A stretch of DNA of 64,000 nucleotides from Rhodamnia argentea (Eukaryota; Streptophyta; Magnoliopsida; Myrtales; Myrtaceae). Under the pieces are notes generated by a model. It searched no databases and was not told the origin of the DNA. It saw only the letters and a program-made list of their open reading frames with translations. Below, in pieces: positions 1 to 64,000 of the stretch. The stretch is taken from positions 23,132,934 through 23,196,933 of the forward strand of contig NC_063151.1 of assembly GCF_020921035.1 (NCBI RefSeq), written 5' to 3'. The position numbers and the translations under genes were made by a program. Position 1 is the stretch's first letter, and every line of letters starts with the position of its first letter.

Positions 1-107
1 CTTGAAATTGAATGAGCATAGAGCAGCTGTGGGAAGTATTAACTGTGAATATATAGCAGTTAACATCACAGTCTTGGGAAAAAGAGTAACGGTTTTGGAA
101 AATTTAC

Positions 108-1620
108 CCGAATCTGCTGCCAGCATGACCAGTGAGCTTAGAGATGGTGAAGATGGAGAGGTCCTCATCTACCGGGGAAGGGATCCCGGTGAAATGAGGC
201 CAGTAATAAGCACGGTCGTATATCGTTTTGACATTAGGGCCATGGAGAACGGCCTCATTCAACAGTCCATCGGGATTGTTTGGCGCAGTCACGAACTCAA
301 TGATGTCTCCGGTGGTGTTGGTCGCATTCTTCCACCGTGCTGCGTCACCCTGAAAGCTGCAGCCCGCCGAGTCGAAGAACTCTGTTTGCATTTGATAAAG
401 CTACGAAAAAAGAAGAAAAGTACCGATACCCGGAAAGGTGAAATTGCATCGAAAATGAGCCGAACGACAGAGCGGGATGAATCATAGGGTCCACGAAAAG
501 CTAACCTGATAGTAAGGGATCGAGGCCACGACTGAAGCAGGATGTGAAGAGTTGTCAGGAGAGAGAGCATGGACAGCAGCATTGAGGAGTTGGGCAGAGC
601 CAACACCAAAAACAATGTGTTTGCCGTCTGTGACGGCATTCCCAACCTGGGAGTGGAGCTTCCTGAGGAGAGACTCAAGCTCTCTGGACAAGAAGGTGTA
701 GTCACTGAAGGAGTAGCTCATCCTGTGCCACCCCGCCACCACTACCGCACTGCTCTCTGCATGCTGCTTCCAGAATGGCTCCAAGAACAATGGATCTCCC
801 CTGCAACCAAACAAAAAATAACAATCAATCGACTGAATTAAGGAATTTTTCGAAAGAGCGGTAAAAATGCCGCTCTTTGTTCTAAGACCATAAACTGCTA
901 CGAACACAAGGGGATTTGTATCCTTCGAGTCAACACTCTCACAGACTCGTGATAGCCAGACAGGCCGGCCGTGCAAGTCTGAAAACTTAAAACCCCTATG
1001 CTGTGACTAAGAAGAAGGGTTCCGATCCATAAGCGACACATGCAGGTGGATCACTGATCCATGAACTTTAGCAAAATGTGAAAACGGAACAAAGAACCGC
1101 ACTCATGGCCTCTAACTTCACCACGTATTGCAGATGATAATGCTATAGGTGAACCTGTCAGTTTCCAGGACTGAAACGATAAAGTGACCCAAAAAATTAC
1201 AGGTAGGCATCTAACATTCGTTTGTGGAAGACATTGATCAAAAGTTACATGTTCGAACCGTATGTGTATCCTTAAAGAAGCACAGCTTTCAATCGTAATC
1301 TCCCAGAAAAGAAAAAACAAGAATCAATAAAGTCCTCATCCATCACATTGGCATCACACGAATGTTTCAAAGGGCCAATATCAATACTGATTCTGTAAAT
1401 TTCTCAGGAAGAACCTGTGTGCATGTCCTAACAGCGTAAAAAAACAGAAAGAAAAAAAAAAGAAAAGAGGAAGGATCTCATGCCCTGTTGTAAATGATTG
1501 ACGTGAGTTCAACTTAAAACAATGCACAATTGAGAGTGACGGGTGCTCTGCTCTTCCCCTAAGGGGCGGGGGTAGTTATGCGGTCGTTGTCGTAAGTCGA
1601 CGAGATTGATCGAGACGTAG

Positions 1621-1657
<37 letters not shown>

Positions 1658-1986
1658 AACCCATCGGCATTGGCAGAGCAAGAGGGCAAGAAGAGGGAGC
1701 AGTCTGGACCGCCGTAGCAAGTGTTGCACTCGCAGACTGGCCTCCCGTCGACCACCATCCCGTCGAGATACGCCCTCCCGTGGCCCGAGCACTCCTCCGC
1801 CGCCGCCGACTCGGCCTCCGCCGCAGCTCTCCCGCTCCAACTCAGCGAGCCTCGGGTATCCACCTCATCACTGCTCCGCTTCCACGCGGCACGGCGACCC
1901 ACATAAAGATTCACCCCAAAGAAGAGATTCGCAGTCAGGGAGAACACCAAGCACGACTTGTAGATTGAGCTCTCCGATCCGGCCAT
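108..1986 (-). CDS. Tryptophan aminotransferase-related protein (TAR3/TAR4-like), 5' part
   Basis: PLP-dependent aminotransferase of the alliinase/TAA1 family, cut by the left edge. Three exons are readable on the minus strand: 1986-1661, 800-506 and 400-108, joined in phase by GT-AG introns. Residues 11-28 form a hydrophobic signal anchor. From about residue 65 there is a cysteine-rich EGF-like alliinase domain (CSGHG ... CECNTCYGGPDC). The catalytic domain starts at GDPLFLEPFW and contains the PNNPDG motif, YDRAYYWP, and SKLTGHAGSRFG, whose Lys (about residue 295) is the expected Schiff-base lysine. The GHRMSY/EGF arrangement resembles Arabidopsis TAR3/TAR4 more than TAA1. Family members convert tryptophan to indole-3-pyruvate (TAA1, TAR2) or are uncharacterised alliinase-like enzymes, so the substrate here is inferred. 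The remaining C-terminal exons lie left of position 1. No breaks are seen in the visible part. Confidence 0.88.
1622..1656. repeat. (GA)n microsatellite in TAR intron 1
   Basis: Uninterrupted GA dinucleotides lie just downstream (in gene orientation) of the exon 1 donor GTTAGT at 1660-1655. On the transcribed strand this is a CT tract at the start of the intron. Confidence 0.9.
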
Positions 1987-3400
1987 GCTCCAGTCACCAA
2001 AACTCTATCCCTCTCTCTGTATCTCCAAACAACAAGATTTTGAGAGACAGAGAGAGAGTGTTTGTCCTGTTGTGGACATTAAAACAGAGAAGGAGAACGA
2101 ACGAGGGAATCGAGCAGAGAAGAACAGACAATAATAACCGGTGAAATAGTCTTGAGGGTTGGTGACAAGCATTAAGAAAACGACATCAACGAGACGGGGC
2201 GTTCGGCAGAAAATCCAATTTGTGACCAAAATAAGAGCAAAAGGTACCATATGCGATTTTCCTATTGCCGGGACATCATTACACACGAATGCGGATGTTA
2301 CCTTTTCTTCGCACCCTTGTCCTAATTGCTCTCGTGATGAATGATTCTACGATAATACTATCAAAGACGATACTATCTCAATTATAAATTCACATATTAT
2401 TATCACGCATATTTTATATAAAATGCTTATTGATTGTAAGATCGTTCAATAAAAAAATGTATCAAACTGTCGAGCTAGCGACTTTATACTTTCTCACGAA
2501 TTCATTCTCCATGCTGGCCGCGGACTGATGAGGACATGCCCCGGCGAACTTCACATGGGCAAACAAGAGAGCACGCTTTTAATTCACGCCGGCTGACCTA
2601 GACAACGGTTTCGAGATTCGAACAGCATTTAATAAAAAAGCTAGTGGACGATAGAATATCATATCATTTTGGGAAGCTCAAACTTTCATGCTTGGTCGTC
2701 GGTGCTGAGTGGCTGGTGATGAATTGAGAGCGAGGGTAGATAATTTGTGACTTTTCCCTTTAATTTTTTTCACCCCCCTTTTTTTCTTCAATGGAGAAGA
2801 TTCCATTTCAAGAAAATCCAATTTTCTAATCGACAAGATTCAGATTCCACGGCCGTAATAAACCGGACGCTATAAAGATTTTTCTACTTGCTTTACGCTG
2901 CGATAGTTTAGGCGTATGTTAATGCGGCGAAATTGACTTAATCTGAAATTAACTTAAAATATAAGAAGTGGAACGACTTCGAAATTGTAAGTCAAAAAGA
3001 TAATACCCCAAAGTATGGTTAAAAAAAATTCCAACAGAAAAAATGTCTCATGAAAATAATTAATCGAATATATGGCACGAGAAGAAAAGAAACATTTTTT
3101 TAATACATGTGAAAATAAGAATAAATCGTCGGAAATCAATCACACACGCACACACACACACACAAAAAAAGAAGTCCTTGGGCCGACCATTGCTATGGGC
3201 TTGCCAACCCAATGGGTTGACTTTTGTGGGCCTCTGTTTGACGATGAAGAAATTCCGAAAGCCCATTTTTGTTTAAACGGAAAAATTTCAATTTTGAAAT
3301 TCTAATAGAGTACAACTTTTAAAAAAAAAATCAATTAAGAAATTAAACCCCGGAGAAGCTGCTGTTCGTTTTCTGACACTCACCTTCCGTCCCTCATCCT
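1987..3400. other. Intergenic spacer, TAR promoter side
   Basis: There is no supported gene. It holds the upstream region of the minus-strand TAR gene and the upstream region of the plus-strand small gene that follows. An AC microsatellite lies at about 3138-3165. The short open frames have no recognisable family content and no splice partners. Confidence 0.5.
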
Positions 3401-3401
3401 C

Positions 3402-3418
3402 TCTCTCTCTCTCTCTTA
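3402..3418. repeat. (CT)n tract in the likely 5' leader
   Basis: A CT tract of the kind common in plant 5' leaders. It lies about 75 bp upstream of the first exon donor (near 3527) of the small gene that follows, which suggests that transcription starts near here. Confidence 0.6.
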
Positions 3419-4150
3419 AATCGGGTCTGACCGAATCGACGACCGGCACCCATCGCGCCGGTAACGAGCTGCCGCCGAACGCCGCCCGTTTATGGTTTTT
3501 GCTTCATTTGCTGCGTTGAAGTCAAAGTGAGTAATTAGTTCTTGGTAAGATCTCTTGCGGTTGGTCCATCGCCTTGATCTGTCTTCTCCTTCCAGATTGT
3601 TTGCTGATTCGCGATTCAAGATCGCCGGCGTCGGTTCACGAGCTCATTTTCCTCAATCGTGGTTCAGTTCTTACATTGATTAGGAAATTAGCTGGATTCT
3701 CTATCGCGGGGGCTGATTGCGTCTCTGAAATTGTACTTCCGTTCCTAATTCTTGTTCAGTAATCGCGGTTGTCTTGTGATCGTTTGGTCTCAATCTGACT
3801 GGGATGCCAACATTTTGAATTTCTTGGTCTTTCTCAATTTTCAAATTATGGGCAGCTGATGAAATCTCGAATATACGATGATCTGATCTGATCATTGAGT
3901 TTTCGGCTAAGCCAGAGCTCGATCTTTTTCGCAAACCACTTCGTTATCATTCGACGAGAGAGTTACCTCCTGATCCGAAACGATTCTTTGTTTGGGAGAT
4001 AGCATTTCGCTCTCCTGTTCATAGTTTTGTTTTTCCTATTTTGTGGGTTATTTAGTAAAATTTTCCTTGTTTGACGACCAGTGTTAGAATATATGAATAC
4101 CTTGCTGATGGCTATGTTTTGGCATTTGGTTTCTGTGGCAGGTAGAAGCA

Positions 4151-4723
4151 ATGAATTGGATTCAACGTAAAATCTACCTTTATAATGTCACCTTTGGGCT
4201 CTACATGTTGGATTGGTGGGAACGCTATTTGTTCAGTATCCTAATTCATAATTTCTTTTACCTCGATCAAATGTGTTGTTCCATGTCTTTTTCTTTGTCT
4301 GTGAACGCAGTCAATGTTCTCTCATGGTGTTATACAGTTAGTTTATTAACAAGTCCTGGAGTTCTACATTAGGCTTAATTAGGACTCTCCCATTCTGGTA
4401 CATGTCCGGGATTGATACAAAAATTTTGTTGCTTGCAATGACTTCCATGCTGTACCTCATCGAGAATTCTAGTCTGTTCAAAAGAGTCGTGTTTTTTCAA
4501 TGTCGTTGTCAAGGCAAGCATGTGGGTTTAGTCTGGATTGTGAATTTCCTTTCTCTTGAAGTTTATTAATATAAGTCATTTTTGAGAAATATGGTATGGT
4601 TTACCCTTTCTTCATGTTCATCTCGGGATTTCCTAAACATCCACAGATACTCTGGTAATTGTCTTGCTGTGGTTCATGCTTTACAACACTTCACGTTATG
4701 TAACTACGCTCTGCAAAAGGTAA
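4151..4723 (+). CDS. ssSPT: Small subunit of serine palmitoyltransferase (ssSPT), 53 aa
   Basis: Tiny ER membrane protein that binds the LCB1/LCB2 heterodimer and stimulates the first step of sphingolipid synthesis. The first coding exon, 4151-4235, encodes MNWIQRKIYLYNVTFGLYML and then DWWERYLF, which is almost the textbook plant ssSPT N-terminus. The second, 4647-4723, encodes NTLVIVLLWFMLYNTSRYVT then TLCKR and a stop. The central hydrophobic stretch is the single membrane span. The 53-residue length is close to the usual 56. A non-coding leader exon ends near 3527 at an AAA/GTGAGT donor and is joined at 4142; it holds a 12-codon upstream ORF at 3492-3530. A donor at 4720 joined to an acceptor at 5090 would replace the final Arg with a 27-residue tail, so the C-terminus may have two forms. 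Confidence 0.88.
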
Positions 4724-5339
4724 ATCAATAGTCTGATCCTTAGAATCTCTCTCTCTCTCTCTCTCATAGCCCGGCAATAATGTACTATCGTGTATGGAGG
4801 ATCTTGTCTCATGCAATTTTTCTAGTTTCTGAATTTCCTGTCATTAAATCACCTACTTTCATTTACCTCTAGTCGGGATATCCTACTTCTCCACTTTTGC
4901 TGTTAGGAGATTCTTATGGTACTTCTGTGAAAGTTCTTGTGTTGATTATGGCCTGAACTTGGATAGTGCGAAAGTTAATACTGAACTTTACAGAGCATAG
5001 ATTGATTTATCTCAACATTCGTCCTCTGTTGCAATCAAATCAATGGATGAAGAGCTGATAATTGAACTTTTCTTTGCAATGATGTTTCAGCATGTATGGC
5101 GAAGCGCATGAATTTGAGGGAGCTAAATGGGCGTGGCAGTTTGACAGAAGTGATCGACACCATAGGACATGATGCTCTCTGTTTCATACTTAGGCTTGGG
5201 AACTATTTTGGTGAAGTGCGCATGTGTCTCATGCACCTATCTAGCAAGAATTTTGTAATTGCGGTCTGGTCGTCAACGTTTTATCGGATCGGGACCAATA
5301 GCTGGCATGTGAAGTTTAAATGATCTGCATTACCCGCAA

Positions 5340-6800
5340 GACATTTTCACGGCTAGTCTCGGATGCCTTGCCTTGTCCTTTCCTCAAGTATTGTTATTCT
5401 TTTCGTACTTTTACCTTGACTATTCTTTGTGTACCACTACTACTTTCAAACAAGCTTGGAATATTGACATTTTGAAAGCTGTGCTGTGAATTCACTGGAA
5501 AGCAAAAAATACGGTAGTCCTGATTGCATTGAAAACCTAAGGCCCGAATGTACTCATCTAGTGTGCTTCCAATAGAATCTTATGTGGCTTGTTTTATTGC
5601 TTCTTTCACTTGGATGTATAGGGGGTATGGACTTGCAGTATAATCCTTTATGATATGGTTTAGTTCTTATCAATGTGGATTTGGGGGGAAAGGAGGCTCT
5701 CGTACCTGTAAATGGGTTCGTGCTTTCTAAGTTTGTATGGTTTGATTGCTCTACTTTCTGGTTCTGAAAGACCCAACTAAAGATGGACAGTCTGGCTCGG
5801 TTTCAGCACTTTTGTGATTTCAGAATCATGGTGTTATCTGGCATGAATCAGATTTGTGTAGTTTTACCATTGCAATCTGCATTAAAAAGTACAAAAATTA
5901 TGTTATGAATCCTATCTGTTGGCTATAGAATATTTTTAATCCGAAGGAAGTAATGCATAATCATTAGATCTATTGGCTGGGTATGTGGTCTGGCAAGAAT
6001 CAAACCAAAATGCAACGAATATAAACTAATAGTCTAAAAACTTTGGTTTAGTTATTAGATTTGTTGTCTTGAACATCCATGCTACGTAAAGATATTGGTA
6101 CTTAAGATGGAGCGACTCTGGATGGCATGTTGGGGCTCTCTCAGCATCCTTTCGAACTTGGAACTTTTAGAATCCGTGATGAATGGTGGTATCGTGCTAA
6201 ATGTTCTTGCAAATTTCCTCTCATTTCAGATACATTCAGAAGTGGAGTCACCAGTTACAGTTCATCTAAATTCACGTGTGAACGTGAAATATGATCAATC
6301 ACCAATAATTTACATTGTTGTGTTCAATGTATGAGCCTGTGTAAAAAGTTTTCACGTCTTTGTTCCTAAGAAGCTCAAAATGAGGGCCTCTCTATCGGCC
6401 TTGGTGGCGCATGAGTCATCATCGAACGCGGAGAAATGATTGTACAATGCACAGAAACGTCACAAAATCAAATGGAATGGTAAGCTTGCAGATTATATGA
6501 ATTTGTTAATGTATGTCAATAGATGGACGGACGTGCATTTGCATTTAAAACTTTCAAAAGTACATGAAGGAAAATAATCTAGTGCTGATATTTAGATCTC
6601 CATAACCAAAAAAGCTACTGAATGCTTATTGATATCGCCCAGCTCAAAAAGGAAATGGCCGTCACCTTCTCTCAACACGATCAGTCACATCGACTATATG
6701 ACTGATTGTACATAAACTACACGTGTGAAAATCGATGGCCTGAACTTCCAAAACTAGTCTCGCGTTGCAAGGATCATAAAATACAAACAAAGATGACTAT
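5340..6800. other. Convergent spacer between ssSPT and the carrier gene
   Basis: This AT-rich stretch must hold the 3' ends of two convergent genes. I see no splice-consistent coding sequence. The frame at 6095-6334 has no recognised family content. Confidence 0.4.
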
Positions 6801-6806
6801 TGAGAC

Positions 6807-9800
6807 TTAAGAGTGCCTATCAGCTAGTATCTGCTTTGTTCTTTCAAGTATACCGAAGAATATTGAACCTCCAATACCGATCCAGAGTACCCTTGGTCCC
6901 ATTCCCTGCAGCGCATGAACTTTTGATTACTTCAACAAGTCCATAAATCCATACTCGAACTTAGTTCTTTCCTCACAACCTCAACCGGTATACAAGACCA
7001 AATGGTAGTTCATCTATTCCTACCCTGACTCAAATTTGATTCGCCTTCATGTTAGAGTAGCTTCTGTGGAATTGAAGACATACTAGCGGAGCTTGGAAAT
7101 GCTGGGATAGCATAATACGATGAATTCAAAAAGGAAACACTTACACAAGGCTAGTGCAGGTAATCGGATAATTACTTATATTAACAGGAGAATAGGCAAT
7201 ACCCCAGAAGCTCAAATGGCCTGAAGCAAATGGTGAGACACAATGAAACCCTCAACCAAATGGAAAATAGATGAATCAACCAGGAAAGAAGAAAATATTA
7301 ACTTTTGGACTTGTGACTGTCCATTAAAGTATTCCCAACGGACACTCGTGCTAGTATAAGACCTGAAGAAGCCAGTAACTAGTTCTACAATGTGAATGCA
7401 CTCATGTAAAGTAATCGAACCTTCATAAGAGCAGCAGGTCCTTCTTCTTGGACAATGTTCTTGACACAGTGGGAAATACTTCTATATTGTTTTGTTGCTC
7501 CCTATATACTCAAAGAAGAAATAAAAGAAACATCAAGAATGACTGAGGACCAAAATGCAGGCATACCACACCTAAAGGAACCAAAACAAAGAAGAAAAGA
7601 TAAACACGCCCACTACCTGAACCATTAATCTAGTTTTAATCACATCAAGAGGAGTTGTTATGGCTCCAGTAATCGCACCTACAAGCACCACGATCTCAAT
7701 TAAGAAGTGTACATTGAGAGGAAAGTTGTCATCTGCCTAATCATCCAGCCATCTTAACCAGGATTTTATTAACAATAAGTCTAAAATTTAGGCTCATGAA
7801 TTCGGAAGGAATGAGCCAAGGAGAGAGTTATACTCCATGATAATGCTCTAGGGCAGGCCCCAATCGATGCTGTTTACGACTTAAGATATCTTCATATTGC
7901 ATTTAGCTTCTCAGCTAATAGGATGAGCCTGAATTTTATCAACAAGGTTGCCTCATTGGAACTGAAACCAAGAGGAGGTGTTACTAACAAAGTAGCAATG
8001 CTTTTCTACTGAAAGTAAATGACAAATATTTTGCCAGGTGTTATGATATTTTAGGACAGTGATTACAGTGATTGCAGTGACAGCTAGTCATGCATCACAG
8101 ATGGAAAGCAGCTCCAACAGAATATCTGAATTTTAGACAGTCGATATAAATTAATAAGTAGCAGTATTGGAGTAAAAACAGATGCAGTACCCCTTTAAAA
8201 ACTATACTCTAGTATAAACCTAATAGATGGTAAATCTACTTTTGGTGTATTCCCAGACGTCACAGTAATTCTGAAATCTGGAATCCCAGTAATTCTGATG
8301 GAGGGAGTACTTCTCTTTTTCATCCCTCCCGTTCAAAAGACATTACTACTTATATCGACAGTATTGAGGTTTCATCATTTCAACCTTTTAGATACATCTC
8401 TTTTGTATATCGATTTGATTTTTGATGGTAAGCAACAGCAACCCCTTATTAACAACCAAAAAGTTCTACTTTTTCAATTTGTAACAATGTACACGGTTTA
8501 TTATCTGTAAATTACCTTGATTAAGGGTTGTGTTCTCATTTTTTACCATGATAATAGTTTGCACTTGCATTCTGCATATGCAGCTTAACTCTACAATCAA
8601 AGTTTTCAAATAAAATAATCAGCCAGATTGCAACTCAGTCTATGAGAATAAAAAAGATATCGATTTTGCACAGGCAGAAACTTTACCAGCAAAAGCACCA
8701 ATGATAGCATTTTCATGATCTTTCAATTCTCTCTTGGCCTGCAATGAACCAAAAGAATTACGACATCACGACAGCAATTTCTTTCCCACAATTTCTTTCC
8801 CATGTACGAGAGATTTCTTTGGTTTCTGACATGTTTTATCAATTCAAAGCAAATAAAACTTGATTTTCTTTGAATAAGAATATTACAACATCCAAGACCA
8901 TAGTATGTCCTATGAGTGCATGATGACAATAAAAAACTGCTCTTTAATGAGACATGCAGACATTTCATTTATTGCAAGCTAATACCAAGAAAACGTTTTC
9001 CTCATTCGCTTGCTTGTGATACAAAAGGAGAACTTGTAAACCAAGGACGACAATAAATTGGTGAATTATCTATTAACTTGGGTAGTCTAGTCGTAGACCT
9101 TAATTAAACTAGAACTCTCCATAAGTAAATTGCTGAAATCAATCGTATGCTACGTCCTACAGAAAAAGAGGAGAAAAACTTACCACAAGCCTGTAGCCTA
9201 TGCGAAGTTGCTCATAAATGCAAAACTGCATAGCGTCAAATGGCAAATCTCGCAATAAAAAGGACCCATATCCCTACGTTGGGCATGAAAAATTAATATT
9301 TATCATCTTGAAGACAAAATAAAAAAAGATCATTCGCAGACCTCAGAAATTACAAGCTTCTCAGCTCACCTATATTTCTGTACAGGCAAATTACTATGCT
9401 TTGTCTGTTTCATTTCAAATAATACTAAGGGAGTAAAGCTGAAGACGGAAGACCACATTATCGATAATGATGAATAAGTGATGAGTAGTCAGAAATTTGA
9501 ATGATCTTCCAAAATACATCGAGGTCTACGTACTGCGTAAAGGCCCTTAAAACCCTCTCTGGCAATAATGACACGGACAGCACTAGGGGCAGAAGCAAAT
9601 TCCCGAGTTTGCATTATTTGTTTAACCACCTGGAAATACACAATTATAAACACCGACTCAGAAGGAGCTGAAATGAAAATGGCAAAAAACTTTTTATACC
9701 TCAGTGGGCACACGAACAAGAGAAGAAGCAAGCCCTCCAAGAGCACCTGCAGTCTGAATCAAGGACATCTCAATACAATATACGGCCTAATCTAGTTTAT

Positions 9801-12800
9801 AACCTTTATATAAAAAGAAGGTTATGATGAATGCATCAAACCCAAAAATATATCCCATTTACAGCAAATTTGTGGCCAAACCAAGAGGAACCTCGTAAGT
9901 TTGTAGATGACAGGCATGACTTATATAACTTGCCAAAAAGGAGGTACAAATTGGTGTTGCCTGGCAATGGAAAAGAACTAGAATATACCAAGACACGTAA
10001 AAGACTAACATCAAGGAAAATGTGTGTGCTCTTTTTGGTAATTTCCTCTCTTTCTTTTTCTTTTCTTTATTTCCTTTTGTACTTGGTTTTTTTTTTTTTT
10101 TTTTTGGGCCGCAGGGGTGGGTGGGGTGGTTTGGGAGTTGGGGGTTGGTTGCGGTGTGATGAAATTAAATCTAAGAAACTTCCATGCACAAACAACGAAT
10201 TATAATGTACCGAAATTGAGGAACCTACTAATGAGGAAAATGTTTGAGAAAAGCTCAAATTGGAAGAGAAATAATCAATGAGGGGTTTCAACAATTACCA
10301 AATGAGCAAACGCACTTAAGTTATCCGGAAAGGCCCTTAGCAATTTCTGTTTCGTTGGTTCATAGACACCAATAAATATTGCAGAAGCCCTGCACAGATC
10401 ATCAGTTACTGTACAATACATGACTTCAAAGACAGCCAGTAGAAAAACTTAAAGCTGCCAATATACTGTCAAAGAAGATGGAAATATCTTATGCTGTAAA
10501 GTGGGTGTACATAAACCAGGACAACTTCTGCTTTTTTTTATGTACATGCCTGTTTTGCTGCCTAAAGATGGCACACTAAAAATGCCCCCTAGTCCATCGA
10601 CAAGTAAAGAAGTAAAAAAGGAAGCATTCTGTCACTCAGCATATGAATAGGACACATATGAGACTCATATAAGCAGCTCCTGCAATGCAGTTGGCAAACA
10701 AGCAAAGCTACGTTTTGACCAAAAAAAAAAAATATAATAATAAGCAAAGCTACGTAACAAGCTCATCTTTTGACCAACTTCTCGGCCAATTGTTCCATCA
10801 TATAGGATAACCACTAACATAAGAGAAAGTACGCGAAACAATATGCATCCTTTTATGAATAAAATGAAGAGAGAAAAAATGCCACATACAATTGTACAAG
10901 TGATAAACTCCAAGGGCATGCCCTGATTTCTTTTGAAAGATCTTTACCAACAATAAAGAGTACTCTGAATACTATGTATCCTCCATCTGAAAACTAAAGG
11001 ACAATGATTGCAAGGGTCTTGGGTCAAGAGTAACTGAAGGTTTTTAATATCCAGAAGCCAAAGAAAGTCATGTCTACAGCTGCCAATCTGATGGTAAAAG
11101 ATTAGAAGCCGAGTAATCCGGTGAAAAATTTTCATTTCATACTCAGCTGGCTGTGCATAACCAAAGGACCTCAATCTAGATTAATTGTTCCAGGATTTCT
11201 CAGGTCATATTTCTCTAGAGAGCCTACTTATTTTTCATGTTTATAATCTAGGAAGGTACTATTTACATTTATGTGAAAGTGCAAACACAGTTCAAAGTTA
11301 TGGAGCACCTATAATAAATTCCAAACTTCATTCGAAGCAAATGCAAGATAACTTACTACAGCAATAACATAATAAAGCTCAACCCACTAGTAGGGCGGGC
11401 TAATCTCTTCAGAACATCCTTATGAGTGATCAATCCCTTGTAAAGCCTAATGTGTTGTTTCGAAACTAGGGAGGAGAGGAGAATTGAGGGGGTAGAGAAT
11501 GAAAGTTACTGAAAAACTAAAATTTTCCCTCCATCTGCTTCCCCTAATAAATGTCATTATGATTCAGTAATATTTGCAACTCAGAAACGCTTATCCAAGG
11601 ATTTCGAGTGCAAAAAAGCCATGCTCTTTAACTCTATCTCCTAACGGGTTACCTACAGGATAGCAGCTAATATTTCTCCGCAGTTTTAGAAGGACAATAT
11701 TGCATTTTTCAACATAAGTTTTCCTACATTTGACTCTTCATCTCAGTGATGTAATTTTACTGTGTCTCGGTGTGGATATACTGGCCCCTTTTCTACCATA
11801 GCTTCTGTTATAGGATCGTTATTTCCTTTGATATGCAGCTTCAGAAGGTCAGAATTGCCTATCAATTCAATTTGATAAGGAAAATGTTGCTTTCATCATT
11901 TATTACTTCATAGCCAAATGATGAGAAGATAGAGGAGGCAATAGTCACACAACAAGCTTCGTGGAAAGCTAATCCTAGCTATTTGCTCTTTCCTCCTTCA
12001 AGAATAATCTAAGGCACTATTACAGCTATGAATACTTACGGTAAAACACCAGCAAGATTTCCAGCCAGGCCAGAGTACAGGCCCTTCAATACGATTTTTC
12101 CGCCACCATGAGCTGCCTTAACATCAGAGTCATTTGCAGCCAATCAATATAATGCAAAGAACCAAAGTTAAGCTATTACGGTACAGTAATTACCAATAAA
12201 AGAAGAAAAGCGAAATAAGATAAGCAGTGATATAAAATAAAGTAAAAAGTTGCAATCCAACCTACATCTTCCAAACAACTCTTCCGGCTAAAACACCTAC
12301 AATTTGCCAAATGTCAAACTTTTAAATAATCGGGTGTTACGTTTTGCATATCGAGATTCTCTATCTGTATTAGACAATGGAGTTATGGTGCCCAACATTA
12401 GCTCATATATGTTCCAAAACAAGATAAATCACAAACTTCATGCATTGATAGCTTTAAAAAGGACAAAGCATATATTTTTCAGTCAAAGAGGTCATCTATA
12501 TGGTTTGCCAAAACACAGGGGATTAAATTATAACTTTCCATCAATTCAAAAGGTTTCAGCTTAACTTATAGCTGTTTCTGTTGAGATCATTGACACAGAA
12601 AGGTTTCAAGAGAACTTGAAGCGAACAGCTGTATTCAAACACAATAAATCGCATTTGTCTGAAGCTAACGACAGTAAAATAGGGAGAACAACTGCAATAA
12701 AAAGGCAGTATTCCAGATAAACATATGCCACTTGGTCAGTGGCAGCAAAAACAGCCCAATATTCATCAAAAGAAAATTAACTTCAAGTCACCAGAGTTGC

Positions 12801-13885
12801 AGCAATAAGAGCTAAACAACACTTTTTGTTGCAACAGCCTCCCAACTACCAATTTGCACTCGAAGTTTTGCACAGGGTGACAATTGGAGCGCAGGCAAAC
12901 AAAAGGATTGGTTGAGCACCTAAGGATTTAATCTTGCCTGAAGTCTAGTTTTGATGGTGTCGATTGGGTAAAGTGCCGCTTCAACAACAACACCAGCAGT
13001 ACCTCCAGCAACAATGCCCTCTGCAGAGTCAATGAAGCACAATCAGACAATCAAAGAAAATTCTTCTTTCCTTCTGTGAGATTTACTAGCAATTTGATCG
13101 ATGTTCTTTAAAAGGAACAACGTGAAATTTTTACCAGCAAATATTATACAGGAGGAAATGTCTTTCTAAGGTCAACAAAAACACACAGAGAGTGTGATGT
13201 CTTTTACTAAATGGAATAATAGTAAAAGAAGAGGAAGTGCACATAAGAAGGGAGAAAATTGATAAAAAAAAAAATGGCTGTAAAAGAGTCCTTCTTTACC
13301 ATTTATGATGCTGCAGTTGAAGGATGTAATAAGAGAAAATAAATCAAAAGAAAAACTTTGTCAAAAAAATCACATTTTCCTTTATTATTACGTGAAGAAT
13401 TCAAGATGGACCAAAAAATGTTGACAAATTATATACTTGCCACCAGCTTTGATGTAAATACCCCGCTGAGAACTAAACACCTAGGAACTCAAGATCCAGC
13501 AAAAGGACATACCATATACTATACGCCAAAAATCCAAAGGCCGGTCTTCCCGGACACTAACTTGCAGAGGCTTTATTTTCTGGCATTTGCCCAAATGGCT
13601 GTCCACCCCATCTGTTACAAGGCATTTACCCAAATCATCGAAACGCACAAGCACAACCCAGAATGAACTTGTTCAGTCCAACACCAAAACCGCCGACCAT
13701 TCACATAAAACCACAATGCGATTCAGATAACACGAGCTTATGCCAGCGAGAGCGAGCGAGGTTTTGATTGGTATCAACAGCAAATGAAGACGCCGAAGCT
13801 TGGATTTTTTTTTCCCCAAACAGACGAGCATTTTACCGTGTTTAGCAGAGGCCTTCGTTGAGCTTTCGGCATCAAAAGAATCCAT
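6807..13885 (-). CDS. SAMC: Mitochondrial carrier family protein, S-adenosylmethionine carrier (SAMC) type
   Basis: Inner-membrane carrier that exchanges S-adenosylmethionine for S-adenosylhomocysteine in plastids or mitochondria, by family. Eleven exons read in phase on the minus strand: 13885-13837, 13020-12938, 12116-12040, 10389-10299, 9753-9700, 9629-9534, 9273-9184, 8738-8687, 7678-7617, 7501-7421 and 6905-6807, giving about 277 residues. The three carrier signatures are visible: YPIDTIKTRLQ, VPTEVVKQI and TPLDVIKTRL. GYGSFLLRDLPFDA and GMGPRVLWIGIGGSIFFG match the SAMC group. There is no long transit peptide, so it resembles the short SAMC2-like form. The FFRTL segment usually just before EGIVAGG is not seen, so a small exon may be missing from this model. 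Intron 2 starts with GC, not GT, and the second signature ends in Ile instead of Arg. Confidence 0.88.
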
Positions 13886-14513
13886 GAATTCGCAGGCGAT
13901 TTCGAGCTGAGATTGAATGGACTTCAAGCTGATACGAGACGGATTGAAGTCGAACCACGGTGTGATCGTGAACTTGAACTGAAGCGGGAAGCAGCTGAAA
14001 AGGAGGAGCCTTTTTGATCGCTCGGCTTGTCTCAGAAGAGGGGGCTGCTCTGTGGCTGTGACGGGTCGGGTCGGTCCGGCCCATATAGTCCGGTTAAATT
14101 GGGTTCTCAATCCGCCCAAATCCATGACCGATTGAGCATGGGCCCAAGCACCATCGATTTTGTCAAGGCTCCCCGAGGAATTCCAAGACTTGTTTATACG
14201 AAGAAGACCAAATATTTAACATCATCAGTTCTCGGATTTCTCAAACGTGAGAGTGAAATCGAAGTATCTCTTTGACAAGGAATTTCTCCATAATAATCTC
14301 GAACGGTCAGCTCCGGGAGGCGACCACATTACTGCTCAAAGAATCTTATCGAATTTTGAGGAGGAAGAGAAAAACTGGGTCATATTTCCTAGCTTGGGAA
14401 GATGAGGTATCTGGGAGAAAGATCAACAAAATGCATAGGATCCTTCCTTCCCTCTTTCCAAACAAAGACAAATCGTAAAGGCAGCGAAAAGTCGAGGGGG
14501 CGAAAAGTTGAGG

Positions 14514-15098
14514 GGGCATGTTGACTAAAAATCCTAATACTTGTCACGAAAGTACAATGAAGTCCTAAAATTTGCAAAAAAGTGTAATCGAGTCCCGAAA
14601 CTCGTCAAATTGATCCAATCGAGCCCTTCCGTTAATTTCGTCCAGTTTGATCGACGTAAATTGCTGACGTGGCTTTTTTTAAATATTTTCTCTCTCCTAC
14701 GTGGCCATGATGTGGCTAAAATGGCGTCGTTTTTGTCCAAATCCGATTTTTGATATAACATTAATTTAAATTAATTTAAATAAGGTATAATTTTCAACCC
14801 AAAAAAAAAAATAGAACCAGCAGCGTGGCTACATGGTCCTATTTTTTTTAAATTTACCTTATTTTTTAAATCGATTTAAATTAAAATTATATTTAAAACA
14901 TATTTGAACCAAAATGATGTCATTTTAGTAATGTCATGGCCACGTTAGAAAGAGAAAATATTAAAAAATGTCACGTCGGCAATTTCCGTTAGCCAAACGG
15001 GACGGAATTAAAGTAAGGGCTCGATTGCACTTTTTGCAAATTTTAGGATTCGATTGCACTTTCGTGTCATGTTTTAGAATTTCTAATGAACATATCCC
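14514..15098. mobile_element. Foldback/MITE-like DNA element with long inverted arms
   Basis: The first and last roughly 85 bp are imperfect inverted copies of each other. Both arms share the blocks GACACGAAAGT or GTCACGAAAGT, then CCTAAAATTTGCAAAAA and GTGYAATCGA. Both ends begin GGG. The interior is AT-rich with further inverted blocks and no coding frame. I could not find a clean target-site duplication: the left flank ends AAGTTGAGG and the right flank begins AAAATCAAC. Long arms of this kind are typical of Mutator-like MITEs, but the superfamily is inferred. Confidence 0.6.
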
Positions 15099-15129
15099 AA
15101 AATCAACTTAGAAAAGGGTTAGACGATAA

Positions 15130-15631
15130 GGGTGAGCGATTCTAGGCTTTGTAGGTTCCAAGTTCCATATGGAATCTAGAACCTATTTGTTAAAATAAGT
15201 TTCTCATTTTTTTGGAACTTGAAACCTACCTATCATAGGTTCTAAGGCCGAATCCAGGGTTTAGAGAGGTTTCACATGCATTCTTAATTAAATGATTACA
15301 ATGAATCATCACGTTTAATAATCATCATTTGCTACTACACTCCACACACCACAAGTCATATTTAGAAACACGAATAAATATGGAACATTGACAAAATAAA
15401 AGTCTTAGTCATGAATACAACGAATATCATAGGATCGCGTAAAGATACATACCAAGAAAAACACAAAAACTCGTTACGGGTTACGGGTTACATGTTTCAA
15501 GTTACCTACCTATCGGAACGGGTTTAGAACATGAAACCTACTTTACATATCTTGTAACCTAGAACCGGACTGGTTTCTTATCTAATCCAATTTCGGATTT
15601 CAAGTTCTATCTTGAAATTATGCTCACCACC
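15130..15631. mobile_element. Dispersed TIR repeat, copy 1 (GGGTGAGC family)
   Basis: It starts GGGTGAGCGATT and ends with GCTCACCACC, so the two ends are short inverted repeats. The interior (ATTTGCTACTACA, CATATTTAGAAACACGAATAAATAT, AAAAACACAAAAACTC, CTACATATCTTGTAACCTAGAAC) recurs at 53716-54486. No coding capacity is seen. A non-autonomous DNA transposon, possibly hAT-like, is the likeliest identity. Confidence 0.6.
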
Positions 15632-16690
15632 GACAAAGATACGAAATTCAATGATCGACGATCGGTTTTTAGGGAACAAGTGTGTGCTCGATCCTAGTGA
15701 TGCTTTATTGATCCTTCTTGCTTTATGGATTAGAGTTTGTTTTGTATTAATTTGGGCTTTACTCCGCTTTTATTTGCTTTACTATGGAAAGTTCTAAGTG
15801 CTTCTTATGTATCATCTTCCGACCCCAAGAAAGGGAAAATTTTGCCCTCTGGATCACCATGTTTTTCTCTCGGTTCCACTTCCGCTTCCCCACACATCCT
15901 CGCATCCCCGACGGAAGCACCGAGTCGCTCGTACGCGCGGATGACGAAGCCTCCGAGAATGAAATTATCACCACACCGATGATCAGCCGACAACGTTGAC
16001 CAAATCCGAAACACCGGACGCGATTTCAACGCCCCCTCAAAACGTGCGAGGATAACGAACCCGACCTTTTCGACCCTTTCCACGTTCGTAAGATTCCAAG
16101 TGGGGGCGCAGCGAAGATTGGCTTGAATCTGTCGAACTCTCCTACTTTCAACGATAGCAGTAGAAATATCGGCTCTCGATTATTGGTGACGTGTCTTGGC
16201 CAGTCCCCATCGCGCCACAACAGCCAATTCTCCCTCCCTATCAAAATTTCCACCGCTGACGTGGAAATCGGAGGCCCCCCTCGGGGACCAGGAAGCCACA
16301 CGTGGCGCTCTCTCTCTCTCTCTCTCTCTCTCTCCCCGATGGCGAAAGGACTCTGTTGACTTTTGGCATCTCTCTCTTTTTGGATTTTCAAAAGAGCCCC
16401 CCTTGGCCAGATCGCCGATCCCGGGTAAACTTTTATATCTGGAAATCCGTTAAGGAATCTCTGGCAAGATTCAGCCAGCGGCTCTTCCACGGAGACACGT
16501 GTCGGGCTCCCATTGGGTGCAGCCCCGTGTTGGCGCGTTCCCGGGGCCCGTCGGGCTCCCGCAACGCAAAAAGATCTCGTTGGCTTACGCGGTGGATTTT
16601 TTTTTTTCCAATCCTTTTCTCTGTTCTCTCCTGAAAATTTAAAAACAAAAAGAATTTGGGGAAAAGGCAAATCCTAGAATTTATTTATAT
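15632..16690. other. Upstream region of the choline kinase gene
   Basis: GC-richer than the flanks, with a CT tract at 16308-16334 and CACGTGGC/ACACGTGTC (G-box-like) sequences near 16300 and 16496. The long minus-strand frame at 16026-16670 has low-complexity composition and no family motif, so I do not call it a gene. The leader exon of the kinase probably starts near 16690. Confidence 0.45.
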
Positions 16691-17164
16691 GATCTGAAGA
16701 TAGCAATAATCGCCAGAGGAATCATTTCGCTTCAGTTCTTGGGTTGGTGGCATCTCTTTCGGGGCTTAGCTCTTTCTTCTTTGCTGGTCACTCTCTGTGG
16801 TTCTCGTGTAAAGGTTTGATTCCTTTTGCTCTTCTTTATTTGATGATTGTTGGTTGAAGAATTCTTCTGGGGTCTTTGATTCTTCTCTGCTTCTTTTTTG
16901 GGTCAATCGATTCGTTTCCTTACTTTATTTGATCAAAGATTGGTAATATATCTTCCGGGTCTTCGATTCTTCAATTTTCTTATGAATTGGGTCCCTCCAT
17001 TAATGTTTGACGAGTTCTTTTGGTGGGACGAATCTAAACTTGCAATCGCCGCTAATTGCTCCGACCCTGCTCTGTTTCTATATATGTAGGCGAGGACTTG
17101 CATCAATCTTTCATTGTCGTGTTTGCAGGTACAATCTTGTGCGGATTATAGTCTGAGAGACAGG

Positions 17165-19740
17165 ATGACGGTGACAACGAACGGATTCGTCGAAGGTTGT
17201 TTGCCTGAGGAATTGAAGAAAGTGCTTCGGTCGGTGGCGTCTGAATTGGGGGATGTGATCGACGACATGGACTCGATTCAGGTGATCCCTCTGAAGGGGG
17301 CCATGACTAATGAGGTGTACCAGATCAATTGGCCATTGAATGATAAGCGCGATCTCGTCAGAAAGGTTTTGGTCAGGATTTATGGCGAAGGAGTCGAGCT
17401 CTTCTTCAACCGGGACAATGAAGTGCAGACGTTCGAGTGCATATCGAAGCATGGGCAAGGGCCACGTTTGCTCGGCCGGTTCGCGGAAGGAAGGGTGGAA
17501 GAGTTCATCCATGCGAGGGTATGCGATTATCTCTGATGTCAAGATATTTGAAAGCACCTTTCTCTGGTTTAATTCCTGGTTATCGACTTGTTATGTTACA
17601 TCCACCTTGGCGGGGAGAAAACTTTTCACGAGTATCGTGATTGCATGACAGGCGCATCATAAGAAAGTTATGGTTTTTCATTTTTTCTGGAGTACCACTA
17701 GACTTCTCGGCCTCTTTGAATTTAGGGGACGTAGTTCTGTCTCTAATGAGTAAAGTCAACTGAAATCTGTTCTTTGTTTTCTCTCAGTTTATTAGAACAG
17801 TTTCTCGAGAACGCTTCGCAATCGACAAATTGATTGGGTGAGACACAATTGAACACATATTTTAATGTTACTAATGGTGATGTTGTTGTGTTTCAGACAC
17901 TCTCGGCTGCTGACCTCCGTGATCCGGATGTTTCTGCTCTAATAGCAAGTAAACTGAGAGAGTTCCAAAATCTTGAGATGCCTGGTTCGAAGAATGTGGT
18001 CCTTTGGGACAGAATGAGGTGACTATCTAGATAGGTTTTAACGTAAGTAGAAGCTAAAATTAAAAACAGAGATCCTTATGCCTCGTTTTTTGCTGTTCCC
18101 AGAAATTGGCTCAAAGAAGCAAGAACTCTGTGCACCCATAAAGACGCGAAAGAATTTCGTTTAGATGCTCTGGAGGAGGAAATTTGTGTTCTCGAGAAGG
18201 AGTTGTCACGGGATGACCAAGCCATTGGTTTCTGCCACAACGATCTGCAATATGGAAACATAATGATGGATGAAGAGACGAGATTGATCACCATTATTGT
18301 AAGTTTCCTGCCTTGTTTAAGTTATTCCTACAACCATCTGTCTCTGTGCAGTGATTAATCCTTGTTGCTTAAATGGGTGAATACTGAATAGTGAATACTG
18401 CAACCATAAGACTCTGCATAGGAAAAACAATATTCTGGTTATGAGGACGGCATATCGTAAATTATAGATAGAACATGATCGTCTGTCCTCTTGTTCTCAT
18501 ATCGGAGTACCAAAAGTACTCGTCCTTGTATTGGTACTTAAAGGGAGAGATGGATGACTTCACATTCTTGCAGCTGATTGCATCGAATAAGAACAGTGAT
18601 TAAAGCATTATCTATTTGTTTTACAGGATTACGAGTATTCGAGTTACAACCCCATTGCATATGATATAGCGAATCATTTCTGCGAGATGACGGCAAATTA
18701 TCACACCGAAACACCGCACATTTTGGACTTTGGGGCATATCCAGGTGATTGTCTTTTTCCGTTTTTGAACCGCTGAACATCACACCCTGGTAATAGGATG
18801 GTTCTGTGTATCCGCATCACTCTTGTTGTACATTATTGGTCCAACCGTGCATCATAAAAATAGCTGGCACGTGTTCGTCACGGGGACTAAACTTCTCTAT
18901 TTATGCATGAATTTGTCAATAGGCTTAGAGGAGCGCAAGAGATTTGTGCACAATTACCTGAGCTCTGGAGGTTAGTGCCTGTTTCTTCTTGCTCATCTTT
19001 CTAGAGCATGATTTGTACCTGGTTGATGTTTGATCTGCATTTGCTTATCCATTGCTTATTATACCTGTCGAATCTACCTACACTCTTTTGGGCCAACCTT
19101 ATATTCTAACTCTGTAGTAAATCATGCTTTTGGTTTGATATTTGTATAGGCCCGTGAAATCTTTTACTTGATTCTAATCTGTATCGAGCACAGATTGTGC
19201 TGATTTACTTGACAGAACATTTATCAATATAAGTCACAAGGTTTTTTCAAAGCACCGATGTAAATTAGTGATTCTCTTGTATAACTATGCTTCATCAAGG
19301 TACATTTTAAGATGAGAGAGCTGGGCGACTAATGCGCAAGCCAGTAGTACGTCAGCATTAGACCGAAATGCCTTCATCTTCAATCACATCACATGTATGG
19401 TTTGTACTCTGTGCAGGCGACCAACCTAACGATGCTGAAATAAACCAGCTGGTTGAAGATGCAGAGAAGTACACTCTTGCAAACCATCTCCTTTGGGGTT
19501 TGTGGGGTATAATTTCGGTATGTTTGCAGTTCGCTACACATTTTCTTTTTTCTGAAGGCATTTTGATTCAACAAGATTTCATGTGTGATATCCATAAAGA
19601 AGTGCTGAGTCTCTGTTCACTTGCAGGGCTATGTGAACGACATCGACTTCGACTACAAGGAATACGCAAGGCAAAGATTTAGGCAATACTGGCTGAGAAA
19701 GCCTGCTCTCTTGGGCTCGGACTGTATTTGCAGTGAATAG
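17165..19740 (+). CDS. Choline/ethanolamine kinase
   Basis: Cytosolic kinase that phosphorylates choline (or ethanolamine) with ATP, the first step of the CDP-choline route to phosphatidylcholine. Seven coding exons join in phase: 17165-17518, 17897-18018, 18103-18298, 18627-18744, 18923-18970, 19417-19517 and 19627-19740, for about 350 residues, the usual plant length. The N-lobe motif [12 protein letters not shown] is followed by the Brenner motif [12 protein letters not shown] (catalytic Asp near residue 206) and the choline-kinase motif [18 protein letters not shown]. The C-terminus has [10 protein letters not shown] and [13 protein letters not shown] leader intron ending near 17128 precedes the start codon. 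Choline versus ethanolamine preference cannot be read from the sequence. Parts of exons 2 and 3 recur downstream as broken copies. Confidence 0.93.
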
Positions 19741-20275
19741 ATATAGGCAGAGACGAAGAAGCTCGACCGAATAAGGCTGACACATGATGGTTGCTTCACC
19801 GGAGTCTTGCGTATAGGTCGATGTTGGAAATGAATAGTCAGTTTGCTACTTGTGGGATGGATATAGATTGTATGTTAGGAAAGCCTCGAGTTTTCCTTGG
19901 GTGATGTAATTGGTATGACTTCAATATATAAGAGCAATGGCTTTTGCTGGTTTGTTTGTGCTAATGTGTCTGTGACATCTTGTTCTCTGCCATTCCAACT
20001 TTTTGCAAAAGAGACCTCTTGGCAATTTCTGGGTTCTTTGTTACACGAATTCAGGTTTGAACTTCCAATTGCCAGACAAAAAGTTGCCTATATATCCACT
20101 TTTCTTTCTCTCTGTAAGAAAAGGCGATCTCGATCTCATCGTATGAGACAAGACCGACCGAGCGAAATTGACGATTGAGGAGTATTTGATTGATAAATTA
20201 GCCTCTGTTACATTTCAGTTGGTTGCTAGAGTGTCCTCTAATCCTTTCATTTGGAGTTGCTTCAACGTTACATTT

Positions 20276-20369
20276 CAAAGAAGCAAAAACTCTGTGCACT
20301 CGTAAAGACGCGAAAGAATTTTGTTTAGATGCTCTGGAGGAGGAAATTTGTGTGCTCGAGAAGGAGTTG
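20276..20369 (+). pseudogene. Choline kinase exon 3 fragment, copy 1
   Basis: A near copy of the start of choline kinase exon 3 (original at 18111-18206), covering AAAGAAGCAAAAACTCTG through GAGAAGGAGTTG. It stops just before the catalytic GFCHND block and runs into CTCTTGAAATCGACGATTGA, which is unrelated to the gene. No exon 4-7 sequence follows. It cannot encode an active kinase. Confidence 0.85.
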
Positions 20370-20509
20370 CCTCTTGAAATCGACGATTGAGATGTGCTTG
20401 ATCGATAAACCATCCTCTGTTATGGATAAGACGGCATATGTCTCTGTTATGGATAATTAGACAACTAGTCTTTGAACTTTGATCTAATGTATAATATTAT
20501 TCCTGAATT

Positions 20510-20920
20510 TTTAATTTTTTCAATAAGGTCCTCGGATTTTTTATATATGTTCACTTTAGTCCTTGAATTATATGAAAATATTCGATATTGTTAAATGAAG
20601 GACAACATTGAATATTTCCACATAGTTTATGGACTATATCAAATATGTACCAAAAGTTTAGGAATCACATGAATAAATTAAAATGACATTACATATTGAA
20701 GTAAAGTTCATGGACTACATTAAAAAACTTAAAAGTTCATGGATGACGTTGCATATTAGGTTAAAGTTCATGGACTATATTGAACAAATTAAAAATTTAG
20801 GGGTAAAAATTGTAGATTGAGTTAAAGTTGAGGAACCGCATTGAGCAAATTAAAAGTTTAAAAATGACATTACACATCAAGCTAAAGTTTAAGAATCATT
20901 TGCATCATTTTCTCGGCTCT
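20510..20920. repeat. Diverged tandem repeats of about 60 bp
   Basis: The motif 'AAAGTTCATGGACTAYATTRAACAAATTAAAA' and variants recur about six times, with units ending in 'GACATTACAYATYRAG'. A second block with the same motifs lies at about 22200-22415. It is probably part of the duplicated non-coding segment that also carries the kinase exon fragments. Confidence 0.6.
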
Positions 20921-21216
20921 GGTACATTTCAGATGGTAGCTAAAATGTTCTCTAATCCTTTCTTTTGGTCTTTGATTCGATGGTTTTGCCGTGCAGCATC
21001 CCCGCTCGCGGACAACACGCAAGCTTTGCTCTACCACAGAAAGCCACGTAAAAAGCGCATGCACAACGCTATGAACTCCTTGGATAGAACTGAAAACCAA
21101 GTACAGAATTTTGAGTGTAGGGAAATGAAAGTAAAAAGGTGTTTAACAATGGCTGAATGTTAGTAGTAGGTTTTAATCATCAATTGAATGAATAAAGTGA
21201 TCTCTTCCTTGCTTAA

Positions 21217-22100
21217 ACTGAGGGAGTTTCCACAGTCTCGAGATGCATGGGTAAAAAAATGTGGTCCTTTGGAACAGAATAAGGTGGGCTAATCTTGATA
21301 GATTGTCACGTAAATAGAAGGTCGGTGTGTTTGTTTGAGTGAAAGTGTTTTTTGGAAATTTGTTTTCCGAACTTTCACTCGTTTGGCTCGTCGAAAGTGA
21401 CAAGTCAATCGAAATCACTTTCCGATCAATGTAAATATTCATGCATAAAATCAGGAAAATAAATAGGTGAAAACTTTTTCCTAAATTATTCCTCACGATT
21501 TTTTTTAATATGTTATCTTACAATTTTTAACATTTTTATCTTTTTTTTTCCCTCGGCCGATCGCTAGGCCTCGGCAAGGACCGGTGACCGGCCATAGGCG
21601 CGGGCCGGAGAGGCTTGACCTCACCGGCAAGTCTTGGCCTTGAGGTTGCTTGGCGAGGCTCGGCCTGGCCTCACCGGTCTCAAGCGAGGCCGAGCCCGGC
21701 CAAGCGACGGGTGCGGTAAAAGAAAAGAAAAAGAAAAAAATAAAAATGTAGGAAATAAAAAACTAAAAATTTCGAATTTATTTTTTGGCCTAAGATAAAG
21801 TCATGAGATTGAAATCTTTTTCATAGAAGAACTAAACACCAGAACCCGTCGGTCATATATCACTAAACAAAGAAAAACAAACAAACCGTTTTCCTGAAAA
21901 GAAATTATCTTCCTTTATCATGGAATCTTTCGTGAAGCAACCGCACCCTAAAATGAAAAACAAACATCATTTGTGCCTGGTTTTTGCGGTTCATAGAAAT
22001 TGGCTCAAAGAAGCAAGAACTCTGCGCACTCATAAAGGCGCGAAAGAATTTCGTTTAGATGCTCTTGGAGGAGGAAATTTGTATGCTTGAGAAGGAGCTG
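21217..22100 (+). pseudogene. Choline kinase exon 2-intron-exon 3 fragment, copy 2, split by a MITE
   Basis: From 21217 the sequence follows the end of kinase exon 2 (GTGGTCCTTTGGAACAGAAT), its donor and the first bases of intron 2 to about 21318. Intron 2 sequence resumes near 21947 and leads into an exon 3 copy from 21997 to about 22100. The roughly 630 bp between is foreign, so an element has inserted into the copied intron. The exon 3 copy ends at the same point as copy 1 and is followed by the same tail (TTGAMAATTGACRATTGAGATGTGCTTGAT), so the two fragments share one duplication history. Confidence 0.8.
21319..21946. mobile_element. MITE-like insertion with GC-rich core inside the copied intron
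   Basis: The left part begins GTCGGTGTGTTTGTTTGAG. The inverted AAACAAACAAACCG lies near 21880, so the arms are imperfect inverted repeats. The core at 21550-21720 is strongly GC-rich with repeated CCTCACCGG and GGCCTCGGC words, flanked by AT-rich arms. Comparison with the parental kinase intron defines the insertion interval. The exact end is uncertain, and I see no clean target duplication. Confidence 0.5.
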
Positions 22101-22755
22101 CGTCTTGAAATTGACAATTGAGATGTGCTTGATTGATAAGCCATCCTCCGTTACGGATAAGACGGCATACGTCTCTGTCCCATCTATCAATATTGATTGA
22201 TGGAATGAATTTTCATATAGTTTAGGGACTTCATTAAATGTGTACCAAAAATTTAAAGATCATGTTGAACAAATCAAGACAACATTGCATGTTGAGTTAA
22301 AGTTCAGAAACCACATTGAACACATTAACATTGGGCTAAAGTTGAGAGACCGCATCAAACAAATTAGAAGTCCATGAACTACATTACACATCGGGCCAAA
22401 GTTCAAGAATGATTTTGCTATGCAGCATCCCCCTCCCCGGAGAACACGTCAGCTTTGCTCTAGCACGGAAAGCCACTTAAAAAGTGTACGCACAACGCTA
22501 TGTAACTCCTTGGATAGAACTGAAAACCAAGTGCTACAGAATTTTAAGTGTAGAGAAATTGAAGTAAAAAGGTATTTTGATAATGGTTGAATATTAAGTA
22601 CTCAATAATATTATTTTCCTGCCAAATTTAGAATTTTGAGCATTATGAGTAAGTTTTAACCACACACTTGGCAAATTTCTGATTGCCTATTTTTTTTCCA
22701 TTGAGCGAGTAAAGTGATCTCTTCCCTACTTAAACTAATCAAGTGATTTTGGAAT

Positions 22756-22811
22756 TCAATTGAATGTTTCAAGTCAAAACTGGTTACTTTTCACTTGAAA
22801 CATTCAATTGA
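22756..22811. repeat. Perfect 19-bp inverted repeat
   Basis: TCAATTGAATGTTTCAAGT at 22756-22774 is exactly the reverse complement of 22793-22811, with an 18-base loop. It lies in non-coding duplicated sequence. It is AT-rich and looks like transposon debris more than a terminator or a MIR gene. Confidence 0.7.
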
Positions 22812-22888
22812 AAGTAACTTTGTTAACCTTATTTTTTGGTTTTAGGGAGTAAGTCTTCACCCACCGAATCGTAATCGATCGAGCTTAA

Positions 22889-23426
22889 ATTTTCAAAGGG
22901 TTAATATCACGAAAAACCCCAAACCGATACATCCGTGATAAATTTATCCAAACTATTTTTTTATCACAAAAAATCTTAAACTAGCATACTTATGACAAAT
23001 TTACCAAAAATTGGTACATATGTAATAAATTTACCATCCGTTAGTTTTCGTTAAATCTAACGGTCAAATAGCCGAGTTGGATAACATGTGACAGCTCATG
23101 AGTATACCAATTTGGGGTTTTTACCATATGTTTATCATAGATGTATCAATTTGGGTTTTTTCAAGATATTAACCCAAATTAACGGAGGGCAAATTTGTCA
23201 CGGGTGTACCGGTTTGGGGTTTTTCATGGTAAAAAAAATTAGTTTATGTTAAATTTGTCACAAATGTACCAATTTAGGATTTTTGGTGGTAAAAAAAATA
23301 GTTTAAAGTAGATTTGCTTAGGTGTATCAGTTTAGAATTTTTTGTGGTAAAAAACAAATAGTTTGCGGTAAATTTATCACATGCGTACCAGTTTGAGGTT
23401 TTTCGTGGCATTAACCCATTTTCAAA
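22889..23426. mobile_element. Mutator-type MITE with 9-bp target duplication
   Basis: The element body is 22898-23417 (520 bp). The arms begin GGGTTAATATCACGAAAAAC and, reversed, GGGTTAATGCCACGAAAAAC, and stay similar for about 75 bp. The flanks ATTTTCAAA at 22889-22897 and 23418-23426 are identical 9-bp direct repeats, the size Mutator-superfamily transposases leave. The interior repeats the words 'AAATTTGTCACAAATGTACCAATTTAGG' in several orientations, and there is no coding frame. The perfect target duplication suggests a fairly recent insertion. Confidence 0.85.
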
Positions 23427-25300
23427 CGATTGCCATGTCATGTCACGATGGCCGGTAGCGGGAACATGTCTCCGCTATATATAATGGAGACATGTCTTGT
23501 CAAACTTACCCATGCAAATTTTATGTTTTTTTTTTTTTGCCCTAACAAAGAGAACAAATATTAAAACAAGTTAAATAACTGATATTCACAAAGATAAAAA
23601 TATCCGTTGTGCAAGTGTTTTTTACTCTCTTTTTTTTCAAATCTCACGGCTCACACAATTTAATTTTCTTTTAAGAAGGCAACAAAAAAAATCCCGGTAT
23701 ATAATCTTTTCAAGATTTTCTAAAACTTCCTTTTTCTCGTTATTAGAGTTTAGAAGGAAAGCAACTCTTTTTCTAAAACAAAATAGGAAAAAAAAAATCT
23801 TATTCTTTAGTCTTATTTATTATAAACACTATTATGACGACATTCTCTATGTACCTGTCCACCATCCATCCACGGGCCATACGTGCTACTGCTGGGTGGG
23901 AGTCTCATCTGCTTTTTTTCCCTTCATGAAGCATGCAACAATCTCCTAAACACAAGGTTATTAAATATGCAACAATTTCATATCCAATTCATTATTGATC
24001 TTATTAAAGATGGCCTTTAGGGTTCTTGTTCTCGACAAATTAAAATAAGGAATCGTAATAATTTTTGATGCACTGACTTTTTTCATGACATGCGCAGTCA
24101 TTATTTTTAAAATTCGGAGTTACTTTCTATGCATTAAGAATATCATCCAAAACTCATTGAAAAAAAAATTAAATAAAGTATCGAAAGGATCGAGTTTTTC
24201 AAGATTTCATCTGATTTGGAAAGATAAATCTAATTATTATAAAATAAGAGATATATCGAGTCAAAATTATGTTCCACTTTTTTTGAGTTATTAAGAAATT
24301 TTTTTCTTGTAATTTTGGGAACAATATTCGCGTTTTATTTTATTTGGCCAGATAAAAATATCTACTATTTTTAAAGATGTAACTTATTATTTGAATATTA
24401 TTAATTGGATATGTTTCATTAGAACTTTGATTGTGTCGCCCTTTTATGATTTTATCTTCTAATTTGAGTTTTCACTAAAAATACAAAAAATTTAAAAAAA
24501 AAAGGAAAGTGGGAGTCTAAATTGTGAAAACGGGATAAGCAAGTGATCCCGTTTCCGCAACCGAAATTTGTGGTCAATAGCTCACCGTCTCACAGAAGGG
24601 GGACAGTCAGCTAAGGAATTTCCTTTTAAGAATGTACATGAGATTTAAAGATCGTATCATAATTGATTTAGCTGATTTTAAAATCACGATATTGTCCATT
24701 GTTTATTAAAAAGCAATAAAATGCATCTTAAGAATTGGGCTTGCATGAAATTTTGGTGTAAAAATTGGAGATAAAAAATCCATGTTTAGATTGAAGGAGA
24801 CATGTTGAACAAATTGCCATGGACACTCCCAAACACAACCAATATCATTCGACATCATATGCAAATAATGGTCGACATATGTGATATTAAAGCATTTTTT
24901 TTTTTGTTCCAAATATTAATGCATGTTGATACTAGGAGTGTATCTAGAATTTAATTCTGTATCTAGCAGATTTCGGAAAGCAATTAATGAGAATAGGAGA
25001 GGGGGAATCCTGTCGAGTGATGGGCTTATCCTTTGCTATAAATTCTTTTCCGGATTAAGGGAAAGAGAAGCCATCATCCCAAAAAAAAAAAAGTTCAAGA
25101 AAATCAATAAATGGGTTGAGATATCAAGTTTTGATAAATGGAAAGTAATCTTCAATGGGTCTCGAAGTCGAGGGCATTGACTGAAAACCCTCTCCCCGAC
25201 ATTTGGCACTCCACTTATTCCCTCATGTCATTGCTGTTGCAGACACCAGTCACCACTTTGGAGGCTTGAAGAGGAGGAGGGCAGCTTCTCTTTTACAGTC
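23427..25300. other. AT-rich spacer
   Basis: I see no gene, RNA or well-bounded repeat here. The open frame at 24085-24294 is AT-driven and matches no family I know. Confidence 0.5.
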
Positions 25301-25313
25301 TCTCTGTATCAGT

Positions 25314-25350
<37 letters not shown>
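25314..25350. repeat. (AG)n microsatellite in the DUF789 5' leader
   Basis: A GA tract ending 16 bp before the start codon at 25367, so it is probably transcribed as part of the leader. Confidence 0.9.
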
Positions 25351-25352
<2 letters not shown>

Positions 25353-25366
25353 TGAGGTTGATAACA

Positions 25367-27722
25367 ATGGCGCCAACAAGCTGGGATTTGAGACTGGTTC
25401 CAGATTTGAAGGATCGGACGAACATGGAGTGTCTTCCTTTCTCAGTGATTCCCACTGTTCCAGTCAAGGAGGTTCCTAGGGTATCTCTCTCTACCTCTCC
25501 ATTTTCTTTTCTGTTCTTTTTCTTTGTTGAATTGCACATTTGTAGTTTTTTTTTTCCAAGGCAGTGATTTTTTTTTTTTGGGTGTTTCTCCAATGTAGAT
25601 AGATCGATGGAAGGATGTCCTGTTTGAAATAATCATGTTCTCATAAACTCAACTTTAATTAATTAAGAAATTTGCGTTTGCCATTGATTATTTATTTGAG
25701 CTGATGACTTATATTGAGGCACTATTTATTTTGCAAAAAATGAATAATTTAAAAGATATCATTTGTATCGCCTAAAACAATTAGTCAATAGAAAATATAT
25801 TATATTGAGGCACTGTTTATTTCGCCAAAAATGAATAATTTAAAAGATATCGTTTGTATCGCCTAAAACAATTAGTCAATATAATATATATATATATATA
25901 TATTTTCTGTTCATATATTTGTGTAAATGATGCAATCAATTGGTCGTAGGAAAATATTTTTTAAATTATTTATTTTTCACAAAATAAATGGGAGCCCGAA
26001 ATAACATTGTCTTTTTCAAAAGCAAACCCCACCACCATTTATTATAAATTCTGGCATTGACCGAAAAAGATAATAATAAAAGAATGAAATTTGGGCCAAA
26101 ATGGTAAAAATCAATTTTGAATGAAATGGCTGGAAAACCGGGGTTCTTTTCTCTAGGTGATTTTCAAAGATTTATATCCGTGACAGTTCTCATGTACTTA
26201 TTTTAGTCTATTCAATTTACTTGTTTGGGTTTATTTCACTATGATCTCGTCACGAATTTGGTGGGCATTAAGATTATTGTGCTTCGACTGTTCTTTTTCG
26301 TTTGTTTTAGCGAAATAGAGAAATGCTTTGATTCATAGCTCCGAAATGAAGAGATTACGTCGCGCAAAGCCTAGACTTGACGTGGCTAATTGTTTTCAAA
26401 TGTAGTGAGAAGCTTGTCGCGTTTTTTCGCACGAACGTTCCTGAATTTCCTAAGATTGCGACACAGGCATGACGAGACCCTGCGTGTCTTAGGTTGTGTT
26501 GGACGTGACTAGAAAACTAGGGAAACAAATCCTCATGATGTAATTGTTTTCTCCACAGCCGAGCCATGGGGAGGACAAGAGCGAAACGGATGGGAAGGAC
26601 CTGGCGGACTCGTTTTGCCTCGGCGATTTTTGGAAAGCTTACGAGAAGTGGAGCGCGTACGGGGCGGGCGTCCCGATAGTACTGCCCTGCGGCGAATCGG
26701 TGGTGCAATACTATTTCCCTTCCTTGTCAGCCATTCAAGTGTTCACATACCAGAAGTTTCCGACCGCGCTCAGGTCTCTATCGATACTTGCTTGCAGCTA
26801 AATCTCTTTGAACGCGGCCCTTCTTTCACATTTGCCAAAGTAGATTGAAAATTATTGCTTAGATAGATCTAACACGTAGATTTTTCCAGAATGGTCGCGA
26901 ATAATCGTTTATCGCGGTTTAAAATTTATGTTCTCGATGTATGAAGGTTTTCTGGGGAGGGCTCTTCAATGGAGTCCGAGAATGATGCCATGAGTGATGG
27001 AAGCAACAGGAGCGGATCCTCAGAAGTGCCGAGCACGGACTCCTTCGACAAAAATCTCTTTCATGGCAAAATCCCTATCCACTTTCTTGCTGATGGGTTT
27101 AATTTTTTTTTGGGTCAGTCTAAAGAAGTGTTTTTTTTTTTTTTTTTTGGGCGGGGGTTTAAATTTTTGTTGGGCATTTTCAGACTTTGATTTTGGGATG
27201 CAAGAAGGGTCGGAGTCGGAGGAAACGCCGGAGTATCATCACGGGGAGCTATATTTTCAATACAATGAGGTGCTGAATCCATATGCTAGAGTTCCCCTCA
27301 CCATAAAGGTGAGTAAACCTTTGGATATGCTAAAACATCCATGAATAAACATTGTCATTTGGTCATGATTTCAATATGATTTTTACAAATGGTGGATTAT
27401 GTTTTTTTTTAATTAGATTAAAGAGCTGGCAAAGAAGTATCCCGGCTTGACGACTTTCGAGAGCACGGACCTCACTCCATATAGTTGGGTGGCCGTCGCT
27501 TGGTACATATCGTTACTCATCTCTTAACTCACAAGGATCACGAATTAGCGACTACTAATCTAATGTCAAGATAGAAGTTCATGAACTAATTATGTATTGT
27601 ATGGTCGGTTTATGTTTTTAGGTACCCGATTATTCAGATACCGGTGATGAGAAACCAAAAGGAGTTGTCTGCATCTTTCCTCACTTATCACCTGTTGTCA
27701 TGGTCTACTCAGGGTTCGTGTC

Positions 27723-27756
<34 letters not shown>

Positions 27757-28562
27757 TGTTCGTCATTAGTTTCATTGCATTCCTATGGAATCGCGATTTT
27801 GCGACGATGCACAACGAAATCCGTAACACATTTTTGTGCTCTCGAATGTCTTTGCTTTTGAGTTGCCCCAGCTCAAAGATATGAGCAATGCTACCTGATA
27901 ACTCGGAATAAGAATGGTTTCATCAGGCGATGTGACAATTTTATGTTGTGTGCTGGAACAAGTTCATCGATCAATATATGGGGCTCACTTCTGACATCAC
28001 CTGATAAGTACTATTTGGATCTGATGTATCTAACATTTGTCTAGAGAAGTATATGAATCGATTGTCTTTGTCGAAGTTAGATGTACGTAACCTCATTGTT
28101 CTCTTTCTGTCCGTATATCGGTGCTGTGGTATTTTGTAACAGTTCATGTCAATTTCCAGGTATAGTATTTATACGATTTTTTTGGGGTATTCCGAAAGGT
28201 GTACAACAAGCTAATTTGCAGAGTTCTTCTTACAAGCTCCACTGAAGGAAAGTGATTGACAATTTCTTTGATGATGCATAGGTTTGGAAAATGTCATACC
28301 AGAAGACAACCAAAGGCTCGAATGCATCGTCCCGCCGAGAGCCGAATCTAAAGCTCTGAAAAGCGGCGGCTCTAAGACGTACGAAATCAGAATCCCTCCA
28401 TTCGCGATGAGCACGTACAAGATGCACGGACCGTTCTGGGTCGATCCGAGGACGCCCGATCGCGAGACGATGTTCTCGTACCAGCGCGCCGCTTGGTTCT
28501 GGTTGAAGGAACACAAGTTTCAGCACCATGACTATAACTTCTTCGTGTCTCGCGGTGTATGA
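25367..28562 (+). CDS. DUF789 family protein
   Basis: Plant-specific protein of unknown function. Seven exons read in phase: 25367-25480, 26559-26773, 26947-27113, 27184-27308, 27417-27502, 27622-27713 and 28282-28562, about 359 residues. Family signatures are clear: LGDFWKAYEKWSAYGAGVP, VVQYYFPSLSAIQVF, GELYFQYNE, then LTPYSWVAVAWYPI, LSASFLTYHLLS and a C-terminal block with YKMHGPFW. A Ser/Glu-rich acidic stretch in exons 3-4 (SDGSNRSGSSEV, GSESEE) is normal for the family. The end of exon 3 is the least certain border: I used the GTCAGT donor at 27114 because it alone keeps phase with exon 4, but the run TTTAATTTTTTTTTG before it encodes an odd FNFFL. The T-run at 27131-27147 is intronic. 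No biochemical role is known to me. Confidence 0.9.
25711..25903. repeat. 91-bp tandem duplication plus (TA)n in DUF789 intron 1
   Basis: ATATTGAGGCACTRTTTATT starts at 25711 and again at 25802. The copies then share GAATAATTTAAAAGATATC and GTATCGCCTAAAACAATTAG. The second copy runs into a TA dinucleotide tract at 25880-25903. Few differences between the copies suggest a young duplication. Confidence 0.85.
27721..27755. repeat. (TC)n microsatellite in DUF789 intron 6
   Basis: An interrupted CT tract beginning seven bases after the exon 6 donor. Confidence 0.85.
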
Positions 28563-28904
28563 TCGGTATGCAACTCCCATGTTTTGAAGTGACGTGCCGA
28601 CAAGATTTCGGCTCTTGTTCGACTAGTCATCGGCAAATTTAGGAACTAAAATGTCCATTCAAGTAATTTGAACCGGTCACAGTGAGTAAACTTTATGAAG
28701 TTACTATGCTAACCGTTGCGAGAGCGACCGTTAGAACTTAGAACTATACATGTCAATGTTGATCTTTTTTTTTTCCTTCAAAAAATGTAGAACTAAACTA
28801 TGCCTATGCAATTTTCTTTGCAATTTTTCTTTTTCACTTCTTATGACGACCTACATCCGCATGTTTGGATAATTTAAATGTGCAGTCTTTAGCTTGTCAA
28901 AGTC

Positions 28905-29406
28905 GATGCTTCGCGTGTAAGAGTTTTCTTGATGTGGGCTTACATTTATTGAGATTGTATTTACCATTTTACGTGTTGGTCTATTAAGGTAAGAGATAAT
29001 GATTCTTAACTAGTTGAATATGGATTTGGATTATGTGGTTTGAGCTGAGCTCGGCTTATGATGAGAGAGCCTAGCTGAAAACTCTATAAATAGTACTCAA
29101 GTCTATCCTCTAATCCTACGAACTCATAAACAAACTCTCATAAGAAGCCTATATGGATTAACATAGTTGAGGGGCTATCTCATTGATCCAAGAATATAGA
29201 GAGCGATAGAGGAGAGATTTGAGCGCTACTTATAGATATTTCAGTCAAGCCATTTCATCACGGGTAGGACTCAAATCGGTCCACACAATTCAGGTCCATA
29301 TTCGACTAGTTAAAAATCTTTATATCTTACCTTATTAGATAAATCTATAAAAAGGTAAATTACAATATCAATTAATATAAGCCCATATCAGGAAAATTCT
29401 TGCATC
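28905..29406. mobile_element. Foldback MITE with inverted arms of about 140 bp
   Basis: The left arm (28905 to about 29050) and the right arm (about 29265 to 29406) are inverted copies. Shared blocks include TGATRTGGGCTTAYATT, ATTGTA-TTTACC, CTATTAAGGTAAGA or CTAATAAGGTAAGA, TTAACTAGTYGAATATGGA and GTGGTTTGAG or its diverged form. The central part has a TATA-like CTCTATAAATAG near 29082. There is no coding frame and no clear target duplication. Confidence 0.65.
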
Positions 29407-31056
29407 ACCTATCTCTTGTTCGGCCTAACAATTGTAGCTGATTCACATGTAACTAGACGAGTCAATTAAGTAAAAATGCTCGTAAAAGAAGTAAAAGTAC
29501 TGCTAAATTGTTTTCAAAGGCACATTTATTAATTTTACTAAATGAAGTTGCCTCCTCAAAGTATAGCAAAACTGTTGTCCAGTTGAGGGAAAGAAATGTA
29601 TTCTCTCCACAAATTTAACCTCCATAACGGGGATTACACTGGTAAAATTCCTTTTGTGTAAAAGCTATGAATAATGAATCTAACTAACAAGAAATGAATA
29701 GATGGTTTATCATTATCTTAAAAACTCCTTCAAAAGTTAAGGATTAGTGGGATCGGTAAAGAGGCAGTAATCTTCTTTTATTTTAATCTCATTGCTGGTT
29801 CTCAATTTCATGAAGCACATTACCATATCTAGAGTGGTCATAAGTGAATTTGAAAAAGTACAATGGAAGTCGAGGATAGAAATCTCCGAATTTGGACATA
29901 AATCGAAGGAGCCGTGTAACGCGATAGCGTCACGTACTTATGTTGTAGTAGACTAGTGAAGAGATGGGGCCTTGCCTCGGTCATCATTGAAATGAAACAT
30001 TTCACTTGTAGAGATTTATGCAGATCTTTTACGTAGAAACACCACAAACGCTACAGGTCAGCTGATATTGTGAGGATGATGATGATGATAACTTTTCATC
30101 TAGAGATTTTAATAGGTACGGCTCGGACAGCGCCATAACTAATTAAAGAGGACTAGTCCAACTTTTTTTTTTTTCTGTATAAAATATCGCCGTGTTTGAA
30201 ATTATAACAAGTGTGTTTATTCAATAAGATGTGTCATTAGTTATTTAATTTTCGAAATAGATTTACTGTCAATATTCTTTTTCTTTGTACTTGTAAATTT
30301 AAACTGAATAAAGAGATAATTCGTCAACGTGTTTTTGTTCTTGTCATTTTATAAATGTAAATGTAATGAGGAACCAATTCCACACTTCAAATCGCAAAAC
30401 ATTAATAAAATATTTTATTTTCGTAGCACTTAGATATAATTTATGTAAATGTTAACTGAATGAATTGATTTTACGTTATTTTAGTAATAGCATTCACCAT
30501 AAGTTACGTTGATAATTTGTGAAGTAACAAATCCATTAAAGAAAACATAGTTGTTGATTGCATGCAACTTATGTGTAGATGTTAATCATTTACGATAGAT
30601 TAATTTCTAAATAATGACGTTGTGCAAAATGTTAGAAATTATTTGAATAATCTTATGAGTTATATTATATATTTGGTGTTCGCAGTGTGAAATGTACATT
30701 TGAAGTGACCTGAGATTTGCATATTGGATAGCACCAATCTTGACATATCGAATAGTTCGTTGCTTCTATAAACAATAATTCCTTGCTTGTTCACCCCACA
30801 GATCATATTCCTCGCAGTCTATACAACAAAGAAGGAAGAAGAAGAAGATGAGCATTGCCTTGAATCAAAGCAAACTAGGTCGCTGATATTCTTTGCCTTT
30901 GTCCATATGGTGCTTCTAAAAGAGACTAATCGTGATTCCTTCCTTCTTTCTTGGCTCAAATGATTCGTGGATTTCATTTTCTGAACGATAAGATTCCTCG
31001 CGGCTCGACCCCGACGAATAGAAAAGAAGAAGAAATGTTCCATTTCTGCTCTTGAA
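29407..31056. other. AT-rich spacer upstream of the NLR gene
   Basis: There is no supported gene. The NLR promoter and leader should lie in the last few hundred bases, where a purine-rich GAAGAAGAAG tract sits at about 30830-30848. Confidence 0.45.
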
Positions 31057-31206
31057 GTGAAGAAAAGGCTCCTATATCCTTTCCTTCGTTCTACTGGCCG
31101 GAACAATCAACCCAAATATTGCAGAGCTTATCGAACTCCACCCGTTCGCCGGCTTTCCAACCTTCTAAACAGACCATCTTTCGATCTCGTCCCGGAAAAA
31201 AAACCT

Positions 31207-33906
31207 ATGGAGCTCGCAAGTTCTCTTTTAGAACTCGTCAAAGAGTTATGGGGCTTTGCCAGCAAACGTTTGGGATACGTCTCTAATCTGAAAGATAATG
31301 TCCGGTCGTTGCGGAGCGAAACTGACAAGCTGAAGGCCAAGCGCAAAGATGTGCTGGCAAGGGTGGAACTTCAAGAAGAAGGAGGAGACGCACGGCGCAC
31401 AGAAGAAGTGGCGTGCTGGTTAGACACGGTGCAAAAATTTCTTGATCGGGTAGATCAAGTTCTTCAAGAAGCCGAGGAACGTGACCGAATCAAATTTCTC
31501 AGTCGTTGTCTTCCGCCAAACTGCTGGTCCAGTTATAAATTGGGGAAAAGAGTCGATGAAATGCTCAATGAAGCGAGAGAGAACCAACCTAAGGGTGGAG
31601 AATTCGCCATTGTGACGTTGCCGTTGCCTCCTCCTCGAGTGCTCGAGATGCCTATGGACAAGACCGTGGGGCTTGACATTTCCGATAATACCGTGGGGCC
31701 TGACATTTCCCATATTAATAAAGTGTGGAAATGGCTCGTGGAGGAAAAACAAGTAGGAGTGATCGGGTTGTACGGAACAGGCGGTGTAGGAAAAACCACC
31801 CTCATGAAAAGGATCAACGAGAAACTTTCCCGCGCAAATCATGGATACGAGGTTGTTATTTGGGTGGTGGTATCCAGGCAAGTGAACGAAGATAGCATTC
31901 GAGATACTATAAGAAAAAGGCTGGACATTCCGGATGAGAGCTGGGATCGATGGCCCCGGGATGAGAAGGTCCATCGTCTGTGGGAAGTTTTAACCCGGAA
32001 GAAGTTTGTGTTGTTGATTGATGATGTATGGGCGATGCTGAAGCTTTCGGAAATTGGAGTTCCTCATCCTAGTCTCGAGAACGGATCCAAAGTAATATTC
32101 ACAACTCGGTTGAAGCAAGTATGCGACCAAATGGGAGCCGACGAAACTTTCGAAGTACAGTGCCTAAATCCTGAAGAAGCCATGGAATTATTTGAGAATA
32201 GTGTCGGAAAGTTGATTGTACATTCTGATCCAGAAATTCCAAAGCTTGCAAAGGACATTGCTGGAGAGTGCAAAGGGCTGCCACTTGCCCTTACTACCGT
32301 CGGGAGAGCCATGGCTGGCAGAAAGAATCCCCATGAGTGGAAGCATGCGCTAACAACGCTCAGGAACAATCCACACAAACTGTCAGGTACGATGGAAGAA
32401 ATGTACCACATACTAGAGTTCAGTTATGATAGCTTAAATGACTATACCATTCAACGTTGCTTCCTTTACTGTTGTCTCTTCCCTGAGGATTATCCCATAA
32501 GACCGCACGATCTTATTGAACACTGGATTGGAGAGGGCTTTCTAGGAGACAACGATGACGTATATGGTCTGCGGGATAAGGGAGAGTATGTCTTGGGGAG
32601 TTTAAAGTTGGCTTGTCTATTGGAGAGGGGGCCTGATGATTTTGAGGGAGAGAATGTAAAGATGCACGATGTCATCCGTGATATGGCAACCTGGATCGCT
32701 CGTGACCACGGGCAAAGGGAGAACAAGTTACTAGTGATAGAGAAGGAAGAAGACATGTCTGCGAAGATGATCTCCAAATGGGAGGAAGCGGAGAAAGTAT
32801 CTCTATGGGGAACACGGATTGTGAATATCGACCGAACACCATCTGGGTGCTCCCGACTCGAAACTTTGTTTGTCAGGGAAACTGAAGTGAAGCTCTTGCC
32901 AAGAGGATTTTTTGACTCAATGACGGCTCGTTTGATGGTCCTGAACCTTTCTGGCAATAGATATATGGAGTTATTTCCGAAAGAGATTTGCGATCTCATT
33001 AACCTACGGTACTTGAACTTGTCGAACACTAGCATCGGTGAGCTGCCAATGGAAATCAAGAAATTGACTCATTTACAGTGGTTGCTATTAGACGATTTAG
33101 CCTTCCCCTTCCTAATTCCGGCAGGGGCAATCGAATGCTTGCCGTTGATTGTGTTCAGCCTGTGGGGTACAGGAACTAGGGATTCGGGTCTAGTGAACAA
33201 AGATGAGATACTAGAGGAATTAAGGCGCATGCAACATCTCGCGGACTTATCATTTGTAGTGTTCGAGTCTTGCTCTGCCTTGAAGATATTTCAATGCCCG
33301 AGTTTGCAGAGAAGCATAAGGAGAGCGGGGATCACTGATAGCAAGGACTTGACCTGCATCCCAATAAGTTACTCACCAACAGGCAGCGGCGGCTTCTCGC
33401 ATTTAGAGGAGCTTTATCTAGAGGACTGCGCCATGCTCAGGAAGATCGAGATCACTCCAGGAGGAGGACGAGCGCCCGATTGCTCTTGCTTTCCCAATCT
33501 CGTCGTGGTTACGGTGTGGAATTGCGGGCTAACGGACTTGTCATGGCTCGTTCACGCTCCGAAAGTCCGGCGCTTGGCTGTCTACATATGCCATTCGATG
33601 GAGAAAATAATTGGGGATGGAATTGCGCCGGAGGAATTGGCTGCTTCAGGACTATTCTCCCGTCTCGAATCTCTAGTGATCAGCAGTCTTCCAAAACTAA
33701 CGAGCATCTGCGACCAGACTCTATCCTTTCCTCAGCTGGGCACACTTTCCATAGAGGGGTGCCCTCGTCTCAGAAAGTTGCCGGTAGACTCGAACAGCGC
33801 GCGCGGAAGCTTGGAATCGGTCTATGCGGAAGCCAACTGGTGGGCCGAGTTACAGTGGGAAGATGATGCCGCCCGGGCCAATTTCGCCGCCAAACTCGTG
33901 CAATAA
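31207..33906 (+). CDS. CC-NBS-LRR disease resistance protein (RPS2/RPS5-like)
   Basis: Intracellular immune receptor that senses pathogen effectors. A single exon encodes 899 residues from the start MELASSLLELVKELWG. The frame is open 150 bp further upstream, but that part (MKKRLLYPFL...) is unlike any coiled-coil domain, so I chose 31207. The coiled-coil N-terminal region has repeated charged heptads. The NB-ARC domain has the P-loop GTGGVGKTT (Lys 196), kinase-2 KFVLLIDDVW (266-275), RNBS-B KVIFTTR, GLPLAL (from 357), RNBS-D CFLYCCLFPED and MHD at 486-488 (VKMHDVIRDMA). A leucine-rich repeat region follows to the end. All nucleotide-binding motifs look intact, so it is probably functional. 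A 27-bp tandem duplication lies in the linker before the P-loop. Confidence 0.95.
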   Translation: MELASSLLELVKELWGFASKRLGYVSNLKDNVRSLRSETDKLKAKRKDVLARVELQEEGGDARRTEEVACWLDTVQKFLDRVDQVLQEAEERDRIKFLSRCLPPNCWSSYKLGKRVDEMLNEARENQPKGGEFAIVTLPLPPPRVLEMPMDKTVGLDISDNTVGPDISHINKVWKWLVEEKQVGVIGLYGTGGVGKTTLMKRINEKLSRANHGYEVVIWVVVSRQVNEDSIRDTIRKRLDIPDESWDRWPRDEKVHRLWEVLTRKKFVLLIDDVWAMLKLSEIGVPHPSLENGSKVIFTTRLKQVCDQMGADETFEVQCLNPEEAMELFENSVGKLIVHSDPEIPKLAKDIAGECKGLPLALTTVGRAMAGRKNPHEWKHALTTLRNNPHKLSGTMEEMYHILEFSYDSLNDYTIQRCFLYCCLFPEDYPIRPHDLIEHWIGEGFLGDNDDVYGLRDKGEYVLGSLKLACLLERGPDDFEGENVKMHDVIRDMATWIARDHGQRENKLLVIEKEEDMSAKMISKWEEAEKVSLWGTRIVNIDRTPSGCSRLETLFVRETEVKLLPRGFFDSMTARLMVLNLSGNRYMELFPKEICDLINLRYLNLSNTSIGELPMEIKKLTHLQWLLLDDLAFPFLIPAGAIECLPLIVFSLWGTGTRDSGLVNKDEILEELRRMQHLADLSFVVFESCSALKIFQCPSLQRSIRRAGITDSKDLTCIPISYSPTGSGGFSHLEELYLEDCAMLRKIEITPGGGRAPDCSCFPNLVVVTVWNCGLTDLSWLVHAPKVRRLAVYICHSMEKIIGDGIAPEELAASGLFSRLESLVISSLPKLTSICDQTLSFPQLGTLSIEGCPRLRKLPVDSNSARGSLESVYAEANWWAELQWEDDAARANFAAKLVQ
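31663..31716 (+). repeat. 27-bp tandem duplication inside the NLR coding sequence
   Basis: Positions 31663-31689 and 31690-31716 match at 24 of 27 bases and repeat the codons for TVGLDISDN/TVGPDISHI. Relatives usually have one TVGLD block followed by a short linker and VWKWL, so the linker ahead of the nucleotide-binding domain is nine residues longer here. The frame is kept. Confidence 0.85.
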
Positions 33907-34935
33907 TCGGGATGGAAAATCTTCAAGCGAGCGGAAAGGACAAATGTTACGGACCGTCGCACTCGGGCTAGTCCAAGTTCACCAAATCTCTGTAAACACT
34001 TCTACTTCCTCTCCTTCTCCTTCCTGGCTTGCTGGTGTGAGTGTGCCTAATAAGCAAGAGAACTACTTACTCTCTTTGCCAAATGTAAGCTCAAACATGA
34101 GCATGAACTTTGCTCCTCATTGATCCCACAAAGCATGTCGTGTAACATTATTAACATCCCCAGTCGGGGATTCTCTTAAACTAGCACGATAAAATTCATT
34201 TATTCATTCGTGCTGCCGTAAAGCCATTTCCATTTGGCTTAAACCGCTTATTGAATTTCCAGCAATATAATTCGAGCAGGCTTCAATCAGTAAATGAGTT
34301 GCTAATTACCAAAAAAAATTATCGGATTATTGTTGGTAAGTAGCCCAAACGGAACTCGGCTAACGATAAGAAATATTGACAATTTGAAAGTGGACCGAAA
34401 AAAGAAAAAAGAAAAGGAACGCAGGATAAATTTGCAAGCCGATCATCAATCATTTATAAACACAATCAAATAAAATTTACCTATGCATGAACAAAGCCAA
34501 ATAATAATAATAATAATAATAAGGCCTCTTGAAATTATTCACAATCGAAAAGATGGAGAAAGTTTTATTTGGATACGGGATAATGTTCTCTCCTAATTTT
34601 ACTTGGATAGAATTTAGACTTGGCAATGAGCACAGTACTTATGTTACTAACTTGAATTAGCGTTCTAAAACACAGCGTTACAGTAACCCGACCATTAATT
34701 TCTCTTTTGAGGATATTTAGGACAAAATAAGCGCGTGCCACGTTATATGAATGTTTCTACGATATCTCTAAATATCGACAAGTACAAAAACAAAGGAGTG
34801 GTGGGATTGCATCCAACGTGGCGGAAGGCGAGATGCTTCAAGCTTCCGACGGCGGCGCAGTGGCAATGGAGCGTACGTCCCGGGTTCATGGGAACGCTGC
34901 AAATTCAACTCCACATCTCTCTCACTTCACTCGCC
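33907..34935. other. Spacer between the NLR and SDR genes
   Basis: It holds the NLR 3' end and the upstream region of the dehydrogenase gene. An (AAT)n microsatellite lies at 34498-34522. Nothing else is supported. Confidence 0.5.
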
Positions 34936-37900
34936 ATGTTCCTCCTCAAGGTAAGTTCTTCACCACCCATTACCATCCTCTTCTTCCTCTTGAAACTGCT
35001 GCGTTCGTGCATTTTCAAAGGCTTCCACTTTTTTTTCCTTCTTTCTGGTCGTCTTTTGCACGGGCAGGCATGGAGATTGACGGCTTTCGGGGTATATGGG
35101 TACCTCAATTTCACCAAGCCCGGCTTCGTGTGAGTAGGATCGCGCCGATTTCATGCTTTGATTTTGGTTTTCTGGGCTTTATTCGTTTCCTCGTTCTGGA
35201 ATATAGAAATCAATTAAAGTAATTTGCGCCGAACATACTCGCGGTTCCTTCTGTAAACGAGTCTCCATATGGACATTGTCAATTGATTTACACCTTTTCT
35301 GTAAAATCCCTCTTTATCTCATTGATGGACTTGCTCCAACAGCGAACATGCAAAGAAGTTCAAGTCGGAAGAGATGGAGGCTCCAATACAAGGGAAGAAT
35401 TGCATAGTTACAGGAGCTAATTCTGGACTCGGTTATGCTACTGCTGAGGGTCTCGCTTCGCGGTATTTGTGTTTCAACTGTGTTATTCATGTGCTTACTT
35501 TGCTTTCTCATGCGTGAATGCATGTTCAACATTCTCTAAGGGAACTTCTCAATTTATCTTATATTAGCCAATAATCTCGAGTTCAATGTTTTCTTTCAGT
35601 GGGGCTAATGTTTATATGATTTGCCGCAACAAGGAGAGAGGAGAAGCTGCCCTCTCTTCGATAAAATCTACCACGGGAAACCCGAATGTGCATTTGGAGG
35701 TATGTAGTAGTTTCCATTTATTATTTTTTTATTTGTCTCGAGATATTCTTATGGAAGGATTTTTGGTGTTTGCCTGTTGTAGGTCTTGAGAAGTTAATAC
35801 TCCTGGATGATCATGTAGATCACCAGTTACATAGATATTTGATTACATGTGAGTTGATGCCTTAATAATCTTGTGTGCAGGTATGTGATCTTTCCTCTGT
35901 CAATGAGATCAAGTCATTTGCATCCAGATTCTCTTCAAAGGATTTGCCTCTTCATGTCTTGGTAAGTCTCCCGTTGGTTTTCAATCTCCCACTCTAATGC
36001 TTGTGGGATTGCATATGCGTGTTTATTTGGGTTTCTCAATTGTGTGATTATTCCCCTCACTTGTTCTTTTCAATAAGAAAGCACTATCTGAATTATTGGC
36101 AAGTTCTTTTACTTTTTCATTTTCACATCAATGGGGTGTCCGGGTCTCTTTCGGCTTTCAATAATCCCCATCTAGTGTGGTAGTCCTCCCGTTTCATACA
36201 TACTGGACAATTACCTGAGATTACATAGGTCTGTGCTCCTAGGGGTAGCCCTAAGGGAATGCGTAAGTGTGGTGATTCCAACTCGTGCTAAAATCAAGTA
36301 TAAATGTTTTGCAAGTTGTCGTACCTATTTCTTCCTCCATTTTGTCAATAAAGACTGACATGTCTAATGTCATGATCAGGTCAACAATGCTGGCTTGCTT
36401 GAAGATAAGCGGATCACCACGCCAGAAGGGTGCATTTCCAAGCTTTTTCTTTGTCAGAGTTGATGAATTTATGTTATGGTCTCCTTTAGAAGCCTTGACT
36501 TATTTTGTTTCCTACATTTTTTGGAAGTTCAGGTTGGAGTTGAACTTTGCGGTGAACGTATTGGGAACTTTTGCAATGACAGAATTAATGTTGCCTTTGC
36601 TTGATAAAGCGTCACCTGATGCTCGAGTCATCACTGTTTCTTCTGGTGGAATGTATGCAAGTCCCTTGACCACTGATCTACAGGTCAGCAACTCAGCATC
36701 TTTCGAGCACTTGGAAAATTATTTAAATTTCCTATTTCAACAGCAACATCACCTTTATCCCAAACTGGTTGGGGTCGGCGGTTAAATTTCCTATTTGTTG
36801 TCCTAAATTATAGGTGTTTTATCTGCAGTATAGTGATGCCAACTTTGATGGGGTGAAGCAATATGCTCGAAACAAGAGAGTTCAGGTTAGCAGTGTGACC
36901 TACTCACTGGTCAATTTCTTCTTTATTTCTTTTTTCGGCGTTACTCTTTCAGAACACTCAAGTGGGCTATTTGAGCAATATAGTCCCACTCTGTTTTCTC
37001 ATCAGCATGTCAAAATCCTCTGTTTGTTCAAAATCTTCTAGGGATGAACCACCTACTCTCTCTTGTGAACTGATATTCTGTTATCTAATTATTTCCTAAG
37101 TGAATGGCCTAATATATATGTATTGGCTTCAGAATGTTGATACGTTTTCATTGTGGCTTGGATTCTTTGGTGAGTTCCACCCAGTTCATGACTATGTCCG
37201 AAATAGTGGAGGTTGAGGATTGGCCATCCCTCGAGGTGCATGGGAGCGGCCCTCCATGATACATACTGGTTATGCTTGTGAAAATCCCTTATTAGGGGTT
37301 TGCGATGGATCCTCGTCGTTTTATGAGATTCTGTGTTATTTCTATTGGTAAATTATGTTGACATCTTTGAGTTTTCAGCAAAGTTACTTGGGGACCTTCT
37401 TTGTTTTCATATATTACTCTGATGCCCTCCAGAGTTGCTCATATTCTTTGGACACCCCCTGTATTTGCATAACTACTCAAACCGCTCATCTGTATATTGA
37501 AAAACTACTTTTCTCATTTTTACTATTTTTATTTCAGAAACTTACTAGACGGGGTGTTAGAGTAGTTCTTGAAAATACGATAAGGGGTGTCAAAGCCTCA
37601 AAGATACGAGTGTGAAAGGAAACTCAGAACTGTACTTCTATAGTCATTGTTAACTCTTATCTGTTCTATTAGGTTGCGCTAACAGAAAAGTGGGCTGAGG
37701 TACACAAGGAGAGAGGGATCGGCTTCTACTCGATGCACCCTGGTTGGGCAGAGACGCCGGGTGTTGCCAAGAGCTTGCCTGGTTTCTCTAAATCGTATGG
37801 CAAACTCTTTGTTTGCGGTTACTTTCTTAGTTCACTGTCTCCTATTTACTTGGCTTTATTTTTTACTCTGATTATTTACCTTTCTTATTCTTTGATAAGG

Positions 37901-38107
37901 CTTTCTGGAAAGCTCAGAACTAAAGAGGAAGGTGCCGACACAATTATTTGGTTGGCTTTACAGCCGAAGGACAAATTGGTCTCTGGTGCATTCTATTTCG
38001 ATAGAGCACAGGCGCTGAAACATCTTATGTTTGCAGCTACTGGAGGCTCTCATACTCATATCGACTTGATAATTGGTAATCTACGGTCTCTATCTGGCCT
38101 TGCTTGA
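34936..38107 (+). CDS. Short-chain dehydrogenase/reductase, DHRS12-like
   Basis: NAD(P)-dependent oxidoreductase of the SDR family, substrate unknown. Ten exons read in phase: 34936-34950, 35068-35129, 35343-35462, 35600-35699, 35881-35961, 36380-36429, 36533-36683, 36829-36885, 37673-37794 and 37900-38107, for 321 residues. Motifs in order: cofactor-binding TGANSGLG (49-56), NNAG (128-131), catalytic serine in VSSGGM (near 180) and YxxxK as YARNK (Tyr 205, Lys 209). All catalytic residues are present. The first coding exon is only 15 bp (MFLLK). Upstream in-frame ATGs exist, but the short start fits the conserved FLLKAWRLTAFGVYGYLNFT beginning of plant homologues. The C-terminal block (FYFDRAQALKHL) matches DHRS12-type proteins. 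Confidence 0.92.
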
Positions 38108-39636
38108 TGAAGCGGAGTCATTTCAATGATATACCCGACCCTAGTTGTGGGCCGCGAATCAAATTTCAGAAGATAGCCTCTTTTTATCCTCTTCAAGGTT
38201 ACAATTCCTTGTGATGTTATAGACAATATTCTTGGTGATCTCTAGACTTATATTGCACTGTGTTGTTTTAAATATGGTCATTGAACCTGTTTCCCAAAGA
38301 TGGTACGATTCGTTTGTTCTCTTTGAGATGAGTAAATTGAGAAGGAAAATAGATGAAGTATTTCGTATACTTTCTCCCGGTGCTTCCACTATACGTCATG
38401 CCTGCCTCGTTTGCATGCAAAACACAGACTAGTATTATCTATTTGAAGATTTTACTATGGTGTGACATTTAGCGATATGCGTTTCATATTTAGCAGCTGG
38501 AGGACTAAAATCAACAGCTTTTTCTCGAGATTCTTGAACACCCAATGGGAGTATGGCTTCCGAATCTTAGGCGATATTTCGGGTTTAAAAAAGGAAAAGC
38601 ATTTTGGTTGTCAGCGAGGAACTCTAGCTAGAAAATTACTAGTCAATGGTCTGCTTACTTTATCCGTACTTTCACCAGCATTTGAAGGTTTGTGAAGGGA
38701 TTTTTACAGGCATCTCTTGGAAAATAAAGCAATTAACTTGCTGCATCTGATCGATCTCATTTGCAGGCGAGTCTGCAAAGTGCAGTTTCTGTCTAGGAAT
38801 TCTATTTGGGTCATGATGGAGTATAAAGCCATTGAAAATGTCTTAGCAGGTTCGTTGCCCAGGTCACCCTTTCGAATATACCCATCAGATCATCTGTAAA
38901 ACCAAGAGATAACAGCTGCTGATTCCAATGCATACCCCCATTCTCGTTGACGAGATCGTCCCATTTGATTTAAAATGGGGATCAAGTAGACCACTGAACA
39001 CTTCCCACCGGCCAAACTGATGATGTACTTCATGCATGAAATTGAAGAAGTAAAAGCGCCATGGACTCGAATCGATGACTAACCAGACAAAAAAAAATGG
39101 AAAAAAGGTTTCCATTATAGGATTGCTGGAAGAGGCTTTGACTAAAACTGATTTAGTACGTACATCTTCTGGTAATCTATATCAAAAGAATCACTGTAAG
39201 TCAACTGGAGGAGTACACTAATCTGAGCAAGAGACGAAATCTAGTCTAGGGGGACACCGGAGCTCCATTTCTCTTCATGCATTGGTCGAAAGCCTCGCGG
39301 GTCTTTGTCGAAGATGTGGCCCCTCCAAGGCTGGAGCTTCTTGACCTTCGAGAGCTCGCAAAAGACATCCCGATATTGCAGAGCTTGCCCATCTTCATGA
39401 TCGAGTTTGATGCGGCAATTGGCTGTTATTTGTGTCATCCCGATAATGTGGCAAATGATAATCGTCGATCAATAGCTGTTGTATATCGACAGCTATATAG
39501 AACGGTCATCGATACTCGCTGCTTATGATCATCAACATGTCTTCATTTAGCGGTGGCATCGCCGAGCTTACACCCACTCAGATTGGAGTCGTGCGATTGC
39601 AAAAGACTTGATTACTTGTTGATATAAATGACTGGT
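38108..39636. other. Spacer downstream of the SDR gene
   Basis: No gene is supported. A minus-strand open frame at 39241-39438 encodes a basic 65-residue peptide without recognisable motif; codon use and context do not separate it from chance. Confidence 0.4.
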
Positions 39637-40600
39637 CTTAAATACCAAGTGTGTCAAAGCCAAAAATAATAAATAGATAGATGGAACATTCCTCTTGCCG
39701 GACATGGATGTGAATCCTCATCATATAATGCTTATAACCAAAGCAGCCACACAGAATCTCGATTTAAGTGAAAACTACATGGGGAAACACACATGGCAAA
39801 CATAATAATCCAGAAGACACTGAAGGCAATAAACGTCCTATGTCCATCTGGGAACTATGATGATCTGCATGGATCATCTCTTCATATAGCATAGAGAGAG
39901 ACTTAATGAATGGTCATTCCAGCTCTTTAAATAGCAAGCTTAGAGCAAATTACGTAACTATACAAAGACAAACGATGGCTATTTTATGGAGACTCCTAGC
40001 CATCGAAATCTGGTTCTTTTGCGTCTGCGTCAACATGTGTTGTTTACCCGACACGACTGTAATGTACAGAATTTGCAATGAGAACAAGATCCCCCACTTA
40101 GTGGTTACGGCCTTGATGTGGATCGTGTCATTAATGGGCTAGAAGACGCAAGGACAACTCATGGCACAACTATTACGCTCAGTCTCCGATCACAGGCCCC
40201 CGAGATTGTTATGGTCACGCGGCTAGTGCTGGGCACCTTTCGAGTTTTGATTGCCATCTGTGCTCTTGATAAATGTCGCGTCCGACCTCAAAAGTGGGTG
40301 CCAGCAAAGGACCGAGGTGCAAGAGCAGGCCGAAGATTGTAGAATGAGGGACGAGAACTATGAATTCAAGGTGTGAGCGGCGGAGGATCAATAAAGCTTA
40401 AAAGAGGGCCAGGGTTTCAAGTCGTCTGTCGATTGAATAATTGTGGTTGGTGTTGTAATACATATCGTATAGAGTGGTTATGATGCGATCCTCAAGTGTT
40501 GTCAGATACGGTTGAAATCTCGTATGTAAGTTATGATTGCTTGAATTTTTGCTGACAAATCAAGTGGACATTTTCTGCGAGAATAAGAAAAAAACAACAA
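39637..40600 (+). repeat. Duplicated segment, unit A
   Basis: From AATACCAAGTGTGTCAAAGCC near 39637 this segment is similar to the sequence from about 42857 for several hundred bases: ACTATGATGAT, CTCTTYATAYAGCA, ATAGCAAGCTTAGRGCAAATT. It includes the region upstream of the Gnk2 copy, so promoter and gene were copied together. Confidence 0.7.
39975..40376 (+). pseudogene. Gnk2-type (DUF26) cysteine-rich secretory protein, broken copy A
   Basis: It begins with a convincing signal peptide (MAILWRLLAIEIWFFCVCV) followed by LPDTTVMYRICNENKIP, which is the typical start of a small secreted ginkbilobin-2/DUF26 protein with antifungal relatives. Later pieces in the same direction resemble LSSFDCHLCS (the C-x8-C-x2-C region) and AEDCRMRDENYEF near the C-terminus. 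The pieces lie in more than one frame, so the copy is broken, with a few breaks. About 340 bp upstream are also shared with copy B. Confidence 0.75.
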
Positions 40601-41335
40601 TTATCATTCATACTAGTTTATACCAATAATAATAATAATAATAATAAACAGCTGAAGAGATAAATGAAGGGAGATCGGCCCATCTGGTTCAGCCCACTCC
40701 TGACCTGGCCCGAATCCACACTCAAACTGGGTCCCGTTGACCTTGTTCAAAGAAATCAGGTCCACCCATTAGAGCTGGAGCTCACCATACCACAGCCCAC
40801 AAAGGGAAAAAAAACCCATAAACCCATCAAAGCAGGCGGTCCTCCTCACGTCGTTTTGCCCCTGACATCGTCGCGGCCGGCGAGTGACGTCATCGGCCGC
40901 CTCCAAGCTTCGCCTGACCCCTCCCCTTTCACGCTCTGTTTCGCGCCTGAACGTCCAGATCTCACTCGAGGTGCCTCCGCCGGTCCTGGTTTCAATCATC
41001 GTCATTGACCATGGAAGCTTCCGTCATCGATCTAGTCGCCGCTCGTGACTTCACTTAGCTTCACTGACCGGTTAACATCCCTACTCTGTTCTGTGAAGGA
41101 GGAAACCCAAGATCTCATCTTCTCTATCAAGGTCAAATCGGATCACGTTAGAGCTCATTTCGTTGGTTACGTATGTCCTGAACTGTCTTTGTACTAAACC
41201 TGGTCCTAAGTTCGAGTTAATTATGCTCCATCTCATTCCCCAGTCGAACTCACGCAAGTGTTTGTTCATATGTCTCTGTGATATAGCCATGAGCGCAAGT
41301 GTCTATGTTATTGTCCAGTTCTGAACTCGTTTGAA
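40601..41335. other. Spacer with (AAT)n and GC-rich tract
   Basis: An AAT microsatellite lies at 40627-40649. From 40660 to about 41190 the sequence is unusually GC-rich with a leader-like CT-rich context and an ATG at 41010 (MEASVIDLVAARDFT, then a stop). In another frame it continues SVKEETQDLIFSIKVKSDHV. This could be a decayed 5' exon of a host gene, but I do not recognise the family. Confidence 0.35.
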
Positions 41336-41581
41336 CATAATGTACATGATGTTTTTTTTTTTTTTTTTTGATAACTGAGGTGTCCGCGCGGCTGACGACC
41401 TATGGCTCAAACCAACGGTGGAGCACGACTATTCCTCGGGAGGGGCTAGCGCACCATCCTACCGCCACGACCCCCCGGGTAAATCACCGACGCCGACGAA
41501 TTTGAACCTCGGGACCTTTCGCAAAAGGAAAGTGTCAAACCATGCTGGCCACCATGGAGTGGGTCATAATGTACATGATGT
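41336..41581 (-). mobile_element. tRNA-derived SINE with 17-bp target duplication
   Basis: The body is 41353-41564 on the minus strand. Read in that direction it has a box A-like TGGCCAGCATGG, a box B-like GGTTCAAATTC about 45 bases later, and ends in an A tail (the T-run at 41352-41369 on the plus strand). CATAATGTACATGATGT occurs on both sides, at 41336-41352 and 41565-41581, as a perfect 17-bp direct repeat. Box A, box B, tail and long target duplication together identify a SINE mobilised by a LINE. The perfect duplication suggests a recent insertion. Confidence 0.88.
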
Positions 41582-41689
41582 CAGTTTTTTCATTTTTTTT
41601 TTTTTTTTTACATCTACTGGTTCTGCTGCATGCCCTCTCTGATCTATTTCTCTCCGTCACATTGTCAATGAAATAATTCCTTTATGTTC

Positions 41690-42856
41690 GGTGAAAGGCC
41701 CTTACACTTTTTTTGGGCTTTTTTCCAATTTAATTTAAAAAAACAAATATCTACTAAATTATTTTTTTTTTTAAATATTTAGCGATTTGGGTCTCGCTCG
41801 GTAATTGGAGTGCCGAGCGAGAAGGTTGGGCCCCGAACCCCCTTGCTAGGCGGTTGGCTGCCTAGCAAGGCGAGGGCCCCCCCTCCTTGCTTGGCAATCC
41901 AACTGCCGAGTGGGAGGGGTTTTTTTTTAAAAGAAAATTTGTATTTTTTTTTAAAGTGTTATAATTATTGGTACTTATAATATTTAGTTTATTTCCTATT
42001 TTTTAACATGTTTTAATTATTGATACATATAATATTTATTTTATTTATAATTTTTTTCTTGTGAAGCTTATCTTTATAACATAATTAGCAATAATTAATG
42101 TAAAATTTTATTAAGATCTATATTTATTAAATAATATTGTAATTATGTAATTAATTAAAAATATTCATAAAATAAAATTGATAAGATATATGAAAAAACT
42201 GAGATTTTTATAATATATAATAATCGTCAACCGCAATTACATTTACTAATGATGTCGTCCTCTTATATAATCTCATGTTCCACAAGTAGGTCATCTCCAT
42301 TGTTCGGCAAATCTAGTATTGTATCGAGGAGGAAGACAAGAATCCGGATGAGTAGGAAGTGTATATGACAAAGGCATATCTTGTGAAAATATGTCATGCT
42401 CAGACGCTACATATCCTACTATAAGAGAGCATTGGAAAAAAGGTGAGAAATTGGATCCATATATATTAGTAGAACTAGCCGGAGTCTCAGGCGAGCGGAT
42501 CCGGGGGGGGGGGGGGGCTGGCGGTGGTTGGGCGGCAGTGGTGGCAATGGTGGCGGCGGCGCGGCGGCGGCGAGCGGCAGCGCGGCGAGCGGGTGTGGGC
42601 GTGGAGGCGGGTGTGGTCGGTGGCCGCGGCAAATGAAGGTGATAAAGTTAAAAAAAAAAAAATTAATTGCATTTAGTAAAAGTCCTTTAGCCCAAAGTTC
42701 CTAGAGAGATATTTTGGGTTAAAGAACTTTGGAGAGCATTTAAGATGCAATTACATTTTCCCAAAGTGAGTTAAAAAATGAACTAAACACCATTTTCATT
42801 TGGCTAAAGGACTTTAGAATTCTAATGTTCATTTTCAATGTTGAACCAAACGGGGC
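41690..42856. repeat. Composite repeat region with GC-rich cores
   Basis: AT-rich sequence with two GC-rich blocks. The one at 41795-41920 contains small palindromes such as CTTGCTAGGCGG...CCTAGCAAG, and the one at 42490-42640 is a GGCGGC-rich run with a G homopolymer at 42502-42517. AAAGGCCC near 41695 is matched by AAACGGGGCCTTT near 42850 in inverted orientation. No coding family is recognised; the Arg/Ala/Pro-rich frames are compositional. Confidence 0.4.
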
Positions 42857-43429
42857 CTTTAATACCAAGAATTCCAAAGCCGAAAATGAAAAGCATGGGG
42901 ATGGAAGGATTGTCTCGCCGGAAATGGAAGTGAATGCTCATGCATACGACGCTCATAACCGAAGCAATGGCAAATAATCTTTGTTTAAGCGACAACCACT
43001 AGGAAAAACACATCGAAGCACATAATAATCGAGGATGACATATTGTAAGCTGTAACGCCCTAGGTCTATCGGGAACTATGATGATTTCCACGGACCACCT
43101 CTTTATACAGCACTAGAAACAGACGCAATTAACGGTGATTTTCATGAGCCACCTCTTTACATAGCAAGCTTAGGGCAAATTTAGGGACTATACGTAGGCA
43201 CAAAACGGCTGTCTTCCGGGGAATCCTAGCAATCGGAATCCGGCTCTTTTGCATCCGATTAGACATGATCACGGGGGTGAAACCCCCCCCTCTCTGTTAA
43301 AAAATACCCATTTCCAATTAAAATCAAACCAAAAAAAAAAAAAAAAAAAAAGGGGGGGAGGGGGGGCCCCCCTTGCTTCCCTTTTTTTTTTTTTTTTTGT
43401 TGTGGGGGAGGGGGGGAAGAAGAAAAAAT

Positions 43430-43460
<31 letters not shown>

Positions 43461-43960
43461 TTTGGGGGTAAGAACCGGGGCCGAAAGTCTTGGCTAATAT
43501 AAAAAAAATAAAAAAAAACCAGCCCCGGGGGGGGGGGGGGGGGGGGGTGGGGGGGAGGGCCCAACAAGACCAAACGGCCCAATTAGATGGTTGGATTAAT
43601 TATTTGCGGTTCACTAAACGCTCCATCTGTTCAACGTACACTGTTTGCCCGACGCGACCTTAGTGTGCAGAATTTGCAATGGGATCCAGATCTCCAGTCG
43701 GACTCCTTACCCCCAACGAGTGGCTCGTGTCGTCAATGAGCTGGCAGACGAAACATCAATTAATGGCTACAACCTTTACACTCGGTCTACGGCCTCGGGC
43801 CAAAGGTTGGTTGCTATGGCCACGCGACTTGTGACGGTCTGTGCTTGCAAAGTGCGAGGGACAAGGTCATAAATGATGGGCCCATCGACTACTGGGGTTG
43901 CACGTGCAAATCGAAGATTGTAAAATGAGGAATGAGAATCATCAATTCATCGAGGGAATG
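42857..43960 (+). pseudogene. Gnk2-type (DUF26) protein, broken copy B with upstream region
   Basis: It shares its upstream region with copy A from 42857. The secretory start near 43203 is diverged and interrupted by foreign low-complexity sequence at about 43262-43630. After that, LPDATLVCRICN, VVNELADETSINGYNLYTRS, SGQRLVAMAT, then CLQSARDKVINDGP and EDCKMRNENHQF are all recognisable Gnk2 blocks in order. They sit in more than one frame, so the copy is broken by an insertion and a small number of other breaks. Confidence 0.75.
43266..43562. repeat. Homopolymer-laden low-complexity insert
   Basis: Successive long runs of A, G, C and T (A21 near 43332, T18 near 43382, T26 near 43438, G20 near 43527) with almost no normal sequence between them. 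It interrupts Gnk2 copy B. The composition is unlike anything else in the window and looks more like a base-calling or consensus problem than biology. Confidence 0.7.
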
Positions 43961-44659
43961 AAGGATCAATGCAGCATAAAGGCCGTGACCATGGGATTCC
44001 GAGTTGTTTGGCAATTACATAACTGCAGTTGGTGTCGCATTGAAATTCCTGTAGTTTTATTGAGATCGTTTAATGTTATTAATTATTGTCGAATTTCTCG
44101 TATTGAAGCTGCAAACATGTGCAGCTCGTTGTAAACTAGCCCCGGGACCATAAGTCTCTTTGCCATACATCAATCCTGTTTTCTTTGCTCTGCAATGGTT
44201 GTCCTTGCTTTGTTCGCTGCTGCTACCGCCGCCACAATGGCCCGTTCTCCCCCTCAGTCGCCTCGCCTCCCCCAACGGCACTAGACTCCTCCTCTGCCTC
44301 TGCCGTCCTCTCCACTCCCTCTCCCTCGCCTTCCTCCCCGCTGCCACCCAGTGCCGTTTTCGCCCCTACCAGCTCGCCCTTTGCCTCGGCTTCGCCGACC
44401 GCGATGTCGAACCGGGCCTCTGCCTCTTCCATGTGGACAACTCCCGACCTGAGGCAATCGTGGACACGTTCATGGCTGTGATTCTGGGCTTCCTCCAAAG
44501 GACGCATTTGCCGGCCCGGCACACGTGGGGAGAGAGACTTTCTGACAGGTGGGCCCAACAACGACACGTGTCGCTGACCAAAATGTAACTTTTGTAAAGT
44601 AACGCGGCACACAATATTTTTCCCAATATAACTACTACAACTATTACACTCAATCAATC

Positions 44660-44950
44660 TAGAGAGTCGGGCCACGCTTTCTACCTCCATGCGGTTTGTG
44701 GTGGGCGTCTTTCGCAGTGTGATTGCTTTATGTGCTTGATAAACACTAGTTACGAAAATAGTGAACGATTGTTCAAACAACATCAGGGCGTAGATACAGC
44801 TCAAGAATTACAAAATCGTACGGGGATTATCAATTTGTTGAGTGAACGAATGAAGGAATCGGGATAAGAAGCATAATCGGGGATCATAGCCGTCCGATTG
44901 GCTATTGAATCACGTTGAAGTATCTCACAAGTATATTAGAGCGCATTGCT
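44660..44950 (+). pseudogene. Gnk2-type (DUF26) fragment, copy C
   Basis: Carries the second half of a Gnk2 domain: GHAVCGGRLSQCDCFMCL and then GVDTAQELQNRTGIINL, which aligns with the EDCKMRNENHQF end of the other copies. The following bases (GAATGAAGGAATC...GATCATAGCC) align with the 3' flank of copy B. The first half of the gene is not seen upstream; 44160-44590 is unrelated GC-rich sequence. Confidence 0.65.
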
Positions 44951-45748
44951 CGAGAGAATTAAGCCGAAATAACGCCGGGACGTGTCGGTGGCGGTGGCGG
45001 TCATGCTGCGGTACGGGGGTTTGGGTAGTAGTAGGAAATTCATTACTCGAAAAAAAAATAATATGCTGGTAAATATGTTCACAAGCACAATTAATGTGAT
45101 GGTGTGGAGTGGTCAATAAAAGTAAAAATGCAAATTATGATTTTTTTTTTTTTCACAATCTGGCTTTTACCATTATTCCATTGCACAAGAACATGTGCTT
45201 AGGTTTAGATAGATAGAATGACGCCAATAGATGTCTTAAAAGGAATTCGCGGACATTCTTCTTTATGGTAATATTCCAAGGAAATTATTATACGTATATG
45301 AAAAAAGAAAGAGAAAAAGAAAATAGAAAAACACGTTTCGAAAAAATAGAATATTAATTAATTTTTAAAAACAGATTCGACAATTCCACGTCGGCGCGAT
45401 GATGAGCATGAACGCCGTACTTTCTTTTCCCCCTATCATCGTCGTCATTCATTAATATCGCCGGCTTTGAATTAAAAATAAGAGAGAGAATCGTCTCACT
45501 TCACTGAAAAAAATCACAGTGGAACAGCTTGCGCAGGAGAGAGAGAGAGGGAGTGGGAGAGGGAGAAATTGGCGCTTCTTTGTACCAACCTCGTTCTTAA
45601 CCGACTCTTCCCGTGCTCGCCAGTCGCGATCTTCTTCTCCATCTCCAGATTTGGGTTTTGAAGAAAGGTGGTTTCTTTCGCTCGATTCTTCCTTCGGGTT
45701 CGATTGATCCCTTTTTATTTCCCACCCCTCGATTGGAAATTCCCCCCG

Positions 45749-48700
45749 ATGTCATTGCGAAGGCGGACCTTGCTCAAGGTCATCGTTCTCGGCGACAGCG
45801 GGTGCGCTTCTAGGGTTTCCTCTGATCTCTCTCCGCTTCCCTCTTTTGTTTTTGTGCGCTTTCTTTGTTTCCCGTGTTGGGCTGGCGGCTTGGTTTTGCG
45901 TCTGCTGATTTCGATTTTTTGCTCTTGGTTTTAGGGTTGGCAAGACGTCGTTGATGAACCAGTATCCTTTTTGTCGGTCCCGACGTGTTGTCGGTGGTGA
46001 ATGGTGGATTTGTGGAATCTCTTTTGTTTTCTTGTTTTTCCCGTGGAGCTGTGAGATTCGGCCACTTTGGAAGTCCGTGGGTTGCGGGTTGCTCGTGTTT
46101 TCCCCCTTGTAGCTTTGCGGTTGGTCTTTTTGACCAACCAATCAGTGCTTTTCTTGTGTTCGGCATGTTTGAATTCGCGGGGACATTGTGAAGCTACCAT
46201 CTCCTTTCGCTTTTGGTTTTAGCTTTGCCATCTTTTCACTCAGAAACTCTCGTTTGTTTCCAGTCGAGGAGTGATGGACGGGGACATTGACTTTTTTATT
46301 TAGAATGTAGTGCATTTGCGCGATATTCTTTGACTGTTTATGCAGATATGTGCACAAGAAGTTCAGTCAGCAGTATAAAGCTACAATAGGTGCTGATTTT
46401 GTTACCAAAGAACTCCAAATTGATGATAAGCTGGTCACTCTGCAAGTGAGTGTCAAGTTCGAATGGTTGCTTCATCACTGATGAATTAGTCACAGCTGAT
46501 ACTTATCTTTATCATATACGGGGTGTTTTGCAATTTTAGATATGGGACACAGCCGGACAGGAAAGATTTCAGAGCCTCGGGGTTGCATTTTACAGAGGGG
46601 CAGACTGCTGCGTCTTAGTATATGATGTGAATGTGATGAAATCGTTTGACACTCTTGATAACTGGCATGATGAGTTTTTGAAGCAGGTTCGTGGTAAATT
46701 TTTCCATTTTTCCCTCTTTGATAGGGTCATTTGACTCATTTCTAACTATAAAAAGCTTAGGTCATGTTCTTCTATTTTCCCCCTGTATGCTATTTACCTT
46801 CTCCTGAAGAACTCGACTATATGACTTCTTATTTGAACCATCATGTTATATACAAGCTCCCTCTCTCTCTCTCTCTCTCTGTGGTTATGCAGTCGACATA
46901 ACATGGTTTTTATTACTATTATCATATCAGGCGAACCCAGCAGACCCCAGGATTTTTCCTTTCATATTACTGGGAAATAAGATTGACATAGATGGTGGCA
47001 ATAGTCGTGTGGTAAGCAATTGTAGTTGCACTTCTGGCTGAATTCATTCCTTCCTGCTCCTTTGCTCAGAGATAGCTTCTGTAGGTTTCCGAGAAGAAAG
47101 CTAGGGATTGGTGTGCCTCGAAAGGGAACATACCTTACTTTGAGACATCTGCTAAGGAGGACTACAATGTTGATGCCTCGTTTTTGTGTATTGCTAAAGC
47201 TGCTCTTGCTAATGATCATGAACATGACATGTAAGTATAACTTGTTTACTCATGTCATATGCCATTGATTAATTCTGGTTTCTGTGGTCATCTATCACTT
47301 CAGATTCATTCAATGTGATATTATTACATTGGAGAACAATGACTGTAACTCTAGATCCAGGAATTCACCATTTGATTTTTTTGAGCACCAATAAGCAGGA
47401 AAACTTTGTGATGTTCTTATTGTTAAATATATGAAATTAAGTGGAAAGGAGAAGTCCTCTGTGAGGAACTACAAAACTTATCTTCCAAGTTCTCTGGGGA
47501 GGAGAAGAAAGTAGGTAATCTGGGAGTTTGTGATAAATTAAATAAGGATAACCAAAGATGCTCTGTTAGCTTTGTCAATTTCACTGAAACACATACAATC
47601 GTAAAATGATAAACAGATCTAATTTCAAGCTACGCTTATGATTTAAATCTTCTAATTGCTGCTACAGCCTTGAGCCACTTATGTTTGGCTAATGGAAATA
47701 CATAGGTAAGTTATGTCATATGCGGTATATCGTCAAAAATATGTTAGGCTTTGGATTTTTAAAGGAATCTTTATGGGGATTTCTCTAATAAGGTAAATTG
47801 AAATTCTTTTTTTTTTCTTTTTTTTTTAAGCCTTATCAATGGAATTGGAATCATATGACTTGTAGATGCAGTAATCTCTGGCGTGGACATCTTACTGAAT
47901 GATAAGGAATTGTCCTTCCATTTGTGATATAAATACAGAGTGCAACTTGGACTGTAGATAGTTAATCTGAAAGAGCTGTACATTGTGATTGTCATTATGG
48001 ATAAAAGTTTTGGAGTGTTCATCAATCTTCGAGTTTTTATCATTTTTCTCCAATTCATATTTCTCTGCTCTCTTTCTAATATGTACTAGGTTACTAGGTA
48101 CTTATGTTTTATACTTCCTCTGTACTTCATTTGATTCTCTGATTCACTGTCCTTTTCCAGGATTTCTTTCTCTTGACTCTGCAAATGTTAAAGATTTTCT
48201 CTGCTCTGCAAACACAATCTGGTTTTTCAAATAATTGGAGTATTATTGATGGCACTGTACAGGTGTAATTGTTTTTACAAGGTCAATTTGAGTTTAATCA
48301 ATTAATCAAAACGAAATTTCTTTTTGAGCTGTAAGGTGAAACAAGAGCAATTTTTAGGTCTAGGACACAAGAAAAGATGATGCATGTGATGGAAGATATC
48401 ATCAGATGTCCATCAATGCAATTAAACATGCATGCAGGTGCCATTTCGGGGCTATCGTGACAACACAAGGAGATCAAAATTCTTTTAACGATGTGATACA
48501 AAGTGTAGCATGATACTGCACAATTTGAAAGATCCATTTGTAACTTTTCTTAATTTGTCGAACAAGTTGCTTGAAGTGCTGAGTTCAATGGAATCTTCAA
48601 TGAGAATGTTATGTTTATGATTTTCCCTTAACCATTTACATGGGATGTATTATACTTGCTCATCTTTCATTAAATGTTGGTTGATTTCTATGAAAATGCT

Positions 48701-48822
48701 GCAACGTTTTATCATCAACTCTCTTTGCTTTGTGGTGATCCTTCAAAATTGCTTGCAGATATTTCCAGGGCATCCCTGATGCTGTTTCAGACTCAGAGCA
48801 AAGAGGCGGATGCGCATGCTGA
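45749..48822 (+). CDS. RABG3: Rab7-type small GTPase (RABG3)
   Basis: Small GTPase of late endosomes and the vacuolar membrane, directing vacuolar fusion and traffic. Seven exons read in phase: 45749-45801, 45935-45961, 46346-46445, 46540-46686, 46931-47011, 47085-47230 and 48759-48822, for 205 residues, the normal length. GDSGVGKT (15-22), effector region [16 protein letters not shown] (62-68), NKID (125-128) and TSAK (157-160) are intact. The C-terminus GGCAC is a CXC geranylgeranylation signal. Exon 2 is only 27 bp, and its donor GTATCC is weak but forced by phase and by the conserved MNQYVHKKF. Intron 6 is about 1.5 kb. A CT microsatellite lies at 46859-46881 in intron 4. Confidence 0.96.
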
Positions 48823-49339
48823 TCGAGAATGACTTGAAAAGAGTATTATAAATTTTCTGTGATAGCAGAATTCCTTCATTTTTTGGGATTCTGTTGATAC
48901 CTCCTGCCATTCCACACCCTCGGCAACTAATTTTCTCGACCAAGATATCCTGCATTGGATGCCCTAGCTTTTGATTCCAAAATGTGTAGAATCTCGGCTG
49001 CTTGTTCTTTTTGGTTGCAATCCGAAACAGTATGTTTGAATTTGGTGTATTGGTTTAACCCTTTTTTGCCAGCGAGATGCCTTTTGATTCAATGGGGAAT
49101 CATTATTGAATTGTATTCTATGCTGTTATGATGAGATTATTGGTCATTTGTACTCGTTAAGTATACATGACCAGGAATTGTTTGATGCTGGCTGCTGATG
49201 CTGCACAAAAGGATTACTTAAGAACTGAGATAAAAAGTAGTTTGGTTTGATTTCTTGTTGCAGATCTCGTGGAACTTACCATTTCACTTTTATCTAATGT
49301 GAAATGCTAAAGGATATTGATATGCAAAACTGTATGAAT

Positions 49340-49830
49340 TTAACATAAAAATTACCAAAGAAGTCTTAATTTTTTTGCAATTATGCTGATTCTATTTTAT
49401 ACTTTTTTTGTTTTTGGCCAATTGAATTTTAAATCTTTTGTAATTATGTCAATTCAATCCATTAGGCAAATGGTGCAGCAAATTTTGAATAATAGTTTAG
49501 TATTTTTTTGAATTTATAATTAATTTTGTTGCTGTTCTTTTCCTTTTTGTTTGGGGGAGGTTGCTAGCCACTGGAGAAGCCATGAGGGTCGCGAGCCCTA
49601 ACCCTTGGCCGGCAGAGGCTGCTGGCCTAAATCAAAAAGAAAAGAAAAGCAAAGGAAAAGAAAAAAATTAATAAAAAAATTACAAAATATTGTTTAAAAA
49701 ATTTGTCACGTTAACGACAGTGGAGCCATGTTAGTGTCTTTTGGCCAAATAAATTGAATTAATATAATTATAAAAAGGTTTAGGTTTCAATCAGTGCATA
49801 ATTATAAAAAGGTAATTCTCCCTGAATTTA
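49340..49830. mobile_element. MITE-like element with GC-rich core
   Basis: AT-rich arms are imperfect inverted copies: the left has AAAATTACC and GCAATTATGCTGATT, and the right, reversed, has GAATTACC, AATTATGCACTGATT and TTAATTCAATTTATTTGGCC. They surround a short GC-rich core at 49553-49640. Boundaries are approximate and no target duplication was found. Confidence 0.4.
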
Positions 49831-50251
49831 ACATACATTTGACATTTTCAAACTTCCGAAGGTTAAGCCCTCCACGGTGATAGCTTTGCAAGGAACAAAG
49901 GGTCCAGTCGCTCGTGAGACACTCCATTAGAGTAAGTTGTATAAGCTCAGGAAGGTAGTTCAATTGCTAAGTGAAGACGATCGTGCTGCATGGACAAACA
50001 CGTTATGCAGGACGACTCAAAAGTAAAAAGAACAAGAAATCAATGACGGACATGTTGTAGCTTAGGAAGCTGTGGGAAGGACTTGGATTGCGTGTCTTAC
50101 GCTACGTCGAGCCATTCTTTCCCCGGCTAGTAGATAGGATCCCTTAGGCCCCTCCATTCTCAGCTGATATAAGAACAGCCATCCATGTAGAAGTGCCAGG
50201 CAGCCGGATGTTTCGTGACAATGCTAACCTCATTTTGCACCGGAAACTATT
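49831..50251. other. Spacer, possibly mitochondrial-derived
   Basis: It runs directly into the mttB fragment and may share its organellar origin. I cannot identify any gene in it. Confidence 0.3.
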
Positions 50252-50367
50252 CTAAAAGAGGTTCAAATTCGTACCGCTCATGTATTCATCGGTCTTGGCT
50301 TGAAATGGTTTACGCATTACTGGTTCCTAAAAGAGATCAGTTAATATCTACATTAGCTAAACCCTAT
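50252..50367 (+). pseudogene. Nuclear insertion of mitochondrial mttB (tatC-like), fragment
   Basis: Translation gives RTAHVFIGLGLKWFTHYWF followed, after a short insertion that shifts the frame, by LISTLAKPYL. Plant mitochondrial mttB (orfX, a TatC homologue) reads RTVHIFIGLGLTWFTRYWF...ELISPLAKPFL at this place from memory. The match stops abruptly at about 50367, with no further mttB and no start codon. This is organellar DNA moved to the nucleus and decayed. Confidence 0.7.
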
Positions 50368-51076
50368 CTCAGATCTCTCCGTTTGCTTGAGGTACGGTAA
50401 GACTCCTATCTCACTGCCTAAACACCTAACAATTCTTACCGAGGGTGTTCGGGAAGCACAAAATCTTGCATGCGTTGTCTGTTTAATCTTCTTGCATCAA
50501 TTGTTGAATCATCCAAAAAACCATATTCTAGTAGCAATCAGTAGAATACTCTGTATTTTGTGGAGATGTAAAACAAGGAAGCACGGAAATATACTGAGAG
50601 CAGACATTGTTCGAAGCTATCTACATGCACGACTTACGAGTCCAAAATTGTTCTAGGAACGGGATAACCTCATGATCATGCACTTACCTACGGAACCTCA
50701 CGTGTTCAATACAACGTAACGACGTGTAGTCGTAATTAAGTACACAAACATCATAACAGGTCCTAAATATGATTTAGGACATTACGAACAATCACCATGA
50801 CGTGTAAAACAGTCGTAGAAAACATAGGCATATCGCACACGAGTGTACTTTAAAAATTCCTGTGTTACATCGTGCGTGTGAAATGAGTACGAGTTGCACA
50901 TCTTTTGCCTGCAAAATTTACTTCACTTCCAAAAAGGATTTGTTTACTACCCGTTATTGCTCCTTCCACTACAGAACAAATATCAAAATATATCAGTCAC
51001 CAGCAAATCTTTCAAACGAGACTCGAGGACGTTGGCGAAAATCAAACCGGCATTTGAATGCCGGAGTCATGTTGCT
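50368..51076. other. Spacer
   Basis: Contains a small palindrome (GTCCTAAAT at 50760-50768 and its inverse at 50772-50780) and the 3' end of the minus-strand gene that follows. No gene is recognised; the open frame at 50387-50656 has no family content. Confidence 0.4.
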
Positions 51077-52838
51077 TCACCAACCATACTTTTTCAGCAA
51101 GTCCTTAGTTCTCTTCCTCATGCGAGTGAAAACAATGACTACACATGCTAGGATCCATGGAGGGAAGTTACCGCCAAAGATGTTCAACTTGTGGAGCCAC
51201 TCTGGATTTTCTTTGGATACTAATGATATCAAGAGAGCCGTGACTGCTACGCCAACCAAGATCTTGGTAATGGGCTTGACCAGGGAGTCCTACAATTGGA
51301 GCACAAGAAGTATCACTACTCGATAATATCTTACATAAGCAAGTGTAGCGATCAAACCAATACATGGGAAATAGCTTGTACAAACTACATGGAGGATCAT
51401 TCACCTGCAGGGAAACTAGATATAGCGATCTAGCATCATAATTAACTTCAATATGCCATGCTTTTGAGGCAGAAATGACATGCATACATAACTAAAGGAA
51501 AATATGATAAGAAAACTCCTCAATCAGTTTGCATTTTGCACCGCAAATAAGCCACGGAAACTGTACTTTCAAATGAAAATTTGTACATGGTGGGCAGGTG
51601 TAAACACATGAAGCTCCTTCTTTTTCGTTTCTAGCAAAACCTCTATTCCCGGCGCCAGATATTAAGATCGAGAAAAAAAAAAAAGTTTTCCGATCATTGG
51701 GATAATATCATCTGGATGCCTGCAAGGATCAGTTATCCAAACTTCAACCATCAATTAGTTGATGACATTTCGCACGACTCCAATCTTTTTGAAACTTTCC
51801 AAAGATCTCGAGTAAGACTCTAGGGCTGCATTTGGTAGCCGGAATGTCAATTCCTGTTAGGATAGGATAAGAAAACCCCTAGAATGGTTACATGCTATGC
51901 TCTGTTTTGGAAAAGCATAGTGGATAACAAAGGACATATCCCATTCAGACAGTTTGTGGTGCATGGGATGTGACCGTTTAAACCCTGAAAGCATAAGATA
52001 TAAATCCCTCTGCAGATTAACCAAAGTTTCAATGTTCACCCCCACCTGGACAAAACAATCATTCAGCCGAATTTCGATAGCATTCAAGTTAATGTTTTCG
52101 CTTCCACTAACTGAGACAAGCTGTCTGCTTAAACAGACACAACGAGACGTTCACTTATAGCTACAGATAACCATCAACAATGCTCTGTTGCAATTGGCAT
52201 AAGCAAGACCGTGAAGCTATCAAAGCAAAGTCTCAAACTTTTCCTAGTAAGTCTGGTGGAATCATTGCATAGTTCCTTTCTCCTTTCTTCAAATAATTCC
52301 AAGTACAGACATCACAATTAAAATGACAGAACGTCACACAATTACAGCATCCGCATTCCCATTGTGCCATTCAAATTCTTCCAAACCGACCCGCAATCGA
52401 AAGCCAATTCGACAAAAACAAGGAACACCCAAGATTCCACAGAAGCAGAGACACAAAAACAACAGCAAATCAAGAAACACGGGTGACCTCTACCTTGGGC
52501 TCTCCGTCGACGTAGATGACGGCACCGTCCTTGTAGGGCAGCATGGAGCGGCCGTTCCTGGGGTTGAACCGGATGGGGACGCCGCGACCCGACCCGGGAT
52601 TGAAGGCGAAGATGGACTTGAGGCCGTACTTGTCGAGGATGTCTCGGACCTCGAGCTGGTCCTGGTCCCACCCGCCCAAGCTGGCCGTGAAGACGTCGAT
52701 GGGACCTTTGCCCTGCCGGTACAGGTGGATCTCGACCTCCGGCACCTTGGTCCGGACGCTCCTCTTCGTGGGCGTCGGGTTCGGGGGCGATTCGGTCTCG
52801 ATCTCTCCGGTCACCTTCGATTCGTCGGAGTCCTCCAT
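51077..52838 (-). CDS. Conserved plant membrane protein of unknown function
   Basis: Two exons, 52838-52494 and 51289-51077, join in phase (EPK/DSLVKP) for 185 residues. The N-terminal half is soluble: an acidic start (MEDSDESK), a basic patch RSVRTKVPEVEIHLYRQG, then FTASLGGWDQDQLEVRDIL and GRGVPIRFNPRNGRSMLPYK. The C-terminal exon has two hydrophobic spans, KILVGVAVTALLISLV and FPPWILACVVIVFT, and ends with basic RMRKRTKDLLKKYGW, so the tail is probably cytosolic. I recall close homologues annotated only as uncharacterised plant proteins. The intron is about 1.2 kb. No function is assigned. Confidence 0.85.
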
Positions 52839-52859
52839 CGTTTTACGTTGTTTCTTCGT

Positions 52860-53715
52860 TGCTTTCGCAGGCCGGTCATATATGTAGGAGGAAGGGAAGT
52901 GCGAGGTTGACCTTTTCTTCTTGTTCTTTCCCTTTCAAAAAAAAAAAAATTGTTCATAAAATGAGAAGAACTCTGAATTTCCCACACTGTTGTAACCAGT
53001 AGTCATTGCTTTATTACTTTCACATGATGACGATGATGAAGATTGATCGTTCGTGTAGAAATGAAATCAACTTTTTTTGAATCTTAATAAAAAATTTCCG
53101 AACTTCTTTTTTTTTTTTTTCCACCTCTATTGGATCTTTTTAGTTCATCCTCTTTATTATTAGTATAAATAGAAATATAAACAAGAATTTTTTACGTCAA
53201 TATTGATTAGAAGAATCGGCTAACGTGACGTTAAAAATCGTAAGAAGAAAGAACCTAGAACCTCATCGGCTTTATGTTCGTGCGCGCGAGAGAGAAGGTT
53301 GCCCGTGATGCCGTCACTTGTCCCGATCTTAACAATGGTCGCCATCCTTGCTTAACACAATGACGAAGGCACTAGTCTCACTAGTGGTGATTGATTCCAA
53401 AGTGGGTAACTTTCGAATGAAATTTTTTGGAACTTATCATATCATAATCAATTCCTAACTTTTAGATATAAGAACCGAATTAGTCCGTCTCGAAACTGGC
53501 CAATTGTAGGCCGATTTGAAGGTCGACGTGGAACTAGTGTACCTATTTTTTTCTGTTTCCTTTTGCTTGAACAGAGTAAAGTTTGGAATTTCAATTAAAA
53601 AAAAATAGACATAATGCTCAATAAAGTACTTCAACATAAGAAAGTAGATAGTGTTATATACATAAGAGATTAATTATTTGTTTTCAATCAATTCAAAACA
53701 AGTTTTACTAAATAT
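52860..53715. other. Spacer
   Basis: Promoter side of the minus-strand membrane-protein gene followed by AT-rich sequence. Nothing is recognised. Confidence 0.45.
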
Positions 53716-54486
53716 GGGTGAGCGATTTCAGCCTCCATACAAGTTTCACCTGAAATCTACCCGGAAGAATATGTTCTTTTTTTTTTTTACGCGAAACTAC
53801 CATGCATACCTTGTAACCTAGAACCAACCTCGTCGCAGGTTTTAGAATTTACCCGGTTTTCACATATGTTATTAATTGAACGATTGTAGTACATCATTAT
53901 CTTTAATGACCATAATTTGCTACTACAATTTAATAATCACAACTCATATTTAGACATACAAATAAATATAAAACAAAAACAAAGTAAAAGTCTCTATCAT
54001 AAATATCGCCAGGAAATGGAAGTTTAGATGAGTTATTCATGATTACACGCTGATCATCGGATGCCATGAATTTTGCAGAATCGCGCAAAGGCGTATACTA
54101 AGAAAAACATAAAAACTCATATTTGGACATACAAATAAATATAAAAAAACAAAATAAAAGTCTCTATCATAAATATCGCTTAAAATGGAAGCTCAGACGA
54201 GTTGTTCATTATTACACACCGATCATCGGACTCCATGATTTTTGCAGAATCGTGCAAAGGTGTATACTAAAAAAACATAAAAACTTATTATAGGTTATAG
54301 GTTTTTGAGGAACCTAAATCCTAGAAAAACACAAAAACTTATTACAAGTTTCCTGAAACCCGTCCGTTGGAATAGATTTCTCAATTTTTAAAATATGAAA
54401 CTTACTCTACATATCTTAGAACCTAGAACTTGATCGGTTCCCCACCGGTTTGGTTCCAAGTTCTACCATGGAATCGTGCTCACTCC
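53716..54486. mobile_element. Dispersed TIR repeat, copy 2, with 173-bp internal duplication
   Basis: It begins GGGTGAGCGATT and ends CGTGCTCACTCC, the inverted counterpart. It shares its interior with 15130-15631 (CATATTTAGACATACAAATAAATAT, ACATAAAAACT, CTACATATCTTAGAACCTAGAAC). A segment starting ACTCATATTT at 53942 is repeated from 54115, which explains why this copy is about 270 bp longer. No coding frame. Confidence 0.65.
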
Positions 54487-54740
54487 TACTACTAGAGAAG
54501 CGACCTCAAATCGGTTTAAGTTGGTTCTACTCAAGAACTGAATCGATCAAGGTTGGTTCCCAAATGTTTTACCTAGGAAATAAACCAGTCCCCACGTGAA
54601 CCGTTCTAGAACCGATCAATAAGGCCAATTTTGCTTGATTTTAATTGAGTCGGTTTGGTTATTCACCCCTAAGCCTCTCCATAATGTGGTCAAATGGGAG
54701 GCCAATCACGACCTTTATCTTTAGGCACTAGGGATCAATA

Positions 54741-54865
54741 GGGGTGAGTGGTTCTATGTTCTGTTCAACTTGAAACAAAATAAATTCTTCATTTTTTAAG
54801 AACCTAGCACCCATCTGTCGTACCCTATACCCGGAACCTACCCCTAATAGGTTCCAAGATATCCA
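54741..54865. mobile_element. Partial GGGTGAGC-family repeat
   Basis: Starts GGGGTGAGTGGTTC and continues with CTTCATTTTTTAAGAACCTAGCACCC and AATAGGTTCCAAG, matching the first roughly 120 bp of the two longer copies. It lacks the rest. Confidence 0.45.
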
Positions 54866-57207
54866 GGTACTCAATAATTTATTTTTTAATTTTCATTAAG
54901 CAAGATGAGAGAAAACACAGCAACCGCTAAGGGGTTCGTAAAAGCGGATTGTGAAATCCTAAACTCTTAATAACGGCTGAATAACTTAGAAAAACATCAT
55001 CCTCAATAAGCAGTGACCCCAACAAAAGGCCATAATGCAATATGAATGATCATGAAGCTTGACCCGTGGGCAATTTGGTCCAACCTTGAAGCCCAACAAC
55101 AACATTCCATCTTGGGCTGTGAATCAAGTTATCTTGGGCCAAACCTAAGGCCCATTGCGAGCTCTGTATCTTGTGTCCCTCTGCTCTCCCGAGGAGACAA
55201 CACTCCAGTGCAGAGCAATAACAACTGCAGCTCGACATCCCCGCGCTACAGGACTGACGAGAACATTCCTTGACCAGGTGCTTCGTCCTCGCTCTTTACG
55301 TCTCTAGCTGGCTTCTGCTTGCTTCTCGTTGTCCGTTTCTATTATCCCTAGCATTTACATGTTGTCAGCTCCCACAAACTGCTTGCTTGGTTGGGTGTCC
55401 CCGAAAAAGTTCGTTTCTATTTTCCCGGTGCCTGGTCCGGTTCTGTTCCTAGAAAAATTGAAGCTGAGAAACGAACCCTGGTTCAAGAGAACTTGAAACC
55501 GGATCGAAAATCGGTCTAAATTCAATGCAAGCATGTACGATTGCGTCGTCCCCATCACCACCGAATTAGACTGGCCTCCACTCTTTCTCCTTCTTGGCTT
55601 TTCATGTCTCTCCTGAAGAATATGTTGGTAGCCGTAAGACCCCTTTGCTTGCCCCAACATGGATCTGACGATGCATGCTAAAACATAGCAAGGGCCTAGC
55701 CATGGGCGCCAGCGAGGTGGCAGTAAACTCCCTTGCCGCCTTCGACTCTCCCTCAATGTGTATGTAAGCTAGCACAGGTCGTAAGTCCGTTTCGATTTAC
55801 ATCTATCACAGGTTGAAATCTAAACGAACAGCTTCGGCCGCAGAAAGAGAGAGGAGAAAAAGCTACGAAAAGGCCTGCAAGATGACATGGGACTCGCCCA
55901 AGATGCCAATTCATAAGCAGCGTCGAACGTGATCAAGCAGGACACACTTGCTGTTCTTCAATCTTTTTCGCAGCTTGCTCGAGCCAACACTTAAACTCAT
56001 CAAAAGAAGGGTGTTTCGCAGCTCAATATTCGGAGGATTGCTACGATCTTCCTCCTCTTTCTTCACTCCTGCCGCAGCGCCGGTTGTTCCACCATGACCA
56101 TCTGTGGATCTTGGCTAACACCAATCTTGCGAAATCGCACGACGGGGACACCAGCGAGCACAACCCCACCAGGCACCCGATCGCACTCGCCTCTGTCTCC
56201 CTCATCAATCTCTCAATTCCCCTGTATTGTAGAACATGGAGACCTGCATAAAGGACCCCGTTAGAGATTCGAACAACCTCATGCGAACATGCTTAAACGT
56301 TTGTAATTTAAAGGATCATTCAAGATCATGAATTATCAATTACAACAGCATAAAAATGACCCATAAAATGATCTAACACTGAGAGAAAGAGAGAGGATGC
56401 CGGGAAGATCAGCCGAGTTAAAAACAGATTCTGAGCATGTAATTGAGGTCCGAGCCTATGAATCACCGCCCCCTCCTCCTCGCATTTTGTGCACTTAGAC
56501 AGACTCCTTCTGGGATAACGACCAGAAGAAGAGAGCTTGTCATTGCTCCTGTGCTCATCATCCCACGGGCCACCTATACATAAAGGAGAAACGTGGCGCC
56601 AGCCCATCACAGCCACGTGTAAAGGACTCAGTATGGTGGCCTTGCTTTTACTCCGATAAGTCCTCCAATTTGAGGGGCCTCACAGAAAAAAAAATGCGGT
56701 TCACACGGATCATCGAACGAACTCGGGACCCGATTTCTTGATAAAATATCAAATAAAAACTTAAAATGCCTTAATTCTCCCAAATAAAACTATGAAATAA
56801 AACATATTTCACATAATGATGTCCTCTTTTTCTTAAATTAATGGCGGAGCTTATTTCAAATAAAAATTTGAAGTAGCCATATCAAACTTAAAGAAGAGCA
56901 TGATCTTGCCGGCAGAAGGGCATTTTCATCCTTTACTTTTTTCAAATCATTTGACAACTTCAGAGCTTTATTTGAGAATATTTTGCCCCTTGTTTGAAAT
57001 AAGTTTCAATTCCCAGAGAATTAGGACATTCCATGCCTTTATTTGAGATTTTTTCCCCAATTTCTATAATGTACAGAAGAGCGATTCGATTTGGATCGAG
57101 TGAGTGGGGGACATGCTATGAGCTACTGGTGGGTTTGGTCCAGCATTTTAAATGGGATTTGGATTTAAATGGGATTTGGAGAAATGCAGATGCCTTCAAT
57201 CTGGAAG
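54866..57207. other. Spacer without a recognised gene
   Basis: Mixed AT-rich and GC-balanced sequence. At 56735-57060 there are loosely inverted blocks around CAAATAAA and TTTATTTGAGA that could be an old MITE. The short open frames (for example 55355-55756 and 56326-56616, minus) have no motif I know. Confidence 0.4.
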
Positions 57208-57523
57208 AGTTTGAAAAATGCTAATTGCGTTTAGTAAAAACTCATTTGAAAATGGACATTGGGTTAAATAGTGTTTGGTAAAAACAACTTGATAAAAGGG
57301 GCTTTGAATGTAATTTTTTGACCTTTTATGAAAAAAATTCTCAAGCCCTTCACTAGACCGGCGAAGGTTTCGGGCCATTGGCGAGCCGGTTACGGCGCCG
57401 GCGGCCTTGTTCGAGGTCGCTCGACCTTGGGCCTCCCTCGCCGAGGATTGCATTGAGCTTTCAATTTTAAGTTAAATGCTGATTTAAAGCTAAACTAAAC
57501 ACTTCAGCATTTTTTCAAAAGGC
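57208..57523. mobile_element. Short MITE-like element with GC-rich core
   Basis: Ends TTTGAAAAATGCTAATTGCGTTTAGT and, reversed, TTTTGAAAAAATGCTGAAGTGTTTAGT form terminal inverted repeats of about 27 bp. The core at 57350-57455 is GC-rich. No coding frame and no certain target duplication. Confidence 0.55.
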
Positions 57524-57754
57524 TTTGGAGCCTAAGGCTACTTGAAAATGCTGAACCTAATCCACGTAACTGCAGCCTATCTGTACCGCAACGTGCTAAG
57601 TCAAAAAGAAAGTAATCACTGCTCTCTCTGTCGACACCCTTGTCCCGTGCCGTGGAATCCCGATGCTTCGGATCCGGCCAAGAGTCGAGCACAGTACACG
57701 GCCCCATCCAAAATGATAGTACCGAACCCCGCAGCGGTAGTACAATGGCCGACC

Positions 57755-57766
57755 CTTCTATAAGTG
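57755..57766 (+). promoter_or_regulatory. TATA-like box ahead of the hairpin
   Basis: CTTCTATAAGTG lies about 95-100 bp upstream of the long hairpin that starts at 57858, a plausible pol II arrangement. No other evidence supports it. Confidence 0.3.
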
Positions 57767-57857
57767 AACCCTGCAATCCCTTTCCCAGCTCAGATCACGT
57801 TGACCCGATCTACACAGCCTTATAATAAAGCTTGGGAAGAGTTTTTCCTTTTGCGTT

Positions 57858-57974
57858 GGCAGGGTCTGCGCAAGGCTCAGGGCAATGTCCATTACACGAG
57901 CTTTGTCTCCTCTTAGCGTGTGAGAGTTATGTTCCATGCAATGGACATTGCCTTGAGCCTTGCACAAACTTGCC
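57858..57974 (+). ncRNA. Candidate microRNA precursor hairpin
   Basis: Left arm 57858-57900 and right arm 57932-57974 fold into one long stem of about 42 pairs with a loop of about 31 bases. The central 26 positions (CAAGGCTCAGGGCAATGTCC then ATTACA, against their complement) have only about two mismatches, and bulges are confined to the stem base. Size, arm length and loop are typical of a plant MIR foldback. I do not recognise either arm as a conserved family: it is not miR397, miR398 or miR408, which target laccases. It may be a young lineage-specific MIR gene or an inverted gene fragment. The strand is chosen from the TATA-like box upstream. Confidence 0.5.
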
Positions 57975-58619
57975 ATCTTTTCCTCTTCGGAATCAGAAGT
58001 TTAGCATCCTGGTTTGCTGTTGCTGTTGCTGTTGCTGGTGGGTATAGAAGGCTCCTGTTTTCTGGGTTCTTTTTGCTTCGTATAGGACCGTATTCCGGGC
58101 CGGTTCCCGCACATTAGATTGAGTTCGGCAATTACTTGCTTTCAATCTAGCGCTGTAGATCGGAAGTAAGGCATCGGTACCGGGATCACAAGATTCCTAA
58201 CCCGTTGTTGTCCTTATGATTATCGCCATGTTTTGTCACAAACTCTCAATTGCAGGTACAGAGACGATCTCGGACGACATGTCCAAAGTTCAGGCGAGAG
58301 CATTCAGAGTAATGTCGGAATCTGAACTCGATCTCTCGCCGGTCGTGGGAAATCAAGCCTGCGCGTGAATTACTCCCCTTCAATTTCGCCGAAGTTCAGA
58401 GGGCATCATCAGAGCAAATCTCAGTTTTAAGTTGATTTATCAGATTCGGTTATTTATTAGTCGATATTTGACAGCTTTGTACTTTCATCTTTTCAAGCTC
58501 TGGTACTACTCCTAGTACTACCACTTTCATATATGTGCTAGCAAGATCCTCGTACATCGTACTTGTACGTGCGCAAGACTATTTCAGTCTTACTATTGTA
58601 GATATTGTTGTCGACATGG

Positions 58620-59365
58620 AGCTCTAAAGCGTGTCCAAACACCGTGAAGGATTTTCCGTTGGTTAGAAAATATTTTCCGTTGATCACGTATTTTTTTGGC
58701 CCTCCAAACACTAGAAATTGGAGAAAAAGAAATTTTTTTTCATAAAACAAACGGAGCCTAAAATGAAAACTCAATATATATAATGGAAACATTCATCGAC
58801 CCATTTAGACCCTGTTTGTTTTGCGAAAAATGTCGTATTTCTAAAATGTGCATTCAAGCGAGTCATTTTCCTTATCGTCATTTTCTCGAGAAAATGACGA
58901 TGTTTTTTTATGTTTGTTAAAATCTGAAATGAACTAGAAAAGATTTTCTGTCATTTAATATGAAAAATTCGGTTTGATTTTCCTTGTTGCATTCACTTTA
59001 ATAGTTTTTATAATTCTATTTGAAAATCAAAATTTTAATTTTTTGCCATTTTTATTTTTTTTCTTTTTCTTTTCTTTCTTTTTCAATTTCCTTCTTCTTT
59101 GGCAGGTTGCTGGCCAGGGGGACCAGCCCTAGGTGAGGTGGAGCCTCGAACCTCGTTGATGTGGCGAGCTCATCCGAGCCTCACTCACGGGCCTCGCCGC
59201 GGGCAAGCGGTTGTGGCCGGTCGAAAATATTTTTCTCACTTTTGAAGGAATTTTTTTTTATGGGTACAAAATATTTTTCTTGATTAGCTTATTTCGGCAA
59301 ACCAAACACCAAAAAATTCGAAAATTATTTTTTTGAAAATTATTTTTCGCGAAAAAAACTCCAAC
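58620..59365. mobile_element. MITE-like repeats with GC-rich core
   Basis: From about 58800 the left arm has CCCTGTTTGTTTTGCGAAAAATG. Near 59300-59360 the inverted CAAACCAAACACC and ATTTTTCGCGAAAAAAA appear. The core at 59100-59225 is GC-rich. Just upstream (58630-58760) is a smaller block between CCAAACACCGTG and AAACAAACGGAGCC. Boundaries are approximate. Confidence 0.45.
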
Positions 59366-59686
59366 GCAATATTTTGAGCACGTGAAATGATATGAATTAG
59401 GGCATAACAGCCTTTATTTAGAAATCCGATGAACGCCCCCCATGTGACTGCACAACGACAATCCAACCAGCGATTCAACTGGCAGAGAAATCGATGTTTC
59501 GTTCACGCGGGAGTCCGCTATCCCTTTCGACACTAAAGATCTTATAATCGCATCCTCATTCTCAGCACAGAGAAACGCTAATTCCGGGTCACCGGGCTAT
59601 CGTAGAACAACCAAGCACTCGATGTACACAGCCTACCAAGATGATCTAGTAATTACTGATGCACGGGGCAGAGAGGCGTTAGAAAC

Positions 59687-61640
59687 TTAATCGGCGAAGA
59701 GCCTGTTCTGATCCGTTTGGTCGTCGAGTGGCTCTAAATAAGTCGCGAAAGAGGCTTCGCAAGCCGGCATGTTAGGAGGAGGGCTCCGGATGCTCGTCTC
59801 CGGAGTCCCGCCATTCTTCACTATCATCACCGTGCTCATGCCCCAACTCAGGTGTCGATCCAAATGGCAATGCCAAAACCATACTCCTGTCGCATTTCAT
59901 TAAGAAGAAAAAAAAAAACAAAAAAAACTTAAGCATCTCCATTTGATACTTCAGTTTTCTACTGGCAAGAAATGTCGCGAGATGAACTCACCTGGGTTGC
60001 TCGCTTTGAATCTGATGGTAACCCATCCGTTCTTGGGTACTCCGATCGTGTTCACTTCCAACGGGTCGTCGTAGTTATACGTCAATGGGTCGGTGTTGTT
60101 GTCGAAGTTCCCGTAGCCCGACCCCATGACGTAGAAACTGTACCCGTGGAGGTGCATCGGATGGTTTTCCGACGCGTTCAACACCTCGGTGCCTTGGAAT
60201 GTCATCTCCACTTCCTCGTTGTACTCCAGCATCTTCACCTTGGTCGCCTGTATCGGCACCGTTGTGTTGAAGGGCAGATCCGATTGCGTGAAGTTGAACA
60301 TCGTCGGGGGCCAGTTGGGGAAATCCAGGGTGTAGTATCCGCTCAAGTTCCTGGTTCATTTTATTGATGATTCATAGGCTTAAAGGATCCATCATCCAAG
60401 AAATTGAAGTTCTAGTAATAGTGTATGCATACCTGTAGTAGGCAAGAAGTACATCAGTTGAGGGGTTCAGAAAACTTATGTTGTTCAAGCTTGACGAGAG
60501 CCGATTCCCGTTAATCCCTTCGCACGATGCGTTCGGGCAGAGGATCTGATTCATCTCGACCGTGATGTACATCTTCGTGGTCACGTTCATCGGCACGTCT
60601 ACGGGGTGCTCCGCGCTGGCCAGGCTCCTTAGCTTCCCCAAAAATATGTCCGCCGCTATGAAGTCCTCGTACGTGGGCAAGCTATGAGGGAAGACGGGAT
60701 TGGCCGGGGCAGTGTTGTTGCCGCTGTACATGAAAATGGCAGTGACATTGGTTTTGTCGTAGTCCGTGACGTCCGGCCGGGCAGAGTCGTACTGCCTGAT
60801 GGCAAGGTAATAGTGGCCCGGGGCCTGGTTCATCGTGACCAGCACGTCCATGGTCTGCCCGGGGCTTATCACGATGAAGTCCACCGTCACGGGCTTGACA
60901 TAATTGCCGTCCAATCCCACCACGGTCATGTTGTGCTCGGCGATTGCGAGGAAGAGTTCCGCGTTCATGTCTGCGTTCACGATGCGGACGAGGTAGGTCT
61001 TGCCGTAATCGACCACCCTGCGGTACGTCGAATCTGCGAGCCAGGAAAAAAACAGCCGATCGCTAGCTTAGTTTGGTAGTTTGGTTTCCGACCAAGTGTC
61101 CCTCGCAGCTCTCTATTAGGACATTTCGAGTTTGATTTCATGGCTTACTTTTTGAGCAGTTGGCAAAATCGCCGGGTTGACCGTTGATCACGTAAGAAAC
61201 GGAACGAGGAGTGTCTGCCCCGGTTACCATGTCCTCGGCGACTTCTTGGTTAACATCGGCCGTGTACCATGATCCTGAGAGACGTCCGAGATTGTGGACA
61301 AGGACAAAAAGGATTCGCAATTCAAATTGAGATTGCAAAAAAGATTCATAAGTTAACATATCTGAAACTTTTTCGATAACACCAAGTCGACTCACCGAGA
61401 ACGATGATCTCTTCGTCATCGGGTGCAGTATAAGGATAGGAGGTTCCATCGCCAGGGTAGATCACTATGGCTCCGTGGACGCTTGATCGGGTCCAATCGC
61501 TGTGCGCGTGCCACCAGAGAGTTCCTTCTTCCTTTGAGAAAATGACCTCGTACGTGAAGTTAGTCCCTGGCTGTATTGGACATTGGGTGACGTATTCCGG
61601 ACCATCCGACCATGGATTCCTGGGCTGCTTCACGCCGTGC
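59687..61640 (-). CDS. Laccase (LAC14/LAC15-like), 3' part
   Basis: Secreted multicopper oxidase of the cell wall that oxidises monolignols or other phenolics. Five exons read on the minus strand: 61640-61396, 61274-61149, 61033-60433, 60350-59992 and 59886-59687, about 509 codons. Copper motifs: HG of the first HWHG (its first half lies in a missing exon), [19 protein letters not shown] and [12 protein letters not shown]. The residue ten after the T1 cysteine is Met, as in the LAC14/15 group from memory. Many NxT/NxS sites (NVTAIF, NASCEG, NNISF) fit secretion. The expected 5' exons with signal peptide are not found between 61641 and 64000, so the preceding intron exceeds 2.3 kb or the gene is 5'-truncated. 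Confidence 0.9.
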
Positions 61641-62986
61641 CTGTGAAACAATTTGATTAAGCGCAAACTATTGCAGTTGAGGTAGAAAAATTTCTGAGAT
61701 AAAATTGAAAAAGGAAGAGGATTACTCCTTGCATTTAATATAGGAAGGTGAAATGGTCTCACATATATCAAACATTATAAATAACTCAATGACATCAGCA
61801 ACTCGTGGACCTAACAAATTTCCTGTACCTGAGTACGTCATAAATTGAATCTCAACATAGGTCTGCGTCACCCTCCCGGGGTTCGCGGAAATTAGGGTTT
61901 CCGGTCGCCGACGTGTAGTTTGACATCAGTTAGTCATCACCAACATTAATGTTGTGAAGTGCTTAATTGTTGGTCAACGATCTTAATTTGGTCTGACTAA
62001 CGGTTGGACGTCTCCATCTTAAATTTCATCGTGTCATACTTAGTTTCAGCGATTGATGTTATACTTTCATTTAATGCTGGAACGTTTCTTACAATAGTGT
62101 AACTTCAATGATTGATATTGCACTTTTATTCAATAAGGACCCTTTTTTTTTTTTGTTAATGAATTGCCCGTTGCGGTTCCCAATGAAAAATACTCATTAT
62201 ATATACACACACACAAATACACACCTGAATAATTTTGGCATGTTGGTCGAGCCCCACGAATTGAAAGATAAAAATAAACTGTATGGTATCAATGGTCACC
62301 TATTATTGAACCCGTATATTCATCATCAGAGTCGCACGTGCCTACTTTTAGGCGACATGTGTCAATAGTGACCACGAAGTCAATGGCATGACTAGGAAAA
62401 TTGATATAGCGCATACCCAAATCCCAGATCAAATGGAAATGAGATCAACTCATGTGAATCAAGCTAAGGGCTATTCCAAGGTTTGGATCCATATCCTGCC
62501 CAGTGGAATTAAGCCCTAAATAGTCTGTATGATGGATTGATCCAAGTCTCGGACAACCCGATACAGATCGATGATGGCTTGACCAGGGTCCTCAAATGGT
62601 CTCGTCCGTGATGGCAGATGAGTATATTGGTCGAGACGTCAATGAAATTCTGATATCTATAACCTAACGATATTCAACCTCACAAATGATTTGCTGTGAG
62701 GAACTTTTTTAGGTAATAACATTTTGCAAATGGATAATGTATTTGTGGAGCAACCGAACTAGACATCCCGGCTTGTCGTTCGATTCAATACCCAAATCAC
62801 ATCAAAACAACCCACGTTAGAAGCAGCATGGTTGATGATCTTAGTTTGTCTAGACCCAACCATCAAGACGCACCCAATCAATAATTAGATAATATTATAT
62901 TTTCCTCTTTAGTTACGATGTACTACGAAACTAGTGATAAGTATCTTTTGACGCATGGCCAATTGACCAATTAAAACAATAGCCTA
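61641..62986. other. Laccase intron or upstream sequence
   Basis: AT-rich with an AC tract at 62193-62217. I searched it for the HWHG exon and the signal-peptide exon on the minus strand and found neither. Confidence 0.45.
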
Positions 62987-63921
62987 AGGGCGCGCATGGC
63001 AACACTTCCGCTTCAAAAATCAACTTCTGGCTAAAAGTTGATTTTTTTACTTCTACTCAGAAGCGTAAGTTGATTTTTCTATTTCTATTCCAGAAGTTGA
63101 TTTCCGATCGGAGAAATTCATTTGATAATGGTTGAAAATTTCTACTTCTGAAATATTTTCAACACAAAATCTTCTATGAAGAATTATTGACGGTGGCCAA
63201 AAAATTGCTACTTCATTTTTGAACTTTTTAAATTTCTTTTTAAAAAATAAATTTTAATATTAAAAATGTTATTTACAATTTTAAAATAAAAAAAATTATT
63301 TATTTTTTACTTCGGCAGTAGAGGTCAGCAATTAATTGTGGTGGCGGGCGGTGCGGTGATCGACGGTTGGTGATGGGGCGCGATGGCGGCGGTGGCAGCG
63401 ATTGGTGTTTGGTCGCGGGTGGCGGTCGGCGATGGTGGTGGGTGGCGGTTGGCGATGGTCGGCGATTGTTGATGGCCATGGGCAACAACTGGTGGAGGTT
63501 GGGGATGAGCGGGGGCCAGTGGTGGTTGGTTGTTGGTAGTGTGTAGCATCGGTCCCAGGTAGCAGTGCATGATGGTCAGCGGTGGGCAGCGGTGGAGGTC
63601 GGAGGAGGCGGGCGTGAGCGAAAAGAGGCCGATGGTCTAATGAAAAAATGGTGAGATGAAAAGGACTTCTTGATTATTTTTTTTTCCAAAAAAGCATTTC
63701 TTGAGTTTTTTTTTTTTTGGCCAACAAGTATTTCTTGAGTTGATAAGCAATTTTTTAAACTTATCAAATTGAGAGCAAAACATGTAGAAATTTCTTTAAG
63801 CAGTAAAAACTTTTACCAAATGGATTTCCGCTTCGGAAGTTAAATTACCAAACGGATTTCTGTTTCAAAAGCACTTTTGAAGCAGAAATTCACTTCTAGA
63901 AATGTTACCATATGCATCCTA
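62987..63921. mobile_element. MITE-like element with inverted ends and GC-rich core
   Basis: The left end GGGCGCGCATGGCAACACTTC and the reversed right end AGGATGCATATGGTAACATTTC are imperfect terminal inverted repeats. Many words such as CTTCTGGCTAAAAG and AGAAGTTGATTT recur inverted in the arms. The core at 63330-63620 is GC-rich with repeated GGCGGTGG, and its His/Pro-rich frames are compositional. CCTAA flanks both ends but is too short to be conclusive. A hAT-like origin is inferred. Confidence 0.55.
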
Positions 63922-64000
63922 AATTTTATCTTAGGAAGAACAAAAAAATTGAAGAAGAAGCGGGTCGGATTCAATTGGGGACTTGCATCGAAATGACCCA

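Follow-up and report, generated by a model that had tools for sequence, protein, structure and literature searches.

Does the foldback that stands 1.7 kb from the stop codon of a laccase gene encode a plant microRNA, and if so, could it have arisen from the laccases themselves? The foldback lies in the 64,000-nucleotide stretch of DNA analysed here (the window), which is part of contig C2, and the genome searched comprises 346.7 Mb in 74 contigs, with C1–C11 measuring 23.9–37.3 Mb, C12 0.25 Mb, and C13 0.17 Mb. Laccases are copper-using enzymes with a part in lignin formation, and control by miRNAs is a recurring theme among them (PMC8438446, PMC1790633).

Structure, copy number, and surroundings of the hairpin

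The hairpin is real. Its arms, 57864–57896 and 57937–57969, form an inverted repeat of 33 nt that is 88% complementary across a 40-nt spacer, the + strand fold contains 24 unbroken pairs (57870–57893 with 57940–57963), and the − strand centroid fold has a loop with 34 unpaired nt, bearing out the stem-loop described in a first-pass annotation. That annotation had also proposed a check of stability by folding, and the minimum free energies obtained were −64.8 kcal/mol on the + strand (z = −8.41) and −68.0 kcal/mol on the − strand (z = −10.81), with 0 of 200 shuffled sequences folding equally well on either strand. The stem persists in folds that take in as much as 40 nt of extra sequence at either end, its base then lying at 57855–57858. 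The TATA-like box that had been reported about 100 bp upstream is probably the TATAAG motif of Table 1, and a second TATA-like motif lies closer to the hairpin.

Inverted repeats with arms of at least 24 nt, at most 250 nt apart, were sought throughout the window; 44 pairs emerged, and the hairpin ranks 13th among the 25 longest of these 44. Judged by eye, 11 of the 12 repeats listed above it are A/T-rich or homopolymer runs, the remaining one being found at 14676–14968 (78%). The window also holds a near-perfect 25-nt inverted repeat at 22755–22812 (96%, 8 nt between arms). Elsewhere, a single open frame on the + strand (30985–33903, 973 residues from stop to stop) has NB-ARC, winged-helix, and LRR matches and is a candidate NLR resistance gene. 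A bacterial promoter scan of the window was set aside as inapplicable to plant DNA.

Table 1. Positions of the hairpin, its parts, and associated features (window coordinates, unless a contig is given).
Feature	Coordinates	Strand	Remarks
MIR-like foldback, precursor hairpin	57858..57974	+	Fold energy; single copy found; stem stable in wider folds
TATA-like motif TATAAG	57759-57764	+	Sequence only; about 95 bp upstream of hairpin
Second TATA-like motif TATAATAA	57821-57828	+	As for TATAAG; about 30 bp upstream of hairpin
Core of 5' arm, very probably copied from laccase exon 1 in sense orientation, K-A-Q-G-N-V-H	57870..57893	+	Holds predicted miRNA*
5' arm inner end and loop start, Y-T-S-F-V	57893..57907	+	Weak continuation of laccase exon 1
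Predicted 21-nt 3p miRNA UGGACAUUGCCUUGAGCCUUG	57942-57962	+	Antisense to laccase exon 1; predicted star 57873-57893
Predicted laccase target sites	C2:33006415, C2:23306213, C3:2460714, C3:2500943, C3:2519981, C2:32909532		
Adjacent laccase gene from exon 3 through its stop codon (59687-59689)	59687..61640, approximate	-	Cu-oxidase, Cu-oxidase_3

A foldback of this kind could be an arm of a MITE or of another transposon, of which many genomic copies would be the sign, as the first-pass annotation had pointed out. Searches in which the best candidates were scored found one copy of the hairpin in the genome and no second, and 57566–58700 had no further genomic match at E ≤ 0.001 among the 40 of 148 candidates scored. 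A dispersed repeat occupies 57205–57565, with at least 39 partial copies elsewhere that are 73–87% identical (best 40 of 148 candidates scored). The end of this repeat about 290 bp upstream of the hairpin is what speaks for a transposon arm, and against the results of the copy searches we regard such an origin as very improbable.

Rfam gave 0 matches at gathering score in the whole window; the first-pass annotation had recognised no conserved family in either arm. The best sub-threshold match, MIR844, reached 28.2 bits against the 70 required, and on the Rfam result membership in a known miRNA family was rejected. Literature text searches with pieces of both arms, as DNA and as RNA, brought up four plant papers in the largest set of matches, none of the four on miRNAs by its title; supplements and miRBase fell outside the scope of these searches, so a published copy of the hairpin may exist. 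The term laccase has 0 occurrences in PMC4696225. One novel miRNA of Eugenia uniflora has three matches in the genome at one mismatch (0 for the control), a lead that, like the eleven large contigs, would fit Myrtaceae; for a second Eugenia miRNA there was no match, and its control had 1.

Likeness of the arms to laccase exon 1

Genome-wide, Cu-oxidase_3 gave 143 exon-level matches, and exon runs of laccases stand on one chromosome at C2:23.19–23.31 Mb and C2:32.70–33.01 Mb. A catalogue of 29 laccase exon 1 sequences, representing part of the genome's laccases, was assembled from 39 regex matches, 27 of which were kept by eye (the 12 dropped being other genes or frames, 2 of them read as ascorbate-oxidase-like), with L027 and L048 added by hand. 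Exons 1 and 2 of the neighbouring laccase fall beyond the window, at approximately C2:23197296–23197771.

When the genome was searched with the core of the stem, the likeness that emerged was to laccases. The core TGGACATTGCCYTGAGCCTTG, allowed up to 3 mismatches, has 12 matches in the whole genome, 2 of which are the hairpin arms, as compared with 3 for the reversed control. Eight of the 10 non-hairpin matches were read: five fall in laccase exon 1 (L004, L005, L007, L008, and L009, called laccase by eye and each with Cu-oxidase_3 exons nearby), and three, L006, L010 (FAR1-like by reading), and L011, do not. A 17-mer core at up to 2 mismatches gave 47 matches outside the hairpin versus 14 for the control. 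Six of the 47 have a single mismatch; L010 accounts for one of these and laccase exon 1 for the other five, a count that cannot be read as a probability because the matching laccases are paralogues. Two of the 41 two-mismatch matches can be placed, one being laccase exon 1 (L048) and the other, C3:2481867, lying upstream of a laccase exon 2, that of the laccase at C3:2482707. One of the core-matching laccase genes is 115 kb from the hairpin, in the same laccase run.

The likeness extends to the reading frame. The 5' arm, on the + strand, reads L-R-K-A-Q-G-N-V-H-Y-T-S-F-V and the 3' arm, on the − strand, A-Q-G-N-V-H, where the laccase counterparts are M-A-Q-G-K-V-H-Y-Y-D-F-V-V and M-A-R-G-N-V-H-R-Y-D-F-V-V; we take the A-Q-G-N-V-H region to be the point where the signal peptide ends and the mature enzyme begins. 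The N-terminal peptide of L004 had its best match in the window at the hairpin, weakly (E = 0.047, translated 57866–57907), and a hairpin arm is identical to L005 at 24 of 27 nt. Both arms have CAAGGCTC, as opposed to CATGGCTC in the five closest laccases, which fits with the arms being copies of each other. With both arms matching laccase exon 1, the hairpin is very probably laccase-derived, and the laccase adjoining it is probably no coincidence. The first-pass annotation had offered a young MIR gene and an inverted duplicate of some coding-gene segment as alternatives; the likeness to laccase exon 1 favours the two together, the miRNA output being structurally plausible.

How far the likeness reaches is less clear. 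The 18-nt core is identical to the five closest laccases at 15–17 of 18 positions per arm, whereas the next 21 nt agree at 3–6 of 21, the highest value among the 12 laccases compared being 11/21 (5' arm against L048). Where a miRNA region is better kept than the arms around it, PMC1790633 reads this as hinting that the miRNA is under selection, and the similar pattern here supports the reading of the hairpin as a MIR gene. In an anchored extension test, the arm flanks were compared with 12 of the 29 laccases, mostly those closest to the hairpin and with L027 excluded, using 400 shuffles. Equally good shuffles numbered 16 for the 3'-arm upstream flank (summed score 4), 12 for the 5'-arm downstream flank (summed score 23; best extension 15 nt), 113 for the 5'-arm upstream flank (summed score 34), and 208 for the 3'-arm downstream flank (summed score 124). 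An earlier run with 60 shuffles, in which the upstream flanks were 60 nt, gave 0, 1, 2, and 29, respectively. For each arm, then, one flank has modest support as laccase-like, and the other has none that is secure. The results fall short of the p < 0.001 at which the arms of known loci were still family-like after deletion of the miRNA region (PMC1790633); the test here was anchored, and that one used NEEDLE. Compared with each other, the outer flanks showed no likeness beyond chance (55 of 300 shuffles, and 4 of 60 in another run). The idea that a promoter was duplicated together with the arms was rejected: TTCTATA is common to both sides, but the flanks overall lie within chance.

The same data bear on the possibility that the hairpin is a MIR gene or other hairpin of independent origin, with a likeness to laccases due to chance or convergence, and with its origin or target perhaps in another gene such as the FAR1-like one on C6 (L010, 1501–1521; C6:2911432; an open-frame reading). 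This gene shares 18 of 19 nt with the 5' arm, has a target score of 3.5 (duplex −33.1 kcal/mol), and may be a target outside the laccase family; the weak flank likeness to laccases points the same way. The FAR1-like match barely extends, however (flank scores 3, 7, 0, and 0), while laccase exon 1, a tiny share of the genome, supplies five of the six one-mismatch core matches, and the hairpin is situated in a laccase cluster. An independent origin thus seems quite unlikely to us.

Predicted miRNA and its targets

All 21-mers that the hairpin contains, whichever the strand, were given a TargetFinder-like score against the 29 catalogued exon 1 sequences, with a cut-off of ≤4. The register with the most predicted targets is UGGACAUUGCCUUGAGCCUUG on the + strand, with 6 of 29 at or below the cut-off: L005 (2.0), L004 (3), L007 (3), L008 (4), L009 (4), and L048 (4), the remaining 23 scoring above 4. 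The registers beginning at + 57943 and + 57944 have 5 predicted targets each, and that at + 57941 has 3 and the lowest single score, 1.5; 21-mers of the − strand reach at most 2 of 29, with no score below 3.5. Of 3000 21-mers drawn at random from elsewhere in the window, 0 scored ≤4 against any of the 29. Duplex energies at five laccase sites range from −35.6 (L005) to −31.1 kcal/mol (L008), with −39.7 kcal/mol for a perfect site, and the site in L009 is identical to that in L008.

A preference for a 5' U and a cut about 15 nt above the base of the stem are rules of plant miRNA processing. The predicted 3p miRNA begins with U, and the predicted star starts 15 nt above the base at 57858, or 15–18 nt above it in wider folds, where the outermost pair is at 57855. 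The coincidence of the most-targets register with the 5' U and the cut site is not a blind test, since the 21-mer had been chosen before the scan as the pattern for the genome search. The predicted miRNA/star duplex consists of 21 pairs with 0 mismatches and 1 G:U, and 2-nt overhangs are possible; being fully paired, it could suit siRNA processing instead.

The 2018 standards of Axtell and Meyers reportedly call for a hairpin shorter than 300 nt whose duplex has at most 5 mismatches and lacks a large bulge, and are said to require precise miRNA and miRNA* reads in replicate small-RNA libraries. The structure found here has the stated length, pairing, and freedom from large bulges, and complementary mRNA targets are predicted for it in the catalogued laccases. 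After PMC1790633, one mark of an inverted duplication is that the arms resemble a gene family, the miRNA region included, and this is seen for the hairpin.

The neighbouring laccase was considered as a target and rejected, its exon 1 having a target score of 9 and a duplex energy of −11.9 kcal/mol. The earlier observation of no complementarity between the hairpin and a laccase therefore holds for the adjacent gene and fails for other laccases in the genome. Nor was a laccase pseudogene found around the hairpin in the window with six exon peptides, exon 4 not being among them; near the hairpin they gave one other match, at chance level (58529–58597, E = 4.7).

Relation to known laccase miRNAs

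The predicted product differs in sequence from miR397 and miR408, two miRNAs that act on laccases (PMC1790633, PMC8438446). miR857 belongs to a third miRNA family against laccases and targets LAC7 (PMC1790633); like the hairpin product it is a non-conserved miRNA against a laccase, but its sequence is different. Sites scoring ≤4 were sought in 65 loci that overlap partly, include non-laccases, and in some cases lack the relevant exon, and none was found there for miR857 or for miR408. The miR397a query agrees with the sequence in PMC8438446, and it gave sites at ≤4 in 11 of the 65 loci, corresponding to 10 genes (L029 and L060 being one gene). None of these coincides with a predicted target of the hairpin within the 65 loci. 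The miR397 site lies in mid-gene (INAALN), in contrast to the hairpin site at the signal peptide. Two of the six predicted target genes were read at the position homologous to the miR397 site and lack it, L048 and L076 (taken to be the L004 gene) scoring 12.5 each, and in the laccase adjoining the hairpin this position scores 14.

Origin and likely role of the hairpin

For 16 Arabidopsis MIR loci, an origin by inverted duplication of protein-coding genes is reported (PMC1790633). MIR161, MIR163, and MIR824 have in common with the hairpin foldback arms that resemble a protein-coding family, a miRNA region better kept than the remainder of the arms, and predicted targets among the members of the parent family (PMC1790633). 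The hairpin differs from these three in that the likeness is short, the flank test weak, and the parent family that of the laccases.

The main rival to a MIR gene is an inverted repeat of laccase origin that either stays silent or gives rise to heterogeneous siRNAs only, a by-product of rearrangement drifting towards loss. Most loci in an earlier set of foldbacks yield complex siRNA populations, and drift and death are perhaps the commonest fate of such loci (PMC1790633); a location among clustered laccases, with the nearest stop codon 1.7 kb away, would also suit a repeat of this sort, and sites at ≤4 occur in just 6 of the 29 catalogued laccases. Drift would have had to be uneven, however, with a core of 24 bp left unbroken between flanks that are little like laccases or each other. 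The register with the most targets, moreover, begins with U and has its cut site at a suitable distance, and the six exon peptides revealed no other laccase fragment near the hairpin above chance. We consider a silent or siRNA-producing repeat unlikely, though by no means negligible.

We suggest that the hairpin is probably a lineage-specific MIR gene. The explanation we favour, with some confidence, is that it is a MIR-type gene, formed within a laccase cluster when a short stretch of laccase exon 1 was duplicated in inverted orientation, and that it would repress a subset of laccases. Inverted duplication of the exon 1 segment would have given the hairpin, whose + strand would be transcribed and cut by DCL1 about 15 nt above the stem base. 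The 21-nt 3p strand, with its 5' U, would then be loaded into AGO1 and would repress the subset of laccase mRNAs whose signal-peptide/mature junction it pairs with. Among the points against this explanation are the weak likeness outside the core, the paralogy of the matching laccases, the slightly better fold of the − strand, the lower single best score of the register at + 57941, and the FAR1-like gene, which equals any laccase in its match to the 5' arm.

We put forward more tentatively, as a proposal that may well prove wrong, that the hairpin founds a new MIR family of laccase origin, and that its 3p miRNA would control, through the signal-peptide junction, a group of cluster-forming laccases that lack miR397 sites. 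If true, this would be a regulator born from its own targets, and with it miRNA control would extend to the whole laccase family. The birth of a new laccase regulator could be seen in a young MIR gene that has not left the cluster of its parent family, and one could then test if laccases in clusters acquire a dedicated miRNA where miR397 sites are missing.
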